A stretch of DNA of 64,000 nt from Rhizobium lusitanum (GTDB lineage: Bacteria; Pseudomonadota; Alphaproteobacteria; Rhizobiales; Rhizobiaceae). Under the pieces are notes generated by a model. That model was not told the origin of the DNA, searched no databases, and saw only the letters and a list, made by a program, of their open reading frames with translations. The translations under genes and the position numbers were made by a program. Shown here in pieces: positions 1-64,000 of this stretch; the stretch's first letter is position 1; each line of letters begins with the position of its first letter. The DNA lies in contig NZ_CP050307.1 of NCBI RefSeq assembly GCF_014189535.1, forward strand, positions 744,001 through 808,000. Direction: 5' to 3'.

Positions 1-924
1 AGGGCTGCGCCGAAAAGCGCGCTGCCGGCCAGAAGCGCCATCTGGCCACCGCCACGGATCGCCAGCCGCGCCATATGCGGCGCGATGAGGCCGACGAAGC
101 CGAGGCTGCCAACGCAGGACACGCAGGCTGCGGTCAAAAGAACAGGTGCTACGAAGCGCAGGATCGAAAGCCGCCGCAGCGATACGCCAAGCCCGATCGC
201 CATTGGATCGCCGAGCACGGCCGCGTCGGCGGCGGCTGCAGTGAGGAACAGGATCGTAGCGCCGAGAATGGCGCAGACAAGCGCGATCGGCACGATATCC
301 CAGGAGACGGCGTTGAGGCTACCGGCAAGCCAGACCATGGCGGTCTGGACATCGCGGATATCCGAGGTGGTCAGGATCACGGACAGGGCTGCCGACATCA
401 GCCAGGAAAAGCCGATGCCGATCAGCACGAAGCGCATGCGTGTCAGGTCACGCGCGAGCGAGGCGACGAGGAGCGCGCTGAGAAAGCCGCCTGCCATGCC
501 GACAAGCGGTCTGAGATAAAGCCCCGCCGGCGGCACGAACAGGATCAGCGTGATCACGGAGAGGCTGGCTCCTTCCTTGACGCCGAGCAGGCCGGGATCG
601 GCGAGGCCGTTGCGCGTCAAGGACTGCAGGGCGGCCCCCCGAAAGCCCGAGCATCGCGCCGCAAAGCACCGCCATAATGATGCGCGGCAGCCGGAAATCG
701 CGAATGATCTGGTGGCCTTGGCCGGTCGCCTGGGCTGGATCGAAGAGCACAGTCAGGAGCTCGCGAAAGCCTGCCTCATGGCTGCCAAGCGGAGCCGTGA
801 CCAAGGCCGTTACAGCGATGGAAAGGCAAAGCAGGACAAGCACGAGGCAGCTGCGCATGTGGACACGACGCGATATCGGCCCCAGCGCGACGAGATGATA
901 GCCGTTCTGCCGTGCGACGCTCAT
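1..924 (-). pseudogene. FecCD-family siderophore ABC permease, frameshifted and cut by window edge
   Basis: This is the second inner-membrane permease of an iron-siderophore ABC importer of the BtuC/FecCD family. The start ATG at 924 overlaps the stop of the upstream permease (ATGA). The first ~95 codons read normally through the family segment GAMLGLSG. A run of six C on the plus strand at 635-640 then shifts the frame. Reading with one base fewer restores a clean FecCD sequence (AALQSLTRNGLADPGLLG, then GLVGLIAPH-like region) to base 1. As written, the product ends early at 448 with nonsense sequence. The gene continues beyond the window. The shift may be a real mutation or a homopolymer sequencing error; the rest of the reading frame shows no decay, which favours an error or a very recent change. 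Confidence 0.8.
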
Positions 925-1955
925 CGGAAATACCTCGAGGCGGCGAAAATGAAGACCGGTGCGCCGATGATAGCGGTCATGATGCCGGTTGCCAGTTCGT
1001 GCGGGCTCATGAGCATGCGCGCGGCGATATCGGCAGCCAGCAGCAGGGCAGCCCCGCCAAGCGCCGAAAGCGGCAGTGCAAATCGGAGATCACCGCCGGA
1101 AAGCTGCCGAGCCGCGTTGGGAACCATAAGGCCGATGAAGCCGATCGGGCCGGCGACGGAGACGGAAGCGCCGCAGAGAAGCGCCGTGGCGGCAAGCCCG
1201 ATCAGTCGGGTGCTCTTGACCGGCACGCCGAGCCCGGTTGCTGCGGCATCGCCGAGCGCCAATGCGTTCAGGCGCGGCGCGATCATAAAGGCAAGCAGCA
1301 TTCCCATGAGGATTGGTGCAAGTGCTGACCCGATCAGATCATAGCCGATGCCGGCGAGATCGCCGGCAAGCCATAGTCGCATCTCCTGCAATGTCTCTTC
1401 ATCGAGGATGAGGATTGCCGAGGTGAGGGAGGAGGCAAGTGCTGAAAGCGCGATGCCGCAGAAGGTGACCTTCAGCATGGTCATTCCTGCGCGGCCTGCG
1501 GAGGCGAGCGCGATGACGGCGGCAAAGAGCAGGCCGGCGCCGAGTGCCGCCACCAGCGGGCGAGCGAAGCCACCGGCCAGAAACGGTAGGCTGCTCGTCA
1601 GCACGACGGCAAGGCTTGCTCCGGCATTGAGGCCGAGAATATGCGGTTCTCCCAGCGGATTGCGCAGCAGCGATTGCAACAGCAGCCCGGCGACACCGAG
1701 GGCGGCGCCGACGAGAAGGGCGGCGGCAAGCCGGGCGAGCCGCAGCTTCACCAGGATCTGATGCTCGAAATTATGGCTGTCGAAGGCGAAGACGGCTTTG
1801 AGCAGCGTTGTCGGCGCGACCGGCCGCGCGCCGATACCAGCATGGATCGAGGCCAGCACGACAATGATTGCCGCCAGCGCCATGAGGGCGAGAAGGCTGC
1901 GCATCGGACGAGCACGCCGTGGCGTGGAACTGGCTGAAACCGGGATTGCGCTCAT
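921..1955 (-). CDS. FecCD-family iron-siderophore ABC transporter permease
   Basis: This 344-residue inner-membrane permease would pair with the neighbouring permease and ATPase to move a ferric siderophore from periplasm to cytoplasm. It has the many hydrophobic helices of the family, the conserved stretch LLLQSLLRNPLGEPHILG near residue 95, and the typical GFIGLMVPNAAR near residue 275. Length matches the family (~330-350). It starts four bases inside the end of the ATPase gene and ends four bases inside the next permease, so the three genes are translationally coupled. The order is ATPase, permease, permease. A divergent TonB receptor supports an iron-siderophore substrate. The exact siderophore cannot be read from the sequence. 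Confidence 0.93.
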   Translation of the reverse strand: MSAIPVSASSTPRRARPMRSLLALMALAAIIVVLASIHAGIGARPVAPTTLLKAVFAFDSHNFEHQILVKLRLARLAAALLVGAALGVAGLLLQSLLRNPLGEPHILGLNAGASLAVVLTSSLPFLAGGFARPLVAALGAGLLFAAVIALASAGRAGMTMLKVTFCGIALSALASSLTSAILILDEETLQEMRLWLAGDLAGIGYDLIGSALAPILMGMLLAFMIAPRLNALALGDAAATGLGVPVKSTRLIGLAATALLCGASVSVAGPIGFIGLMVPNAARQLSGGDLRFALPLSALGGAALLLAADIAARMLMSPHELATGIMTAIIGAPVFIFAASRYFR

Positions 1956-2797
1956 TGTTCCCTCTTGGCTCCCTTGGTCGAGGGAAGGAAAAGGGGCAGG
2001 CCGGTTTCAGGATGCGCGAGACGAACCACCTTGATGTTGAAGACATCACGGATGAGCGCGGCGCTGCATTCGCCGGGATGTTCGGCGATGCCCGCAATTG
2101 CGCCGTCCTTTAGGAAGATCAGGCGGTCGGCATATTGAAGTGCGAAATTAAGATCGTGCAAAACGGCGACGATGGTGCGCCCGTGTTCGCGGGTGAGGTG
2201 CCGCAGCAAGTCAAGCACCTCCACCTGGTAGTGCAGGTCGAGGAAGGTGGTCGGTTCGTCCAGCAGGATGACGGGCGTCTCCTGGGCCAGCGCCATGGCG
2301 ATCCAGCAGCGCTGGCGTTGGCCGCCGGAAAGGCTATCGACTGGCCGGCCAGCGAAGTCCAGCGTGTCAGTCACTGTCAGCGCATGTTGGACGGCCTCTT
2401 CGTCGGCTTCCGTCCATTGCCGCAGAAACCCCTGATGTGGATAGCGCCCTCGCGAGACGAGGTCGTAGACCGTCAGGCCCTCCGGCAAAAGCGGGCTCTG
2501 TGGCAGAAGACCGAGCTTGCGTGCCACCTCGCGCGTCGGCATGGCGTGCAATGCCTTGCTGTCGAGATTGACCGTCCCGCCCATCGGCTTCAGGAGCCGC
2601 GCCATGACCGACAGCAGCGTCGACTTGCCGGAGCCGTTCGGTCCCACAAGCATGGTCATGGTGGCTTCCGGAATGGACAGCGAAATGCCGTCGAGGATCA
2701 ACTGCTTGCCGTAGCCCGCAGAGACGCCTTCGACGGATAGCACGGTCGAAGGCGTCCCGTCCTGTCGCTCCGAAATCTCTTCCTGTCCTTTGCGCAT
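1952..2797 (-). CDS. Iron-siderophore ABC transporter ATP-binding protein (FecE/FhuC type)
   Basis: This 281-residue cytoplasmic ATPase energises the two FecCD permeases. Walker A GPNGSGKST lies at residues 52-60, the signature LSGGQRQR at about 156-163 and Walker B VILLDEPTT at about 176-184. The open frame extends upstream to 3016, but that part lies in the promoter region and over a RirA-type box. The ATG at 2797 gives a family-sized protein and has a purine-rich AAAGAG upstream, so it is preferred. It is the first gene of the operon, transcribed away from the TonB receptor. Confidence 0.93.
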   Translation of the reverse strand: MRKGQEEISERQDGTPSTVLSVEGVSAGYGKQLILDGISLSIPEATMTMLVGPNGSGKSTLLSVMARLLKPMGGTVNLDSKALHAMPTREVARKLGLLPQSPLLPEGLTVYDLVSRGRYPHQGFLRQWTEADEEAVQHALTVTDTLDFAGRPVDSLSGGQRQRCWIAMALAQETPVILLDEPTTFLDLHYQVEVLDLLRHLTREHGRTIVAVLHDLNFALQYADRLIFLKDGAIAGIAEHPGECSAALIRDVFNIKVVRLAHPETGLPLFLPSTKGAKREQ

Positions 2798-2838
2798 GCA
2801 CTCTTTCGCGTGGGTTTCCGTTCGAGGGAAAGTATTCC

Positions 2839-2853
2839 TGAGTGTAGTAGTCA
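2839..2853 (-). promoter_or_regulatory. RirA-type iron-responsive operator (TGA-N9-TCA) before the ABC operon
   Basis: On the minus strand the sequence is TGACTACTACACTCA, matching the TGA-N9-TCA pattern of the iron-responsive operator bound by RirA in Rhizobium. It lies about 42 bases before the ATPase start codon. It is nearly identical to the box at 3073-3087. Iron-dependent repression is inferred. The rest of the 380-base intergenic region (2798-3177) holds both divergent promoters and no gene that I can support. Confidence 0.72.
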
Positions 2854-3072
2854 AATTTTTTGCGTTGTAAATTCCGGGGATTCCGCGCGCCCGCAGGGGG
2901 AGGACGGATGGAAAGGTCCGTCCGGCGCATATGTCCGAAATGAGGAAAGTGTCCTCATCTCGCTGAAAAAATGAGGTTTTCCGAAAAAATCGCCGGAATG
3001 AATGGACGCATTTCATTCGATCGCGCCTGAGGGAATTGCGGCCTGTCGGAAAGAATTCGCCGAATTAAAAGT

Positions 3073-3087
3073 TGACTACTACATTCA
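3073..3087 (+). promoter_or_regulatory. RirA-type iron-responsive operator before the TonB receptor
   Basis: TGACTACTACATTCA matches TGA-N9-TCA and shares 14 of 15 bases, in mirrored orientation, with the box at 2839-2853. It begins inside TTGACT, which could be the -35 hexamer of the receptor promoter, so binding would block RNA polymerase. It is about 90 bases before the receptor start. Confidence 0.72.
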
Positions 3088-3177
3088 AGAAAAGAATAAG
3101 CCCTCAAACCCACGGTTACACGGGTCTTCACATCGAAAGTTGGAATTGGACGATATCCGCAAGGATACGGGGGCAGA

Positions 3178-5382
3178 ATGAAGCAGGGGCAGACGGCGGT
3201 TACGGGCGCAACGATCCATCATGTGCGAACGGCCTTTTTGATATTGAGCGCCTGCGCGGCCTATCCGGCGATGGCGCAGGATGCCGTGGTGCAGCCGAAA
3301 AAATCGGAGACCGTGGCGACCCAGAAGAGTGACAGGGTTGAGGGTGACACGGTTCTGAGGCCGATTACCGTGAAGAGCGGTGGCCAGGACGGCGCGACCA
3401 AGGGGTATCAGCCGGTGTCGACCAGCACGGCGACGCGAGCCGACACGCCGCTGATCGATATCCCGCAAGCAGTCAATGTCGTCAGCCAGGACGTGCTGAA
3501 AGACCAGAAGGCGCAGTCGCTGGACGATGCGCTGTCCAATATCAGCGGTATCAGCCAGTCGAATACGCTCGGTGGCACGCAGGATTCTGTCATCCGTCGT
3601 GGCTTCGGCGATAATCGTGACGGTTCCATCCTGACCAACGGCCTGAAGACGGCGCTGCCGAGAAGCTTCAACGCCACCACCGACCGGGTTGAAGTGCTGA
3701 AGGGCCCGTCCTCGACGCTCTATGGGATTCTTGATCCGGGCGGCATGATCAACGTCGTCACCAAGAAGCCGCAACAGGTTTTCAGTGGCGAGATCTACGG
3801 GACTGCTTCCAGCTTCGGCGGCGGCTCGACCGGCCTCGACTTCACCGGACCGATCGAGGGCACGGATTTCGCCTACCGCCTGATCGGCGAATACAAGAAT
3901 GTCGATTACTGGCGCAATTTCGGCAAGACGAAGGACTGGATCATTTCGCCGTCGCTCTCCTGGTATGGCGAGGACACCGAGGTCACCGTCTCCTATACGC
4001 ATGAGGATTACAGTGTTCCCTTCGATCGCGGCACGATCTTCGACCTCAACACCGGTCACGCCGTCGATGTCGATCCGAAAATCCGTTTCGACGAACCCTA
4101 CAATATCTCCAAGGGCAGCTCGGACATGGCGACGATCAACGTCAAGCACGAGTTGAATGAAAACTGGAAGCTAAGCCTCGATTACGGCTACAGCTATAAC
4201 GAATATTCCGACAATCAGGCCCGGGTCATGGCCTATAATGCGGCGACCGGCAACGTCACGCGACGCGCCGACGCGACGCAGGGCTCGACGATCTACAATC
4301 ACGCCGTCCGCGCCGATCTCAGCGGCGATGTCGAGATCGGTGGCCTGCGCAACGAATTGCTGTTCGGCACTTCCTACGACTATGCCGATACGCTGCGCAC
4401 CGACCTGATCCGCTGCGGGCAATCGGTGAACTTCAACATCTACAATCCTGTCTATGGAAAAATGCCGGCTTGCACGACCGTCTCGAAGGCCGACAGCGAC
4501 CAGACGGAGCAGATCTCCACGGCCTCGGCCTATATCCAGGATTCGCTCCACCTCGACGACCAATGGATCCTCGTCGGCGGCCTTCGCTATCAGTACTACG
4601 ATCTGATGGCCGGCAAGGGGCGCCCCTTCATCACCAATACCGACAGCCATGGCGGCAAGTGGGTGCCGCGCGGCGGCGTCGTCTACAAGCTGACGCCGGA
4701 CATCTCATTCTATGGCAATATCGCCAAGACCTTCCGTCCGCAGTCATCGATTGCCAGCTACTACGGCAATCTGGCGCCGGAGGAGGGGATCTCCTATGAA
4801 ATCGGTAGCAAATTCGAGATCGCCGAGGGGCTGACGGCCAATGTCGCGCTCTATACCAGCGACAAGAAGAATGTTGCCTATTCGGAGGTGATCGATGGCG
4901 AGACCTACGTCAAGACCGCCGGGCTCGTTCGTGCCCGGGGCGTCGAAGTCGATATCGCGGGTGAGATCACCGACGAACTCAGCATGATTGCGAGCTATGG
5001 CTATACGGATGCCAAGGTTCTTGAAGACCCGACTTATGCCGGCAAACAGCTGGTCAACGTGCCGCGTCACACTGGCTCGCTGTTTTTCGCCTATGATTTC
5101 GGCGAGGTCGGCGGCAGCAATACGCTGAAGGTCGGCGCGGGCCTGCGTGGCGCCGGCAAGCGGGCGGGCATGAACACCAATGCCTATTTTCTGCCCGGCT
5201 ATATCGTGGCGGATGCCTTCGCCGCCTATACGTTCCAGATGGAACGGCCGCTGACGCTGCAGCTCAATCTGAAGAACATCTTCAACAAGACCTACTATAC
5301 CTCATCGATCGGAACGACCAATCTCGGCAACCAGATTGGCGAACCCTTCAGCGCGGTCCTCTCCGCAAGCGTCAAGTTCTGA
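3178..5382 (+). CDS. TonB-dependent siderophore receptor (FhuA/FoxA-like family)
   Basis: This 734-residue outer-membrane receptor imports a ferric siderophore using TonB energy. A signal peptide with cleavage after AMA at about residue 33 is followed by a probable TonB box (PITVKSG, about 62-68). Next come a plug domain (from IDIPQAVNVVSQDVLKDQ, about 90-210) and a 22-strand barrel ending in the terminal aromatic residue (ASVKF), as the assembly machinery requires. Length fits the TonB-siderophore receptor family. It is divergent from the cognate ABC permease operon and shares the RirA-type operator with it. The substrate is unknown; hydroxamate siderophores are common for this family. Confidence 0.93.
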   Translation: MKQGQTAVTGATIHHVRTAFLILSACAAYPAMAQDAVVQPKKSETVATQKSDRVEGDTVLRPITVKSGGQDGATKGYQPVSTSTATRADTPLIDIPQAVNVVSQDVLKDQKAQSLDDALSNISGISQSNTLGGTQDSVIRRGFGDNRDGSILTNGLKTALPRSFNATTDRVEVLKGPSSTLYGILDPGGMINVVTKKPQQVFSGEIYGTASSFGGGSTGLDFTGPIEGTDFAYRLIGEYKNVDYWRNFGKTKDWIISPSLSWYGEDTEVTVSYTHEDYSVPFDRGTIFDLNTGHAVDVDPKIRFDEPYNISKGSSDMATINVKHELNENWKLSLDYGYSYNEYSDNQARVMAYNAATGNVTRRADATQGSTIYNHAVRADLSGDVEIGGLRNELLFGTSYDYADTLRTDLIRCGQSVNFNIYNPVYGKMPACTTVSKADSDQTEQISTASAYIQDSLHLDDQWILVGGLRYQYYDLMAGKGRPFITNTDSHGGKWVPRGGVVYKLTPDISFYGNIAKTFRPQSSIASYYGNLAPEEGISYEIGSKFEIAEGLTANVALYTSDKKNVAYSEVIDGETYVKTAGLVRARGVEVDIAGEITDELSMIASYGYTDAKVLEDPTYAGKQLVNVPRHTGSLFFAYDFGEVGGSNTLKVGAGLRGAGKRAGMNTNAYFLPGYIVADAFAAYTFQMERPLTLQLNLKNIFNKTYYTSSIGTTNLGNQIGEPFSAVLSASVKF

Positions 5383-5439
5383 TCGCCGCCGAAATCAAGG
5401 ACAACGAGCTTGCACCCGCTCAAGGGAGGTGGGTGCCCC

Positions 5440-7455
5440 TCATGCCGATGACGAGGATGGCGCGGCTGAGGGCGGGTGAACGACCTCTTCCGCGACGTCG
5501 CGGAAGGTCTGGGCCAAGGCTGGGCGTCCGACGTGATAGCCCTGTGCGTAGTCGATGTGCAGCTCCCGCAGCAAGGCGAATTGCTTCTCGGTTTCAACCC
5601 CTTCGACCAGGATCTTGGGACCACGGTTGCGGATGAGGCCGATAATGTCCTGAAGCATGGCCTTGCCCCTTGTGGTCGCACTGCCGTGGAGGAAGGAGCG
5701 GTCGATCTTTACCGTGTCGAAGTCGATAAGGCGCAGCCATGACAGCCCGGCAAAGCCCGTGCCGAAATCGTCGAGCCAGATCCGGATACCCAGCGTTTTC
5801 AGATCGTTGATGCATCTCAATATGTCGGAATGCATCTCCATTTCGAGGCCCTCTGTAATCTCGAAAGCCAGCCTGCTGCCGGAAACTCCGGTTTCGTAGA
5901 GGATCGCCGCCACGCTTGCGGCGAAGCCGGGCATCTTGAGCTGGATCGGGGAGACATTGATGCTGGCGATCTGGACGTGGTTGTCCGCCAGAAGATCGCG
6001 GCATGCCGTGCGTATCACCCAACGGCCGAGTTCGAGGATCATGCCTGTACGTTCGGCGATCGGAATGAAGAGGTTCGGAGGGATGACGCTGCCGTCAAGC
6101 GTCCTGAGGCGCATGAGCGCCTCGACCACGTCCTGACGTTTGGATGCGATATCTTCGATCGGCTGATAGACCAGTGATACCAGATTCTGATTGATAGCAA
6201 TCTTCAATAGCGCCGCGATGTTTTCGCTTTCATCGCTTGTATAGGGATCGTTCGGGTCGAACAGGCGCGTGCAGTTGCGGCCGCTCGCCTTGGCGCCGTA
6301 CAAGGCGCGGTCGGCCTCATGGATGATCTTTTCGAGTTTCGCGCCGCTCTGCTCCCTGGTGAAGGCAGCGCCGACGCTGACGGTCACGACCGACGTGCCG
6401 TCGCGCCGTTCCTCATGAAGAAGGCGCAGTTGCTCGACGGTGCTGCGGATCCGTTCGGCAAGATAGGCGACCCGTTCTTTCTCGCTGAACTGGGCGAGCA
6501 CGATGAACTCCTCGCCACCATAGCGGCCGATCGAGCCACCAAGGGGTGCCACGGCCTCCTTGATCGATGCGGCGATATGGATAAGGCAGCGATCGCCTTC
6601 CTGATGGCCATAGAAGTCGTTGTATTTCTTGAAAAAGTCCACATCGACCAAGATCGCCGTGAAGCCACGGTTATTGGTCTGCCATTCTTTCCAATAGTTT
6701 CTCAGCCTATGGTCGACGGCGCGGCGATTTTCGAGTCCCGTCAGATAGTCGGTATTCGACATCCGCAGCAAAGCCTCGCCCCGCTCGGTGGCCTCCCTGT
6801 GCTGAAGCTGTGCTTCAAGCGCGTTCAGGAAGACGTTGTATCGCTCGTGGTTCAGCTTCCAGTTCACGTAGGAAGTGAAGACGAAACAGGAGAGATAGAA
6901 CGTGCTGAAGGCCAGCGCATAGATATTCGTCGGCCAGAAGGCCGTCAAAGACAGCAGGAAAGTTGCCAGTACGGCGCTCGAGGCGATCACCGACAGCAGG
7001 AATCTGAAACTGAAGAACAGATTGGCGCCCATCATGAAGATGGCGCCGAATATCATGTAATAGGACAAGCTATCGGTATGGATGGTCCGGAGCGCCGGGA
7101 ATAACCAAACGGCATATCCCAAGACCAGAGCCATGGCGCTGGTTCGGTCGAGATATGTGATGCTGACCTTCAGGTGTCTCTGGCCTTCGAAGACGGCAAG
7201 GGCAATCACGCCTACCGCCAAACGGGCCAGGATCGTATAGATTGCGACATCGGGGATCAGCAACAGATCGGTCGTCGAGAACAGCACATAGACGATGACA
7301 GCGATCCACAGGCCGTGCCGCGCCGCTTCGGTGCGGGCCATCTCATCATCTCGCCGATAGAGCTCGCGAAGCTCCGCCGGGGACGGCCTTTGCAGTCTCT
7401 TATCGAGATCGATCTCTGCCGAATTGGCAAACATGCGCTTCATGCACTGTTCCAT
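5440..7455 (-). CDS. Membrane GGDEF/EAL cyclic-di-GMP enzyme
   Basis: This 671-residue bifunctional c-di-GMP protein has about five to six N-terminal membrane helices (residues ~45-205), a GGDEF domain (GRYGGEEF, about residue 320) and an EAL domain (~400-660). The cyclase motif is intact. The RxxD inhibitory site that normally sits just before it is absent (PLGGSIGRYGGEEF), so product feedback is probably lost. The EAL domain keeps the catalytic set VVEALMRL, INVSP, EITEG, LDDFGTG, KIDRSFL, VEGVET and QGYHVGRP, so phosphodiesterase activity is expected. Which activity dominates cannot be told. Two further in-frame ATG codons lie within eight codons of the start, so the exact start is uncertain. 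It is divergent from the methyltransferase gene at 7779. Confidence 0.9.
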   Translation of the reverse strand: MEQCMKRMFANSAEIDLDKRLQRPSPAELRELYRRDDEMARTEAARHGLWIAVIVYVLFSTTDLLLIPDVAIYTILARLAVGVIALAVFEGQRHLKVSITYLDRTSAMALVLGYAVWLFPALRTIHTDSLSYYMIFGAIFMMGANLFFSFRFLLSVIASSAVLATFLLSLTAFWPTNIYALAFSTFYLSCFVFTSYVNWKLNHERYNVFLNALEAQLQHREATERGEALLRMSNTDYLTGLENRRAVDHRLRNYWKEWQTNNRGFTAILVDVDFFKKYNDFYGHQEGDRCLIHIAASIKEAVAPLGGSIGRYGGEEFIVLAQFSEKERVAYLAERIRSTVEQLRLLHEERRDGTSVVTVSVGAAFTREQSGAKLEKIIHEADRALYGAKASGRNCTRLFDPNDPYTSDESENIAALLKIAINQNLVSLVYQPIEDIASKRQDVVEALMRLRTLDGSVIPPNLFIPIAERTGMILELGRWVIRTACRDLLADNHVQIASINVSPIQLKMPGFAASVAAILYETGVSGSRLAFEITEGLEMEMHSDILRCINDLKTLGIRIWLDDFGTGFAGLSWLRLIDFDTVKIDRSFLHGSATTRGKAMLQDIIGLIRNRGPKILVEGVETEKQFALLRELHIDYAQGYHVGRPALAQTFRDVAEEVVHPPSAAPSSSSA

Positions 7456-7778
7456 TCGCTCGTACTACGCTTTGCAGAGAAGTTTCCGGTGCATCTTCTC
7501 TGTGGATTCAATTGACGCATTTGTTCCGCCGCTGATCCGTCCCGGATTGGGAAGATGCGCTAGATCGGCCATTTTCCCATCTAATAGACGGTCGTTTTTT
7601 ATATCCCGTTAAAATCAAGTCGAAAATGCGCGGCGTTAAGCATGTTAAAGAAATCCTATGGTTAATCAAAAGTTTCACATTATGATAGAAATCATTGGAA
7701 CACCGACCTGTTGAAGAAGTTCTGGGTTCCATCAACGGTAACTTATAATTTACTCATATTTAACAGAGGATAACTCGC
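7456..7778. other. AT-rich divergent intergenic region
   Basis: These 323 bases separate the divergent c-di-GMP gene and methyltransferase gene. They are much richer in A and T than the surroundings (notably 7590-7770), as expected for promoters. A possible ribosome-binding site, AGAGGATAA, precedes the ATG at 7779. I see no convincing gene, palindrome or RNA element. Confidence 0.6.
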
Positions 7779-8822
7779 ATGAACCAACGGAAGATGGATT
7801 TCGATGGCCATAGCCTGATTACCCCGACGGCAATCGCGAACGAGCTGGAGCTACCCAAGAGCGACCATTTCGATGAGCAACTGATCGTCGGCAAGGGGCA
7901 AATCGCCCTGTTGCTCGAACTCGCCCGCCAGCAATTCGAGAAAGACCATAACCCGACCGAGATTATCGATCGCGTGACGAAGACCCTTCATGAAACCCGC
8001 CATTCGCTGCACCCACGCGTTTGGCAGGAATTGGTGCCGATCATCCAGAATCACCCGGTTGCCGCGGTTTTTCAGGAAGATCCGTTGACCAAGTGGTCCG
8101 TCGACAAGCCGAGGGGGTATTCGGGCGACGCCACGCTGCTCGACTTCATCTATCGGCATGAAAGCATCCTGGACGACGTCGCCAAGGCCACCGAACGCGG
8201 CCGGGCGCTTTTCGAATACACCAGCACCGCTCCGTCCTCGATGGCCAACTGGGACCGCCGGGATATCCTGGCGCGGCATGTGGATGAAGTCGCGGCGGCG
8301 AGGGGACCGGAAACAGAAGTCCTCAGCGTCGCCGCCGGGCATCTACGCGAGGCAGCTCATTCCGTGGCTCTGCGCGAGAAGGCGCTCAAGCGCTGGGTCG
8401 CCCTTGACCAGGACCCGATCAGCATTGGCACAATTGCTCGCGATTTTCAGGGGACCGCGGTCGAATCCATTAACGGTTCCGTCCGCGACCTGCTGACGCG
8501 GCGTTCGCGCCCCGGCCAGTTCGACCTCGTCTATGCCTCGGGTCTTTATGACTATCTGGTCGACAAGGTCGCCATCAAGCTGACGCAGCGTTGCCTGGAA
8601 ATGCTGAAGCCAGGCGGCGTTTTCCTGTTTGCCAACTATTCCTATCCCATTCTGGTCGACGGCTATATCGAGACCTTCATGAACTGGGCACTGTTGCTTC
8701 GTTCGGAAGCAGATATGTGGAAGATCATCCATGAGAGCACGGACGGGCAGGACTACGAAGCGAGCGTGTTCTTCGGCAAGAACCGCAATATCGTCTACGG
8801 CGTGCTCAGGAAGCGCAGTTAA
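7779..8822 (+). CDS. SAM-dependent methyltransferase, 3-hydroxypalmitate methyl ester (PhcB-like) type
   Basis: This 347-residue cytoplasmic protein has a helical N-terminal part and a class I methyltransferase fold in the second half. The SAM-binding strand and loop read TEVLSVAAGHLRE (about 175), the acidic strand end is WVALDQDP (about 205), and LVYASGLYDYL follows near residue 250. The motif PRGYSGDATLLDFIY near residue 112 is typical of proteins annotated as extracellular-factor 3-hydroxypalmitic acid methyl ester biosynthesis proteins. PhcB makes such a quorum signal in Ralstonia. Whether this rhizobial protein makes a fatty-acid methyl ester is not shown. It is single-gene, followed by a strong terminator, and divergent from a c-di-GMP enzyme. 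Confidence 0.8.
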   Translation: MNQRKMDFDGHSLITPTAIANELELPKSDHFDEQLIVGKGQIALLLELARQQFEKDHNPTEIIDRVTKTLHETRHSLHPRVWQELVPIIQNHPVAAVFQEDPLTKWSVDKPRGYSGDATLLDFIYRHESILDDVAKATERGRALFEYTSTAPSSMANWDRRDILARHVDEVAAARGPETEVLSVAAGHLREAAHSVALREKALKRWVALDQDPISIGTIARDFQGTAVESINGSVRDLLTRRSRPGQFDLVYASGLYDYLVDKVAIKLTQRCLEMLKPGGVFLFANYSYPILVDGYIETFMNWALLLRSEADMWKIIHESTDGQDYEASVFFGKNRNIVYGVLRKRS

Positions 8823-8851
8823 GCTGAGGAAGCGATACTAGCGTTTGCAAT

Positions 8852-8883
8852 AGCCGACCGGGGAAAGCTCCGGTCGGCTTTTT
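8852..8883 (+). terminator. Rho-independent terminator after the methyltransferase gene
   Basis: A perfect 10-bp stem, AGCCGACCGG / CCGGTCGGCT, with an 8-base loop is followed by TTTTT. It lies 30 bases after the methyltransferase stop and before the convergent histidine kinase gene. Confidence 0.9.
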
Positions 8884-8896
8884 GCCGGGCGCGCGT

Positions 8897-10309
8897 TCAT
8901 TTCGAGGGCAGGCGCAGCTCGGCTCTGAGGCCGTGATCTTCGCGGTTCAGCAGGAACAGGGTGCCGCCGTGGGCTTTGACGATGCTGCGGGCGATCGACA
9001 GCCCGAGACCCAGGCCGCCTGTTTCCATGCTTCGTGAGGGTTCGAGGCGGACGAAGGCCTCAAAGGCGTCCTCGATCTCATCGTCCGGTATGCCAGGTCC
9101 ATCGTCCTCGACCGATATGATCACTTCACCATCGGCATCTCTAAGGGTAACGGATGCGCTGCCCCCGTAACGGATGGCGTTCTCCACCAGATTTCTCAAG
9201 GCTCGTTTCAGGGCGACGGGGCGGCAGGGATAGGGAAGCGACGGCAACGCGGTCAGATGCACGTTGACTTTCGTCAGCCGAAACTCCTCCGCAACCTGCC
9301 GAATGAGGTCGGCCAGATCGACCAGAGTGGTGTCTTCCGTGCTGACCTCCGCCCGCGTGAAGGCAAGCGTGGTTTCGCAGATAGTCGTCAACTCGTCGAT
9401 CGTGGCGACGATGTCGTCCCGGACTTCGTCATTATCGATGAACTCGGCCTTCAGCCGCAGTGTCGTCAATGGCGTTCGCAGATCGTGGCTGATGCTGGCA
9501 AAGAGGCGTAGCCGATCGCGAATGAACTGGCTCAATCTCAGATACATCGTGTTGAACGCCTGGATCGTTGCCGCAACTTCGGATGGGCCGCTGACCTTTA
9601 GCGGCGAGAACGTCTCTCCGCGACCAAACCGTTCGGATGCGCTTGCCAGCATACGCAGGGATTTCGTCTGTGACCGAACTGCGATTATCACAGCGACGAT
9701 TGCCGCCAGCGACGACAGGAGGAGGGAGAGGAAGGCGACCGGGCTCCAGAAGGTGGGTAGGGCTATGCCATTATATACGACAAGCCAACGCCCATCGGGC
9801 AGGGGCACCTGCGTGATGACAGTAACAATCCGCGACGGATATGGGAAATCGTCACCCGCTTGCAGCTTCGGATCACGCGGTTGTCCCGAACTCTCCGGTC
9901 CCTTTGCGAGATCAAGACAGGGAGCCATGTCCTGCTCGATGGCAGTTCGAGGGGCGTCGGAATGCAGGCCCTGGAGCTGCGAGAGGAGGCGATTGGCAAG
10001 GTCCTTTTCAGTCGCGTTCATCTCACGGCTGACCGCAGGGGCCGTTTCGATCCCGGCGCACAATTGCCTCGACCGAAATGCCTCGATGATGCGACCCTGC
10101 TCGTCTGGCGGGGATGCAGCCAGAAGCTTTGCCAGGGTGGCGGTCACATTCAAGGTCTGGCCATGGACGACCCGCTCGGCAATGCCGTCCTGCTGGCTGT
10201 TCAGGATCGCGATCAAGGCGACCTGTGCGACCGCAAGAGCCGCGACAAGCGAGATGATCAGCCGCGCGGCGAAGTTTTGCGGCCATATCCGCCAGCGCAA
10301 ATGCTTCAC
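8897..10309 (-). CDS. Sensor histidine kinase of the RND efflux locus
   Basis: This is a 470-residue inner-membrane sensor kinase. A first membrane helix (about 16-36) is followed by a periplasmic sensing domain (~37-188), a second helix (~190-211), HAMP (~212-262), the dimerisation helix with the phosphorylated histidine in SISHDLRTPL (His275) and an ATPase domain with NLVENAIRYGG, EDDGPGIP and GGLGLGLSI. The preferred start is GTG at 10309: it overlaps the regulator stop (GTGA) and has GAGGAGG upstream. The longer upstream frame lies inside the regulator gene. Its partner is the response regulator just before it. The signal is unknown; the divergent pump suggests envelope or toxic-compound stress. 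Confidence 0.92.
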   Translation of the reverse strand: MKHLRWRIWPQNFAARLIISLVAALAVAQVALIAILNSQQDGIAERVVHGQTLNVTATLAKLLAASPPDEQGRIIEAFRSRQLCAGIETAPAVSREMNATEKDLANRLLSQLQGLHSDAPRTAIEQDMAPCLDLAKGPESSGQPRDPKLQAGDDFPYPSRIVTVITQVPLPDGRWLVVYNGIALPTFWSPVAFLSLLLSSLAAIVAVIIAVRSQTKSLRMLASASERFGRGETFSPLKVSGPSEVAATIQAFNTMYLRLSQFIRDRLRLFASISHDLRTPLTTLRLKAEFIDNDEVRDDIVATIDELTTICETTLAFTRAEVSTEDTTLVDLADLIRQVAEEFRLTKVNVHLTALPSLPYPCRPVALKRALRNLVENAIRYGGSASVTLRDADGEVIISVEDDGPGIPDDEIEDAFEAFVRLEPSRSMETGGLGLGLSIARSIVKAHGGTLFLLNREDHGLRAELRLPSK

Positions 10310-11028
10310 GGTGCCTCCTCGACGGTCCCGGCGAAGGTATACCCGTCTCCCCATACGGTTTTGATGAGCGTCGGCTGTTGGGGATCGTCTTCGATGCGGC
10401 GGCGCAGGCGGCTGACGAGATTGTCGATACTTCGGTCGAAAACCTGCGCGGACCTGCCGGCTGTGATGTCGAGCAATTGGTTGCGGGTGAGAACGACGCC
10501 TGGCCGCGAGACGAGGGCGAGCAGCAGACGGAACTCGGCGGTTCCCAGCGCCGCTTCGCTGCCGGATGCATCGACAAGCGATCGCTGCGAGACATCGAGC
10601 GTCCAATTTCCGAAGCGGTAACGCTTGTGTTCCGGATCCGATGTGGCGGGTGCCGTGGCATTGGCGCGGCGAAGCAGCGCGCGGATGCGCGCCAGAAGTT
10701 CGCGCGGGTTGAATGGCTTGGTGACGTAATCATCCGCGCCGAGCTCCAGGCCGATGATCCTGTCCATCTCGTCGGACACCGCCGTCAGAAGCACGATCGG
10801 CACCATGCTCGTCTGTCGCAGCGATCTGCACAGGGATAGCCCGTCTTCTCCCGGCATCATGATGTCCAGAACAACCAGGTCGATCGTAGCGGTCCGCAAT
10901 TGCTGGCGCATCTCCGCCCCGCCGTTCGCCGTGCTGACGCGCAGCCCGTTCTTGGCAAGATACTTGGCCAGGAGGTCGCGGATCTCCTTGTGGTCGTCGA
11001 CGACGAGGACATGGGGTGTTCGTTGCAT
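10306..11028 (-). CDS. OmpR-family response regulator of the RND efflux locus
   Basis: This 240-residue DNA-binding response regulator has an N-terminal receiver with acidic pair Asp11-Asp12, phosphoacceptor Asp55 (VVLDIMMPG) and Lys104 (VTKPF), and a C-terminal winged helix (from ~135, with FDRSIDNLVSRLRRRIED as recognition region). ATG at 11028 has AAAGGA seven bases before it and is preferred over an in-frame TTG at 11049. It overlaps the kinase gene by four bases. It likely controls the divergent RND pump through the repeats at 11120-11153. Confidence 0.93.
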   Translation of the reverse strand: MQRTPHVLVVDDHKEIRDLLAKYLAKNGLRVSTANGGAEMRQQLRTATIDLVVLDIMMPGEDGLSLCRSLRQTSMVPIVLLTAVSDEMDRIIGLELGADDYVTKPFNPRELLARIRALLRRANATAPATSDPEHKRYRFGNWTLDVSQRSLVDASGSEAALGTAEFRLLLALVSRPGVVLTRNQLLDITAGRSAQVFDRSIDNLVSRLRRRIEDDPQQPTLIKTVWGDGYTFAGTVEEAP

Positions 11029-11119
11029 TGCCGGTTCCTTTGTTTCCAAGGGCTTCCGCCCGAGGAACGCTCGATATGCGTCTTTGAAGTTTTCGGGACG
11101 TTTCCCGCAACAACAAAAT

Positions 11120-11153
11120 TGTAACCAAATGTCACGGCCGCCGTACCGTGACA
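11120..11153. promoter_or_regulatory. Candidate response-regulator binding site between the regulator and RND pump genes
   Basis: TGTAAC at 11120-11125 and TGTCAC at 11130-11135 are a direct repeat with a 10-base period, the usual layout of OmpR/PhoB-family sites. TGTCACGG at 11130-11137 is also mirrored by CCGTGACA at 11146-11153 (8-bp perfect inverted repeat, 8-base spacer). It lies roughly midway in the 316-base space between the two divergent operons. Binding is inferred. Confidence 0.5.
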
Positions 11154-11344
11154 GGATTGATTACCGAATTGCCCGCTGTTGGCAAACTTTGATGACATCT
11201 CTCGGCGATGGTCCGCCCAACCTGATCCGGCTTTCCGGATGTCGGCGTTGGAGCCGTGTCTTCTGACATCACGCTCACTAACGACCACGTCAAAGCCGCC
11301 TGCCGGCCCTTTGCATTGTTGAATTCGTGATCGGAAGACCTTTT

Positions 11345-12637
11345 ATGAGTACCACATTTCGCTTTAGCCACTTTTCGCATATCCCGCCGACCCGCGCTCC
11401 AGCCATTTGCGGCTGGATTCCGATGTCGACGCTGATGCTGCCCATGCTGTTGTCGATGGGCATCGCGTTGCAGTCGTGCTCCGAGCAATCAAGCACACAG
11501 AATCCCATGGGCGCGGTCAAGGTGGAGGTCAGCGCCATGACGCTGCATCCGCAATCGGTGGCCATCACGGCGGAAGTCCCCGGTCGCACGGCGGCCTCCC
11601 TGATCGCGGAGGTTCGGCCGCAGGTCGGCGGGATCATAAGGGCGCGCAATTTCAAGGAAGGTAGCGAAGTCGCCGCCGGCGACGTGCTCTACGAAATCGA
11701 TCCGAGTTCCTACCAGGCTTCCTACGACAGCGCCGTAGCCTCCTTGCAGAAGGCGGAGGGTGCTGTGCCGAGTGCGCAATCGAAAGTGGATCGCTACAAG
11801 GGCCTGACGGCACAGGATGCGGTCAGCAAGCAGGATCTGGACGACGCACTGTCCACTCTGGCGCAGGCGAAGGCCGATGTGGCGTCCGCGAAGGCCACCC
11901 TCGAGACGGCACGCATCAACCTCGACTACACCAAGATCCGCGCGCCGATTTCCGGACGCATCGATGCCTCCTCGGTCACCGTGGGAGCACTGGTCACCGC
12001 CGAGCAGACGACGGCGCTCGCAACCATCAATCAACTCGATCCGATCAATGTCGATGTGACTCAATCGAGCACGAACCTCCTGGCATTCCGCCGCGCCGTT
12101 GCCGAAGGCCGGTTGAAGACCAGCGGCGACAATGTCTCGGTCAATCTCAAGCTGGAGGACGGATCGCAATATTCCGAGCCCGGGACCTTCGCATTCCTCG
12201 AGGCATCCGTGTCCGAAACCGTTGGAACCGTTACCGCTCGCGCGGTCTTCCCCAATCCGGACCGCCTGCTGCTGCCCGGCATGTATGTGCGGGCAACGAT
12301 CGCTGAGGGTGTCGCCCCGAACAGCTATCTCGTGCCGCAGCGCGCCGTCTCGCGCAACACAAAGGGCGAGCCCACCGCCTTCTTCGTCGATGCCTATGGC
12401 AAGGTCCACCAGCGTGTGCTCGTTGTCCAGCGCAGCATCGGCAATAGCTGGCTGGTGAACGAGGGCCTTCAGGATGGCGACCGGGTTGTCGTCGAGGGAC
12501 TGCAAAGGGTGCGTGACGGCCAGGAGGTGAAAGTCGACGACGTTACGGTCAATGACGCGACGGGGGAACTCTCACAAGCATCCTCCAGTGCGTCCGGTCA
12601 GCTCAAAGAAGCCGCCAACGCCGCAATTGTGAAGTGA
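11345..12637 (+). CDS. RND efflux periplasmic adaptor (membrane fusion) lipoprotein
   Basis: This 430-residue AcrA/MexA-type adaptor links the inner-membrane pump to the outer-membrane channel. A lipoprotein signal ends at ALQSC (lipid-anchored Cys45). It is followed by the lipoyl half-motifs (EVRPQVGGII, and YTKIRAPISGRID near 205), an alpha-helical hairpin between them, and a beta-barrel. ATG at 11345 is chosen because GGAAGA lies just before it; a GTG at 11327 is possible. The gene is first in a three-gene operon: adaptor, pump, channel. Confidence 0.93.
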   Translation: MSTTFRFSHFSHIPPTRAPAICGWIPMSTLMLPMLLSMGIALQSCSEQSSTQNPMGAVKVEVSAMTLHPQSVAITAEVPGRTAASLIAEVRPQVGGIIRARNFKEGSEVAAGDVLYEIDPSSYQASYDSAVASLQKAEGAVPSAQSKVDRYKGLTAQDAVSKQDLDDALSTLAQAKADVASAKATLETARINLDYTKIRAPISGRIDASSVTVGALVTAEQTTALATINQLDPINVDVTQSSTNLLAFRRAVAEGRLKTSGDNVSVNLKLEDGSQYSEPGTFAFLEASVSETVGTVTARAVFPNPDRLLLPGMYVRATIAEGVAPNSYLVPQRAVSRNTKGEPTAFFVDAYGKVHQRVLVVQRSIGNSWLVNEGLQDGDRVVVEGLQRVRDGQEVKVDDVTVNDATGELSQASSSASGQLKEAANAAIVK

Positions 12638-12646
12638 GGTGGTTTG

Positions 12647-15600
12647 ATGTCTCGTTTTTTCATCGACCGGCCGATCTTTGCCTGGGTCATTGCCATCGTG
12701 ATCATGCTTGCGGGTGCACTGTCGATCCTGACGCTGTCGATCTCGCAATATCCGCAGATTGCCCCGACGACGGTGAGCATCAGCGCCACCTATTCCGGTG
12801 CTGACGCCGCAACCGTCGAGAACTCGGTGACCAAGGTCATCGAGCAGGGCATGACCGGCATCGACAATCTCGACTACATGACCTCGACCTCGACCTCGAC
12901 GGGATCGGCGTCGATCTCGCTGACCTTCACCAACAAGGCCGATCCCGACGTCGCGCAGATGCAGGTGCAGAACAAGCTCCAGCTCGTCACCGCGCAATTG
13001 CCGACGACCGTCCAGACCACTGGCATCACGGTGTCGAAATCGACATCGAACTTCCTGATGGTCATCGGCTTCGTCTCGACTGATGGCAAGCTCAACTCCA
13101 ACGACCTCGCCGACTACATCAACAGTACGCTGAATGACACGTTGAAACGTGTTTCCGGCGTCGGGGACACGCAGCTCTTCGGTTCTGGTTATGCCATGCG
13201 CATCTGGGTCGATCCGGACAAGCTGGCGAAATACCAGCTGATGATAGGCGACGTCACCACGGCGATCGAGGCGCAGAATTCGCAGGTCTCGGCCGGTCAG
13301 CTCGGCGCCCTGCCGCAGCGCAAGGGCCAGCAGCTGAACGCGACGGTGACGGCCAAGAGCCGTCTGCAGACGCCGGAACAGTTCGATAACATCATCCTGA
13401 AGAGCCTGTCCGACAGCTCGCTCGTACGCCTCAACGATGTCGCGACCGTCGAACTTGGGGCGGAGAGCTATAACAGCTCGAGCATCTATAACGGTCATCC
13501 CTCGGCGGGCCTTGCCATCAAACTCGCCTCTGGCGCCAACGCCATCAATACCGCCGAGGCCGTACAGTCGACGATCAGCAATCTGAAGGAGACGCTGCCG
13601 CCGAATGTCGAGGTGGTTTATCCCTATGACACGACGCCCTTCGTCAAGCTGTCGATCGAGGATGTGGTTAAGACGCTGTTCGAGGCCATCGTGCTCGTCT
13701 TCATCGTCATGTTCGTCTTCCTGCAGAGCTTGAGGGCGACGCTCATTCCGACACTCGCGGTCCCCGTCGTGCTGCTCGGCACCTTTGGTATTCTGTCGCT
13801 GTTCGGCTATTCGATCAATACGCTCACTATGTTCGGCATGGTGCTGGCGATCGGCCTGTTGGTGGACGATGCCATCGTCGTCGTCGAAAACGTCGAGCGC
13901 GTGATGGAGGAAGAAGGTCTGTCGCCGCGTGAGGCGACGATCAAGTCGATGCAGGAAATCACCGGCGCCCTGATCGGTATCGCCACGGTGCTGTCGGCCG
14001 TGTTCATCCCGATGGCCTTTTTCTCGGGCTCGGTCGGTGTGATCTACCGCCAGTTCTCGGTGACGATCGTCTCGGCAATGATCCTGTCGGTCATCGTTGC
14101 ATTGATCCTGACGCCGGCGCTCTGCGCCACAATCTTGAAGAAACCCGAGCATGGTTCGAAGCAACGCGGCGCCTTTGGCTGGTTCAACCGCAATTTCGAG
14201 CGCGGTACGCGAGGCTATCAGCGCAGCGTGGGCGGCATCATCAAGCGAACGCCGCTCTTCATCATTGTCTTTGTGCTGATTGGCGGCGCCGTCGCTTACC
14301 TGTTCAATCGCTTGCCGAGCTCGTTCCTGCCGGATGAAGACCAGGGCATCCTGATCACCAGCGTCCAGCTTCCCGCCGGAGCTGCCGACGATCGTACCGA
14401 GAAGGTGTTGAAGCAGGTTACCGACTACTATCTCAATAGCGAGAAGGACTACGTCGACGGCGTTTTGGGCATTGCAGGCTTCGGCTTTGGCGGTCAGGGC
14501 CAGAATGTCGGCCTGGCCTTCATCAAGCTCAAGGATTTCGCGCTGCGCACCACGCCGCAATCGAAAGCACAGGCAATCGCCGGGCGTGCCATGGGTGCCT
14601 TCTCGAAATTCAAGGATGGCAGCGTCTTCGCGCTCTCGCCGCCAGCAATTCCCGGTTTCGGTAACAACAGCGGTTTCGACTTCTTCATCAAGGACATCAA
14701 CGGTGCCGGTCATGCCAGCCTGATCGCCGCCCGCAATCAGTTGCTGGCCGCCGCTGGCAAGAGTGGGAAACTGTTCGGCACTCGCCCGAACGGCCAGGAG
14801 GACACGCCGCAATATTCGGTCAATATCGATGCTGAAAAGGCAAGTGCGCTCAACATAACGCTCTCCGACATCGATACGACATTGTCGACGGCCTGGGGCG
14901 GCACTTACGTCAACGACTTCATCGATCGTGGTCGCGTCAAGAAGGTCTATGTGCAGGGGAATGAGGGCTCCCGGATGCAGCCGGAAGATCTGGACCGCTG
15001 GTACGTGCGCAACTCCGGTGGCGACATGGTGCCGTTCTCCGCCTTCTCCAGCGGTGAATGGACCTATGGTTCACCGCGTCTGGAACGCTATAACGGCTCG
15101 TCTGCCGTCGAAATTCAGGGGGCTGCCGCTCCCGGCGTCTCCTCCGGCGATGCCATGAGCGAGATCGACCAGATCATGGCGACCCTGCCGCCCGGCTTCA
15201 GTCATGAATGGACCAGCCTGTCCGCCCAGGAAAAGCTCTCCGGCAACCAGGCAACCCAGCTCTACGCCATCTCCATCCTCGTCGTCTTCCTGGCGCTCGC
15301 CGCTCTCTACGAAAGCTGGTCGATCCCGCTCGCCGTCATGCTGTCGGTGCCGATCGGCATCTTCGGCGCGCTGCTGGCCGCCACCCTCTTCGGCCAGTCG
15401 AACGACGTCTATTTCAAGGTCGGCCTGCTGACGACCATAGGATTGGCGGCCAAGAACGCCATCCTGATCGTCGAGTTCGCCATCGAGCAGCAGAACAACG
15501 GCAAAAACCTGATCGACGCGACACTGGAGGCATCCCGCCAGCGTCTGCGGCCGATCCTGATGACGTCGCTTGCCTTCATCCTCGGCGTCATGCCGCTGGC

Positions 15601-15781
15601 GATCGCCAATGGCGCCGGCTCTGGCAGCCAGAATTCGATCGGCATCGGCGTCATGGGCGGCATGATCTCGGCGACCGTGCTCGGCGTCTTCTTCATCCCG
15701 CTGCTCTTCGTCTCCGTCCGACGCGTCTTCAAGGGCAAGGTGTCAGCGACAGCGGACGCGAAACTCGATCCGGAAAGCTGA
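12647..15781 (+). CDS. RND multidrug efflux pump (AcrB/MexB, HAE1 family)
   Basis: This 1044-residue inner-membrane proton-driven pump belongs to the hydrophobe/amphiphile efflux-1 family. The N-terminus [17 protein letters not shown] and the two large periplasmic loops are typical. The proton-relay aspartates sit in [17 protein letters not shown] near residue 405. A further conserved segment near residue 935, [14 protein letters not shown], carries the matching Lys. The start is ATG 12647 with GAGGTGG upstream; an adjacent TTG is unlikely. It lies nine bases after the adaptor stop. The substrates are not readable; the family exports antibiotics, bile salts, flavonoids and other plant compounds. 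Confidence 0.95.
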
Positions 15782-15838
15782 CCTTATCCTTCGGCTTCCC
15801 GCCTCCTTCAGCCATTACCTTTATAGAAAAGGGATTTC

Positions 15839-17347
15839 ATGTCAGTCCTTCATTCGATGCAGCTTGCCGGCCCGGTGCACCGGACATCGAAGCTCATTCC
15901 ATTGGCTGCGGCACTCTGCTGCACGTCGATCCTGACCGGCTGCGTTGTCGGACCGGACTACGAAAAGCCGAACGTCGCCTTGCCAAGTCATTGGAGCGGG
16001 AAGGCTTCGCCGCAGAATGTGTCTTCGCCCAACCTCACGGAATGGTGGAAACAGTTTCGCGACCCGACCTTGAATGCGCTGATCGAGGAGGCCGTGCAGA
16101 CGAACCTCGATGTTGCGACGGCCAAGGCGAAGATACGGGAGGCGAGGGCGACCTATCGCGAGCAGAAGGGCACGCTTCTCCCGACCGTCGAAGGCACTGC
16201 CTCTGCGACGCGTAATCGGGTTGCTGCTTCCGATGGCGCTACTGCCAGTGTTTACAATGAATTCCAGCCGGGATTTGATGCGAGCTGGGAACTCGACCTG
16301 TTCGGTGGGAACAAACGCTCCGCCCAGGCCGCGCGTTATGGCGTCGATGCTGCCGAGGAGGATCTGCGCGACACGCTGGTCACGCTGGTGGGCGACGTCA
16401 CCACATATTACGTGCAAGCACGCGAATATCAGGCGTTGCGGGATCTAGCCAAGAGGACGGCGGTGTCTCAGCGAAAGACGGCCGCTCTCACCCAGGAGGA
16501 ATTCGCGGCGGGAACGGTGACCGGCGTGGACGCGGCCAACGCGAATGGCGAAGCGAGCAGCACGGAAGCCGATATTCCGACCTATCAAATATCCTATGCG
16601 CAGTCGGTTCATAAGCTTGCGGTTCTCCTCGGAAAACCGCCAGCGGCCCTGGACGAGCGCCTGAAGGCGACGGCTCCAATCCCGCAGCCTCCGCTTAAAG
16701 TCTCCACGGGGATACCCGCCAACATACTGACATCGCGGCCGGACGTTCGGCTCGCGGAGCGCCAGCTTGCGCAATACACCGCGAAAATCGGCGTGGCCGA
16801 AGCGAACCGCTATCCGTCGATCTCTCTCACCGGCAGCATAACGTCGTCGGCGACCGATATCGCCGATCTCGGCCGCAAATCGACAATCGGCTGGGCTTTC
16901 GGGCCGACACTGACTGTGCCGATCTTCCAGGGCGGCCAGCTGAAGGCAGCCGTCGATGTCGCCAAAGCCGAGCGCGATCAATATTACATCGCCTACCAGG
17001 CGGCTGTTCTAACCGCCATGCAGGATGTCGAGAATGCCATCGTCTCGCTGACGCAGGAGAAGATCAAGAACGCCAAACTCGCTTCTTCGGCCTCCTCCTA
17101 TCGCACGGCCGCGGACCTCTCACGCCAACTCAACAAGGCCGGCGCCACGGACTTCCTCAATGTTCTCGATGCCGAACGCTCGCTCTACAGCGCGGAAAGC
17201 TCTCTTATCCAGAGCAAGGCCGCGATCGCGACGGATTACATTTCTCTCCACAAGGCGCTCGGCGGCGGATGGGATGGTGCAATTGACAGCTCTAAGCCCG
17301 CCGTGGTCGATACGGGAAGCCCAATACGGCTGCGATCATCCTCCTAG
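15839..17347 (+). CDS. RND efflux outer-membrane channel lipoprotein (OprM/NodT family)
   Basis: This 502-residue trimeric outer-membrane factor completes the tripartite pump. A lipoprotein signal peptide ends at LTGC (Cys35), followed by VVGPDYEKP, a hallmark of the NodT/OprM family. Two repeated outer-membrane efflux domains follow (~75-270 and ~295-480), including LTSRPDVRLAERQLA near 297. It lies 57 bases after the pump gene without a terminator and is probably co-transcribed. It ends 17 bases from the convergent LysR gene. Confidence 0.94.
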   Translation: MSVLHSMQLAGPVHRTSKLIPLAAALCCTSILTGCVVGPDYEKPNVALPSHWSGKASPQNVSSPNLTEWWKQFRDPTLNALIEEAVQTNLDVATAKAKIREARATYREQKGTLLPTVEGTASATRNRVAASDGATASVYNEFQPGFDASWELDLFGGNKRSAQAARYGVDAAEEDLRDTLVTLVGDVTTYYVQAREYQALRDLAKRTAVSQRKTAALTQEEFAAGTVTGVDAANANGEASSTEADIPTYQISYAQSVHKLAVLLGKPPAALDERLKATAPIPQPPLKVSTGIPANILTSRPDVRLAERQLAQYTAKIGVAEANRYPSISLTGSITSSATDIADLGRKSTIGWAFGPTLTVPIFQGGQLKAAVDVAKAERDQYYIAYQAAVLTAMQDVENAIVSLTQEKIKNAKLASSASSYRTAADLSRQLNKAGATDFLNVLDAERSLYSAESSLIQSKAAIATDYISLHKALGGGWDGAIDSSKPAVVDTGSPIRLRSSS

Positions 17348-17364
17348 GGAGGGCAGTTTTGCCT

Positions 17365-18258
17365 TCAGGATTTCTGCGTGATCGCCGACTGTGCGATGAA
17401 ATCGACCAGGGTTCTGATGTTGTGGGACGGGCTGCTGCTGGCCGGCCATAGAAGGCGCAGGACGCCCGCTTCCCTGACGCAGTCCTGCAACAGTGGCACC
17501 AGCCGACCGTTTGCGATCTGCGTGGAGACGGACATCGATGGAACGCAGGCAATGCCGACGCCTTGCTCCGCCAACTCTATCCTGGCCTCGACCGTGTTGA
17601 CGACGGCCGTCACCGGAAGATCGAGTTCTATATCCGCACCATTCTCGGCAAGAGGCCATGTGTCGATCCTGCCGGTTTCCGGGTGCCGGCGGTGCAGGCA
17701 GAGGTGTTGCAGCAGATCCTCGGGGCGCTGCGGAATACCGCGCGCCGCGAGATAGGCGGCGGACGCCACGATCGTGTGCCGGAAGCGCCCGACCGTGCGG
17801 CTCATCAGACGGGAATCCCGCATGTCCCCTGTGCGGATCACCAGATCATAGCCTTCGTCGATGACATCGACCAATCGGTCGGTCAGGTCGAGTTCCAGCC
17901 GCGCCTGCGGATAGATCTGCATGAAGCGGGCAAAGACCGGCATGAATGTCACTGCCCATGTTGGCAGGCTGACACGCATCGTGCCGCGCACGACCATCCG
18001 GGCCTGCTGCATCTCCTGCGTGGCAAGCTCCATTTCCGCAAGGATGCGGAGGCATCGTTCGAGAAAGATCGATCCCTCCGGCGTCAGGCTGACGCTATGG
18101 GTGCTTCGGTGAAACAGGCGCACGCCAATGCGTTCTTCAAGCCGCACAATAGACTTGCCGATGGCGGAGGCGGAAAGACCAAGCTGCCGGCCGGTTTCCA
18201 CGAAGCTGCGCGTTTCGGCTACCCGAACGAAGACCTTCAGTCCGCTGAAATTTTCCAT
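17365..18258 (-). CDS. LysR-family transcriptional regulator
   Basis: This 297-residue regulator has an N-terminal winged helix-turn-helix (about 1-60; LGLSASAIGKSIVRLEE) and a periplasmic-binding-protein-like effector domain (~90-290). It is divergent from the two small YdcZ-type transporters at 18439 and 18907, its likely targets. The 180-base divergent spacer is AT-rich. The effector is unknown. Confidence 0.92.
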   Translation of the reverse strand: MENFSGLKVFVRVAETRSFVETGRQLGLSASAIGKSIVRLEERIGVRLFHRSTHSVSLTPEGSIFLERCLRILAEMELATQEMQQARMVVRGTMRVSLPTWAVTFMPVFARFMQIYPQARLELDLTDRLVDVIDEGYDLVIRTGDMRDSRLMSRTVGRFRHTIVASAAYLAARGIPQRPEDLLQHLCLHRRHPETGRIDTWPLAENGADIELDLPVTAVVNTVEARIELAEQGVGIACVPSMSVSTQIANGRLVPLLQDCVREAGVLRLLWPASSSPSHNIRTLVDFIAQSAITQKS

Positions 18259-18438
18259 GGGTCAAAACTCCGTTGCGGACAGAATAGTCCGCACGGAACG
18301 GAAAGTCAGTGCCTTTCGCTGATACGCACAAAGGCGATAATTGCTTTATGATTCAATTTATTATCCAGAGATTCTTGAGTATGCATCAAGAGATATCGCG
18401 CCGTTTTCGTCCGCTCCTTAAGCAGTGGAGCTTGCGTC

Positions 18439-18903
18439 ATGCATAGGGCGAGCGGGTGGAATATCGCATTGGCGCTGGTCGCCGGCGCCGTGCTGGCCGT
18501 CATGATCGACTGGAACAGCTTACTGGCGCGGCACAGCTCGCCGCTTTTCGCCTCGTGGACCGCACATGGTATCGGCGTCCTGGCGAGCCTCGCTCTGGTG
18601 ACACTTCTGCCTGTCCGAACGGCCGCTGCACAGGCGATACCAGAGGGCAGATGGCCGCTCTGGTCCTATCTCGGCGGTATTCCGGGTGCCTTCACCGTGT
18701 TGCTGGCGGCCATCACGGTCAACAGCGCCCTCGGGCTTGCGGGAACGTTGGCGCTCATGCTGATTGGTCAGATGGTGTTTGGCATCGCGGCGGATGCCTT
18801 CGGGATATTGGGACTGCGGCGCGTCCTGCCGGATCGCCGCGATATCTGCGCTATCGCGCTGGTGCTGTGCGGAAGCATCGTCATCATTCTGGCGCGGAGC
18901 TGA
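18439..18903 (+). CDS. YdcZ/DUF606-family (DMT superfamily) small transporter, first subunit
   Basis: This 154-residue inner-membrane protein has five hydrophobic helices and the family segment GTLALMLIGQMVFGI near residue 110. DUF606 proteins are half-size drug/metabolite transporters and often occur as adjacent gene pairs that probably form a heterodimer. That is the case here: the next gene begins three bases later. The gene is divergent from the LysR regulator. The substrate is unknown. Confidence 0.87.
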   Translation: MHRASGWNIALALVAGAVLAVMIDWNSLLARHSSPLFASWTAHGIGVLASLALVTLLPVRTAAAQAIPEGRWPLWSYLGGIPGAFTVLLAAITVNSALGLAGTLALMLIGQMVFGIAADAFGILGLRRVLPDRRDICAIALVLCGSIVIILARS

Positions 18904-18906
18904 GCG

Positions 18907-19404
18907 ATGCTTTTATTTGTCTCGCTTGCCCTGCTCAACGGCGTTCTCATCGGCACGAGCCGCGCGATCAACGGTCACCTCGGCAAGAAGGTTGGTCCCG
19001 TTAGGACATCGCTCTGGAACCATGCCGTCGGCTTCATTTTCCTCTCGCTGCTGATCGGCCTGTTCTACAGGAATGATCTTGCCGTGGGGACGGGCATGCC
19101 AGTGAACGCGTGGCTCGGAGGCGTATTGGGCGTTATCTTCGTCGCGTTGAACAGCCATATCATTCCGAGGCTGGGCGCGAGCAAGACCACCAGCCTTGTG
19201 GTGGCCGCGCAGATGCTGGCAAGCGTTGCCATCGACAGTTTCGGCAAGCCGGTTTCCAGTGCGACGGTCGTTATCCTGGCAGGTGCCGCCTTGATCATTG
19301 TTGGCGTCTGGCTGTCGGCATCTTCCACGAAGAAGAATGTGCGGCGCGAACCGGCGCAAGATGCCGTGCCGGATCATGAGGAGGCACGTCGGGCTGTTCC
19401 GTGA
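18907..19404 (+). CDS. YdcZ/DUF606-family (DMT superfamily) small transporter, second subunit
   Basis: This 165-residue partner of the preceding protein begins LFVSLALLNGVLIGTSRAIN and has about five helices, with GASKTTSLVVAAQMLAS near residue 98 matching the equivalent LGLAGTLALMLIGQM segment of its partner. The C-terminal 25 residues are polar and charged. The two genes are separated by three bases and surely co-translated. The pair likely exports or imports a small metabolite under control of the LysR protein. Confidence 0.87.
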   Translation: MLLFVSLALLNGVLIGTSRAINGHLGKKVGPVRTSLWNHAVGFIFLSLLIGLFYRNDLAVGTGMPVNAWLGGVLGVIFVALNSHIIPRLGASKTTSLVVAAQMLASVAIDSFGKPVSSATVVILAGAALIIVGVWLSASSTKKNVRREPAQDAVPDHEEARRAVP

Positions 19405-19519
19405 TATCCGGACCGATCCGCCGGAAATCTATGGCGTGCTGCCTGATCCGACATTGTGATCGCTGCTCGGTTGACGTTACTGTGTGTTGCACAGTGAGCC
19501 CATTTCCCGAGGACAGTCC

Positions 19520-20440
19520 ATGAGTTCCAGCCCTAGCCCGATGCCGACCGAAGCGGGCATTTTGCAATTCATGGAGATTTGCGATTCCTTCTATCCGCCG
19601 GATGCGGTGACTGCCTCCATAGAGCAGCAGCGAGAGTGGTATGACGCTCTTTGCCGCCAGTTCGACCGACCGCTGCCTGACGGCATGCATATCGAAGACG
19701 AGTTGATGATGGGCAGGATTCCGGTCCGGCATTATCGGCCGGGGACGGTCAGAGCCTCGACATGCCTGCTCTATCTTCATGGCGGCGGCTTCGTGGTTGG
19801 TTCTCTCGAGAGCCATCACGCCATCTGCGCCGAGATCGCCGACGATGCCGGGGCCGAACTGATATCTGTGGACTATCGGCTTGCACCGGAACATCGCTGG
19901 CCGGCGCAGACGGATGATTGTTTTGTTGTTCTGAAGCAACTGCTCGACGCGGACAGGACCGTCGTGCTGATCGGCGACAGTGCCGGCGGCAATCTGGCGG
20001 CGGGGCTGGTCGTCCGAGCAAAAGCCGAGGGCCTTTCCGGCATCGCCGGGCAGGTCCTGATCTATCCGGCGCTCGGCGGCGATCTCGCCTCCGGCTCCTA
20101 TGTCGAAATGGCAAATGCGCCGGGGCTGACGACCGCGGATGTCAACTATTATCGCGAAGTGTTGCAGGCACCGGCCGGCGATCCTGTCGCCGGGGCTCTC
20201 GCGCAGTCCTCTTTCGACGGCCTGCCGCCGACATTCATCACCGTCGCCTATTTTGACCCGCTGCGTGACGACGGCCGTAACTACGCGGCAAAGCTGGCGC
20301 AGGCGGGCGTCGAAGTCTGGTTCCGCGAAGAGCCGCAGATGGTGCATGCCTGGCTGCGCGCGCGCCATATGAGCGACGGCGCGCGCACCGGCTTTCGCGC
20401 CATATGCGCCGCCGTCAGCCGGTTTGCCGGATCGAACTGA
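19520..20440 (+). CDS. Alpha/beta hydrolase, hormone-sensitive-lipase family esterase
   Basis: This 306-residue cytoplasmic carboxylesterase belongs to the HSL (family IV) type. The oxyanion-hole motif HGGG is at residues 87-90, the nucleophile Ser154 in GDSAGGN, the acid in FDPLRDDG near 248 and the histidine in VHAWL near 279, so the catalytic triad is complete. ATG at 19520 follows GAGGACAGTCC; an upstream in-frame GTG at 19484 has no such site. Its stop codon directly abuts the stop of the convergent CocE gene (TGATCA, no gap). Confidence 0.9.
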   Translation: MSSSPSPMPTEAGILQFMEICDSFYPPDAVTASIEQQREWYDALCRQFDRPLPDGMHIEDELMMGRIPVRHYRPGTVRASTCLLYLHGGGFVVGSLESHHAICAEIADDAGAELISVDYRLAPEHRWPAQTDDCFVVLKQLLDADRTVVLIGDSAGGNLAAGLVVRAKAEGLSGIAGQVLIYPALGGDLASGSYVEMANAPGLTTADVNYYREVLQAPAGDPVAGALAQSSFDGLPPTFITVAYFDPLRDDGRNYAAKLAQAGVEVWFREEPQMVHAWLRARHMSDGARTGFRAICAAVSRFAGSN

Positions 20441-22444
20441 TCACATCAGATCGCGTGGAATACGCTTTTCCTCGAAGACCTTCTTGAACACTTGCGTCTC
20501 GCCTTCGAAAGCGATGACGGAGGCGCTGATGACCCAATCTGTCGCTGTGCAGGAAATCTTGGATGTCGATAGCGTGCGGACGAACCATCCCGGCCGCTGC
20601 ATGTCGCATGTCCAGGTCGAGGTGCCGCTCATCGACAGCGGATCATTTGGCGTGATGGACCAGACTTCGTCGCGCAACTGGCGTGTGGAAAGACCGGTGC
20701 CCGGATGTTCGAAAAGGCCGGTATCCTCGCGGATTTCATAATGGGTCTTGTTAGCGGCGAGATCGCGCAAAACCTGGCGCTTGGTCGATCCTGGCGCGTG
20801 TTCGATATATTTCGGCAGCGGGTCGGGATTATCCGGCTGCTTGATATCGATGACGTCATGTGCGCCGAGCTTCGGCAAAGCGAGGCCAAGCGAGGCGATA
20901 TCGATCGTCAGGCCCGGGTCCTCCGGTGATGGTAGGACCATCGGCCAGTAGGCGGTCGACAATGATAGGCGGATGCGATGACCCTTGCGGAAACGATAGC
21001 CGCAGGCATCCAGCGTCAGCGTCACAGTGGTGCGCTCGCCCTTCTTTAAGGGCTTCGGTTCGGCATAGCCGTCGCGATGGGCAAGGTTGAGCACGCCGAA
21101 GGAGACGCGTGTCGCCGTGCCGTCCGGATGCAGGTCGATAAGCCGGGCGCAAAGATTGGCGATCTCCGCATCGCAGCGCAGCGACAGGGTGATGACCGGA
21201 CGCCCGAGATAGTCATGATTGAGGGGCAGTGGCGCGGTCTGGAACGTCAGTGAGCCGGCATCGTCAAGGCGCTGATCAATCGCCATTTCGGCATCGGGCT
21301 TCAATGTGAACCATTCGCCGGAGGCCGAGCCAGTGTCGAGCGGCGAACGCAGATAGACGGGCTGTTCCGGCGCGTGCGGGATCGGCATGCCCTCCATCAG
21401 CGTGCCGAACTGCTCGACATAAAAGCATTGCATCTCCGGCTCTTGCCATTCGCGCTTGGCGATCCAGAAGCCCGGATCGAAATCGCGGCGCGGGGCGGGT
21501 TTGATAGCATCGAGAATATAGGCGCGCACCGGAGGTATGCTTTCTGCGCCGTTCTGTTCGCTGCGCAGCCAGCGGTTCCACCAGGCGATCGCCTCGCCGT
21601 GGAAATCGGTCCGGGGCTTCGGCCAGGCAAAATGCGGATATTTGTGCACCCACGGACCGATCAGCGCCTTCGCCGTGTCGCCGAGACCTTCGACTGCCTT
21701 CAGCGGCGTGTTGCGATAGCCGTCGGCCCAGCCGGCGATCACGAGGGCAGGCACATCGAAGTCGGCGAAATTCTCGCAGATCGAACCATGCCGCCAGTAA
21801 TCGTCGCGGCGCTGGTGCTGGAGCCATTCTTCCATGAAGAAGGGCTCGTTTTCCAGTCGTTCCAGCCACATTTCCCGCCAGCGGTCACCGACGATCTCGG
21901 GATCGGGGGAGCGGGACTGATAGGCGAGCATCGTCGCGGCCCAGGAGAGCTGCGCCGAGAGATGGCAGCCGTTCTTGTAGTGAATGTCGTCATTGTAGCG
22001 ATCGACAGTGGAGGCGATCGATATGACCGCTTTCAGCGCCGGCGGCTTCAGGGCCGCGACTTGCAGGCAGTTGAAGCCGCCCCAGGAAATGCCCATCATG
22101 CCGACCGAACCATTCGACCATGGCTGCGCCGCGATCCAGGCGATCAGCTCGCAGGCATTGGCAAGCTCAAGCTCGGTATATTCGCCGTCAATGACACCAT
22201 CGGATTCGCCTGAGCCGCGAATATCGACCCGGACGCCGGCGATCCCGGCAGCGGCAAAGACCGGATAGGTGGATTCATCGCGAGGGCTTGTCCCGTCGCG
22301 CTTGCGATAGGGCAGGAATTCGAACACGGCCGGCACCGGATCGCTGTCCGCATTGTCAGGCATCCAGATGCGCGCTGCCAGCTGCGTGCCGTCCTTGAGG
22401 ATGATCCATTGGTTTTCGATGGTGGTGAAGCCACGGGTGGTCAT
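20441..22444 (-). CDS. CocE/NonD-family hydrolase (X-Pro dipeptidyl-peptidase S15 fold)
   Basis: This 667-residue serine hydrolase has an alpha/beta domain with nucleophile Ser120 in GISWGG, oxyanion region near FLPYRKRDG (~45) and VDIRGSGESDG (~73), and a C-terminal jelly-roll domain (~400-580) typical of cocaine esterase and glutaryl-7-ACA acylase relatives. No signal peptide is visible, so it acts in the cytoplasm. It is the last gene of the ten-gene run that starts at 34202, 73 bases after the ABC ATPase gene. I infer it hydrolyses an ester or amide brought in by that importer, for example an acylated carnitine; the substrate is not shown. Confidence 0.85.
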   Translation of the reverse strand: MTTRGFTTIENQWIILKDGTQLAARIWMPDNADSDPVPAVFEFLPYRKRDGTSPRDESTYPVFAAAGIAGVRVDIRGSGESDGVIDGEYTELELANACELIAWIAAQPWSNGSVGMMGISWGGFNCLQVAALKPPALKAVISIASTVDRYNDDIHYKNGCHLSAQLSWAATMLAYQSRSPDPEIVGDRWREMWLERLENEPFFMEEWLQHQRRDDYWRHGSICENFADFDVPALVIAGWADGYRNTPLKAVEGLGDTAKALIGPWVHKYPHFAWPKPRTDFHGEAIAWWNRWLRSEQNGAESIPPVRAYILDAIKPAPRRDFDPGFWIAKREWQEPEMQCFYVEQFGTLMEGMPIPHAPEQPVYLRSPLDTGSASGEWFTLKPDAEMAIDQRLDDAGSLTFQTAPLPLNHDYLGRPVITLSLRCDAEIANLCARLIDLHPDGTATRVSFGVLNLAHRDGYAEPKPLKKGERTTVTLTLDACGYRFRKGHRIRLSLSTAYWPMVLPSPEDPGLTIDIASLGLALPKLGAHDVIDIKQPDNPDPLPKYIEHAPGSTKRQVLRDLAANKTHYEIREDTGLFEHPGTGLSTRQLRDEVWSITPNDPLSMSGTSTWTCDMQRPGWFVRTLSTSKISCTATDWVISASVIAFEGETQVFKKVFEEKRIPRDLM

Positions 22445-22517
22445 GGGGTGTCCTGGAATGTTTTCATTGTGATGCGAGAGCCGACGTCGCCGGCTCGTTC
22501 ATTGTGTGATCGATAGC

Positions 22518-24149
22518 TCAGTTGCCGGCGCTTTCCATCTTCCTGGTCGTCAGCACCTTCTCCAGCCAGCCGATCTCCATTTCCGGGACCGACTTCAGCA
22601 GCAGATCCGTGTAGTCGTCGAAAGGCGGCGACAGCACCTTCGATTTCGGCCCGAAGCGCACGAGCTTGCCGCGATGCATGACTGCGACGCTATCGGCGAT
22701 GGCACGGACGATCGCGATATCGTGGGTGATGAAGATGTAGGAGAGCTGGGCTTCCGCCTGCAATCGTAAAAGCAGATTGAGGATGCCTTCGGCGACGAGT
22801 GGGTCGAGCGCCGAGGTGGGCTCGTCGCAAAGAATGATCTCCGGCTTGGCCGCAAGGGCTCGGGCAATGGCGACGCGCTGTTTTTGGCCGCCGGATAGCT
22901 CGGCCGGATAGCGGTCGATGAAGCCTTTGCTCATCTCGATCTGCTCGAGCAATTCCTTCACCCGTGCCGTCTTCGCCGCACCTCGCAGGCCATAATAGAA
23001 GGTGAGGGGGCGGCCGATGATATCACGCACGGTCTGGCGCGGGTTCATGGCGGTATCGGCCATCTGGTAGATCAGCTGGATGCGCCGTAGTTCGTCGCGC
23101 GAACGGTTCTTCAAGGCTGGCGTCAGCGGCTTGCCGTCGAAGGAAATCCCGCCGTCGCTGGGCGGCAGCAGCCCGGTGATGACGCGGGCAAGCGTCGATT
23201 TGCCGGAGCCGGATTCTCCGACGATTGCCAGCGTCTGACCTTTTGGTACATGCAGAGAAACATCGTGCAACACCTTGAAGCCATTCGAATATTGCGCACT
23301 GACGTTCTCGACCTTCAGAAGCGTGTCGGATTGATCGGTCGCCTCTTCCCGTGCTGTCTGGCGAACATTGACGAGGGCGCGGGTATAGTCTTCGCGCGGC
23401 GCTTCGATGATTTGCTGGACAGTGTCGTACTCTACCGTCTTGCCATGCCGCAGCACCATGATGTCGTCGGAGATCTGCGCGACAACGGCAAGGTCGTGGG
23501 TAATGTAGAGCGCCGCCGTATCGGTTTCCTCGATGGCATGCTTGATGGCCGCCAACACGTCGATCTGGGTGGTCACGTCAAGTGCTGTCGTCGGCTCGTC
23601 AAAGACGATCAGCTCGGGGTTGGAGCAAAGCGCCATCGCCGTCATGGCGCGCTGAAGCTGGCCGCCAGAGACCTGGTGCGGAAAACGGTCGCCGAAGGTC
23701 TCGGGATTAGGCAGCCCGAGGACCTGGAAGAGATAGAGTGCCCGCTTCTTCGCTTCGTCCTTGGTCATCAGCCCGTGCTTGACGGAGGCTTCGATCACCT
23801 GTTCGCCGAGTTTGTGGGCCGGGTTGAAGGCGGCCGCAGCCGACTGCGCGACATAGCAGACGCGGGCGCCACGGATCTTGCGGATGCCCGATTTTCCCAA
23901 GGGGAGAATATCGACACCGTCGAGCAGCACGCTGCCGCCGGTAATTTCCGCGCCACCACGACCATACGCCAGCGCTGAGAGTCCGATGGTCGATTTTCCG
24001 GCGCCGGACTCGCCGATCAGGCCCAGTACCTTGCCCTTTTGCAGGTCGAAGGAGACACCATCGACGATGGTGACCCGCTTGGGCGGTTCGCCAGGCGGAT
24101 AGCTGGTCGCTTCGATCTTGAGATCGCGAACGGAAAGTAGCTCAGGCAT
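22518..24149 (-). CDS. Peptide/opine-type ABC importer ATPase with two fused nucleotide-binding domains
   Basis: This 543-residue protein fuses DppD- and DppF-like ATPases. The first half has Walker A GESGAGKST (~38), signature VSGGQLQR and Walker B ELIVFDEPTTALD. The second has Walker A GESGSGKST (~315), LSGGQKQR and EIILCDEPTSALD. Both sites look active. ATG at 24149 has GGGAGGA eight bases before it and is preferred to the GTG at 24155. It overlaps the end of the DppC-like permease gene. It is part of a five-domain importer with the permeases and binding protein upstream. Confidence 0.92.
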   Translation of the reverse strand: MPELLSVRDLKIEATSYPPGEPPKRVTIVDGVSFDLQKGKVLGLIGESGAGKSTIGLSALAYGRGGAEITGGSVLLDGVDILPLGKSGIRKIRGARVCYVAQSAAAAFNPAHKLGEQVIEASVKHGLMTKDEAKKRALYLFQVLGLPNPETFGDRFPHQVSGGQLQRAMTAMALCSNPELIVFDEPTTALDVTTQIDVLAAIKHAIEETDTAALYITHDLAVVAQISDDIMVLRHGKTVEYDTVQQIIEAPREDYTRALVNVRQTAREEATDQSDTLLKVENVSAQYSNGFKVLHDVSLHVPKGQTLAIVGESGSGKSTLARVITGLLPPSDGGISFDGKPLTPALKNRSRDELRRIQLIYQMADTAMNPRQTVRDIIGRPLTFYYGLRGAAKTARVKELLEQIEMSKGFIDRYPAELSGGQKQRVAIARALAAKPEIILCDEPTSALDPLVAEGILNLLLRLQAEAQLSYIFITHDIAIVRAIADSVAVMHRGKLVRFGPKSKVLSPPFDDYTDLLLKSVPEMEIGWLEKVLTTRKMESAGN

Positions 24150-24969
24150 CGCCACGTCCTCCCTTGAGGCTGGAGGTGCGCTTCAAGAGCCAGTCGACCA
24201 CCAGATTGACACAGACTGCCAGCGCCGCGATTGCGGAGCCCGGCACGAGAGCGGCGGAGATGCCGAAGATGATGCCATCCTTATTGTCCTTGACCATGCC
24301 ACCCCAGTCAGCCGACGGCGGCTGGATGCCGAGCCCGAGGAAGGAGAGGGTCGACAGGAACAGGATCGAGAAGGCAAAGCGCAGGCCGAATTCCGCCAGC
24401 AAGGGTGAAAGCGTGTTCGGCAGGATTTCGCGGAAGATGATCCAGACCTTGCCTTCGCCGCGCAACTTGGCGGCTTCGACGAATTCCATCACCGCCACAT
24501 CGAGCGCCACGGCACGGCCGAGGCGGTAGACGCGGGTGGAATCGAGGATCGCCATGACCAGGATCAGCACGATCAGGTTCTGCGGCAGCACCGCCAGTAC
24601 CACGAGCGCGAAGATCAGGGTCGGGATAGACATCATCAGGTCGTTGAACCGCGAGAAGATCGTGTCGATCCATCCACGCGAGACGGCGGCGGTGAAGCTG
24701 AGGATGATGCCGAGCGAGAACGAGATGATCGTTGCGGCGAGCGCCACGAACAGTGTCGTGCGGGCGCCGTAGATCAGCCGCGAGAGGATATCGCGGCCGA
24801 GATTGTCGAGGCCGAAGAAATATTGCCCGTCGGCCACCTGCCAGACGTTGCCGACGACTTCTGTCTCGCCGTAGGGCGCGATCCAGGGCGCGAAGATCGC
24901 ACAGATGAAGGCGAGCAGAATGCCTGCCATGCCGACCCAGGCGGTGATGGGGATGTCTCTCAATCTCAT
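24142..24969 (-). CDS. ABC importer permease, DppC type
   Basis: This 275-residue inner-membrane permease of the peptide/nickel class has about six helices. The ATPase-contact loop is EAAKLRGEGKVWIIFREILPN near residue 165. It starts inside the end of the DppB-like gene (ATGA overlap) and ends inside the ATPase gene, so the transporter genes are tightly coupled. Confidence 0.92.
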   Translation of the reverse strand: MRLRDIPITAWVGMAGILLAFICAIFAPWIAPYGETEVVGNVWQVADGQYFFGLDNLGRDILSRLIYGARTTLFVALAATIISFSLGIILSFTAAVSRGWIDTIFSRFNDLMMSIPTLIFALVVLAVLPQNLIVLILVMAILDSTRVYRLGRAVALDVAVMEFVEAAKLRGEGKVWIIFREILPNTLSPLLAEFGLRFAFSILFLSTLSFLGLGIQPPSADWGGMVKDNKDGIIFGISAALVPGSAIAALAVCVNLVVDWLLKRTSSLKGGRGDA

Positions 24970-25973
24970 CGTGGATGCCTCAGGCGTGGGTTGGCAACGA
25001 TCGCCAGGATGTCGGCGATCATGTTGAGCAGGATGTAGACGGCAGCGAAAATCAACCCGCAGGCCTGAACGACCGGCATGTCGCGGACGGTGACCGCATC
25101 GACCATGTACTGACCCATGCCGGGATAGACGAAGACGACTTCGACCACGACGACGCCGACGACGAGATAGGCAAGGTTCAGTGCCACAACGTTGATGATC
25201 GGCGCCAGCGCATTGGGTGCCGCATGTTTGACGATGGCGCGATAGGCGCTGAGGCCTTTCAGTTCCGCCGTTTCCATATAGGCCGATGACATCACCGAGA
25301 GGATCGCGGCCCGCGTCATGCGCATCATGTGAGCGAGAACGACGAGCACCAGCGTTGCCGTTGGCAGGGCGATGGCCTTCAGCCGATCGAGGAGGTCCAT
25401 GCCGTCATAGACGGTCGCGGGAAAGGTCGCGATCCCGAATTTCACGCCGAAGAACAGGATGAGCAGATAGCCGATGAAGAATTCCGGCAGCGAAATCGCC
25501 GCCAGCGAGATCACGTTGATGATCTTGTCGGGTAAGCGGTTGCGGAAATGCACGGCGAGCATGCCAAGTCCGACGGCGAGCGGCACCGAAATCAGCGCTG
25601 CGAAGGCGGCAAGAAAGAGCGAATTGCCGAGACGCTTGCCGATCTGCTCGCTGACGGAATTCTTGCTGGCCCAGGAGGTGCCGAAATCCCCATGAACGGC
25701 GTTGCCGAGCCATTCGACATAGCGGGTCGTGATCGGCCGGTTGAGGCCGAGATCGGCTCGGATGTTAGCGACCGCCTGCGGGGTTGCCGACTGGCCGAGA
25801 TAGGTCGTTGCGAAATCGCCCGGCAAGGCTTCAAGGCCGCCAAAGATCAGGATGGAGACGGCGAAAAGCAGGACGAGGCTGAGGACGCAGCGCTCGACAA
25901 TGAGGGACAGCAGCGGGAAACGCTGTTTGAACCTCAATCCGGGCAGCACTGTGCTGGGTGGTGTATTGGACAT
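24966..25973 (-). CDS. ABC importer permease, DppB type
   Basis: This 335-residue inner-membrane permease has the N-terminal LGLNRPITTRYVEWLGNAVHGDFGTSW region typical of DppB proteins (~95) and the cytoplasmic coupling loop near YMETAELKGLSAYRAIVKHA (~240). It follows the binding-protein gene after 97 bases and overlaps the next permease by four. It partners the DppC-like subunit. Confidence 0.92.
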   Translation of the reverse strand: MSNTPPSTVLPGLRFKQRFPLLSLIVERCVLSLVLLFAVSILIFGGLEALPGDFATTYLGQSATPQAVANIRADLGLNRPITTRYVEWLGNAVHGDFGTSWASKNSVSEQIGKRLGNSLFLAAFAALISVPLAVGLGMLAVHFRNRLPDKIINVISLAAISLPEFFIGYLLILFFGVKFGIATFPATVYDGMDLLDRLKAIALPTATLVLVVLAHMMRMTRAAILSVMSSAYMETAELKGLSAYRAIVKHAAPNALAPIINVVALNLAYLVVGVVVVEVVFVYPGMGQYMVDAVTVRDMPVVQACGLIFAAVYILLNMIADILAIVANPRLRHPR

Positions 25974-26070
25974 GGCTGATGCCTCGCGCTGAAACGTCAG
26001 GAGGACCGCGGAGGGGCTCCGCGATCCCGGTTCCGTTAGAGATGAGGGCGTTTCCGCCCGGCTTCGGACA

Positions 26071-27660
26071 TCAGGCGTCCAACCAGACGCGGGTCGCGAC
26101 GTAGCCGTTCGACATGTCGTTGCCGATGTCGTGGACGTAGCCCTTCACCTGCTTGGTGGAGGCGTTCACGAAGTCGTTGAACATCGGCAGGATAACGCCG
26201 CCTTCGTCACGGACCATCATCGCCATGGAGCGATACATCTCCTTGCGCTTGGCCTCGTCGAGTTCCGAGCGGGCCTCAAGCAGAAGCTTGTCGAAGTCCG
26301 GACGCAGGAAGCGGGTGTCGTTCCAGTCGGCCTTCGAGAGATAGGCGGTGGAATACATCTGGTCCTGCGTCGGGCGGCCGCCCCAGTAAGAGGTGGAGAA
26401 CGGCTGGACGTTCCAGACGTTCGTCCAGTAGCCGTCGCCCGGCTCGCGCTTGACCTCGATGTTGATCCCGGCCTTCTTGCAGCTTTCCTGGTAGAGGACG
26501 GCGGCGTCGACGGCGCCCGGGAAGGCGACTTCCGAGGTTCGCAGCAGGACGGAGCCGCTATGGCCGGACTTCTTGTAATGGAAGGAAGCCTTGTCCGGAT
26601 CATAAGCGCGCTGCTCGATGCCTTCCGGGAAGAGCGCATAGGTGCTGTTGATCGGGAAGTCGTTGCCGACCTTGCCGTAGCCGCCGAGGATCTTCTTGAC
26701 CATGGTTTCGCGGTCCATGGCATATTTCAGCGCCAGGCGAAGGTCGTTATTGTCGAACGGCGCGGTGTTGCAATGCATGATGAACACGTAATGGCCACGG
26801 CCGGCGGTCGCCAGGATTTCGACATTCGGCGCGCGCTTCAACAGGTCGACGGTCTTCGGGTCGACGCGATTGATGTAGTGCACCTGACCCGACGACAGCG
26901 CGGCGATACGTGCGGTCGCGTCGTTCATGCCGATGATCTCGATCGAGTCGACATAACCGCGATCCTTGCGCCAGTCGTCCTTGTTCTTCTCCAGTGTGGC
27001 GCGCACGCCGGCCTCGAAGGTGAGGAGCTTGTAGGGACCGGTGCCGATCGAGGCGAAGGGGTCGTCATTGCCGCCGTTCGGCTGGATGACGAGATGGTAA
27101 TCGGTCAGGAGCAACGGCATGTCGGCGTTGCCTTCGGTGAGCGTCAGGACGAGGTTGTCGCCGTCGGCCTTGATCTCCTTGATCGACTTCATCACGCCGA
27201 GGGCGCCTGATTCCGATTTGCTGTCGGTATGGCGCTTCAGGGTGGCGACGACGTCGTCGATCGTCAGATCCTTGCCGTTGTGGAACTTCACGCCCTTGCG
27301 GATCTTGAAGGTCCAGGTGACGGCATCCTTCGACGGTTCCCAGGATTCGGCCAGCGACGGCACGGCAGCGCCGGTGAGCGGGTCGGACTCGACCAGCATG
27401 TCGCCCCAGCAACGGCCGATGCAGAACATGAACTGCGACAGGAATTTCGCCGGGTCCTTGCTGTCGGTGGCGGCACCGCCTTCAAGACCGAGTTTCAGAT
27501 GGCCGCCATGCTTCGGCTCGGCTGCCATTGCGCTTTCGGTGAAAAGTGCGTCGGCAAGTGCCAATGTCATGCCAGCTGCCATGGCGCGTCCCATGAATTC
27601 GCGGCGGCTGAGACCGCCCGAGGTCACGCGGCTTGCGAGATGTTTCGTGTAATCGCTCAT
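26071..27660 (-). CDS. ABC importer periplasmic binding protein, peptide family (SBP family 5), Tat-exported
   Basis: This 529-residue periplasmic binding protein has a twin-arginine signal (SRREFMGRAMAAG, about residues 19-31, cleaved near SAMA) followed by the family-5 solute-binding fold with SLAESWEPSKDAVTWTFKIR and VKFHNGKDLTIDD. The ATG at 27660 has AAGGAACTGGGG before it; the upstream extension is not needed. It lies 129 bases after the caiD-like gene. The family binds peptides, opines, nickel and other ligands. Linkage to carnitine genes suggests a quaternary-ammonium or acyl-carnitine ligand, which is inference. Confidence 0.9.
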   Translation of the reverse strand: MSDYTKHLASRVTSGGLSRREFMGRAMAAGMTLALADALFTESAMAAEPKHGGHLKLGLEGGAATDSKDPAKFLSQFMFCIGRCWGDMLVESDPLTGAAVPSLAESWEPSKDAVTWTFKIRKGVKFHNGKDLTIDDVVATLKRHTDSKSESGALGVMKSIKEIKADGDNLVLTLTEGNADMPLLLTDYHLVIQPNGGNDDPFASIGTGPYKLLTFEAGVRATLEKNKDDWRKDRGYVDSIEIIGMNDATARIAALSSGQVHYINRVDPKTVDLLKRAPNVEILATAGRGHYVFIMHCNTAPFDNNDLRLALKYAMDRETMVKKILGGYGKVGNDFPINSTYALFPEGIEQRAYDPDKASFHYKKSGHSGSVLLRTSEVAFPGAVDAAVLYQESCKKAGINIEVKREPGDGYWTNVWNVQPFSTSYWGGRPTQDQMYSTAYLSKADWNDTRFLRPDFDKLLLEARSELDEAKRKEMYRSMAMMVRDEGGVILPMFNDFVNASTKQVKGYVHDIGNDMSNGYVATRVWLDA

Positions 27661-27789
27661 TCCCCAGTTCCTTCTTTTTGATGCGTTGATAGAATTCTCG
27701 GGCTGGGCTTCGAGAAGCGGTTTCCTCTTCCGCCTGAAGCTTGATTGCCCGCGATCATGCAGGAAAATCACACGGTTGCTACCGTTTTC

Positions 27790-28572
27790 TCATTTTCCTT
27801 TCCAGTTTGGGGCTCGCTTTTCTGCGAAAGCCTTGGCGCCTTCCAACTGGTCCTCGCTCGAATAAAGGGTGTCGACAGTCGCAAACTGCCTTTTAGTGAT
27901 TTTGTTCATGGCAGTTTGAAATGTCGCTCCCTCGGCTTCGCGAACGATTTCCTTGATGGCGGCGTAGACGAGTGGTGGGCCGCTTTCGAGAAGGCGGGCA
28001 AGCTCCCATGCCCGATCCATCAGCTTGTCCGCAACGACGATCTCGTTGACGAAGCCCCAGCGATACGCCTCGGCGACATCAAGCCAGCGGCCGGTCAAAA
28101 GCATATCCATCGCGATGTGGTAGGGGATGCGCTTCGGCAATTTGATCGACGCGGCATCCGCGACCGTTCCCGAGCGGATTTCGGGAAGGGCGAAGGTTGC
28201 GTGTTCGACGGCAATGATCAGATCGGCGGAAAGGGCGATCTCCAGACCGCCGCCGCAACAGATTCCGTTGACGGCGCAGATGACGGGCTTGTTGAGATCG
28301 CGAAGTTCCTGCAGGCCACCGAAGCCGCCGACGCCATAGTCACCGTCGACTGCATCGCCGGCGGCGGCCGCCTTCAAATCCCAGCCGGCCGAAAAGAATT
28401 TCTCGCCGGCACCGGAAATGATCGCCACACGCAGCTCGGGGTCGTCACGGAAATCGCGGAAAATCAGACCCATCTCACGGCTGGTCGCAAGGTCGATAGC
28501 GTTCGCCTTCGGCCGGTCGATAATGACCTCCAGGATACCGTTGTCGCGTCGAACGCGAATGGGGCTGTGCAA
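27790..28572 (-). CDS. caiD: Carnitinyl-CoA dehydratase (CaiD-like crotonase)
   Basis: This 260-residue crotonase interconverts crotonobetainyl-CoA and L-carnitinyl-CoA. It is very similar in length and sequence to E. coli CaiD as I recall it: PKANAID at 21-27, FRDDPELRVAI at 41-51, GAGEKFFSAGWDLKAA at 54-69. The two catalytic glutamates fall at the same positions, Glu111 (GGGLE) and Glu131 (ALPE). The start is TTG at 28572 with GGAGG nine bases before it; no ATG gives a full-length product. It follows the acyl-CoA synthetase by six bases. In this operon the forward role is probably hydration on the way from butyrobetaine to carnitine. Confidence 0.87.
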   Translation of the reverse strand: MHSPIRVRRDNGILEVIIDRPKANAIDLATSREMGLIFRDFRDDPELRVAIISGAGEKFFSAGWDLKAAAAGDAVDGDYGVGGFGGLQELRDLNKPVICAVNGICCGGGLEIALSADLIIAVEHATFALPEIRSGTVADAASIKLPKRIPYHIAMDMLLTGRWLDVAEAYRWGFVNEIVVADKLMDRAWELARLLESGPPLVYAAIKEIVREAEGATFQTAMNKITKRQFATVDTLYSSEDQLEGAKAFAEKRAPNWKGK

Positions 28573-28578
28573 CTTCCG

Positions 28579-30636
28579 CTACCTCCTTCGCCGGATGAGG
28601 GCGTCTGCGGCAACGACGCCACGATTGTCTGGCAAAACCATCAATGGATTAATGTCTAGTTCTTCAAGCCACGCGGCGTTTTTTACGACATATTCTGCCG
28701 TTGATACGACGGCATCGACAACTAAATCGAGGTTGCCTTTCGCGCCGCCGCGATACCCCTCGATCAGTTTTTTGACTTTCAGCCGCGAAATGGCGGCGAG
28801 AACGTCCGTTCTCGTCACTGGAAGAGCCAAAATGACGGAATCTTCAAGCAATTCAACCAGGACTCCCCCCGCGCCGACCGTCAAAGCCAATCCGAGGGCG
28901 GGGTCACGCACGGCCCCGACGATCAGCTCGACGACCGGACGCTCGATCATCCGTTCGACCAGGTAACCGGAGGCGACATGCGCCATTCCTTGAGCCGCGC
29001 TCCGTACGGCTTCCATATCCTTAAGGTTGAGAATGACGGCGCCGGCCTCGGACTTGTGTTCGACGCCCAGAGCCTTCAAGGCGACGGGAAAGCCGAGATG
29101 TTCTGCCTGCTCGGCAGCCTCCCTCGGACTGGCTGCCGTCGCTCCGACGGGAACGGTAAGACCAAAGGCGGATAGTTCCGCCTTGGCTGCCGCCTCGCTC
29201 AAGGTTTCGATGTCGCCTCCGACCAAGGCAGCGTCGAGCAGCGGCAGCGGCGGTTGAGCGCGCCAGGCCGCCCCGATCTGGCTTGCAATTTCGGTTGCCG
29301 CAATGGTTTCGCTGATACCGCAAAGGGGCACAATACCATCTTCGATCAGCGACAAGGCGATCGCTTCGGGCAGATTCTCCGGCAGCGTCGCCAGGATCCC
29401 AGCGCGTTCGCCGGTCCGCTTCGCGGCCGCAGAGATGGCGGCAACCGTCGTCATCCAGTCCGCGCAGTCGCAGCGATCGTCCCGAGGGAAATCGAGGACG
29501 ATCAGGTTGAGCGCATAGCCGCCTTCGAACATGGCGGTGAAGGCCTCTGTCTGGCGAGCAAGGTCGCCCCAGACGAAGGTGTGGTAATCGAGAGGGTTGG
29601 AGAGGGTGACCATTTCGCCGAGACTGCGCCGCAAGGCAGGCAGCTGCTCGGGCTTCAAAGCACGGAAATCCACAGCCCGGCCAGTCGCGGCATCGGCCAT
29701 CAGTGAGGCTTCGCCACCTGAACAGCTCATCGAAGAAATTGCATCACTTGTTAGCGGGCCGGTGACATGCAGCAGTTTCAGCGTTTCGACCAGCTCCGGC
29801 AACGTGGCGACCCGGCCGATGCCGAGACGGGCGAGAACCGCATCGGCAACGGCGTCGCTGCCGGCAAGAGAGGCCGTATGGGAGACGGCGGCGCGCTGTG
29901 CCTGTTCGGATTTGCCGACTTTGAGAGCGACAACGGGCTTTCGTAATTCGCGGGCGCGCATGGCAAGCTGTTGCAGCGCCTGAACGTTGCCGAAGCCTTC
30001 GATATGCAAACCGATGGCCGTAACGCGCGGGTCCTCGAGGACGGCGAGAGCCAAATCCGACAGTCCGGTTTGCGCCTGGTTGCCCGCCGTCATCAGATAG
30101 GCGAGGGGCAGGCCGCGCTTTTGCATGCTGAGATTGATGGCGATGTTGGAGGACTGGGTGAGGATCGCGACGCCGCGCTCGACGCGCACCATTCCATGCT
30201 GGTCTGGCCAGAGCAGAGCGCCGTCCAGCCCGTTGATCACGCCATAGCAGTTCGGCCCGACGATCGGCATGTCCCCAGCCGCGTTGACCAGGGCTTGCTG
30301 CAGGGTGATACCATCGGACAGTTCCGCGACCGCTTCGCTGAAGCCCGAGGCATAGCAGACGGCACCGCCGGCGCCTCTGGCTGAAAGCGCGCGGACGATA
30401 TCGACGGTCAGCAGCCGGTTGACGCCGACGAAGGCGGCATCGGGTGCTGTGGGCAGTTCCTCCACCGATCGATAGCAGCGGCGCCCGAGCACGCTTTCCA
30501 GCGTCGGATGCACCGGCCAGATATCACCGGAAAATCCCATCCGGTCGCATTGTTCGATGACCCGGCGCGCCTCGCGACCGCCGAAGACGGCGATTGTTTG
30601 CGGTCTGATCAGGCGGTCGAGTGGGCGTTGGGTCAT
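28579..30636 (-). CDS. Acyl-CoA synthetase, NDP-forming (ADP-forming acetate-CoA ligase) family
   Basis: This 685-residue fused alpha-beta enzyme makes an acyl-CoA with ATP or GTP giving ADP or GDP and phosphate. A CoA-binding Rossmann domain (TIAVFGG, ~15-110) is followed by succinyl-CoA-ligase-like domains. The phosphorylated histidine lies in VSHTASLAG near residue 250. A C-terminal ATP-grasp domain (~465-680) has FPVALKALGVEHKSEAGAV. The start ATG at 30636 lies four bases after the dehydrogenase stop, with GGAG upstream; the longer frame runs back into that gene. Between CaiD- and CaiA-like genes it most likely activates butyrobetaine or carnitine, a task done by AMP-forming ligases (CaiC type) elsewhere. 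Substrate is inferred. Confidence 0.88.
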   Translation of the reverse strand: MTQRPLDRLIRPQTIAVFGGREARRVIEQCDRMGFSGDIWPVHPTLESVLGRRCYRSVEELPTAPDAAFVGVNRLLTVDIVRALSARGAGGAVCYASGFSEAVAELSDGITLQQALVNAAGDMPIVGPNCYGVINGLDGALLWPDQHGMVRVERGVAILTQSSNIAINLSMQKRGLPLAYLMTAGNQAQTGLSDLALAVLEDPRVTAIGLHIEGFGNVQALQQLAMRARELRKPVVALKVGKSEQAQRAAVSHTASLAGSDAVADAVLARLGIGRVATLPELVETLKLLHVTGPLTSDAISSMSCSGGEASLMADAATGRAVDFRALKPEQLPALRRSLGEMVTLSNPLDYHTFVWGDLARQTEAFTAMFEGGYALNLIVLDFPRDDRCDCADWMTTVAAISAAAKRTGERAGILATLPENLPEAIALSLIEDGIVPLCGISETIAATEIASQIGAAWRAQPPLPLLDAALVGGDIETLSEAAAKAELSAFGLTVPVGATAASPREAAEQAEHLGFPVALKALGVEHKSEAGAVILNLKDMEAVRSAAQGMAHVASGYLVERMIERPVVELIVGAVRDPALGLALTVGAGGVLVELLEDSVILALPVTRTDVLAAISRLKVKKLIEGYRGGAKGNLDLVVDAVVSTAEYVVKNAAWLEELDINPLMVLPDNRGVVAADALIRRRR

Positions 30637-30640
30637 CCGG

Positions 30641-31789
30641 TCAGGCTCCGAACGGCCGCAAGAGATCGCGGCTGATGATGTGCCGCTGGATTTCCGATGT
30701 TCCATCCCAGATGCGCTCGACACGCGCATCGCGCCAGAAACGGGCAAGCGGCAGATCGTCCATCAGCCCCATGCCGCCGAAGATCTGGATCGCTTCGTCG
30801 GTGACACGGGCTAGCATTTCCGAGGCATAGAGTTTAGCCGAGGCGACTTCGCGATTGGCGGAAAGACCCGCGTCGAGCCGCCAGGCGGCGGACAGTGTCA
30901 AAAGGTCGGCGGCGTCAATTTCGGTGATCATGTCGGCAAGCTTGAACGACACGCCCTGATTGGCGCCGATCGGCCGGCCGAACTGCTTGCGTTCCGCCGC
31001 ATAGGGCAGGGCCATGTCGAAAACCCGGCGAGCCCGTCCGACGCAGGTGGCCGCCACCGTCAGGCGCGTGCCGTACAGCCATTCATTGGCGATATCGAAG
31101 CCGCGATGCACTTCGCCGAGCACCTGGGATTTGGGAAGGCGGCAATCCGTGAAATTCAGAACGGAGTTGTGATAGCCGCGATGGGATAGCGATTCATAAC
31201 CTTTGAGGATCTCGAAGCCCGGTGTGCCGCGATCGACCAAAAAGGCCGTTATGCCCTTTGGCGTCTCTTCCTCGCCGGTGGCGGCAAAGACAATAACGAA
31301 ATCAGCGACATCGGCATGAGAGATAAAGTGCTTGGTGCCGTTGAGAACGAAATCGCTACCGTCCTGCCGCGCAGCACACTTCATGCCGCGCATGTCGGAG
31401 CCGGCATCGGGTTCGGTAATGGCCAGCGCGTCGATCTTTTCACCGCGCACGGCCGGCAGCAGATATCGCTCGCGCTGCTCGCCTTCGCAGGCCATCAGAA
31501 TGCCGGAAGGGCGGCCGAAGAAAACGGTGAGCGCCATCGAGCCGCGACCGAGTTCGCGCTCGACGAGGGTAAAGGTGGTGTGGTCGAGTCCTGCACCGCC
31601 GACGGACTCAGGGAAATTACAGGCATAGAAGCCGAAATCGATGCATTTGCGCCGAATCTCCTCTCCGAGCTCCGGCGGCACGATGCCGGTGCGATCGACC
31701 TCGTTCTCATGCGGATAGATTTCCGTCTCGACGAAATCCCGGACTGTCTTGACGATCATTTCCTGTTCTTCGTTGAGCCCGAAATTCAT
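30641..31789 (-). CDS. Acyl-CoA dehydrogenase, probable butyrobetainyl-CoA dehydrogenase
   Basis: This 382-residue FAD enzyme oxidises an acyl-CoA to the 2-enoyl-CoA. The family segments are ALAITEPDAGSD near 125 and RKQFGRPIGANQGVSFKLADM near 255, with GGMGL near 345. At the usual catalytic-base position (YEGT in many members) the sequence is IWDGTSEIQ, with Asp instead of Glu (codon GAT, near 368). Asp is known there in other subfamilies such as ACAD10/11. AGGAGGAAGCGGAA precedes the ATG. Position between the carnitine dehydrogenase and CoA synthetase genes suggests gamma-butyrobetainyl-CoA to crotonobetainyl-CoA. Confidence 0.88.
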   Translation of the reverse strand: MNFGLNEEQEMIVKTVRDFVETEIYPHENEVDRTGIVPPELGEEIRRKCIDFGFYACNFPESVGGAGLDHTTFTLVERELGRGSMALTVFFGRPSGILMACEGEQRERYLLPAVRGEKIDALAITEPDAGSDMRGMKCAARQDGSDFVLNGTKHFISHADVADFVIVFAATGEEETPKGITAFLVDRGTPGFEILKGYESLSHRGYHNSVLNFTDCRLPKSQVLGEVHRGFDIANEWLYGTRLTVAATCVGRARRVFDMALPYAAERKQFGRPIGANQGVSFKLADMITEIDAADLLTLSAAWRLDAGLSANREVASAKLYASEMLARVTDEAIQIFGGMGLMDDLPLARFWRDARVERIWDGTSEIQRHIISRDLLRPFGA

Positions 31790-31801
31790 TTCCGCTTCCT
31801 C

Positions 31802-33292
31802 CTAGCGTTTTTGTCCGACATGACGCCCGATGCCGTCCGGCAGGGGCAGTTTTGCATGTGCCTCGGCGATTGGCCTTATTTTGCCCAGCACCTCCTTTGG
31901 TGCGGGAGCGGCTTTGCCCGCCTTGGCATCGACATGCAGCAGCATGTGTTCGGCGGTGGCGATCACGTCGCCCGTCGCCGTGTCGTGGATCGTGTGGAAC
32001 ACATGCAGTCGCTTCTCGTCGGCAGACAGGAGCTGGCAGGTCGAATGGATTGCCTGGCCGAGCTTGGCTTCGCCGATGTGGCGGATATGCGTTTCGACCG
32101 TATAGTAGCTGTGGCCGGCTTCGACGTAGGCGAAGTCGACGCCGATCAGGCGCAGCAGCGCATCGGAGGTATCGCCGAACACCTGCAGATAGCGATGTTC
32201 GGTCATGTGGCCGTTATAGTCGACCCATGCCGGGCTGACCTTGGTTTCGATGAGGCGCAGGGGCTGCGCCATCTCTCCAAGCGACTTGTCGCCGCCGCCC
32301 GCCGCCCAGAGGCTTTGCTCGAAATCCTTGAGCAGCTTGCCGGCGCCCCAGCCCTTGCCGCCGTGGCTGCCCTTCAATGTCTGGAGGATGCCGACGAGAT
32401 TTTCGTCGCGGATGCGTTCCAGTTCGCGGATCGACAGGCCGGCGGCCTGCTCATCCGACTGCTGGCCGATCTTCTCGACCAGCGCGTCGTCGAGGTCGAC
32501 GACGTCCATCAGCTTCGTCCAGTTCCATTGCAGGGCTGGGCCGAATTGCGCCAGGAAGTGCCGCATGCCAGCTTCGCCGCCGGCAATACGGTAGGTCTGG
32601 AACAGGCCCATCTGCGCCCAGCGCAGGCCGAAGGAATAGCGGATGACATCATCCAGCGTTTCGACGGTGCAGATATCGTCCTTGATCAACCAGAGCGCCT
32701 CGCGCCATAGGGCTTCCAGCAGGCGGTCGCCGACGAAGGCTTCGATCTCCTTGGCGATATGGACGCCCTTCATGCCGATCGGCGGCAGCCGATCCATGGC
32801 GGTCTTGATCGTTTCCTTCGAGGTCTTCTCGCCGCCGACGATTTCGACCAGCGGCAGTAAATAGACGGGATTATAGGGATGGGCGACGAAGAGACGTTCG
32901 GGGTGACGCATGTCGCGCTGCAGGTCGGTCGGCAGCAGGCCAGAAGTCGAGGAGCCGATCAGCGCGTTGGGCTTTGCCGCCGCATCGATCTGCGTTAGCA
33001 CCCTGCGCTTGAGGTCGAGCCGCTCGGGAACGCTCTCCTGAATCCAGTCCGCGCCGGCGACCGCTTCTTCCAGCGTCTCACGGAAGGTGAGCTTGCCGCG
33101 CGCGGGAAGCGGTGCGCCGGTCAGCATCGCATAGGCCTTTTCGGCATTCGCCAAAACTTCGCCGACGATGCGGGTCGCTTCCGGGTGCGGATCGAAGACA
33201 TCGACATCGATGCCGGCCAGGAGAAAGCGCGCGATCCATCCGCCGCCGATGACGCCGCCGCCAATGCAAGCTGCCTTGTTGATCTTGGTCAT
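31802..33292 (-). CDS. lcdH: L-carnitine dehydrogenase fused to a betainyl-CoA thioesterase
   Basis: This is a 496-residue two-domain enzyme. Residues 1-320 are a 3-hydroxyacyl-CoA-dehydrogenase-like NAD enzyme (CIGGGVIGGGWIARFLL at 9-25; FVAHPYNPVYLLPLVEIVGG near 130) that oxidises L-carnitine to 3-dehydrocarnitine. From about 345 a hot-dog thioesterase follows (VSPAWVDYNGHMTEHRYL) that would release glycine betaine from betainyl-CoA. This fusion is the form described for carnitine use in Sinorhizobium meliloti; Pseudomonas keeps the two as separate genes. It sits seven bases after the cleavage enzyme. Confidence 0.93.
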   Translation of the reverse strand: MTKINKAACIGGGVIGGGWIARFLLAGIDVDVFDPHPEATRIVGEVLANAEKAYAMLTGAPLPARGKLTFRETLEEAVAGADWIQESVPERLDLKRRVLTQIDAAAKPNALIGSSTSGLLPTDLQRDMRHPERLFVAHPYNPVYLLPLVEIVGGEKTSKETIKTAMDRLPPIGMKGVHIAKEIEAFVGDRLLEALWREALWLIKDDICTVETLDDVIRYSFGLRWAQMGLFQTYRIAGGEAGMRHFLAQFGPALQWNWTKLMDVVDLDDALVEKIGQQSDEQAAGLSIRELERIRDENLVGILQTLKGSHGGKGWGAGKLLKDFEQSLWAAGGGDKSLGEMAQPLRLIETKVSPAWVDYNGHMTEHRYLQVFGDTSDALLRLIGVDFAYVEAGHSYYTVETHIRHIGEAKLGQAIHSTCQLLSADEKRLHVFHTIHDTATGDVIATAEHMLLHVDAKAGKAAPAPKEVLGKIRPIAEAHAKLPLPDGIGRHVGQKR

Positions 33293-33299
33293 TTCGGCC

Positions 33300-34202
33300 T
33301 CAGCGCTTCGTCAGTTTCAGTTTCTTGCGGACATCTTCGGGGCCGATAATGCGTGCGCCCATGCCTTCGATGACCTGCACTGCCTTTTCGACAAGCTGGG
33401 CATTGGTCGCAAGCAGGCCCTTTCCGGCATAGAGATTGTCTTCCAGCCCGACGCGGACATTGCCGCCAGCAAGGACGGCTGCGGCGGGATAGGCCATGGC
33501 GTTACGGCCGATGGAAAAGGCCGAGAAGGTCCAGCTCGATGGAACGTTATTGACCATCGCCATAAAGGTGTTGAGGTCATCGGGCGCCCCCCAGGGGATG
33601 CCCATGCAGAGCTGGATGAGGACCGGATCCTCAATAAGACCCTCCTCGGCAAGCTGTTTGGCAAACCAGAGATGACCGGTATCGAAGGCTTCGATTTCGG
33701 GACGAACACCGAGATCGGTCATCTTCTTCGCCATGGCCCGAAGCATGGAGGGCGTGTTGGTCATGACGTAGTCGCCGAGACTGAAGTTCATCGTGCCGCA
33801 ATCGAGCGTGCAGATTTCCGGCAGGCATTCGGCGACATGGCTGACGCGCTCCGTTGCGCCAGCCATGTCGGTGCCCCTGACGTTCAAGGGCAGGGGGCTT
33901 TCGACATCCCCGAAGATCAGATCTCCGCCCATGCCAGCGGTCAGGTTGAGCACGACATCGACATCGGCCGAACGGATGCGGTCGGTCACTTCTCTGTAGA
34001 GGTCGTTGCGGCGGCTGGCCGCGCCCGTCTCGGGATCGCGGACATGGCAGTGCACGACAGCGGCACCCGCCTTGGCGGCGTCGATCGCGGAGTCGGCGAT
34101 CTGCTTGGGAGTGATCGGAACGTGGCTGGATTTCGAAACAGTGTCGCCGGAACCGGTGACGGCACAGGTGATGAAGACATCGCGGTTCATCGCAAGAGGC
34201 AT
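33300..34202 (-). CDS. 3-dehydrocarnitine cleavage enzyme (BKACE, DUF849 family)
   Basis: This 300-residue zinc enzyme of the beta-keto acid cleavage family condenses 3-dehydrocarnitine with acetyl-CoA to give betainyl-CoA and acetoacetate. The zinc-binding histidines are in VVHCHVRDPETG (about residues 42-53), and GAPDDLNTFMAM follows near 200. The start ATG at 34202 has GGGAGAA upstream; the frame extending further overlaps the divergent regulator gene. It is the first gene of the carnitine operon and its product feeds the thioesterase half of the next protein. In Pseudomonas the equivalent is cdhC. Confidence 0.9.
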   Translation of the reverse strand: MPLAMNRDVFITCAVTGSGDTVSKSSHVPITPKQIADSAIDAAKAGAAVVHCHVRDPETGAASRRNDLYREVTDRIRSADVDVVLNLTAGMGGDLIFGDVESPLPLNVRGTDMAGATERVSHVAECLPEICTLDCGTMNFSLGDYVMTNTPSMLRAMAKKMTDLGVRPEIEAFDTGHLWFAKQLAEEGLIEDPVLIQLCMGIPWGAPDDLNTFMAMVNNVPSSWTFSAFSIGRNAMAYPAAAVLAGGNVRVGLEDNLYAGKGLLATNAQLVEKAVQVIEGMGARIIGPEDVRKKLKLTKR

Positions 34203-34259
34203 TTTTGTTCTCCCTCGTATTGAGGGTATTACGCGGCAAGCGCCGGCTTCATGCTTTGC

Positions 34260-34292
34260 ATTTCCGGATTGAAACGATACATTATCGGAAAT
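34260..34292. promoter_or_regulatory. Inverted repeat in the carnitine regulator/operon divergent promoter
   Basis: ATTTCCG at 34260-34266 and CGGAAAT at 34286-34292 form a perfect 7-base inverted repeat with a 19-base AT-rich spacer. It ends eight bases before the regulator start. It is a candidate operator for the AraC-family regulator; function is inferred. Confidence 0.45.
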
Positions 34293-34299
34293 AAGCGAG

Positions 34300-35298
34300 A
34301 TGCCCATGCTCACGCCATCCGACACGCCGCTCGACATCGACCTGCTGGTACTCCCCGAAACCAACTTGATCCTGATCGCATCGGTGATCGAGCCCTTGCG
34401 CGGTGCCAACCGCATTTCCGGCAGCGAACTCTATCGCTGGCGCCTGCTTACTCTGGATGGCGCGCCGGTCGAGACGACCAGCCTGATTCCGATTCCGGCA
34501 TCGGGCAGCTTCCGGCCGTCAAGCGATACTGCGCCGCTTTTCGTGCTGGCGAGCTACAATTGGCGGCGTAGCGCAACGCAGGCGCTGAAGATGCAATTGT
34601 CGCAGACGGCACGTCATCGTTCGATGATCGCCGGCATCGAATCCGGCAGTTGGCTGCTGGCCGAGGCGAGCCTTCTCGACAATGTGTCCGCGGCCGTCCA
34701 TTGGGAGGATTCGGAGGATTTCGCCTTGGCTTACCCGCAGGTGCGCGCCGTCAAGGATCGTTTCGTCATCGACGGCAAGCGCATCACCACCGCCGGCTCG
34801 ATGCCGACGATCGACCTGATGCTGGAAATCATCCGGCGGCGGCAGGGCTATTCGCTGGCGCTCGAAGTCAGTCGGCTTTTCATCTACGAGCCGGCGAGCG
34901 TCTATGGCGCCGTGGAGTTATCGCCATCGACAGCCGGCCTGCGCCTGCGCGATCCGCGTGTCGCCCAGGCCGTGCGGCTGATGGAGGAGCATATCGAGCA
35001 GCCGTTGGTGCTGACGCGCTTGGCGCGGCGCATCGGAGTCAGCGCCCGCCATCTCCAGGCCTTGTTTCAGGATGATTTCGGCGCACCGCCGCATGTGCAT
35101 TATCTGGCGCTTCGGCTCAACGCGGCGCGGCGCAAGGTGATCGAGACCAAGGAATCCTTTGCGGAGATCGCCGCGGCGACCGGCTTCAACTCGGCCTCGG
35201 CCTTTTCCCGCAGCTATCGCGCTAGCTTCTCGGAAAGTCCTTCCGGCACGCGGCGGCGTTTGCGCGGGCGCTCTACGGCTGCAGCGGAGCCGACATAG
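34300..35298 (+). CDS. AraC-family regulator with GATase1-like domain, CdhR-like
   Basis: This 332-residue transcription factor has an N-terminal DJ-1/PfpI (class I amidotransferase-like) sensing domain (~10-195) and a C-terminal AraC DNA-binding domain (~215-320; LARRIGVSARHLQALF and FAEIAAATGFNSASAFSRSYR). The position of the usual nucleophile cysteine reads AGIESGSWLLA, so it is a ligand sensor rather than an enzyme. CdhR and GbdR of Pseudomonas, which sense carnitine and betaine, have this architecture. It is divergent from the carnitine operon. Its last 26 bases overlap the convergent LysR gene. Confidence 0.9.
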   Translation: MPMLTPSDTPLDIDLLVLPETNLILIASVIEPLRGANRISGSELYRWRLLTLDGAPVETTSLIPIPASGSFRPSSDTAPLFVLASYNWRRSATQALKMQLSQTARHRSMIAGIESGSWLLAEASLLDNVSAAVHWEDSEDFALAYPQVRAVKDRFVIDGKRITTAGSMPTIDLMLEIIRRRQGYSLALEVSRLFIYEPASVYGAVELSPSTAGLRLRDPRVAQAVRLMEEHIEQPLVLTRLARRIGVSARHLQALFQDDFGAPPHVHYLALRLNAARRKVIETKESFAEIAAATGFNSASAFSRSYRASFSESPSGTRRRLRGRSTAAAEPT

Positions 35299-36148
35299 GC
35301 TGGAAGGCTTCGCGCACCATCTCCGCCAGCTCCCGGATTGCCTCGCTGGAATGATAGGGGTTACGGCGAAGCACGACGCGGGAAGAATCGACCGGAGGAA
35401 ATCCGTCTTCGCCCGTCAGTTCCCGACAGCCATGCGGAATATTGCTTCGCGAGAGCGTCGTGACGGCAAGGCCGGCGGAAACGGCATTCTTCAGGCCGGA
35501 ACTTGTATCGGCGACAAAGGCAATACGATAGCGCCGCCCCTGCTGCTCCAGGGAGCGCAAGGCAAAGTCGCGGCACCATGTCGAGTCGCGATAGATCGCG
35601 ATGGGCAGTGGCGTCGCCTCATGCAGCCGGTGCACCAGCGAGGTCACCCAGACCGTCGGATCGATACAGAGCACCTCGCCGGTAGTTTGATCGCTCCAGT
35701 CGAAGACGACGGCGAGATCGAGTTCGTCCTTCTCCAGTGCTGCAAGGTTGTGCGCGGTATAGTCGCAGGAAACGGTGACTTCGACGGCGGGGTGCCGGAC
35801 GGCGAAGGCGGCAAGCGCCGCCGGCAGGATAGTCTGGCTGTATTCCTCCGGAATACCGATCCGGACGGGGCCGTCCAGCGGCTTGGTGCGGATGGTGGCT
35901 GCCGCCTCGGTTAGCAGGTCGATCACGCGTTGCGCATAGGGAAGTAATTGGTTCCCCGCCCGCGTCAGCGCGACCCCACGCGCGCTTCTGTCGAAGAGTG
36001 CTTCGCCGATGGTTTCCTCGAGGCGCTTGATCTGGGCGCTGACGGCCGATTGCGTGCGGCCGATGCGCTGGGCTGCGGCGGAAAAGTTCGATGTTTCAGT
36101 GATGACGAGAAAGGTCCGGAGCAGATCGCTTTCGATGGGTTCGCGCAT
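35273..36148 (-). CDS. LysR-family transcriptional regulator
   Basis: This 291-residue regulator has an N-terminal winged helix (RIGRTQSAVSAQIKRLEETIG, ~28-48) and an effector-binding domain (~90-285). It is divergent from the EamA transporter at 36264, its probable target, and tail-to-tail with the CdhR-like gene with a 26-base overlap of coding ends. The effector is unknown. Confidence 0.92.
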   Translation of the reverse strand: MREPIESDLLRTFLVITETSNFSAAAQRIGRTQSAVSAQIKRLEETIGEALFDRSARGVALTRAGNQLLPYAQRVIDLLTEAAATIRTKPLDGPVRIGIPEEYSQTILPAALAAFAVRHPAVEVTVSCDYTAHNLAALEKDELDLAVVFDWSDQTTGEVLCIDPTVWVTSLVHRLHEATPLPIAIYRDSTWCRDFALRSLEQQGRRYRIAFVADTSSGLKNAVSAGLAVTTLSRSNIPHGCRELTGEDGFPPVDSSRVVLRRNPYHSSEAIRELAEMVREAFQPMSAPLQP

Positions 36149-36263
36149 GGCGGCTCACAAATTTTTCTGATGGCTACTATCTCTACTATTCGTTTGTCTG
36201 ATGTCAAATATCGGCGCAGACAGAAGCCAATCGACCCCGCGCTTCAATCCTGAGTCCCATTAG

Positions 36264-37166
36264 ATGACCTTCCAGTTTCCAACCCGCTCCGCCCTTGCCA
36301 GTGACTATGAGAGGGGCGTCATTCTTGTGGCTGTGGCAACGCTTGCGTGGAGTTGCAGCGGTGTCTATGCGCGGCTTCTCACGACCGACATATGGACGGC
36401 GATCGCCTGGCGGTCGCTGTTTGGCGGCATATTTCTGCTGATCCCGAGCTTCTTCCTCGAGGGTGGCTTTTCACGACGCCAATGGAATTCGATTTTTCAT
36501 CCGGCGGGATTGGCGATGATTGTCTGCCAGACCATCAGTCAGGCCTGTTTTATCGGTGCGCTCTACATGACCACCGTCGCAAACGTGACCATGATCTACG
36601 CAACGGCGCCGTTCATCGCCGCCTTTCTCAGTTGGTCGATGCTAAAGGAGCGCGTGGCAAACCGGACGTTGATTGCTGGCGGCGTTTGCCTCGTTGGCGT
36701 GGCGGTTATCGTTGCCTCCTCGATCGGTGGCGGCACTGGCGTCGGCGATCTCCTTGCGCTTGGCATGACGGTCACCTTCGCCCTCATCATCGTCATCCCA
36801 CGTTTCGACCGCAGTGTGCCGATCCTGCCGTCAAGCGTTGTCAGCGGCTTCCTCACATTCGTACTCTTCGTGCCCTTCGCTTCGACGGCCTCGCTTGACG
36901 CCTATAATTGGCTGTTGTTGGCCGCATTTGGGGCGACGAACTTCGCGCTCGCCTTCGTCCTTTTCCTTTTCGGGTCAAGGCGAATGCCGGCGGCTGATGC
37001 GGCCCTTATCAGCTCGTTGGAGATTGTGCTGACCCCCTTCTGGGTCTGGCTTCTCTTTTCAGAGAAGCCGCCGATGGCAACTTTCCTGGGTGGTTTGATC
37101 ATCCTTGCGACGATCGTGTGGCATACCGCTGCCGATCTTAGACATGGCCGCCGTGCCCGCGCGTAG
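36264..37166 (+). CDS. EamA-family (DMT superfamily) transporter
   Basis: This 300-residue inner-membrane protein has about ten helices in two repeated EamA halves (~20-150 and ~160-290). Typical segments are AIAWRSLFGGIFLLIPS in the first half and ADAALISSLEIVLTPFWVWLLFSE in the second. The family moves amino acids or other metabolites, mostly outward. It is divergent from the LysR regulator. It has no strong ribosome-binding site at ATG 36264. Confidence 0.9.
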   Translation: MTFQFPTRSALASDYERGVILVAVATLAWSCSGVYARLLTTDIWTAIAWRSLFGGIFLLIPSFFLEGGFSRRQWNSIFHPAGLAMIVCQTISQACFIGALYMTTVANVTMIYATAPFIAAFLSWSMLKERVANRTLIAGGVCLVGVAVIVASSIGGGTGVGDLLALGMTVTFALIIVIPRFDRSVPILPSSVVSGFLTFVLFVPFASTASLDAYNWLLLAAFGATNFALAFVLFLFGSRRMPAADAALISSLEIVLTPFWVWLLFSEKPPMATFLGGLIILATIVWHTAADLRHGRRARA

Positions 37167-37222
37167 GTCTAGACCGTCGTAACCGTCCGTTTCTGTTTCC
37201 GAGACGATGACAGGCTTTCGCC

Positions 37223-38302
37223 TCAAGTCACAGTCGATCGTGGTGCCGCCACCGAGCCGCGCTGGATCAGGCTGGTCTTGACGATCGTGCGCTCCACCGG
37301 CGGTTCCTTGCCGTCCAACCGGGAGATAAGCCTTTCGGCTGCCTTCTTCCCCATCTCGTAGACCGGCTGATCGACAACGGTGATCGGAGGAGCGGTGACC
37401 GTCGTCCAGTCGGCATCCAGGAAAGAGATCATCGATATATCCCGAGGGGTGGACAGGCCGAGAGATTGCAGCGACCTGAATATCCTCAACCCGACCAGGC
37501 TATCCGATGCCAGCAAGGCTGTTGGCGGGGATACTTCTTCAAGGAGACGTTTCACCACGGTATCCGTCCGCTGCTGATCCGTGGCGCCGAGCCGGACATA
37601 GTGCTCCGGGCTCTTCAATCCCGCATCCGTCAGCACGCTCAGGAAACCCTCCACCCGCTCTCGCACGGCGGAGTTGGAAATCTGCTGGCTGTCTGTAAAC
37701 GGATCACCACTGGTATCCATGGCGGATACATAGGCGATACGGCGATGTCCCGCCTCGAGCAGATGGCGCGTCGCGGATATGGCGGCATCGCGGTCATCCC
37801 CAGTCACCGAATCGACCCCAAGCTCCGGAATGCTTCTATCGAACAGGACGAGCGGCACACCGACGCGGCGAATGTCCTGTAAATGCTCCATCCGGTCGCA
37901 TCGCGCCGGGGTGACGATCAGGCCATCGACGCGCTTGCCGATGAGCAGGTCGACGGCTGATTTCTCCGCATCGAGCTCTTCACCGGAATTGGCAATGATG
38001 ACGTTGAAACCCGCCACGCGCGCAGCGTCGCTGATGCCTCGGACGGCGAGGCTGAAAAAGGCGTTCTCGATATCGCCGACGATGACGCCGATAATGCCGG
38101 ATTTCCCCGTCGTCATGCTGCGGGCAAGCTCGTTTGGCCGGTATTCCAGCTCTGTTGCCGCAGCCATCACCTGGGCGCGGATCTTATCGCTGACCACGCC
38201 ATAGCCGCCGAGAACACGGGCCGCCGTGGCCTTCGAGACCTTGGCCGCTTTTGCGACGTCGGCGACGGTGACGGAGCGTTTGGGAGGACTAAGGTTTTCC
38301 AT
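37223..38302 (-). CDS. LacI-family transcriptional regulator
   Basis: This 359-residue repressor has the N-terminal LacI helix-turn-helix (VTVADVAKAAKVSKATAARVLGG, ~10-32) and a sugar-binding-protein-like sensor domain (~70-350; GVIVGDIENAFFS near 73). It is divergent from the amino-acid-type ABC and oxidase genes. Two palindromes in the divergent region look like its operators. The effector is unknown. Confidence 0.93.
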   Translation of the reverse strand: MENLSPPKRSVTVADVAKAAKVSKATAARVLGGYGVVSDKIRAQVMAAATELEYRPNELARSMTTGKSGIIGVIVGDIENAFFSLAVRGISDAARVAGFNVIIANSGEELDAEKSAVDLLIGKRVDGLIVTPARCDRMEHLQDIRRVGVPLVLFDRSIPELGVDSVTGDDRDAAISATRHLLEAGHRRIAYVSAMDTSGDPFTDSQQISNSAVRERVEGFLSVLTDAGLKSPEHYVRLGATDQQRTDTVVKRLLEEVSPPTALLASDSLVGLRIFRSLQSLGLSTPRDISMISFLDADWTTVTAPPITVVDQPVYEMGKKAAERLISRLDGKEPPVERTIVKTSLIQRGSVAAPRSTVT

Positions 38303-38362
38303 GCGACGACGGTTACAAGAGTTGTTGACGGAAGGTCAATCTCAAGTTAACAAATATCCATT

Positions 38363-38374
38363 GAGACCGGTCTC
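38363..38374. promoter_or_regulatory. LacI-type operator 1 (GAGACCGGTCTC)
   Basis: This is a perfect 12-base palindrome with central CCGG, in the region between the LacI gene and the ABC operon. LacI-family sites typically have a central CG pair and this form. Its centre is exactly 21 bases from the centre of the second site. Confidence 0.75.
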
Positions 38375-38383
38375 TTTATGAAT

Positions 38384-38395
38384 GATACCGGTCTC
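38384..38395. promoter_or_regulatory. LacI-type operator 2 (GATACCGGTCTC)
   Basis: This second copy differs from the first at one base. The 21-base centre spacing puts both sites on the same DNA face, allowing paired dimers. It lies about 95 bases before the binding-protein start. Confidence 0.7.
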
Positions 38396-38490
38396 TTGTG
38401 CAAATCCTTCCTTTGGCGATATCAGGCAAAGGAGCGGATGATCACGTATAAAAATGCCGATAAGAGCACCCTTCAGAGCGGAGAATGAAC

Positions 38491-39318
38491 ATGAGCAAAT
38501 CTGGCATATTCGCAGCCGCCATCGCTCCTTTGCGAGCTGGCGTCCTGGCCTATCTTCTTGCAGCTGGTATCGGGTCCGCATCCGCGGCCGACAATCCCTA
38601 TAATCTGATCGATCCGCAGACCATCAGCGTCGGCACGATGGGCGATGCAAAACCCTACACGTTTGCCACGGCCGGCGGCCAGTTCACCGGCTTCGACATT
38701 GAATTGTTCCTGAATGTCGTATCGCGCATGGGCTTTGCGAAAGACAAGGTGACCTTCACCGGCCAGGAATTCTCGGCCTTGATGCCGTCCGTCGCCAATG
38801 AGCGTTTTGACGTGGCGGTCGCCGCGATCGGCACCACCGAGGCACGCAAGAAGACGGTCGATTTCTCCGATGGTTATATCGCCGGCTATCTCTCCGTCCT
38901 GACACCGAAAGCGGGCATCAAGGATGCCGATACGCTCAAGGGCAAGCGTCTTGGCGTGGTGCAAGGTACTCTGCAGGAAATCTACGCCACCAAGAACTTT
39001 GGTGGAGCGGATCTCGTAAAGTTTCCTGACAACAACTCGGCGGTCGCCGCGCTCGACAACGGCACGATCGATGCTCATTTCCTCGATTACGAAGCAGCCA
39101 AGCAATATGGCGAGCGCTATCCGGCGCTGAAGATCGCCGTGAATATCCCATCCTTCGATGCACCGGCGGGCTTCGTGATCAAAAAGGGAAATGATGCCTT
39201 CCGCACCGCACTGAATACTGCGCTTCATGCGGCGATGCAGGACGGTACCTGGAAGACGCTGTATGAAAAGTGGTTTCCGGGTTCACCGATGCCGGAACAA
39301 TATCTACCCAAGAAGTAA
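38491..39318 (+). CDS. Amino-acid-type ABC periplasmic binding protein
   Basis: This 275-residue SBP family 3 protein has a signal peptide cleaved near ASAA (about residue 34 from the ATG at 38491). That ATG has GGAG eight bases before it; an ATG six bases upstream is too close to it. The family-3 fold shows [36 protein letters not shown] and [11 protein letters not shown]. It delivers a small amino-acid-like ligand to the fused transporter encoded next. Confidence 0.9.
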
Positions 39319-39422
39319 CGCTTCGAGCTGCCCGCGCTTGCCGGGCGGCTCCTCCACGGCATTGCCGATATTCGGCCGGACGGCTGCATACGTATGCCCT
39401 GCAAGAACTTATGGGGAATGGA

Positions 39423-40943
39423 ATGAATTGGCTTGAAAATCTCCGCCGCAGCTTCCTGGATTGGGATGCCATGGCGGAAGTGCTGCCGAGCATGATCACC
39501 GTTGGCCTGAAGAACACGCTGATCCTGGCCGCTGCCTCGACGGTGCTTGGTGTCATCATCGGGATGGTACTGGCCGTCATGGGCATCTCGCAATCACGCT
39601 GGTTGCGTCTGCCGGCGCGGATCTACACCGATATCTTCCGGGGTTTGCCGGCGATCGTGACGATCCTGATCATCGGCCAGGGCTTTGCCCGTATCGGACG
39701 CGAACTGTTCGGCCCCTCGCCATTTCCGCTCGGCATCATCGCGCTCAGCCTGATCGCTGGCGCCTATATCGGCGAGATCTTCCGTTCCGGCATTCAAAGC
39801 GTCGAGCGCGGCCAGATGGAAGCCTGCCGTGCGCTCAGCATGAGTTACGGGCAGGGAATGCGGCTGATCGTCATACCGCAAGGCGTGCGGCGCGTCCTGC
39901 CGGCGCTCGTCAATCAGTTCATCGGCAACGTCAAGGATTCGAGTCTTGTCTATTTCCTAGGGTTGCTTGCCTCGGAACGCGAGATTTTCCGCGTCGGCCA
40001 GGATCAGGCCGTGGTGACGGGAAACCTGTCGCCCCTGCTGCTTGCCGGCGTGTTCTATCTCGTCATCACCGTGCCGCTCACCCATTTCGTCAACTATATC
40101 GACACGAGGCTGCGGCTTGGAAGACAAGGTCGTGGCTCGGGGGCCGCAAGCGGTCTCGTTGAGGTGGGCGAATTGCGGGCTGCTTCCAATACCACCATTG
40201 GCAGCGAACCACGCTTCAAGGCGGGCGCCCTCAAGGTTCGCGATCTCAGCATGGCCTATGGCGATCTCGATGTGCTGAAGGGCGTTGATCTCGATATCGC
40301 TCCGGGGACGGTGACCTGCATCATCGGCCCGTCGGGTTCCGGCAAGTCTACGCTTCTACGGTGCCTGAACCGACTGGTCGAACCAAAGCGCGGCGACATT
40401 CTGCTTGATGGCGAGAGTATTCTGACAATGAAGCCGGAGAGCCTGCGTCGGCGCGTCGGCATGGTATTCCAGCACTTCAACCTCTTTCCCGATCACACCG
40501 CGCTCGAAAACGTCATGTTGTCGCTGATGAAGATCAAGAAGATGCCCAGAGCCGAGGCGCGGCGGATCGCTGAAGCTCGCCTTGCCGAAGTCGGTCTCGC
40601 CGAACGTAAGGATCATCGGCCGGCGGGCCTGTCGGGCGGGCAGCAGCAGCGTGTCGCCATCGCCCGCGCGCTGGCAATGGATCCCGAGGTCATCCTGTTC
40701 GATGAAGTAACGAGCGCGCTCGATCCGGAGCTGGTCAAGGGCGTTCTTGACCTGATGGCGAACCTTGGACAGCAAGGCATGACGATGGCCGTCGTGACCC
40801 ACGAGATGGGTTTTGCCCGCAGGGTTGCCGATCAGGTCGTGTTCATGGATGAAGGCCGTATCATTGAAGCAGGTTCGCCGCAGCAAATTTTCGACAGTCC
40901 GCAAAGCGAGCGGTTAAAGCGCTTCCTCGCGGAAGTTCTTTGA
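39423..40943 (+). CDS. Amino-acid-type ABC transporter, permease fused to ATPase
   Basis: This is a 506-residue fusion. Residues ~1-235 form a HisM/GlnP-type permease (GLPAIVTILIIGQ; ACRALSMSYGQGMRLIVIPQGVR as ATPase-contact loop) and ~260-506 a GlnQ-type ATPase (Walker A GPSGSGKST, signature LSGGQQQR, Walker B EVILFDEVTSALD with Val in place of the usual Pro). The start ATG at 39423 has GGGGAATGG upstream. Two copies would give a complete transporter without a separate partner. It lies 104 bases after the binding protein gene. Confidence 0.9.
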   Translation: MNWLENLRRSFLDWDAMAEVLPSMITVGLKNTLILAAASTVLGVIIGMVLAVMGISQSRWLRLPARIYTDIFRGLPAIVTILIIGQGFARIGRELFGPSPFPLGIIALSLIAGAYIGEIFRSGIQSVERGQMEACRALSMSYGQGMRLIVIPQGVRRVLPALVNQFIGNVKDSSLVYFLGLLASEREIFRVGQDQAVVTGNLSPLLLAGVFYLVITVPLTHFVNYIDTRLRLGRQGRGSGAASGLVEVGELRAASNTTIGSEPRFKAGALKVRDLSMAYGDLDVLKGVDLDIAPGTVTCIIGPSGSGKSTLLRCLNRLVEPKRGDILLDGESILTMKPESLRRRVGMVFQHFNLFPDHTALENVMLSLMKIKKMPRAEARRIAEARLAEVGLAERKDHRPAGLSGGQQQRVAIARALAMDPEVILFDEVTSALDPELVKGVLDLMANLGQQGMTMAVVTHEMGFARRVADQVVFMDEGRIIEAGSPQQIFDSPQSERLKRFLAEVL

Positions 40944-41004
40944 TGCCGCTCGACCATCACGGATTTTCACAACCAGACAACGTCAATAGATAAGGTTATC
41001 CAAC

Positions 41005-42132
41005 ATGCATGCTTTCACTCAGCCTTCGAAGGTCATCGTCGTTGGCGGCGGGATTTTCGGGGTCTCGACAGCGCTTCATCTGGCGCGGCTCGGTGTTCGC
41101 ACCATCATCATCAATGACGGTCCGCTGGCGAACGGCGCCTCCGGCCGTTCGCTCGCCTGGCTCAATTCGGCGCGTAAGCGCTCGGATGCCTATCATCGGC
41201 TGCGTTTGGCCGGTATCGACCGCTATCGGACGCTGGCCGCCAAATATCCGGATGCGCGGTGGCTGCGGTTCGACGGCGGCTTGACCTGGGATGCGGACAA
41301 CGACCGCAACGAGATTGCCGAGGTCTTCGAATATGAGCGCAATCTCGGCTACCACGCTCTACTGCTCACCCCGTCGAAGATTGCGGAGACGACGCCGGGC
41401 GTCGATGCCAGCACAGTGACGCCACAGGGCGGCAAGTTCAATCCCGGCGAGGGCTGGGTCGACCTGCCGTCGCTGATCGGTGTTCTCGCCGAGGAATTCA
41501 AGGCGCTGGGCGGCGAGATCGTCACTGAAGCCGGACGCGCGACCGTCAATGTCGAAGACGGCCGGGCTCGTGGCGTGTCGACGTCGAACGGCGTCCGCTG
41601 GGACGCCGATGCCGTCCTGCTCGCAGCCGGCGGCGCGGTGCCCGCGATCGTTGCCGAGGCGGGCCAGCACATTGCCGACGGAACGCCGATTGCGCTTCTC
41701 GTCAGGACAAAGCCGATCAAGCATCCATTGAAAGCCGTTTTGAACACGCCGCGTGTTGCTGTTCGACCGACGCCCGATGGCGGCTTTGCGCTCGATTCCG
41801 CCTGGTCTGAGGAGGAAGTCGGCGTTAATGCGGACGGAAGCTACGAGATCAAGCCTTCCACGCTCGAAGGCCTGCTTCGCGAAGCGTCGCAGGTGCTCGA
41901 GGGCAACCCGGTGCTCGAACTGGCGGATTATGGCGTCGGACCGAAACCTATTCCGGGCGACGGCGACCCGGTCTTCGGAGAGTTGCAGTCCATCCCCGGC
42001 TACTTCGTCGCTTTCAGCCACAGCGGCGCGACGCTTGGTCTGATCGCCGGCGAGTTGCTCGCCGATGAGATTGCTACCGGAAAGCGCCATCCGCTGCTGG
42101 CCAATTTCCGGCCGGAGCGTTTTTCGAAGTAG
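41005..42132 (+). CDS. FAD-dependent oxidoreductase (D-amino-acid-oxidase family)
   Basis: This 375-residue flavoenzyme has the N-terminal FAD-binding fold (VIVVGGGIFGVSTALHLARLG, ~9-29), the DAO-family segment NGASGRSLAWLNSARK near 43 and the C-terminal FSHSGATLGLIAGELLADE near 342. It would oxidise a secondary or primary amine, probably the ligand imported by the preceding ABC system or a product of it. It is the last gene of the LacI-controlled set. The precise substrate is unknown; opine-like or N-methyl amino acids are possible. Confidence 0.85.
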   Translation: MHAFTQPSKVIVVGGGIFGVSTALHLARLGVRTIIINDGPLANGASGRSLAWLNSARKRSDAYHRLRLAGIDRYRTLAAKYPDARWLRFDGGLTWDADNDRNEIAEVFEYERNLGYHALLLTPSKIAETTPGVDASTVTPQGGKFNPGEGWVDLPSLIGVLAEEFKALGGEIVTEAGRATVNVEDGRARGVSTSNGVRWDADAVLLAAGGAVPAIVAEAGQHIADGTPIALLVRTKPIKHPLKAVLNTPRVAVRPTPDGGFALDSAWSEEEVGVNADGSYEIKPSTLEGLLREASQVLEGNPVLELADYGVGPKPIPGDGDPVFGELQSIPGYFVAFSHSGATLGLIAGELLADEIATGKRHPLLANFRPERFSK

Positions 42133-42152
42133 TTCATATAAGGTGGTATGGA

Positions 42153-42171
42153 CCCCGCTGTTTCGGCGGGG
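42153..42171. terminator. Short GC hairpin between convergent genes
   Basis: CCCCGC and GCGGGG pair around a 7-base loop, in the 46-base gap between the oxidoreductase and the convergent small membrane gene. There is no clear T run on either strand, so terminator activity is uncertain. Confidence 0.4.
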
Positions 42172-42178
42172 ACTTCGC

Positions 42179-42529
42179 TCAGTGGATCGAGCCGAGCAGA
42201 ACGGGGATCGAGGCGAGATTGTCGACGAGAACCGTCACGGCATAGCAGGCGACAAGCAAATGCGCTGAAAAGGTCAGCACCGGCCGCCAGTCCTTGGCGG
42301 CCGAAGCCCGTTTGTAGGGCGGGGCGGCGCTCCTCCCGGTTTCAATGGGGATGTTCTCGAAGGTCTTTGCTCCGAACGCCAGCAAGCAGAGAATGTTGAA
42401 AATGATGAACTGGCGAGCGCCAGCGCCGATGAGGCAAAACATCCCGTCGCAGCCAAGACAGCCCGCCCAAAGATAGATGCGCCCCTGCGTCCCGAGTTGG
42501 CGCCTAACACCCGTCAGCCCATTCAGCAT
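42179..42529 (-). CDS. Hypothetical small membrane protein
   Basis: The 116-residue reading frame has two hydrophobic stretches (about residues 25-48, GMFCLIGAGARQFIIFNILCL, and 81-112) separated by a polar loop. An N-terminal CLGCDG pair of cysteines lies just before the first helix. I do not recognise a family. The frame is open further upstream (ATG at 42631 or 42640), but no start has a good ribosome-binding site. It is divergent from the gene at 42780. Confidence 0.4.
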   Translation of the reverse strand: MLNGLTGVRRQLGTQGRIYLWAGCLGCDGMFCLIGAGARQFIIFNILCLLAFGAKTFENIPIETGRSAAPPYKRASAAKDWRPVLTFSAHLLVACYAVTVLVDNLASIPVLLGSIH

Positions 42530-42779
42530 GTATTCCGGATCGTTTGATCCTGCATTGCGGGTTTGTTTCACATCTGGTCTCCGTGCCCGAATCCGGGTGG
42601 ACACAAGGAAACCAGCTTTTGCGCGCGACATGTGTTGCATTGTATTGCGGCGTGTTTTTTTAGTTTGCTGCGGATAAGCCGCTATGGCGCGTTCCCGCCG
42701 TAACAAAACGTAACAAGATAAAACATTGCATTACATCGGAATCGCTATGTTGGCTCGTATTCCAACAAGAGGTCCCCGG

Positions 42780-43142
42780 ATGCTTTCTGATTCGCTTTCA
42801 TCCCATCGTCGGACGGACGTCCTGATATGTCTCGACAATCCTCAGGCCGCCACGAGCATCGGCTCGGTTCTGTCCGCACGAGGACTGTCGGTCGCAGCGA
42901 TCTCGATGTCGGGAATGCAGAGCGAGTTCGACCCGAATGGCTGCCGTGTCGTGATAACGCATACGGCGATGATCGGTCAGGTGCGGACCCGTTTGAAGCT
43001 GCCGATCGTCAATGTCGAGGCTTTCATCTTTGAACGGCAGGACGGTTCTGACGCTGGTTCGCCAAAGCAATTTGACGGCACCGCCTTCGTGAAGCGCGTT
43101 CTGTCGGTCATGAGCGACGCTGAAAGACGGGCACCACAATAA
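42780..43142 (+). CDS. Hypothetical protein, possible degenerate receiver-like domain, coupled to DoxX gene
   Basis: This 120-residue protein is predicted cytoplasmic. The pattern TDVLICLDNPQAATSIGSVL, SARGLSVAAIS, CRVVITHTA and LPIVNVEAF alternates strand and helix like a CheY-type domain. The place of the phosphoacceptor aspartate has Thr or His (VVITHTA), so phosphorylation is not expected. AGAGG lies seven bases before ATG 42780. Its stop overlaps the start of the DoxX-like gene (TAATG), so the two are co-translated. Function unknown. Confidence 0.6.
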   Translation: MLSDSLSSHRRTDVLICLDNPQAATSIGSVLSARGLSVAAISMSGMQSEFDPNGCRVVITHTAMIGQVRTRLKLPIVNVEAFIFERQDGSDAGSPKQFDGTAFVKRVLSVMSDAERRAPQ

Positions 43143-43588
43143 TGAGCACCGGTCGCCAACATGCGGAAACATCCGAAGGCATTTCCGTTCAGCCCCTGGC
43201 GGAACTGAGAGTTGCTGTCGTTTGGTTTCTGGAGGCCTCCGTTGCGGTGATCTTCGGCCTGTCGGGTGTCTTGAAGATATCGAAGCCGATCGAATATCTC
43301 GGCAGTCTTGGCATGGATTCCGTGATGACGCTGCCTGAATGGGCCGTTCGTGTTATTGGCTTCGCTGAACTGCTTTCGGCTGGCGCCTTGCTGGTGCCGG
43401 CCATGCTCGGTGTGCTTGTTGCGCTTGCGCCCCTTGCCTGCGTCGCGCTTCTGGTCGTGCAGGCCCTTGCCATCATCCTTGAGCTTTCGCTTGCCCACGG
43501 CGATTACGCGCTGACCATAAACATCGTCCTGCTCGGCTGCCTGACAGTGATCTCGTGGCACCGCTTTCAGCCATCTACGAAGTCTTGA
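43142..43588 (+). CDS. DoxX-family membrane protein
   Basis: This 148-residue protein has four predicted helices after a polar ~25-residue N-terminus. FGLSGVLKISKPIEYLGSLGM near residue 38 and RVIGFAELLSAGALL near 75 fit the DoxX/DoxD family of small inner-membrane proteins. Some members take part in redox or thiosulfate metabolism, but no function is assigned here. It shares one base with the preceding gene. Confidence 0.75.
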   Translation: MSTGRQHAETSEGISVQPLAELRVAVVWFLEASVAVIFGLSGVLKISKPIEYLGSLGMDSVMTLPEWAVRVIGFAELLSAGALLVPAMLGVLVALAPLACVALLVVQALAIILELSLAHGDYALTINIVLLGCLTVISWHRFQPSTKS

Positions 43589-43689
43589 GCGCCGCTGTTC
43601 GAAACATCATTTCCATCATGGCAGCCGCATCTGAGTGATCCGTTGAGGCGCTTGGGATGCTGCTCGGCACCCTCCTTTTGAACTTCAGT

Positions 43690-44337
43690 TTACGGTTGCG
43701 ATGAGAAGAAGCCATGGAAGCAGGCGACGATGACAGTTGCCGAGGCGGCGCCAGGATCGACGTGACCCAGGGCGCGCTCGCCGAGCCTTGAGGAGCGCCC
43801 CTTCGTGGCCACCATATCTTTCGTTGCCAGCATCCCGGCTTCCGCTGCTGCCAGTGCTGCGGAAAAGCATTCTTCGAGGGGCATACCCTGTTCCCGAGCA
43901 GCCTGGCAGGCGGCGGCAGCAGGTGTCCAGGCGTCGACCATGGTCTTCTCCCCGACCTCGGCTTTGCCGCGATCCTGAATTCCCTTGGCAATCGCCGCGA
44001 AGGCAGCGACCATGTCGTCGGCGGTGAGCGACGGTTTGCCCTTGACTGCGGCTCCCGCGCGCATCAGGCCGGTTGCGTAAAGCGGTCCTGAGGAGGCGCC
44101 GACTGCGTTCAGGAAAGCCTTGGCTGCGGTGTTGAAGACCAGGGTGGGGTCTGCCGTTGCCGGATCCAGTTCGGCTGTTGCCTTTGCGGCTGCCGAAAAG
44201 CCGAGTTCCATGGCGATCCCGTGATCGGCATCGCCGATCGCGCCATCAAGCTCGCAAAGCCGGTCCCTTTCGCGCGTCATGGCCTGCGCAATGAGGGCGA
44301 TGAGAGATTTCAAATCGTCGGCCGTGATCGTCGTCAT
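43690..44337 (-). CDS. dhaL: Dihydroxyacetone-kinase-type subunit L (DhaL)
   Basis: This 215-residue all-helical ADP/ATP-binding subunit has the magnesium-binding aspartates in IGDADHGIAM near residue 33 and nucleotide-loop segments ASSGPLYATGLMRAG near 78 and HVDPGAASATV near 195. Its start overlaps the DhaK stop by one base. No DhaM gene is nearby, so ATP rather than a phosphotransferase protein would be the donor. It ends the D-apiose gene run; the sugar phosphorylated may be dihydroxyacetone or a tetrulose such as erythrulose. Confidence 0.85.
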   Translation of the reverse strand: MTTITADDLKSLIALIAQAMTRERDRLCELDGAIGDADHGIAMELGFSAAAKATAELDPATADPTLVFNTAAKAFLNAVGASSGPLYATGLMRAGAAVKGKPSLTADDMVAAFAAIAKGIQDRGKAEVGEKTMVDAWTPAAAACQAAREQGMPLEECFSAALAAAEAGMLATKDMVATKGRSSRLGERALGHVDPGAASATVIVACFHGFFSSQP

Positions 44338-45353
44338 CAGAGTACCTCGCCGGAACGGAACATCGCGCAGTCGCAGGGGTGGTCGATCAGCCGCTGCAAT
44401 TCATCATCCAGATGCATCAGCGTGATCGAAGCGCCGGCCATTTCCAGCGACGTACAATAGTTCCCAACCAGCGACAGGTGGATATCCACGCCCAGCGTGT
44501 CGAGCGTCATCTTGACCTTGCGCATGATGATGTAGAGTTCCATCAGCGGCGTCGATCCGAGCGAATTGATCAGTACGGCCACGCGGTCGCCTTGCTTGGG
44601 CTGCATCTCGCCGAGGATCCTGTCGAGCAGTTCTGTGGTCACCTGATCGGCGGGTTTCAGCGGGCCACGGGCAACGCCGGGCTCGCCGTGAATGCCCATG
44701 CCGATCTCCATCTCGTCGTCGCCGAGCTGGAAGTTCGGCTTCAGCGTCTGCGGCAGGGAGCAGGGCGCGAGTGCAACGCCCATCGTATAGGTGCGGTCAT
44801 TCGCCCATCGCGCGACCCGCTCCACCTCGTCCAGGCTGTACATCAGATCACAGGCGGCACCGGCGGCCTTGAAGACAAAGACGTTGCCGGCGACGCCGCG
44901 CCGACGGTCCCGCTGATCGATGGGGGCGGAGGCGACGTCGTCGGTTGTCAGCACGGTGCGGACCTCGATGTCATCCATGGTGAGCATTTCGGCTGCCATG
45001 TCGAAATTCATGACATCGCCGGCATAATTGCCGTAGGCGAACAGGACGCCGGCACCATTGTTGACCGCCTTGGCGCATTCGATGATCGGGTCCGGCGGCG
45101 GCGAGGCAAACACATTTCCAACCGCTGCCGCGTCGGCGAGCCCCTTGCCGACGAAACCCAGGAAGCTCGGCTCGTGCCCGGAGCCGCCGCCGATGACGAG
45201 GCCGACCTTGCCCGCGCGCGGGCCATGCTTTGCCACGATTGATCGCGGCGATCCCTCAATGGCGCGAAGGTGGTTGGGATGAGCCGCCAGCACGCCGACC
45301 AGCATTTCGTCCGCGGCCGCCGCACCGTCATTGATAAGCTTCTTCGTCTTCAC
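44337..45353 (-). CDS. dhaK: Dihydroxyacetone-kinase-type subunit K (DhaK), substrate-binding
   Basis: This 338-residue subunit covalently holds the keto-sugar on His222 (GMGIHGEPG) and has GGGSGHEPSFLGFVGKG at 55-71. The start chosen is GTG at 45353, which has GGGAGGA six bases before it and gives the usual N-terminus MKTKKLIND; an ATG at 45371 lacks a site. It lies 58 bases after the lactonase gene. Kinases of this family also phosphorylate L-erythrulose in apiose and erythritol pathways, so the substrate is open. Confidence 0.87.
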   Translation of the reverse strand: MKTKKLINDGAAAADEMLVGVLAAHPNHLRAIEGSPRSIVAKHGPRAGKVGLVIGGGSGHEPSFLGFVGKGLADAAAVGNVFASPPPDPIIECAKAVNNGAGVLFAYGNYAGDVMNFDMAAEMLTMDDIEVRTVLTTDDVASAPIDQRDRRRGVAGNVFVFKAAGAACDLMYSLDEVERVARWANDRTYTMGVALAPCSLPQTLKPNFQLGDDEMEIGMGIHGEPGVARGPLKPADQVTTELLDRILGEMQPKQGDRVAVLINSLGSTPLMELYIIMRKVKMTLDTLGVDIHLSLVGNYCTSLEMAGASITLMHLDDELQRLIDHPCDCAMFRSGEVL

Positions 45354-45411
45354 GCCAGTCCTCCCGAGCATTGCGATTCTGAAGACTAAGATGCGCGTCT
45401 CGCGGGCTAGG

Positions 45412-47295
45412 TCAATCCGCCAAAACGATCGAACCGACGGCGTAGGGTCCAAGAGTGAGGCCATCGCCCGGAAGCTGGACAGCGGGGCGCAAGCGGCCAA
45501 GCTCGATCAACTGCGCCACGGGCGTCACGTTCACGAGCAGCAATTGTGGCGCGCCATGCGCTGGCTTGGCAATGAAGGCGAGGACTGCGGTCGGGTCGGA
45601 AGATATGCATTCCCGCCATGGACTGCCGGCGAGGCGGGCCAGCAGGGCAACCGTGTTAAAGATCGGGCGTCTGCCGCCGGCTGGAGACGGCTCATCCCTG
45701 CCGGCGATCAACCCGAAGGGGCCTGTCAGCGCTGAAAGCGTCAGGCATTCCAGACCGGCATCGAGCACCTTGGCTGCATAGCCAAGGGCGAAAGCTTCGG
45801 CGAAACGGCCATTGTGTCGGGGATCCGTATTCGCCATCGCAATACGGCGACCGTCGCGATTGTCCATGGTCCGGCTACCATAGGGGTTTTGCCGCATGGG
45901 AATGGTGGAGGGGCCGATGCGGTAGGGCTTGTCGCCGTAGATGGCGTGTACCGAGCGTGTGATGAACGGCAGCGCTTCCAGTGTCTGCATGACGCTGAGA
46001 TCGTCGGAGGCATGCACGATCGGGTTGGTGCAATGGGTGATGAGATCGAGCGGTTCGGAGGGTACGCGCTTGCGATTGAGCTCGGTGAAGTAGCTGAGCA
46101 TACCGCCGCCGAGGCGAGTGCCCGGAAAGGCGGCGCGAGCTGCCGTATAGACCTCCTCAAGCGGAGGGCACGCCGGCCATTGGCTGCCCGGAGGTGTCGA
46201 TTGCCTGTCCACGGAAGGGGAAATGACAATCGCGTCCGGCCAGAACCCGGCCGTCTGCATCCAGATTGCGCACTCCATCGCTTCCGCCAGCGGCGATTGC
46301 TTGCACGGCAAGGCTATCTCCAGCGTCGATGTGCCGGCATTGAGCTGGGCAATGGCGTTGAACGCCTTAAACGCATCTGCGCCATGACCGGCATTCGGAT
46401 CGAAGTGAAAAAGCAATTCCTGCGGCCCGATTTCCGCCAGGACATCGCGAGCCTCAAGCGTCGCCTGCGCCTCCTCGGGCGTGATCACGAGGCCGGTCGC
46501 CGGCATTGTCCCGCGCTTCGCTCCCTCCGTGATCGTGACGGCCCGGCTGCCCGGAGAGGCGGATTCTGGAGCGTTCAGTGTCTCTCGTTTGTCCTTTATG
46601 CCGAGAACGACGCGTTGCCTAACGGACTGGCCGGCCGGTATTTGATAGGGCCAGGGCAAAGCGAGAGGGCGAACATAGGTCTTGTAGGAGGCGTCCGACC
46701 AGTTGCGCTGGTCTTCCATCTCGAAGGTATCGCCCTCCATCCGGCATTCCGCCGTGACTTGCGGCATGACGGTATGCGTGATCGCCCGCATATCCTTAAA
46801 GGGCTGCCACGGCTCGATGAGATCGGGAAAGTGGGTATCGTCGCGATGGCCATCGACATGCTCCACCGAGACCGGTGTGCCGGCCACGCCGACAATCGGA
46901 TGAAGGATGCAGAAGCCGCAGCGATTGGTCTCGAAGCCGGTTTCGGAGACCGCTTCCGCATCGAAGATCACAAGACCCCCGGCTTCAGCGGAAATATGAA
47001 CGCGAATTTCGAGCATGGTGCCCTCGGAGCCGATGCAATGGGCGACGTAGCTCACCAAAAAGGCATCCTCGCCCTGATTGATCGTCAGCTCCGATAGCGA
47101 TGGTGCATAGGTGCCCCAATCGCGGTCGCGCACCAGATAGGAGACGCCGCGTAGTACCTCGATACCGTCATAGGTGATTATGCGGAGATTGCCGTCCTTG
47201 AAGTCGACAGCGAGCCGGCCAGCAGTCAGTCGTACCGGCGGGGTTTCGGTTTCATACGTACCATAAAGCTGAAAAGGGTCGCTCTCGGCCGTCAT
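45412..47295 (-). CDS. apnL: Probable D-apionate lactonase
   Basis: This 627-residue cytoplasmic protein is without signal peptide. Its length and its place beside a Gfo/Idh dehydrogenase, an apionate oxidoisomerase, a DUF1537 kinase and a RuBisCO-like gene match the ApnL family, which opens D-apionolactone to D-apionate. Residues ~1-240 look beta-rich (galactose-mutarotase-like) and ~280-560 resemble a barrel. The start ATG at 47295 shares one base with the dehydrogenase stop (TGATG). I assign it mainly by context and overall resemblance; no catalytic residue is claimed. Confidence 0.75.
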   Translation of the reverse strand: MTAESDPFQLYGTYETETPPVRLTAGRLAVDFKDGNLRIITYDGIEVLRGVSYLVRDRDWGTYAPSLSELTINQGEDAFLVSYVAHCIGSEGTMLEIRVHISAEAGGLVIFDAEAVSETGFETNRCGFCILHPIVGVAGTPVSVEHVDGHRDDTHFPDLIEPWQPFKDMRAITHTVMPQVTAECRMEGDTFEMEDQRNWSDASYKTYVRPLALPWPYQIPAGQSVRQRVVLGIKDKRETLNAPESASPGSRAVTITEGAKRGTMPATGLVITPEEAQATLEARDVLAEIGPQELLFHFDPNAGHGADAFKAFNAIAQLNAGTSTLEIALPCKQSPLAEAMECAIWMQTAGFWPDAIVISPSVDRQSTPPGSQWPACPPLEEVYTAARAAFPGTRLGGGMLSYFTELNRKRVPSEPLDLITHCTNPIVHASDDLSVMQTLEALPFITRSVHAIYGDKPYRIGPSTIPMRQNPYGSRTMDNRDGRRIAMANTDPRHNGRFAEAFALGYAAKVLDAGLECLTLSALTGPFGLIAGRDEPSPAGGRRPIFNTVALLARLAGSPWRECISSDPTAVLAFIAKPAHGAPQLLLVNVTPVAQLIELGRLRPAVQLPGDGLTLGPYAVGSIVLAD

Positions 47296-48326
47296 CACAG
47301 CATCGCTCCGATGTCGACTGTCCTCCCATCGGCCGCACTCTGATAGGCGGCTTCGACAAGGGCGAAAGTCTTCATATTATCCGCGCCGGAGGTCGAGGTT
47401 TCACCGCCTGACGCGAGACGGTCTGTCCAGTGTTGCTGGATCGCCAGCACGCTTTCCTGGATGTTGTGCCAGGGGCGGGAGGCCCAGGAGAGCAACTGCG
47501 GCGACGCATCGGAGATAGTCGTGCCGTTCGGACCAGTCACCTCGAGACGATAGCCTTGCGAGAGCCGGATCGTTCCCTGTGTTCCGTCGATCTCTATCAA
47601 CGTTTCGGGAAAGAGTTCCGTGCCGAGCTTGGTCGCGTAGCTGACATCGACGATCGATGTCGCGCCGTTCTGGTGGTCCAGCAGGATGGTGGCGACATCC
47701 TCGCCTTTGATCTTGTGATTAACCCGTTTGGTGCGGGCGGCGAGTGTCGCGACGTCACCAAGAATGAAGCGGGCGATGTCGAGCGTGTGAATGCCGAGAT
47801 CCTCGATGATGAAGCGTTCGCCTTCCGCGAGATAAGGCTGGCCGGAAAAGACGTCGAAGCCGGAGCGGAAGGAAAAACGGCCCCAGAAAGGCTCGCCGAT
47901 GGCGCCTGATTGCAGCACGCTCTTTATCGCCTGTATCGGCGTCTGCCAGCGAAAATTCTCATGCACCATCAGAGGTATGCCAGCGTTTTCGCAAGTACGG
48001 ACCATCGCTTTGGCATCGCTCAAGGATTTTGCGAAGGGCTTCTGGCAAATGGCTGGAATTTTATACGTTGCCGCCATTTCCACCAATGCGCGGTGGCTTT
48101 GGACGGTCGTTGCGATATCGACGAAATCAAATCCGCCTTCGGCGAAAAGAGCTGCCGCGTCGCTGTAACGGCGCTCGATGCCGAATTGATCGCCGACGAT
48201 CTTCAGCCGCTCCGGATCGCGGTCACAGATCGCGACGATCCCGGCGCCGTTGACGTCTTTCCACGCATGCATCTGATTGACCGCAAAGAAGCCGCAGCCG
48301 ATGAGCGCACCCTTGAATTCCCCCAT
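47295..48326 (-). CDS. apsD: Gfo/Idh/MocA-family dehydrogenase, probable D-apiose dehydrogenase
   Basis: This 343-residue NAD(P)-dependent enzyme has an N-terminal Rossmann fold (LIGCGFFAVNQMHAW, ~7-21), the family catalytic segment CQKPFAKS near 94 (EKP in most relatives, here QKP) and a C-terminal substrate domain with EDLGIHTLDIARFILGD near 170 carrying the likely catalytic His/Asp. In D-apiose use it would form D-apionolactone. It lies two bases after the ABC permease gene. Confidence 0.8.
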   Translation of the reverse strand: MGEFKGALIGCGFFAVNQMHAWKDVNGAGIVAICDRDPERLKIVGDQFGIERRYSDAAALFAEGGFDFVDIATTVQSHRALVEMAATYKIPAICQKPFAKSLSDAKAMVRTCENAGIPLMVHENFRWQTPIQAIKSVLQSGAIGEPFWGRFSFRSGFDVFSGQPYLAEGERFIIEDLGIHTLDIARFILGDVATLAARTKRVNHKIKGEDVATILLDHQNGATSIVDVSYATKLGTELFPETLIEIDGTQGTIRLSQGYRLEVTGPNGTTISDASPQLLSWASRPWHNIQESVLAIQQHWTDRLASGGETSTSGADNMKTFALVEAAYQSAADGRTVDIGAML

Positions 48327-48328
48327 GT

Positions 48329-49393
48329 TCAGCCTGCCTTTGCCATTTGCATGAGCGTCACGCGCTGTTGCAGGCGGCGCTGCGCCTGGTCGACGACTAC
48401 GGCAATGATGATAACCAGTCCCTTGATGACCATCTGCCAGAAGGACGAGACGCCCATCATCACCAGCCCATCGGAGAGGATGCCGATGACGAAGGCGCCG
48501 ATAATGGTGCCGCCGATCGTTCCACGCCCGCCCGACATCGAGGTGCCGCCGAGGACGGCCGCTGCGATGGCGTTGAGCTCGAAGCTCTCGCCGGTCGCGG
48601 GATGTGCGGCCATCAGTTCCGACGAAATGATGATGCCGACGATGGCCGCGCAGAGGCCTGAGAACATATAGACGAAGATCTTCACCACATCGACGCGAAT
48701 GCCCGACATGCGCGCGGCGCGCTCATTGCCGCCGACGGCAAAGATATGCCGGCCGATCGGCGTCGAGCGGGAGACATAGGCGGCGATCAGCGCGAGAAAG
48801 ATGAGGATCCAGATGGAGACGGGAAGACCAAGCAGCCTGCCGGCACCGAAGACGTCGAAGCCCGTCGTGTCGAATTCCGGCCTGCCAACGAGGTTCGGAA
48901 AAGTCTGTCCGTCCGAGGACAGCAGCGCCAGACCTCGGGCGACGTAGAGTGTGCCAAGCGTCGCGATGAAAGGCGCGACGTTGAGCTTGGTGATCAGCAG
49001 CCCGTTGATGAGCCCGATCAGCAGCCCGACGGTGAGGGTGATCAGGATGATCTCGTATATGTTGAAATAGACGGTGTATCCGATCGGCAATGCGACGCCG
49101 TTGAGGATGAGGGCGCCCGCCACCATGCCGCACAGGCCGACGATCGAGCCGACCGAGAGGTCGATGCCACCGGTGATGATGACGAAGGTCATGCCCATTG
49201 CCAGGAAGGCGTTGAGCGCGACGTGCTTCGACATCAGGATCATGTTGGCGGTCGATGTGAAGTTCGGCGCGAAGATGGCGAAGAAGATGATGACGGCAAA
49301 GAGCGCGATGAAGGTTCTAAGCTTCATCAGCGTCAGGAGCGCAGAGCCGTTCGACCGCTTGGCCGCAAAAGAAGTGGAAGTATCTGCCGTCAT
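48329..49393 (-). CDS. Ribose-type sugar ABC transporter permease (probable D-apiose)
   Basis: This 354-residue inner-membrane permease of the RbsC/AraH family has about ten helices, with the family segments FVIITGGIDLSVGSIVGL near 75 and AAVLGGTSMSGGRGTIGGT near 265. It overlaps the ATPase gene by four bases. It works as a homodimer with the ATPase and binding protein encoded upstream. Confidence 0.93.
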   Translation of the reverse strand: MTADTSTSFAAKRSNGSALLTLMKLRTFIALFAVIIFFAIFAPNFTSTANMILMSKHVALNAFLAMGMTFVIITGGIDLSVGSIVGLCGMVAGALILNGVALPIGYTVYFNIYEIILITLTVGLLIGLINGLLITKLNVAPFIATLGTLYVARGLALLSSDGQTFPNLVGRPEFDTTGFDVFGAGRLLGLPVSIWILIFLALIAAYVSRSTPIGRHIFAVGGNERAARMSGIRVDVVKIFVYMFSGLCAAIVGIIISSELMAAHPATGESFELNAIAAAVLGGTSMSGGRGTIGGTIIGAFVIGILSDGLVMMGVSSFWQMVIKGLVIIIAVVVDQAQRRLQQRVTLMQMAKAG

Positions 49394-50940
49394 GACGCGA
49401 GTTCCCTTGTATGTCCGTGTCCCTTGGCCGAAGCGGCGATGATGGCTTCTTCCGTGGCGTCGCTCCTGTCGAAGACGGCAACGAGCTTGCCGTTGCTCAA
49501 GACGGCGATGCGGTCGGAAAGCGCCATAACCTCTTCAAGGTCCGAGGTTGAAAACAGGATTGCCAGGCCCTTGCCGGCGAGCCTGCGCATGGTGCGGAAG
49601 ACATCCGCCTTGGCACCGACGTCGATGCCCCGGCTCGGTTCGTCCATCAGAAGAACCTTGGGGTCGGTCATCAGCGCCTTGCCGATAACAACCTTCTGCT
49701 GGTTGCCGCCGGACATCGATGTCACCTCGAAATCCGGATTGGGCGCCTTGATGGAGAGATCACGGATCATGTCGTGCGTGGCCTGTTTTTCGGCGCCGGC
49801 ATCGATGTGAAAGAAGCGGGCGAAGCGCCCGAGGCTCGCCAGCGTCAGGTTGCTGGCGATGGACAGCACCTGCACCAGCCCCTCGCGCTGCCGATCCTCC
49901 GGTATCAACGCCAGACCGCGCCGGATCCGACGGGTGGTATCGCGTTCGCGAATCTCGACGCCGTCGATGAAGATCTTGCCGGTCGAATGCATGTGCCGGC
50001 CCATGACGCATTCGAAGAATTCGCTGCGGCCGGCGCCCATCAATCCGTAAATGCCGAGAATCTCGCCAGCGCGAACGGAGAGCGAGACATGGTCGACGGC
50101 AAGGCCGCCGGTCGAACGCGGCAGGCTGATCTCCTCGGCGCGGAAGGCTTCCTTGCCGATCGTATGGCTCTCACCCTTGGCGAAATCCTTAGCATCTGAT
50201 CCGATCATCGATCGGACGATCCATTTCGTATCGATATCGCGAACCATAGCCTGGCCGGTGATCTGCCCGTCGCGCAGCACTGTGATGTAATCGCCGATCC
50301 GCATCAGCTCTTCCAGCCGGTGCGAGATATAGACGATGGCCACACCTTGCGCTTTCAGCTCGGCGATCACCTTGAAGAGAATGTCGACTTCCGCCGCAGA
50401 CAGCGCCGAAGTCGGCTCATCCATGATCAGGATCCGGGCGTTGAGCGAGATGGCCTTGGCGATTTCGACAAGCTGCTGTTGCCCGATCGGTAGATCCTCG
50501 ATCATGGTCTCGGCATTGATGCCCGCATCCAGTCTCTTCAGGAACTCATTGGCCTTGACGATCTGCGCCTTGTGGTCGATGCCGAAGATGCCGCGCGTAA
50601 TCTCACGCGTCGCAAAAATGTTTTCGGCCACCGACATGTTGGCGAAGAGGTTGAGCTCCTGGAAGATCATGCCGATGCCGCGTGCCTGTGCATCGGCCGG
50701 GCTGTCAAAATGAACGGCTTCGCCTTCGAGAACGATGCGGCCGAGGGTCGGCCGTTCGACGCCCGCGATGATCTTCATAAGCGTCGATTTGCCGGCGCCG
50801 TTTTCACCGACCAGCACATTGACCGCGCCGCGCCGCAGCTCGAGATTGGCGCGCTTGACTGCAACGATGCCCGAATAGACCTTCGATACGTCTTCCAGGC
50901 GAAGGATGATGTCGTCCTCAGTCGTTTCGCCCATGCTCAT
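49390..50940 (-). CDS. Ribose-type sugar ABC transporter ATPase (two domains)
   Basis: This 516-residue RbsA/MglA-type protein has two nucleotide-binding halves. The first has Walker A GENGAGKST near 47 and a degraded signature region LPIGQQQLVEIAKA. The second has the typical non-canonical Walker A region (GLMGAGRSE, near 300), signature MSGGNQQK and Walker B VLLMDEPSRGIDVGAK. The start ATG at 50940 overlaps the DUF2291 stop. The upstream extension to 51108 lies inside that gene and is rejected. Confidence 0.93.
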   Translation of the reverse strand: MSMGETTEDDIILRLEDVSKVYSGIVAVKRANLELRRGAVNVLVGENGAGKSTLMKIIAGVERPTLGRIVLEGEAVHFDSPADAQARGIGMIFQELNLFANMSVAENIFATREITRGIFGIDHKAQIVKANEFLKRLDAGINAETMIEDLPIGQQQLVEIAKAISLNARILIMDEPTSALSAAEVDILFKVIAELKAQGVAIVYISHRLEELMRIGDYITVLRDGQITGQAMVRDIDTKWIVRSMIGSDAKDFAKGESHTIGKEAFRAEEISLPRSTGGLAVDHVSLSVRAGEILGIYGLMGAGRSEFFECVMGRHMHSTGKIFIDGVEIRERDTTRRIRRGLALIPEDRQREGLVQVLSIASNLTLASLGRFARFFHIDAGAEKQATHDMIRDLSIKAPNPDFEVTSMSGGNQQKVVIGKALMTDPKVLLMDEPSRGIDVGAKADVFRTMRRLAGKGLAILFSTSDLEEVMALSDRIAVLSNGKLVAVFDRSDATEEAIIAASAKGHGHTRELAS

Positions 50941-51581
50941 TGCCCCAACGCCAGTGCCGACGGGGTGATCAGCGGTAATTGGCCGGATGCGGGCAGCGGA
51001 TACGCACCGGTCACAGTGACCGTCTTGCCCACAAGGCCATCGCGTGGCAGGGCCGCGAGGAAGGATGTGTTTGCCTTCTCGTTGAACGCCTTGCCGAATT
51101 GCGCCCATTCGATCTGGTTTCTGAATTCATTGAAGTCGAGGAAATCCAGCGCGTCGCGCAAGGCTGTACCACGGATGGCAGGACCGATCTGTACCTTCGC
51201 GTCGGCCTTGCCGTCGCCGTCCGCGTCGACGTCGAGGGTCGCGGCGCGAGAGGCGGTATCCGCGGCGACGATCTTGCCGCTGAGCTTGACCGCATAGGTC
51301 CAGGGCGATGAAGTCTGCTTGCGCGGATTTCCGTATTTTGCGCCGGCTTCGTCCGGATTGGATGCGACCGCCTGCAACACCACCTTGAAGTCGCCCGCGC
51401 GCTTCTCAAGGTCGGGAAGCACTTGCGATTGCCAGATTGCATCGACCTTGGTCGCGGGATCGAAAGCGGTCTTTGCCGCCTCCGCCGCCTTTTCCTCAGG
51501 TGTAGGTGTTTTAATGATCTTGCAGCCGGGCAGCGCTGCGACCAGCATGACGGCCACAACCGCGCCTCTGATCCTCAACAT
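50937..51581 (-). CDS. DUF2291-family lipoprotein of the sugar ABC operon
   Basis: This 214-residue predicted lipoprotein has a signal ending AALPGC (Cys20) followed by a periplasmic domain with KVDAIWQSQVLPDLEKRA and a C-terminal small beta domain (GKTVTVTGAYPLP). The ATG at 51581 has AGAGGTG upstream; the longer frame would remove the signal from the N-terminus. DUF2291 genes recur beside ribose-type ABC importers and RuBisCO-like sugar-acid clusters, but their role is not known to me. It overlaps the ATPase gene by four bases. Confidence 0.8.
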   Translation of the reverse strand: MLRIRGAVVAVMLVAALPGCKIIKTPTPEEKAAEAAKTAFDPATKVDAIWQSQVLPDLEKRAGDFKVVLQAVASNPDEAGAKYGNPRKQTSSPWTYAVKLSGKIVAADTASRAATLDVDADGDGKADAKVQIGPAIRGTALRDALDFLDFNEFRNQIEWAQFGKAFNEKANTSFLAALPRDGLVGKTVTVTGAYPLPASGQLPLITPSALALGQ

Positions 51582-51611
51582 GCAATGCACCTCTATCTCA
51601 CAGGAAAACAT

Positions 51612-51646
51612 GTCCGGAGAGCGTGGAATTTCCACGCTCTCCGGAC
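51612..51646 (-). terminator. 16-bp perfect intercistronic hairpin after the binding-protein gene
   Basis: GTCCGGAGAGCGTGGA at 51612-51627 pairs with its exact complement at 51631-51646 around a 3-base loop. It lies between the binding-protein stop and the DUF2291/ATPase/permease genes and has no T run. It probably stabilises the upstream mRNA or partially attenuates transcription, so binding protein is made in excess. Confidence 0.8.
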
Positions 51647-51660
51647 TGCTCGGTCCGCCA

Positions 51661-52680
<1,020 letters not shown>

Positions 52681-53508
52681 TCAGGTGATGCGCTGAATGC
52701 TGTCTGCGATCTCTTTCGGTTCGAAGACCTTTTTCCAATCGTCGCGCATCAGCGCCGGAATGCCGAATTCGATGGCCTTGTTGCAGGCATCCGAAAACAC
52801 GCCGTCGACTTCCTTGAAGATGACGGCCCCGAGAACGTTCATGTGGCCGAGCAGGAAGTCGCGGGCGGCCTCTTCCGGAACGCCGCGTGCAACGCATTCA
52901 TCCATCGCCTGCCGCATCACAACGAGCAGCGATGCGCAAACGGTTTCCGACAGCCCCGGCTCGAGCATGGCCATCTGTTCGACCGTAACCCGGTGCGAAC
53001 GCATGACCGGCGCCCAGATGACTTTGGCAACCTCCTCGCCGAGCGCATAGGCGCTTTCCGGTCCCTGCATCAAGGCCGAAACGATATGCTGCTTGGCGAA
53101 CAGGCCGCCGAAGTGATCCTTCTTCGCCTGCATATCAGTTTCGTCATTGAAAATAGGGGGATGGCAGGGATGGGTAACAAAATAGGTGAGGTCATCACGC
53201 TTCGGCAGATGGCCAGCGAAGGGGGCGGCGGCATCGAGTGCTACGACCATCGTTCCCGGCTTCAATTTGTCGACAATCCCGGCGGCAACCTTGCCGATGG
53301 CGGTGTCGGGAACGGCGAGAATAACAACATCGGCGCCGTCGAGTGCGTCATCGGCCGGCACGCAGGATAGATCGAGATCGTTCTTCAACCGCGCCTTGCC
53401 GGCGTCGCTGACCTCGACATGACGGACATCGAAGCGCGAGCCTTTCAGGTTCTTGGCGAGCCGATATCCCATTTTTCCGCCGGCGCCGAAAAGAGCAATT
53501 ACAGTCAT
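52681..53508 (-). CDS. apnO: D-apionate oxidoisomerase
   Basis: This 275-residue NAD-dependent enzyme has the N-terminal Rossmann motif LFGAGGKMGYRLAKNL (5-20) and a C-terminal helical domain of the 6-phosphogluconate-dehydrogenase type. ApnO oxidises D-apionate with migration of the hydroxymethyl group to 3-oxo-isoapionate. Assignment rests on the family type plus the RuBisCO-like and DUF1537 kinase genes beside it. GAGGTAGAAAAC precedes the ATG. A GGTATGATGAG site lies 40 bases upstream, so this gene probably begins its own transcript. Confidence 0.82.
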   Translation of the reverse strand: MTVIALFGAGGKMGYRLAKNLKGSRFDVRHVEVSDAGKARLKNDLDLSCVPADDALDGADVVILAVPDTAIGKVAAGIVDKLKPGTMVVALDAAAPFAGHLPKRDDLTYFVTHPCHPPIFNDETDMQAKKDHFGGLFAKQHIVSALMQGPESAYALGEEVAKVIWAPVMRSHRVTVEQMAMLEPGLSETVCASLLVVMRQAMDECVARGVPEEAARDFLLGHMNVLGAVIFKEVDGVFSDACNKAIEFGIPALMRDDWKKVFEPKEIADSIQRIT

Positions 53509-53547
53509 GTTTTCTACCTCGTCTATTTAAAATCGTGGTACCGCAAG

Positions 53548-53560
53548 TGGTATGATGAGT
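53548..53560 (+). promoter_or_regulatory. NanR-like GntR site (TGGTATGATGAGT) before apnO
   Basis: TGGTATGATGAGT differs by one base from the site at 56259. A half-like TGGTACC lies 12 bases before it (53536-53542). NanR-type GntR regulators bind GGTATA repeats. It is placed about 40 bases upstream of apnO. Binding is inferred. Confidence 0.55.
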
Positions 53561-53603
53561 CAATGATCACGCCATCTATTGGGTGGCGATATCTCGCGTT
53601 TTG

Positions 53604-54938
53604 CTACGCTTTTCGTCCATCTCGAATTTGAGAGAAATAATCGTCGGTGCCGACCTGCCCGCCCTTCAGTGCGATCTGCAACCCGTTGGTCGGCGCATAG
53701 CCGCCATGAGCAAGGCAAAGCGGTGACCCCGGTGTCTGCGGCAGCGGCAGCAGCGTCGTCAGGGCTTCCACGCGCAGCTCCTTCAGAGCATGGCTCGACG
53801 TGTCGCCGCCGGCGATGACGGCACGGGGGAGTCTTTCTTCCTCGACGATGCGGCGCAGGATGATGCCGAGAGCTTGTCCGAGCCGATGCCGGGCGCCGGG
53901 AACGCGGTCGATATCGCCGCCACGATCGGCCGAGGGGCCGAGCGCCGTATGCAGGATGACGCTGCGCCCGGCCTTCAGGCTGGCGACGCCGGTTTTGATT
54001 GCATTTTCAATTGCGCGATCGGCGCTTTCGCCAACCAGTGCGCGGGGATCGACATCAACGCCGTCGAAGTTGTCGGCCATAGCGCGTCGTATCTGCCGTT
54101 CGGTCGTCGGGGAAACGCTGCCAGACACCACGGCGAGGCGTCCAACCTTTCCCGGCAAGGCAAAATCCGGTCGTTCGCCGATCAGACCTTTGTCGCGCCA
54201 TGCATTGAGTAGCGCATATTCCACGCCGGAGGAGCCGGCAACGAAGGGGCCGTTGTCGGTTTTCAGCCGCCAGAGTTGCTTGCCCGTCTCTGCCTGTGTT
54301 TCCCGACCGTCGACGTCCATGAGCAGGATGCCGGAGGCTCTGGTGGCGAGTGCGTCAAGCTGCTGGTCGGCATTATCAGCCGTTAGCGTCACCAGATCAG
54401 CGACGCTGACGGGCAGGGAAGTCTGCTTGCCGAGATGCCGTGCAAGGTCGGCTTCGTCCATCGGCGTGACCGGATGGCGGCTCATCACCGGATGACGGTC
54501 GATGCGGAAGACCTGGCCTTGATAGGCCGCAAAAAGGTGACCGAAGGCGGTGTAACGCTTGAGTTGCGGTGCGCCCACCACGACCGGCACGAAGGGCTGT
54601 TCAAACAGCTCCTTGCCGATCTCGATCGCCTTGCCGATATTGCCGATCCTTGGGCTGGAATCGAAAGTAGAGCAAACCTTGTAATGGCATATCGCAGCGC
54701 CGAGGCCCTTCAGCCACTCGAATGTTGGCACAAGATGCTGCTGCATCCATTCCGGAGTCTCGCTGCGGCTTGTTCCGGCAATGCCGATCGCCCGGCATTC
54801 CTTGAAGCGGTCCAGCATCTCGGTGCTGGGAATGCCCAGGAAGAGTACGGTCGGAACGCCGTTCGATGCCAGGGCCTCCATCACATCGGTGGAGCCGGTG
54901 AAATCGTCGCCGTAATAGCTGAGAAGAAGATCGCCCAT
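53604..54938 (-). CDS. oiaK: DUF1537-family kinase, probable 3-oxo-isoapionate kinase
   Basis: This 444-residue four-carbon acid sugar kinase-type enzyme has an N-terminal domain LLSYYGDDFTGSTDVMEAL (4-22) with the substrate-binding DDFTGS signature, and a C-terminal nucleotide-binding domain with VIAGGDTSSHALKEL near 372. It would phosphorylate 3-oxo-isoapionate at C4, the substrate of the RuBisCO-like protein encoded five bases upstream. The family is otherwise known for threonate, erythronate and tetronate-type kinases, but the gene partner supports the apiose role. Confidence 0.85.
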   Translation of the reverse strand: MGDLLLSYYGDDFTGSTDVMEALASNGVPTVLFLGIPSTEMLDRFKECRAIGIAGTSRSETPEWMQQHLVPTFEWLKGLGAAICHYKVCSTFDSSPRIGNIGKAIEIGKELFEQPFVPVVVGAPQLKRYTAFGHLFAAYQGQVFRIDRHPVMSRHPVTPMDEADLARHLGKQTSLPVSVADLVTLTADNADQQLDALATRASGILLMDVDGRETQAETGKQLWRLKTDNGPFVAGSSGVEYALLNAWRDKGLIGERPDFALPGKVGRLAVVSGSVSPTTERQIRRAMADNFDGVDVDPRALVGESADRAIENAIKTGVASLKAGRSVILHTALGPSADRGGDIDRVPGARHRLGQALGIILRRIVEEERLPRAVIAGGDTSSHALKELRVEALTTLLPLPQTPGSPLCLAHGGYAPTNGLQIALKGGQVGTDDYFSQIRDGRKA

Positions 54939-54943
54939 CGTCC

Positions 54944-56203
54944 CTACGCGCCCTTGCCGTCGCTAAATTTTGCGATCGAAGCGGCGAGCTCCGGATGGTC
55001 CTTGGCATAGTCTGCAAGTGGGATATCGGCGACTGCCGCTTCCCAAGCCTGCTGGACCGCGCGCACGCCGGCGGCCGGCCCGGAGGGGTGGCTGACGATA
55101 CCGCCGCCGCAGAGATAAAGCAGATCCGTGGTCCTGGCGGTTCGTTGATAGGTCTCCGGCGCCTGACCGCCCCACTGGCCGGAGCCGGCAACGGGAAGGG
55201 GGCAATCGGATGCATCGAACAGCGGCGTGCTGACGGCCTTGAAGGATTCGATGAAGCTTTCGTCCGGTTCCCAATATTTGACGCGGATGCCGTTGATCTG
55301 AAACTGATCGACGCCGAGCAGCCGCCAGAATTGCTGGTAGACCTTGAAATCCATGCCCGCGCCCGGATCGCGCGTCAGAACGTCCCAGCCGTTGCGATGG
55401 GCATGTAGCACCAGGCCCGAGCGCTTGCGAAGGAAGCTCATGCCACCGAAGCCGATGGAGTTGATGTTGACGACAGCGCAATTACCGCCGGCCTTCAGGA
55501 CGAGATCATGGTTGCGCATCATCTCATCGGGATCGGCGTGGGAGATGCCGAAAGCATACATGACCTTCTTACCGGTCTTCTGCTCATGATCGAGAATTTT
55601 CGGCATGATCGCCGCGATACGCTCCTTGAGCGGCGAGTAGGCCGGACTCATGAGCTTTTCGTCGTCCTTGATGAAATCGACGCCGGAGCTGATGAGTTCG
55701 CCGACCAGTTCGGCCGTCTCGCCTGGGCGAAGGCCGAGCGCGGGCTTGACGATCGTACCGATGATCGGGCGACCCTCGACCCCCGTCAGGCGCTTGCTGC
55801 CGGCAACACCGAATTGCGGGCCGGGATGCGCGCCACGAAAGGCGTCGGGCAGCTTCATGTCGACGATACGGATGCCGGTCATGCCCTTGATCGAAAAGAC
55901 GCCGCCGATGGCGATCGTCATCAGCGCCGAGAGATCGGTACCGATCGCGTCGAGCGGAAAGGCGATGTCGACGTCGGCGCGGCGAAGCGGTGCGTGACCT
56001 TCGGCGACTTCTGGCCATGTCGGTCGTTTCGCATCCTCAAGCTGGCGGATTTCCAGGACCCTTGCCGCCACCCGCGACTTCAGCTCTTCCGTCTCGCCGG
56101 GAACCGGCACGAAAGTGCCCGTCGACTGGTCGCTGGCGATCTTGTCGGCCATGGCCTCGATGCTGCCCGGCGTTTCGATGCGATAGGTGATGGTTATGCT
56201 CAT
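54944..56203 (-). CDS. oiaX: RuBisCO-like protein, 3-oxo-isoapionate-4-phosphate processing
   Basis: This 419-residue RuBisCO-like protein is not a CO2-fixing enzyme by context. The barrel keeps GTIVKPALGL (Lys153), the carbamylated-lysine and magnesium motif DFIKDDE (Lys179, Asp181, Glu182) and LHAHRNGW near 275. In D-apiose pathways two such proteins are known: a decarboxylase (OiaX, giving erythrulose 4-phosphate) and a transcarboxylase/hydrolase (OiaT, giving 3-phosphoglycerate and glycolate). I favour OiaX with moderate confidence; the sequence alone does not settle it here. First gene of the run, divergent from the GntR gene. Confidence 0.85.
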   Translation of the reverse strand: MSITITYRIETPGSIEAMADKIASDQSTGTFVPVPGETEELKSRVAARVLEIRQLEDAKRPTWPEVAEGHAPLRRADVDIAFPLDAIGTDLSALMTIAIGGVFSIKGMTGIRIVDMKLPDAFRGAHPGPQFGVAGSKRLTGVEGRPIIGTIVKPALGLRPGETAELVGELISSGVDFIKDDEKLMSPAYSPLKERIAAIMPKILDHEQKTGKKVMYAFGISHADPDEMMRNHDLVLKAGGNCAVVNINSIGFGGMSFLRKRSGLVLHAHRNGWDVLTRDPGAGMDFKVYQQFWRLLGVDQFQINGIRVKYWEPDESFIESFKAVSTPLFDASDCPLPVAGSGQWGGQAPETYQRTARTTDLLYLCGGGIVSHPSGPAAGVRAVQQAWEAAVADIPLADYAKDHPELAASIAKFSDGKGA

Positions 56204-56258
56204 GAAGTGCCGGCTGCTCCTCTCGCCAACGATTTTGTCGTGGCGTCAACTTGTGATC

Positions 56259-56270
56259 TGGTATAATGAG
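56259..56270 (+). promoter_or_regulatory. NanR-like GntR site (TGGTATAATGAG) in the divergent apiose promoter
   Basis: TGGTATAATGAG lies between the RuBisCO-like gene and the GntR-family gene. It matches the site before apnO at all but one base and contains the GGTATA unit bound by NanR-type regulators. It could also include a -10 element (TATAAT), so a bound repressor would block transcription. Confidence 0.6.
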
Positions 56271-56368
56271 TATTCCAACTTGTGCAACGATTTTTTTGTT
56301 TGGGGGCGGTCGGCCATTCTGAACGGGCTTCCTCGACTCCATTTGACGTTGCATAAGGGAGGAAAGCC

Positions 56369-57091
56369 TTGAGCCAGCGAGATGTCATGAGCCAACCAAT
56401 CGAACAGATCGTCCGTCGGAAGCTGTCTGACGAGGTATTCGACCGGCTAGAGCGGTTGATTACATCGGGAGAACTCAAGCCCGGCGATGAAATGCCGTCC
56501 GAGCGCGTGCTGATGGAACGCTTCGGCGTCGGTCGCCCAGCGATCCGCGAGGCGATGCAGTCTCTCGCCAATATGGGATTGGTGAACATCTCGCATGGTG
56601 AACGGGCGAAGGTGCTTCAGCTCACGGCGAAATCGATTTTCCGGCAGGTGGATCTGACCGCGAAGATCATGCTGTCCCAGTCTTCGGACTCTCTCGAACA
56701 GTTGAAAAGCGCACGCATATTCTTCGAGCGCGGTATGGCCCGTGAGGCCGCTCAACGCGCCACTGAAAAAGACATCGCTGATCTCAAGGATATTATCGAA
56801 CGGCAGCGCCAGTCGCTGGGGCATGCGGAAGAGTTTATTTCGGCTGACATGCAGTTTCACACGCGCATCGCGCAGATTTCCGGAAACCCGATCTTCGCTG
56901 CCGTCAGCGAGGCGATGCTGGCCTGGCTCAAGACCTATCATACGGATCTACTCATCTGGACGGGCAAGGAAAAGTTCACGCTCGTCGAACATGAGGAAAT
57001 ATTGGAGCGGCTTTCCACCCATGACGCCGATGGCGCCGAGGCGGCCGTGATGAAACATCTGGAAAGGTCGCGCGCGCTCTACAGCAAATAG
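56369..57091 (+). CDS. GntR-family (FadR/NanR-like) transcriptional regulator
   Basis: This 240-residue regulator has an N-terminal winged helix (KPGDEMPSERVLMERFGVGRPAIREAMQSLANMGLV, NISHGERAKV) closely resembling NanR, and a C-terminal FCD effector domain (~100-235). TTG at 56369 is preferred since GGGAGG lies seven bases before it; ATG at 56387 is the alternative. It is divergent from the RuBisCO-like gene and probably represses the apiose genes until a pathway intermediate binds. Confidence 0.9.
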   Translation: MSQRDVMSQPIEQIVRRKLSDEVFDRLERLITSGELKPGDEMPSERVLMERFGVGRPAIREAMQSLANMGLVNISHGERAKVLQLTAKSIFRQVDLTAKIMLSQSSDSLEQLKSARIFFERGMAREAAQRATEKDIADLKDIIERQRQSLGHAEEFISADMQFHTRIAQISGNPIFAAVSEAMLAWLKTYHTDLLIWTGKEKFTLVEHEEILERLSTHDADGAEAAVMKHLERSRALYSK

Positions 57092-57157
57092 CGGACGCTT
57101 CTCCTTTTGCGTCACGCCCTGTCCGACGCTCGTTTTTCAGCGCCGGTTCATTTTCAT

Positions 57158-57165
57158 ATCATACC
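57158..57165 (-). promoter_or_regulatory. Third GGTATGAT site, downstream of the GntR gene
   Basis: On the minus strand GGTATGAT occurs within a larger ATGAGGTATGATATGA, resembling the other two sites. It lies 67 bases after the regulator stop and 43 before the small membrane gene. It may be a chance match. Confidence 0.35.
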
Positions 57166-57207
57166 TCATGAGTCCGGCTGCCCAGACATCGGAGAAAGAG
57201 GTGCGTG

Positions 57208-57420
57208 ATGGTTAGATTCATTCATCGGAACATGGCGCTCGTCGTGGCGCCGATCATGACGGCAATTGCCATAGTGTCGTACAATGTGCTGAACCTTTTG
57301 GTGAGGCATCACCATACAGCAATGCACGACATCTACCACGTTGTCGGTGCACTCTTTGTCTTCGGCGCCTTTTACGGCGTGATTCGTTACATGCAGGCTT
57401 TGCCTGACGAAGACGAATAG
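57208..57420 (+). CDS. Hypothetical small membrane protein
   Basis: This 70-residue protein has two predicted helices (about 9-31 and 46-63), separated by a histidine-rich turn RHHHTAMHD, and an acidic tail PDEDE. GAGG lies seven bases before ATG 57208. No family is recognised. It stands alone between the GntR gene and uppP. The histidines could bind a metal, but this is only a possibility. Confidence 0.6.
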   Translation: MVRFIHRNMALVVAPIMTAIAIVSYNVLNLLVRHHHTAMHDIYHVVGALFVFGAFYGVIRYMQALPDEDE

Positions 57421-57572
57421 AATTCAAAGAACCACCGGAGCGGAGCCTCATCACAATCGGCTGGGGCCGTTGCCTGATCTTCGGCCCCCATCCCAATGAT
57501 CATCTTTGCAGCATGGATATATTGCGCCGTTCAGGCTTCGCGGCCCGAACGAATAACCAAGGATATTGATAC

Positions 57573-58445
57573 GTGGCTGATGTTTGTACGCAGGGTGTGG
57601 ATACGGGGTTTGTTGCCCTGGGCTATGCGAAGATCGCACTTCTTGGTGTTGTGCAGGGTCTGACCGAACTGCTGCCAGTTTCCTCCACCGCCCATATGCG
57701 ACTTGTCCCGGCTCTGCTCGGCTGGCAGGATCCCGGTTCGGCATTCTCGGCGGCTATGCAGCTTGCAGCGCTCGCCGCGATCATCTCCTATTTCTGGAGT
57801 GACGTTCGCTACGTGACCTTTGGCTCGATCGATGCGATCCGGCAGAGGGATTGGCGGTCGCCCGCGATACGGCTCGCGATTGCCATTGTCATCGCGACGA
57901 TCCCAATCGGCGTCGCCGGCTTGCTGCTATCGTCGTCCCTGAATGCCTGCGGCACCTCTCTCCGCAGCCTCTGGGTTATCGGGATCGCCTGTCTCGTCAT
58001 GGGCCTTCTTCTGGCCGCCGCGGAACTCTACAGCCGGCACAGGAAGGACATGGAGCAAATGACCTTGCTCGATGCGCTGTTTGTCGGCATCACCCAGGTC
58101 GGCGCTCTCATCCCCGGCGTATCGCGCTCCGGCTCGACGCTGACTGGAGCGTTGTTTCTTGGCTTGAAGCGCGAAGAGGCCGCCCGGTTCTCTTTTCTGC
58201 TCGGGCTGCCGGCAATCGCCTTGGCCGGACTAAAGGAACTGTTGACGCTGTATAAGGCGCATATTCCGATGGAGGCATGGTCGGTGCTGCTCGTCGGGCT
58301 GCTCGTCGGCTGCATCTCGTCCTTCGTGGCGATCTGGGGCCTGATGCGTTTCCTGGAGCGGTTCTCCACCTGGCCCTTCGTGATCTATCGCGTCGTGCTG
58401 GGCGTCGTCATCCTCTTTGGCGTGTTTGCCTTGGGCTGGAGCTAA
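57573..58445 (+). CDS. uppP: Undecaprenyl-diphosphate phosphatase (UppP/BacA)
   Basis: This 290-residue inner-membrane enzyme dephosphorylates undecaprenyl diphosphate so the lipid carrier can be reused for peptidoglycan and polysaccharide synthesis. Both catalytic signatures are present: QGLTELLPVSSTAH (~29-42; catalytic Glu and Ser) and PGVSRSGST near 183. About eight helices. The start is GTG 57573 with AAGGA upstream. The family also gives bacitracin resistance. Rhizobia often have more than one such gene; this may be an accessory copy. Confidence 0.93.
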   Translation: MADVCTQGVDTGFVALGYAKIALLGVVQGLTELLPVSSTAHMRLVPALLGWQDPGSAFSAAMQLAALAAIISYFWSDVRYVTFGSIDAIRQRDWRSPAIRLAIAIVIATIPIGVAGLLLSSSLNACGTSLRSLWVIGIACLVMGLLLAAAELYSRHRKDMEQMTLLDALFVGITQVGALIPGVSRSGSTLTGALFLGLKREEAARFSFLLGLPAIALAGLKELLTLYKAHIPMEAWSVLLVGLLVGCISSFVAIWGLMRFLERFSTWPFVIYRVVLGVVILFGVFALGWS

Positions 58446-58526
58446 GCGGGCTCTTTTGCGCTATTCGACCGGTTCGCCGCCTGCTATGTGGCCCAACAGA
58501 TAAGACATAGCGACGGGATCAAGACG

Positions 58527-58739
58527 ATGGAAGTAAGAGACAGCAACGGAGCAGTGCTTGCCGACGGCGACAACGTGACCCTGATCAAGGATCTGAAGGT
58601 CAAGGGGACGTCTGTGACCTTGAAGCGCGGTACGCTAATCAAGGGCATCCGTCTCACCGGCAACGAAGACGAGATCGAATGCCGAGCTGAGAAGATCAAG
58701 GATCTGGTTCTCAGAACTGAGTTTCTGAAGAAGGCATGA
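58527..58739 (+). CDS. PhnA/YjdM-type C-terminal-domain protein
   Basis: This 70-residue protein corresponds to the C-terminal beta domain of YjdM/PhnA: VRDSNGAVLADGDNVTLIKDLKVKGTSVTLKRGT. The N-terminal zinc ribbon of longer members is absent. YjdM was once linked to alkylphosphonate use, but its role is unresolved. ATG 58527 fits the family start; an in-frame ATG at 58488 is less likely. It is convergent with the SDR gene, with a hairpin between. Confidence 0.85.
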   Translation: MEVRDSNGAVLADGDNVTLIKDLKVKGTSVTLKRGTLIKGIRLTGNEDEIECRAEKIKDLVLRTEFLKKA

Positions 58740-58745
58740 TGTGGT

Positions 58746-58777
58746 GCCATTGCCATTTTCGTAGAAACGGCAATGGC
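58746..58777. terminator. Hairpin between convergent PhnA-type and SDR genes
   Basis: GCCATTGCC pairs perfectly with GGCAATGGC around a 14-base spacer that itself can pair (TTTC/GAAA). It lies in the 73-base convergent gap and could end transcription from either side, although no long T run is present. Confidence 0.55.
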
Positions 58778-58812
58778 TTGCAGATGACGGTGACAGCGAA
58801 GCTTTAGTGACG

Positions 58813-59577
58813 CTACCCGAAGACCAGCCCGCCATCCACGATCAGGTTCTGGCCGGTTACCGCTCGCGCCCAGGGGCTTGCGAAAAAGAGGACGGCATCC
58901 GCGGCCTCTTCCGGTGTCGTTACACGGCGCAAGGGTGTGTTGGCGGCAATGAGATCGAACACAGCTTCCGGCGTGGCGCTGCTGGCATCGGTGGTGCGGA
59001 GCAGGCCACCCGACACCATGTTGACCGTAATGCCCTGTGGCCCGAGTTCGGCGGCGGCCGTTCGTGTCAGTGAGAGCAGGGCAGCCTTGGCGGCTGTGTA
59101 GTCATGATAGGGCACGACAGGGTTCTGGAAGAGGTTTGTGCCGATGGTGACGACGCGGCCGAAGCCAGCTTTCGCCATGGAAGGGCGCGCGGCCTGAATG
59201 AGATTGAGCGCACCTTGCAGGGCGGTGTCGAGTTGCGCGGCTACTGCCGTCCAGCTCAATGCATCAAGCTTCGGGCGGGCATCGCCGTTGAAGCTGAAAT
59301 CGGCAAGCGCATTGTGGACGATTGTCGTCGGTGCGCCGAAATGGGCGGTGACTTCTTCCACCAGCCTTTCCGTTTCGTCTCGGCTGCGGATATCCGCCTG
59401 AAACGCTTGGGCATGGTCGCCGAGCCGGGCGGCAAGCGCCTCGGCGGGCTCGCGGCTGGTGCGATAATTGATGGCGACCTTCGCACCTTCGCGGGCGAAG
59501 GCTGCTGCGATCGCAGCGCCGAAGCCACGGCCGGCGCCGGAGACGATGACGATCTGCTGGTTAAGAGGCAGGCTCAT
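58813..59577 (-). CDS. SDR-family oxidoreductase, last gene of thiamine salvage operon
   Basis: This 254-residue short-chain dehydrogenase has the NAD(P) motif VSGAGRGFG near residue 12 and the YxxxK pair in DYTAAK near 155. The usual catalytic serine 13 residues before the tyrosine is Thr here (IGTN). The ATG at 59577 has AAGGA upstream and overlaps the thiD stop (ATGA), so it is co-translated with the thiamine genes. It resembles FabG-type 3-oxoacyl reductases, but its role in or near thiamine metabolism is unknown. Confidence 0.87.
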   Translation of the reverse strand: MSLPLNQQIVIVSGAGRGFGAAIAAAFAREGAKVAINYRTSREPAEALAARLGDHAQAFQADIRSRDETERLVEEVTAHFGAPTTIVHNALADFSFNGDARPKLDALSWTAVAAQLDTALQGALNLIQAARPSMAKAGFGRVVTIGTNLFQNPVVPYHDYTAAKAALLSLTRTAAAELGPQGITVNMVSGGLLRTTDASSATPEAVFDLIAANTPLRRVTTPEEAADAVLFFASPWARAVTGQNLIVDGGLVFG

Positions 59578-60395
59578 TTCGGTTGTCCTTCTGTGTCTGG
59601 CCATAGCGCGTGAAAATGCTGAACCGGCCCGTGGCCGCTACCAACCGAAAGCGTTCCGGCCGCGGCAACGGCGCCTGCGAGGTACTGCTTGGCGGTGGCG
59701 ACGGCTTCCGTCAGCGTCGCGCCCTTGGCGATCTCGGCGGCCAGGGCACTCGAGAGGGTGCAGCCGGTTCCGTGCGTGTTCTTGGTCGGAACGCGGCTGG
59801 CTTCGAACCACATCAGGCCTTCCGGACTTGCCAGCACATCAGGGCTTTCATCGCTATCGAGATGTCCTCCCTTGATCAGAACGGCCAGTGGCCCGAGTTT
59901 TGCCAGAGCTTGTGCCTGCCGCGCCATCGTCTCGCGATCTTCGGCGACCGGTTCGTGCAGAAGAGCCGCCGCCTCGGGCAAATTGGGTGTCAGCAGCGTT
60001 GCGAGCGGAAGAAGCCGCTGGGTCAGAATGTTAACGGCGTCGGCGGCGAGCAGCGCGGCACCTCCCTTGGCAATCATCACCGGATCAAGGACGATCGGAA
60101 TGCCTCGATGCGGGGCGAGTGCCTCAACGACGGCCTCTGCGATGCCCGCATTCGCGATCATGCCGATCTTTACGGCGTCAACGCGGATATCGGCAAAGAT
60201 CGCCTCGATCTGATCGGCGACGAATTGCGGCGGGACAGGATGAACGCAGGACACACCTTGGGTGTTCTGGGCCGTCAACGCAGTCAGCACCGCCATCCCA
60301 TAGACGCCGCGTGCCGAAAACGCCTTCAGATCCGCCTGGATACCGGCGCCGCCGGACGGGTCGGAGCCGGCGATGGAAAGAACGTTGCGGATCAT
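59574..60395 (-). CDS. thiD: Hydroxymethylpyrimidine/phosphomethylpyrimidine kinase
   Basis: This 273-residue ribokinase-family kinase phosphorylates HMP and HMP-phosphate for thiamine synthesis. Motifs: SIAGSDPSGGAGIQADLKAF (7-26), VLDPVMIAKGG near 105 and the anion-hole/catalytic KNTHGTGCTLSSALAA near 210. It overlaps thiE by four bases and the SDR gene by four. Confidence 0.94.
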   Translation of the reverse strand: MIRNVLSIAGSDPSGGAGIQADLKAFSARGVYGMAVLTALTAQNTQGVSCVHPVPPQFVADQIEAIFADIRVDAVKIGMIANAGIAEAVVEALAPHRGIPIVLDPVMIAKGGAALLAADAVNILTQRLLPLATLLTPNLPEAAALLHEPVAEDRETMARQAQALAKLGPLAVLIKGGHLDSDESPDVLASPEGLMWFEASRVPTKNTHGTGCTLSSALAAEIAKGATLTEAVATAKQYLAGAVAAAGTLSVGSGHGPVQHFHALWPDTEGQPK

Positions 60396-61027
60396 TGGCG
60401 TGCCTCCCTGATAGCTCTCGCGATTTCGGCGGCTGCGGCCTGCGGATCCGAGGTGCCGCAGATGGCGGAAACGAGGGCGATGCCGTCAGCACCGGCCAAA
60501 AGGGCGTCTGCCGCATGCACGGCCTTCAAGCCGCCAATCGCAACGGACGGAACGGGGCAGAGATCGATCATGCGGGCAAGGCCTGCAAAACCGATCGGCT
60601 GCTTGTGGTCGGGCTTTGTCGGTGTCGCGAAAACGGGACCGATCCCGGCATAGTCCACGAGGTCAGGATCAATGGCGGCAGCAAGCGCCTCTGTTTCCAC
60701 CGAAAGGCCGAGGATCATATCGGGGCCGATCAGTCGGCGGGCGGTAAGGGCGTCCATGTCGTCCTGGCCGATATGCAAGCCGTCGGCGCCGATCGCGATT
60801 GCCGCCTCGATGTCGTCGTTGACGATAAGGCGCGCGCCGGTGCCCGCCAGAGCCTGCTTCAGCACGAGGCCGGTTTCGATCATGCTTGCGGTCGAAGCTT
60901 GCTTGTCGCGCAGTTGCACGATGGTGGCGCCACCGGCGACTGCGGCGCGTGCGGTTTCCACCATGCCGATACCGGCGCAGAGCACCGGGTCGAGCACGAG
61001 GTAAAGAGAGAGATCGAAGTGCTTCAT
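60392..61027 (-). CDS. thiE: Thiamine-phosphate synthase
   Basis: This 211-residue TIM-barrel enzyme couples HMP diphosphate with thiazole phosphate to give thiamine phosphate. It has VQLRDKQ near 38, LIVNDDIEAAIAIGADGLHIGQDD near 67, and the glycine-rich phosphate site AIGGLKAVHAADAL near 160. Overlaps at both ends with thiM and thiD show tight coupling. Confidence 0.94.
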   Translation of the reverse strand: MKHFDLSLYLVLDPVLCAGIGMVETARAAVAGGATIVQLRDKQASTASMIETGLVLKQALAGTGARLIVNDDIEAAIAIGADGLHIGQDDMDALTARRLIGPDMILGLSVETEALAAAIDPDLVDYAGIGPVFATPTKPDHKQPIGFAGLARMIDLCPVPSVAIGGLKAVHAADALLAGADGIALVSAICGTSDPQAAAAEIARAIREARQ

Positions 61028-61827
61028 AGCGAGATGATCCTAGCTTCGCTGTCGATCGCCTTTTCATCGAGCCCGGCCAGTGTATCGAGGAAACGCCATG
61101 AAAACGAACCGGGTCCGTCAGCTTCGCGGCCTGCTTGCTCGCCCGCCACTGCGAAGACGGCCAGTGCCGCGACCGTTGCGGCGAACGGTTGATCCGGTCT
61201 TGTCGCCGCGAAGGCGCCAACGAGGCAGGTCAGCGAGCAACCAAGCGCGGTCACCTGCGGCATGAGCGGCGAGCCGCCCTCTATGCGGCTGGCCTTGTTT
61301 CCGTCGGTGACGAAATCCGTGGCGCCGGTGACTGCAACGACCGTGTGATGCTTTTGGGCAAGCAGGACGGCGGCTTCCTCTGCCAGTTCGACAGGATCCC
61401 GGCTATCAACGCCCTGGCCACGGCTGGTGCCGCCGGCAAGCGCAATGATTTCCGAGGCATTGCCCCGAATGACCGTCGGATGCAGATCCAGCAACCCGGC
61501 GACTGCCTTTCGCCGGAAGGACGTGGCGTAGTGGGCGACGGGATCGAGAACCCAAGGCTTGCCCGCTTTGTTTGCCGCCTGCGCCGCTGATGTCATGCCG
61601 GCGAGCCAGCCGCTGGAAAGCGTGCCGATATTGATCGTCAACGCGCCGGAGATGGCGGCGAATTCGCCGGCTTCCTCCTCCGCATGCACCATCGCGGGAG
61701 AGGCACCGGCGGCGAGCATCACATTGGCGGCGATGTTCATCGCGACGAAATTGGTGATGCATTGCACCAGCGGCGGGTTTGCCCGCATGGCCGTTAACAG
61801 AGTGCCGGGAGTGGTCGGGTCTTGCAT
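61024..61827 (-). CDS. thiM: Hydroxyethylthiazole kinase
   Basis: This 267-residue kinase salvages the thiazole alcohol of thiamine. It has PLVQCITNFVAMNIAANVMLA near 20, KPWVLDPVAHYATSFR near 88, IRGNASEIIAL near 118 and a C-terminal ATP region. As first gene of thiM-thiE-thiD-SDR it lies directly behind a TPP riboswitch. No thiC, thiG or thiO is in the window, so this is a salvage operon. Confidence 0.94.
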   Translation of the reverse strand: MQDPTTPGTLLTAMRANPPLVQCITNFVAMNIAANVMLAAGASPAMVHAEEEAGEFAAISGALTINIGTLSSGWLAGMTSAAQAANKAGKPWVLDPVAHYATSFRRKAVAGLLDLHPTVIRGNASEIIALAGGTSRGQGVDSRDPVELAEEAAVLLAQKHHTVVAVTGATDFVTDGNKASRIEGGSPLMPQVTALGCSLTCLVGAFAATRPDQPFAATVAALAVFAVAGEQAGREADGPGSFSWRFLDTLAGLDEKAIDSEARIISL

Positions 61828-61829
61828 GT

Positions 61830-61843
61830 CGCCCTTTCGGGCG
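61830..61843 (-). promoter_or_regulatory. Hairpin covering the thiM ribosome-binding site
   Basis: CGCCC-GAAA-GGGCG lies two bases before the thiM ATG on the minus strand; its loop and 3' arm contain the AAAGGG ribosome-binding site. It is a likely sequestering hairpin for the riboswitch expression platform, although which ligand state forms it is inferred. Confidence 0.6.
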
Positions 61844-61877
61844 GGGCGAGACGCGAAGGGAGACGACGCAGCGTGCC

Positions 61878-61966
61878 GAGACCCCGAGCGACTCCCTCCG
61901 CCAGCATGATCTGGTTCAGGTTCAAAGGGTGCTTCTCAGCCCGTCATCGACGGACGCCCCTGTCTC
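61878..61966 (-). ncRNA. TPP riboswitch (THI element) controlling thiM
   Basis: Read on the minus strand, the aptamer contains the conserved GCTGAGA (61933-61942 region), then CCCTTTGAACCTGAACCAG and CATGCTGGCGGAGGGA. The closing stem pairs GAGAC (61962-61966) with GTCTC (61878-61882). Order and spacing match the THI box. It ends 50 bases before the thiM start, leaving room for the ribosome-site hairpin, which indicates translational control. Confidence 0.93.
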
Positions 61967-62075
61967 TCATCACCGTCTTTTTCGCAGAGAACGGCTGCGC
62001 TGTCACCAGAAAATCGTCGGCCGTATCGTAATCGAGGTGAGCCAAAGCGAGCGGACACCGCGAGGCAGCTCCGCA

Positions 62076-62098
62076 ACCCATGCATCAGTTGCATGGGT
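62076..62098. repeat. 9-bp inverted repeat upstream of the DUF1127 gene
   Basis: ACCCATGCA and TGCATGGGT form a perfect hairpin with a 5-base loop, 118 bases before the DUF1127 start. It could be an operator or hairpin between the divergent thi and DUF1127 transcription units. The remaining sequence from 62099 to 62216 presumably holds the promoter; I cannot assign a sigma factor with confidence. Confidence 0.5.
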
Positions 62099-62216
62099 GC
62101 ATTGAGACCTTAGCTATACAATCAACGAGGGTTTCGCACTACATCACTCTCATCGGAGCGGATGGAGCGCCAAGCACGGCAGCTCTGCTTCGAATACCCT
62201 AGGAAAGGGGATCATC

Positions 62217-62363
62217 ATGAACGTAGCACGCTCTTTTAATAACTGGCTCAAGTATCGTCAGACGGTCGCCGAACTGGGCCGTATGTCCACGCGCGAACTG
62301 CATGACCTCGGCATCGGCCGTAGCGAAATCCGCAACGTCGCTCGTGCGGCCGTTGTTCGCTAA
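62217..62363 (+). CDS. DUF1127-family small protein
   Basis: This 48-residue basic protein, MNVARSFNNWLKYRQ...ELGRMSTRELHDLGIGRSEI, is a typical short alphaproteobacterial DUF1127 protein with the conserved L-x-x-M-(S/T)-x-R-E-L-x-D-(I/L)-G-(I/L)-x-R-x-(E/D)-I pattern. AGGAAAGGGG precedes the ATG. In Rhodobacter sphaeroides a DUF1127 protein (CcaF1) is an RNA-binding protein co-transcribed with CcsR small RNAs bearing CCUCCUCCC loops; the same arrangement follows here. Confidence 0.9.
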   Translation: MNVARSFNNWLKYRQTVAELGRMSTRELHDLGIGRSEIRNVARAAVVR

Positions 62364-62400
62364 CAGCGTAAAACGCTGATCTACAGTCAAAATTCTGCTA

Positions 62401-62430
62401 GCGCCTGCTTCCTCCCGAGCGGGCGCTTTT
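62401..62430 (+). terminator. Terminator hairpin after DUF1127 with a CTTCCTCCC loop
   Basis: GCGCCTGCT pairs with AGCGGGCGC (one G-U) around TCCTCCCG, followed by TTTT. The loop reads CTTCCTCCC with its flank, one base from the motif of the downstream hairpins, so this terminator is itself a likely member of the hairpin family. Confidence 0.82.
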
Positions 62431-62570
62431 GCTTTGTACGCGCCACAGGCGAAGCGCGGCGTTTCCGGGTGAGGGGCTTGCCGCCTGAAAGCCGCCCGAT
62501 TTTCGCATAATGCATAGCTGCCTTGCAAATAAATGCCTATGAAGTAAGCAGGTCTAGTGTATAGTCATAT

Positions 62571-62729
62571 TCATCGAAGCAATGCACCTCCTCCCGCAGA
62601 GCTTCGATGATGCGGGCGCCCTTATCCTCCTCCCAAGGTCGCCTGCGGGAACGGCAGCACTCCTCCTCCCAGCTGCTGTTCGGTTCTTTTCGAAAAGCCT
62701 GCCGCACCTCCTCCCGCGGCAGGCTTTTT
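62571..62729 (+). ncRNA. Array of four CCUCCUCCC-loop hairpins (cuckoo/CcsR-type small RNAs)
   Basis: Four hairpins in 159 bases each show CCTCCTCCC in the loop (62587-62595, 62626-62634, 62662-62670, 62707-62715). The stems are TCATCGAAGC/GCTTCGATGA (62571-62610); GCGGGCG/CGCCTGC with inner CCTT/AAGG (62612-62646); GAACGGCAGC/GCTGCTGTTC with one G-U (62649-62681); and a perfect 13-bp stem AAAAGCCTGCCGC/GCGGCAGGCTTTT (62693-62728) that is also a Rho-independent terminator. Stems differ in sequence but loops are constant, which shows selection on an exposed anti-Shine-Dalgarno-like motif. Location after a DUF1127 gene matches CcsR1-4 of Rhodobacter. Two tandem two-hairpin RNAs are the likely products. 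The other 556-base gap sequence (62431-62570, 62730-62919) shows no gene. Confidence 0.88.
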
Positions 62730-62919
62730 CGTTTTGGGCCGAGCCGAATTTCTCCGGCGACCCGACTGGGAACCAGTCAGATCCTCACGCGCAAATCCTG
62801 ACGCCAATGTGATCCCGCCCTCTCGTAAAAATTGATCATGCCCCTATGTGCGTAATAGAGAACGCGCTAGATCGGTCGGTACGTCGCAATTGTATCCGCC
62901 GAAAATCAGGAGTTTGAGC

Positions 62920-63795
62920 ATGACCGATTCTGCCGAATACACGCCGCCGAAGATCTGGGTCTGGAACAAGGCGAATGGCGGCCAGTTTGCCAATATCAAT
63001 CGTCCGATCGCCGGGCCGACGCACGAAAAGGAATTGCCGGTCGGCCGCCATCCTCTCCAGCTCTATTCGCTGGGAACACCGAACGGGGTGAAGGTCACGA
63101 TCTTGCTCGAGGAGTTGCTGGCGCTGGGCCATAGCGGCGCCGAGTACGATGCCTGGCTGATCAAGATCGGCGACGGCGATCAGTTCGGAAGCGGTTTCGT
63201 TGATGTTAATCCAAACTCCAAGATTCCGGCGCTGCTAGATCGTAGCGGCCCGACCCCGATCCGGGTCTTCGAATCCGGTTCAATCCTGACCTATCTCGCC
63301 GAAAAATTCGGGGCGTTCCTGCCGACCGAACAGCCGGCGCGCGCCGAATGCCTGTCTTGGCTGTTCTGGCAGATGGGCAGCGCTCCTTATCTCGGTGGCG
63401 GCTTTGGCCATTTCTACGCCTATGCGCCGACAAAGATCGAATACGCGATCGACCGTTTCGCCATGGAGGTGAAGCGCGAGCTCGACGTTCTCGACCGCCG
63501 TCTCGCCGAAAGCGAATATCTGGGTGGAAAGGACTATACGATCGCCGATATTGCCGTCTGGCCCTGGTATGGCGGACTAGTGAAGGGCTGGCAGTATGGC
63601 GCGGCCGAGTTCCTTCAGGTGCAGGATTACAAGAATGTCCAGCGCTGGGCCGAGGCAATCTTTGCACGACCGGCCGTGAAGCGCGGTCGCAAGGTCAATC
63701 GCCTGTCCGGCGATCCCGCCGACCAATTGCATGAGCGTCACGACGCCAGCGATTTCGACACCAAGACCCAGGACAAGCTTACGGCCGCTGGCTAA
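62920..63795 (+). CDS. yghU: Glutathione S-transferase, YghU (Nu class) type
   Basis: This 291-residue cytoplasmic enzyme with thioredoxin-like N-terminal (~45-130; LQLYSLGTPNGVKVTILLEEL) and helical C-terminal domain (~140-260; FWQMGSAPYLGGGFGHFYAYAP) closely follows YghU/YfcG proteins. The characteristic extended N-terminus reads KIWVWNKANGGQFANINRPIAGPTHEKELPVG. Such proteins bind two glutathiones and reduce disulfides or peroxides. The ATG at 62920 has AGGAG eight bases before it. It is monocistronic with its own terminator. Confidence 0.94.
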   Translation: MTDSAEYTPPKIWVWNKANGGQFANINRPIAGPTHEKELPVGRHPLQLYSLGTPNGVKVTILLEELLALGHSGAEYDAWLIKIGDGDQFGSGFVDVNPNSKIPALLDRSGPTPIRVFESGSILTYLAEKFGAFLPTEQPARAECLSWLFWQMGSAPYLGGGFGHFYAYAPTKIEYAIDRFAMEVKRELDVLDRRLAESEYLGGKDYTIADIAVWPWYGGLVKGWQYGAAEFLQVQDYKNVQRWAEAIFARPAVKRGRKVNRLSGDPADQLHERHDASDFDTKTQDKLTAAG

Positions 63796-63817
63796 GCAAC
63801 CTACTCATTCGTGCTTG

Positions 63818-63847
63818 AGCCCGTCGCCATCATGGCGGCGGGCTTTT
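63818..63847 (+). terminator. Rho-independent terminator after yghU
   Basis: An 11-bp stem AGCCCGTCGCC/GGCGGCGGGCT (one G-U) with a 5-base loop is followed by TTTT, 22 bases after the yghU stop. Confidence 0.9.
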
Positions 63848-63980
63848 CATATTTGCGACTACCGATGCTTTTCCGATCGGCACGTCAGCCTCGCTCCATC
63901 TTGTTTGGCCAAATGTCTCATAGACATCGATGCGCGCATTCGAAGTGCGTCGATGAAGGACCGCAAGGGGAATGCCGCGC

Positions 63981-64000
63981 ATGCAAGAGAGCTTTGACGA
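63981..64000 (+). CDS. Possible start of a gene running off the window
   Basis: ATG at 63981 follows AAGGGG at a ten-base spacing and reads MQESFD to the window end. Too short to identify. The preceding 130 bases hold no recognised feature and could carry its promoter. Confidence 0.35.

Follow-up and report, generated by a model that had tools for sequence, protein, structure and literature searches.

The window, a 64,000-nucleotide stretch of the Rhizobium lusitanum genome (contig NZ_CP050307.1, positions 744,001 to 808,000), carries near its end, in plus-strand order, a DUF1127 gene, a terminator-like hairpin, an array of four hairpins and a glutathione-transferase-like gene. Upstream of the DUF1127 gene, a thiM-type hydroxyethylthiazole kinase gene lies on the minus strand and is preceded by a TPP riboswitch (61876-61971, minus strand; 64 bits, cut-off 54.3). 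The DUF1127 gene (62217-62363, plus strand) encodes 48 residues plus a stop, as the preliminary description of this DNA had proposed, and its match to Pfam PF06568 (58 bits against a cut-off of 23.3) confirmed the assignment. No model matched in an NCBIfam profile search of the protein. It had also been claimed that standard tools would miss both the gene and the RNA, but Pfam and Rfam detect both parts. At the 20 best homologous plasmid places, a 'DUF1127 domain-containing protein' is annotated in 14 cases, five records are unannotated throughout and one has none there; the collection used has no RNA genes, so this check bears on the protein gene only. In Rhodobacter sphaeroides, CcaF1 binds RNA and participates in the maturation of CcsR RNAs (PMC10253847), and short DUF1127 proteins of Agrobacterium are reported to act on PhoR via protein contact (PMC12501420). 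Any contact of the R. lusitanum protein with RNA is putative.

The array (62571-62729) consists of four consecutive hairpins, each exposing CCUCCUCCC, and the last of them is a terminator. All are on the plus strand: H1 at 62571-62610, H2 at 62611-62647, H3 at 62649-62681 and H4 at 62692-62729. Exact copies of CCTCCTCCC stand in the unpaired loops at 62587-62595, 62626-62634, 62662-62670 and 62707-62715, respectively, and the H4 hairpin is followed by a U run, which makes it an RNA terminator. H4 is absent from the list of the terminator scan, in which the loop limit was 8. The 164-nt array stretch folds at -77.5 kcal/mol compared with a shuffle mean of -48 (z = -6.8), and none of 200 shuffles was as good. 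Among single hairpins, H1 (z = -5.0) and H4 (z = -6.2) fold better than shuffles, and H2 and H3 folded alone are little better (z = -1.1 and -1.6). The fold places internal loops in H1 and H2, and the earlier claim of perfect stems was thus overstated. The 9-mer CCTCCTCCC alone is not enriched, with 77 sites in the 6.9-Mb genome against 74 for its reversal. Its clustering is above chance: 31 of the 77 sites fall in nine clusters with copies 36-45 nt apart, and no two of the 74 reversed sites lie within 100 nt of each other (the closest pair, read from the site list, is about 106 nt apart).

The array is a member of the alpha-r14 family (RF02344), to which Rfam assigns 62606-62731, from H2 onwards, at 105.2 bits against a gathering cut-off of 58.8. 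This covariance match supports the earlier reading of an anti-Shine-Dalgarno ('cuckoo'-type) RNA adjoining a DUF1127 gene. The more specific proposal of a CcsR-type RNA was not borne out, because the CcsR1 model (RF02791) scored 36.8 bits, under its cut-off of 65.3. The ar7 family was also rejected, since its overlapping Rfam match was under its cut-off. As in RF02344, there are at least three hairpins with CCUCCUCCC loops and stems that are variable yet paired, although the H4 stem hardly varies. As in DUF1127-cuckoo ('CIN1') loci, a short DUF1127 gene is adjacent to CCUCCUCCC hairpins in the window. Three- and four-hairpin CCUCCUCCC RNAs of Rhizobiales were described in 2011 (PMC3927594), and DUF1127 has already been linked in print to CcsR-like RNAs, under the name of CIN1 locus (PMC10253847).

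The R. lusitanum genome has nine alpha-r14 loci above the cut-off, and a search of 60 genomes of the genus, this one among them, gave 3-9 loci in every genome. DUF1127 lies directly upstream of five of the nine arrays in the genome. At the array at C5:238 kb, two DUF1127 genes lie downstream instead of upstream, and there is no strict VtlR/LsrB-type box; at C1:46 kb, what lies upstream reads as the 3' remnant of a DUF1127 gene together with the terminator. The stretch 62571-62731 is 98% and 96% identical to the copies at C1:46 kb and C1:298 kb, and the flanking DUF1127 sequences differ; array identity despite differing flanks suggests possible recombination or gene conversion between copies. 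Among 80 DUF1127 loci, which were the best of 104 found by protein alone, an array lies downstream in 54 and upstream in nine more within the fetched flank.

Comparison across arrays supports the predicted structure. In an alignment of 41 arrays, which were selected for four exact CCTCCTCCC so that loop constancy there is by construction, 23 of the 49 pairs changed on both sides, with 80 such cells, and 0 of 500 shuffles reached either value. Slid structures gave at most 13 pairs and 37 cells, and the result for further pair types was weaker (8 of 500 shuffles). In the H4 stem, eight of 14 pairs never vary across these arrays. In other sequences, pairing is poor at the outer end of helix 1 and at the ends of helix 3, which makes both shorter than their counterparts in the window. 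When up to two mismatches were allowed, 196 of 215 loops were exact in the 54 arrays among the 80 loci, a count in which two of the five-loop counts look spurious. A set of aligned loci (the window and 27 others; 28 of 30 loci passed a filter of at least two CTCCTCCC, and L252 and L271 were dropped) gave identical loops of H2, H3 and H4 in all 28 rows and of H1 in 23. Stem identity to the window is 66-89% for H1-H3 and 99% for H4. Covariation and the aligned loci agree that H1-H3 undergo compensatory stem change with nearly constant loops in relatives, as had been predicted. H4 departs from this pattern, since its loop and stem are both constant. The claim that the stems are unrelated holds among the hairpins within one array but not for the H4 stem between arrays. 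The tract between the DUF1127 terminator and the box ahead of the array is 45% identical to the window in the aligned loci, and the box is 86% identical.

Boxes of the VtlR/LsrB type precede both the DUF1127 gene and the array. The published box is given as GCAT-N3-TG-N3-T (PMC7486931) and as CAATGCAGCCATGCA (PMC12595884). The box before the DUF1127 gene, TGCATGGGTGCATTG (62090-62104, plus strand), has its GCAT 126 nt before the ATG; it has one mismatch to the published VtlR motif and is among the three best of 35 genome sites. The box before the array, TGCATAGCTGCCTTG (62511-62525, plus strand), has its GCAT 75 nt before the first loop and two mismatches to the motif. Both positions are fixed across loci. 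Against a background of one GCAT-N3-TG-N3-T per 4,908 positions, 44 of the 54 arrays that follow a DUF1127 gene have this motif 74-75 nt ahead of their first loop, and 59 of 80 DUF1127 genes have it 123-128 nt ahead of their start; the strict box is missing at the expected slot in the other 10 arrays and 21 genes. A set chosen by covariance model has a box at 74-76 nt in eight of the nine R. lusitanum arrays and in 28 of 30 arrays from other genomes, the latter being the best scorers, all with three loops. In the R. lusitanum genome, five DUF1127 genes have an array downstream; the strict box occurs only at the window gene and at C4:1860 kb and is missing in three. Of the four arrays without an intact upstream DUF1127, three retain the box at 75-76 nt and the one at C5:238 kb does not.

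The 15-base motif CAATGCAGCCATGCA, read on the other strand with up to two mismatches, has 35 sites in the genome compared with one for the reversed pattern. Ten of these are the boxes of eight of the nine arrays, the box of the DUF1127 gene in the window and that of one AbcR-family sRNA. A one-mismatch match is also found away from the nine arrays, at C5:2347638-2347652. A pattern derived from the array boxes was weak, with 74 sites against 40 for the reversed control when up to three mismatches were allowed. This pattern precedes three of the six AbcR-family sRNAs, and two of them are among its 12 sites with up to two mismatches. AbcR1 is a published LsrB/VtlR target (PMC7486931). One AbcR-family sRNA with a box (C4:1583932-1584009) lies about 1.2 kb from the array at C4:1585 kb, on the other strand. 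A LysR gene adjoins an AbcR pair in the R. lusitanum genome, and judged by this gene order it may be lsrB.

The promoter of the array is less clearly marked. A possible -10 element, TATAGT (62560-62565, plus strand), can be read from the sequence only, and transcription would start near 62572. A scan of the locus with a general sigma-70 consensus found no promoters (0.4 in shuffles); the sigma-70 promoter signature of NfeR1 is CTTAGAC-N17-CTATAT. Compared with the LsrB motif of NfeR1, TGCA-N6-GCAT, the sequence at the box of the window array lacks the TGCA half, and TGC-N11-GCA of the NtrC type was not seen in the window array at the position of the NfeR1 NtrC site.

In Sinorhizobium meliloti, LsrB activates and NtrC represses NfeR1, and the anti-Shine-Dalgarno motifs of NfeR1 pair with the ntrB translation start and mRNAs are silenced (PMC10746234). 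As a target in R. lusitanum, ntrB was rejected: when the array loops were paired with the ntrB start, as we placed it in the ORF preceding ntrC, 34-69 of 100 shuffles were as good. The four array loops and the DUF1127 terminator loop gave no pairing clearly above 100 shuffles with the start regions of the DUF1127, glutathione-transferase-like and thiM-type genes, and the best of these pairings, H3 on DUF1127, was equalled by 8 of 100 shuffles. Across the genome, GGGAGGAG-N3-10-ATG has 54 matches (two being the same site) against five for the reversed pattern. Thirty of the 54 sites were opened, and ORFs of 80 residues or more were present at 24; after removal of one duplicate, 23 were scanned with Pfam. 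They comprised seven solute-binding proteins, one ABC ATPase, two other transporters, nine members of other families and four ORFs without a Pfam match. The solute-binding proteins among the candidate targets agree with NfeR1, but transporter genes were counted without a baseline and the result is only suggestive.

We propose, with a probability of about 0.78, that the locus comprises two neighbouring units, a DUF1127 gene and an alpha-r14 RNA that silences mRNAs, and that both are activated by LsrB. The array, a four-hairpin sRNA of the NfeR1 or 'cuckoo' type, would have a promoter of its own. LsrB/VtlR, a redox-responsive activator of the LysR type, would probably bind the box at 62511-62525 and turn on an RNA some 160 nt long whose 3' end is at the H4 terminator. 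Each CCUCCUCCC exposed in a loop could then pair with the purine-rich Shine-Dalgarno sequence of mRNAs, probably many of them for transport proteins, and block their translation; the identical loops may provide redundancy and dose. The DUF1127 gene, equipped with an LsrB-type box and a terminator of its own, would be a second unit, and the small protein and the RNA might therefore be made under the same signal.

The preliminary description had instead suggested a single stress-RNA operon as in Rhodobacter. On this rival reading, a stress promoter upstream of DUF1127 would drive both parts, and RNase E with the DUF1127 protein would release the RNA. Such an operon, with an RpoHI/RpoHII promoter, is published for CcaF1-CcsR1-4 of R. 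sphaeroides (PMC10253847). In two Martelella loci (L125 and L142, about 2401-2780), the array lies 24 and 21 nt after the DUF1127 stop with no box between, an arrangement that looks like the single-operon form; by eye, DUF1127 is itself preceded, at a distance of about 100 nt, by a GCAT-type sequence. The U run of the DUF1127 terminator in the window is short, so read-through is possible, and the three R. lusitanum DUF1127 genes with an array downstream but without a strict box would also fit an operon. However, the window has a DUF1127 terminator and then, between it and the array, a box whose distance to the first loop is constant, and three of the four R. lusitanum arrays without an intact upstream DUF1127 retain this box (all except that at C5:238 kb). 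The operon is thus distinctly unlikely for this locus. A somewhat less unlikely alternative is that the family is real but the window copy is little expressed and is kept similar by recombination with other copies. Northern blots in S. meliloti gave reliable detection of just one of the six NfeR1 copies (PMC7143759), and the window copy may therefore be silent; the nine copies in the genome and the near identity of the window array to two C1 copies with differing flanks are consistent with this. On the other hand, the box, loops and terminator are well conserved in the aligned loci, whereas the intervening tract is not.

The DUF1127 terminator raises a further question, because it had been described as the first of five equal hairpins, exposing CUUCCUCCC. 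A terminator scan found one site where shuffles average 1.2, and the hairpin at 62400-62427 (plus strand) folds with z = -4.3. Only CCUCCC is unpaired in this fold, and the preceding UU pairs with the GA that follows, so that CUUCCUCCC is not fully exposed. If the hairpin were a real fifth anti-Shine-Dalgarno module, the 3' end of the mRNA would be regulatory in this lineage. CCTCCC is found at the terminator loop in 11 of the 28 aligned loci and, among 57 DUF1127 genes followed by a separate array, at the terminator of 8 (a count that omits the two Martelella loci, which are without a separate terminator). However, it is absent from the four closest aligned loci, L244-L247, and from the terminators of four paralogues in the R. 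lusitanum genome, and the motif is partly paired in the fold. In the aligned loci the loop, taken as the ten bases 62409-62418 of which the outer four pair in the fold, is 81% identical to the window and the stem 95-97%, the reverse of H1-H3. Because the loop diverges faster than the stem, the idea of five equal hairpins fails; for this first hairpin the outcome is the one that the preliminary description had itself named as refuting its reading. On these alignments the DUF1127 hairpin does not count as a fifth conserved module. We consider a regulatory role of this hairpin very unlikely.

A broader version of the two-unit reading can be imagined, in which the DUF1127-cuckoo locus of Rhizobiaceae is a two-transcript module that may have arisen by the splitting of a Martelella-like operon, gene and RNA each having an LsrB/VtlR box at a precise position, and in which in one Rhizobium lineage the terminator loop also became an anti-Shine-Dalgarno element, the end of the mRNA sharing the job of the RNA. 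We give this extended scenario little credence. In searches of open-licence papers, no description of paired LsrB boxes or of LsrB control on both DUF1127 and the array was found, and the paired boxes are one small addition to an otherwise ordinary locus. If our reading of the boxes holds, one redox-responsive activator would govern both a translational silencer present in many copies and a small DUF1127 protein. Joint control by LsrB would bear on the multiplicity of anti-Shine-Dalgarno RNA genes that rhizobia retain, with nine in this genome, and on why DUF1127 genes travel with such RNAs. The comparison of loci also sorts the hairpins with loops under selection from the one without.

Among known systems, the window array resembles alpha-r14/NfeR1, SmelA075 and SmelA099 of S. 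meliloti in its CCUCCUCCC loops, variable stems and terminal hairpin. It shares with alpha-r14/NfeR1 several copies per genome and, upstream, a putative LsrB-type site, and with the SmelA099 model its four hairpins. NfeR1 differs in having three hairpins and an NtrC site, whereas the window array has four hairpins, no NtrC-type site at that position and DUF1127 upstream. The three-hairpin member SmelA075 gave a strong signal once cells had been shifted to 40 degrees (PMC2873474), so stress induction of the alpha-r14 family is already in print. CcaF1-CcsR1-4 of R. sphaeroides, the 'CIN1' type, is alike in having a DUF1127 gene followed by CCUCCUCCC hairpins, but it is one RpoH-driven operon, whereas in the window a terminator and a box lie between gene and array and the CcsR1 score is below its cut-off. 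AbcR1 and AbcR2 (alpha-r15; RF00519) are likewise anti-Shine-Dalgarno sRNAs, AbcR1 being activated by LsrB/VtlR, but their structure and family are unlike those of the window array. VtlR is an activator of DUF1127 genes in Brucella and, in Agrobacterium, of an orthologous small gene (PMC7486931, PMC12595884). These genes, atu1667 in Agrobacterium, are similar small genes under VtlR, and the published passages describing them mention no adjoining array, whereas the DUF1127 gene of R. lusitanum is followed by one.
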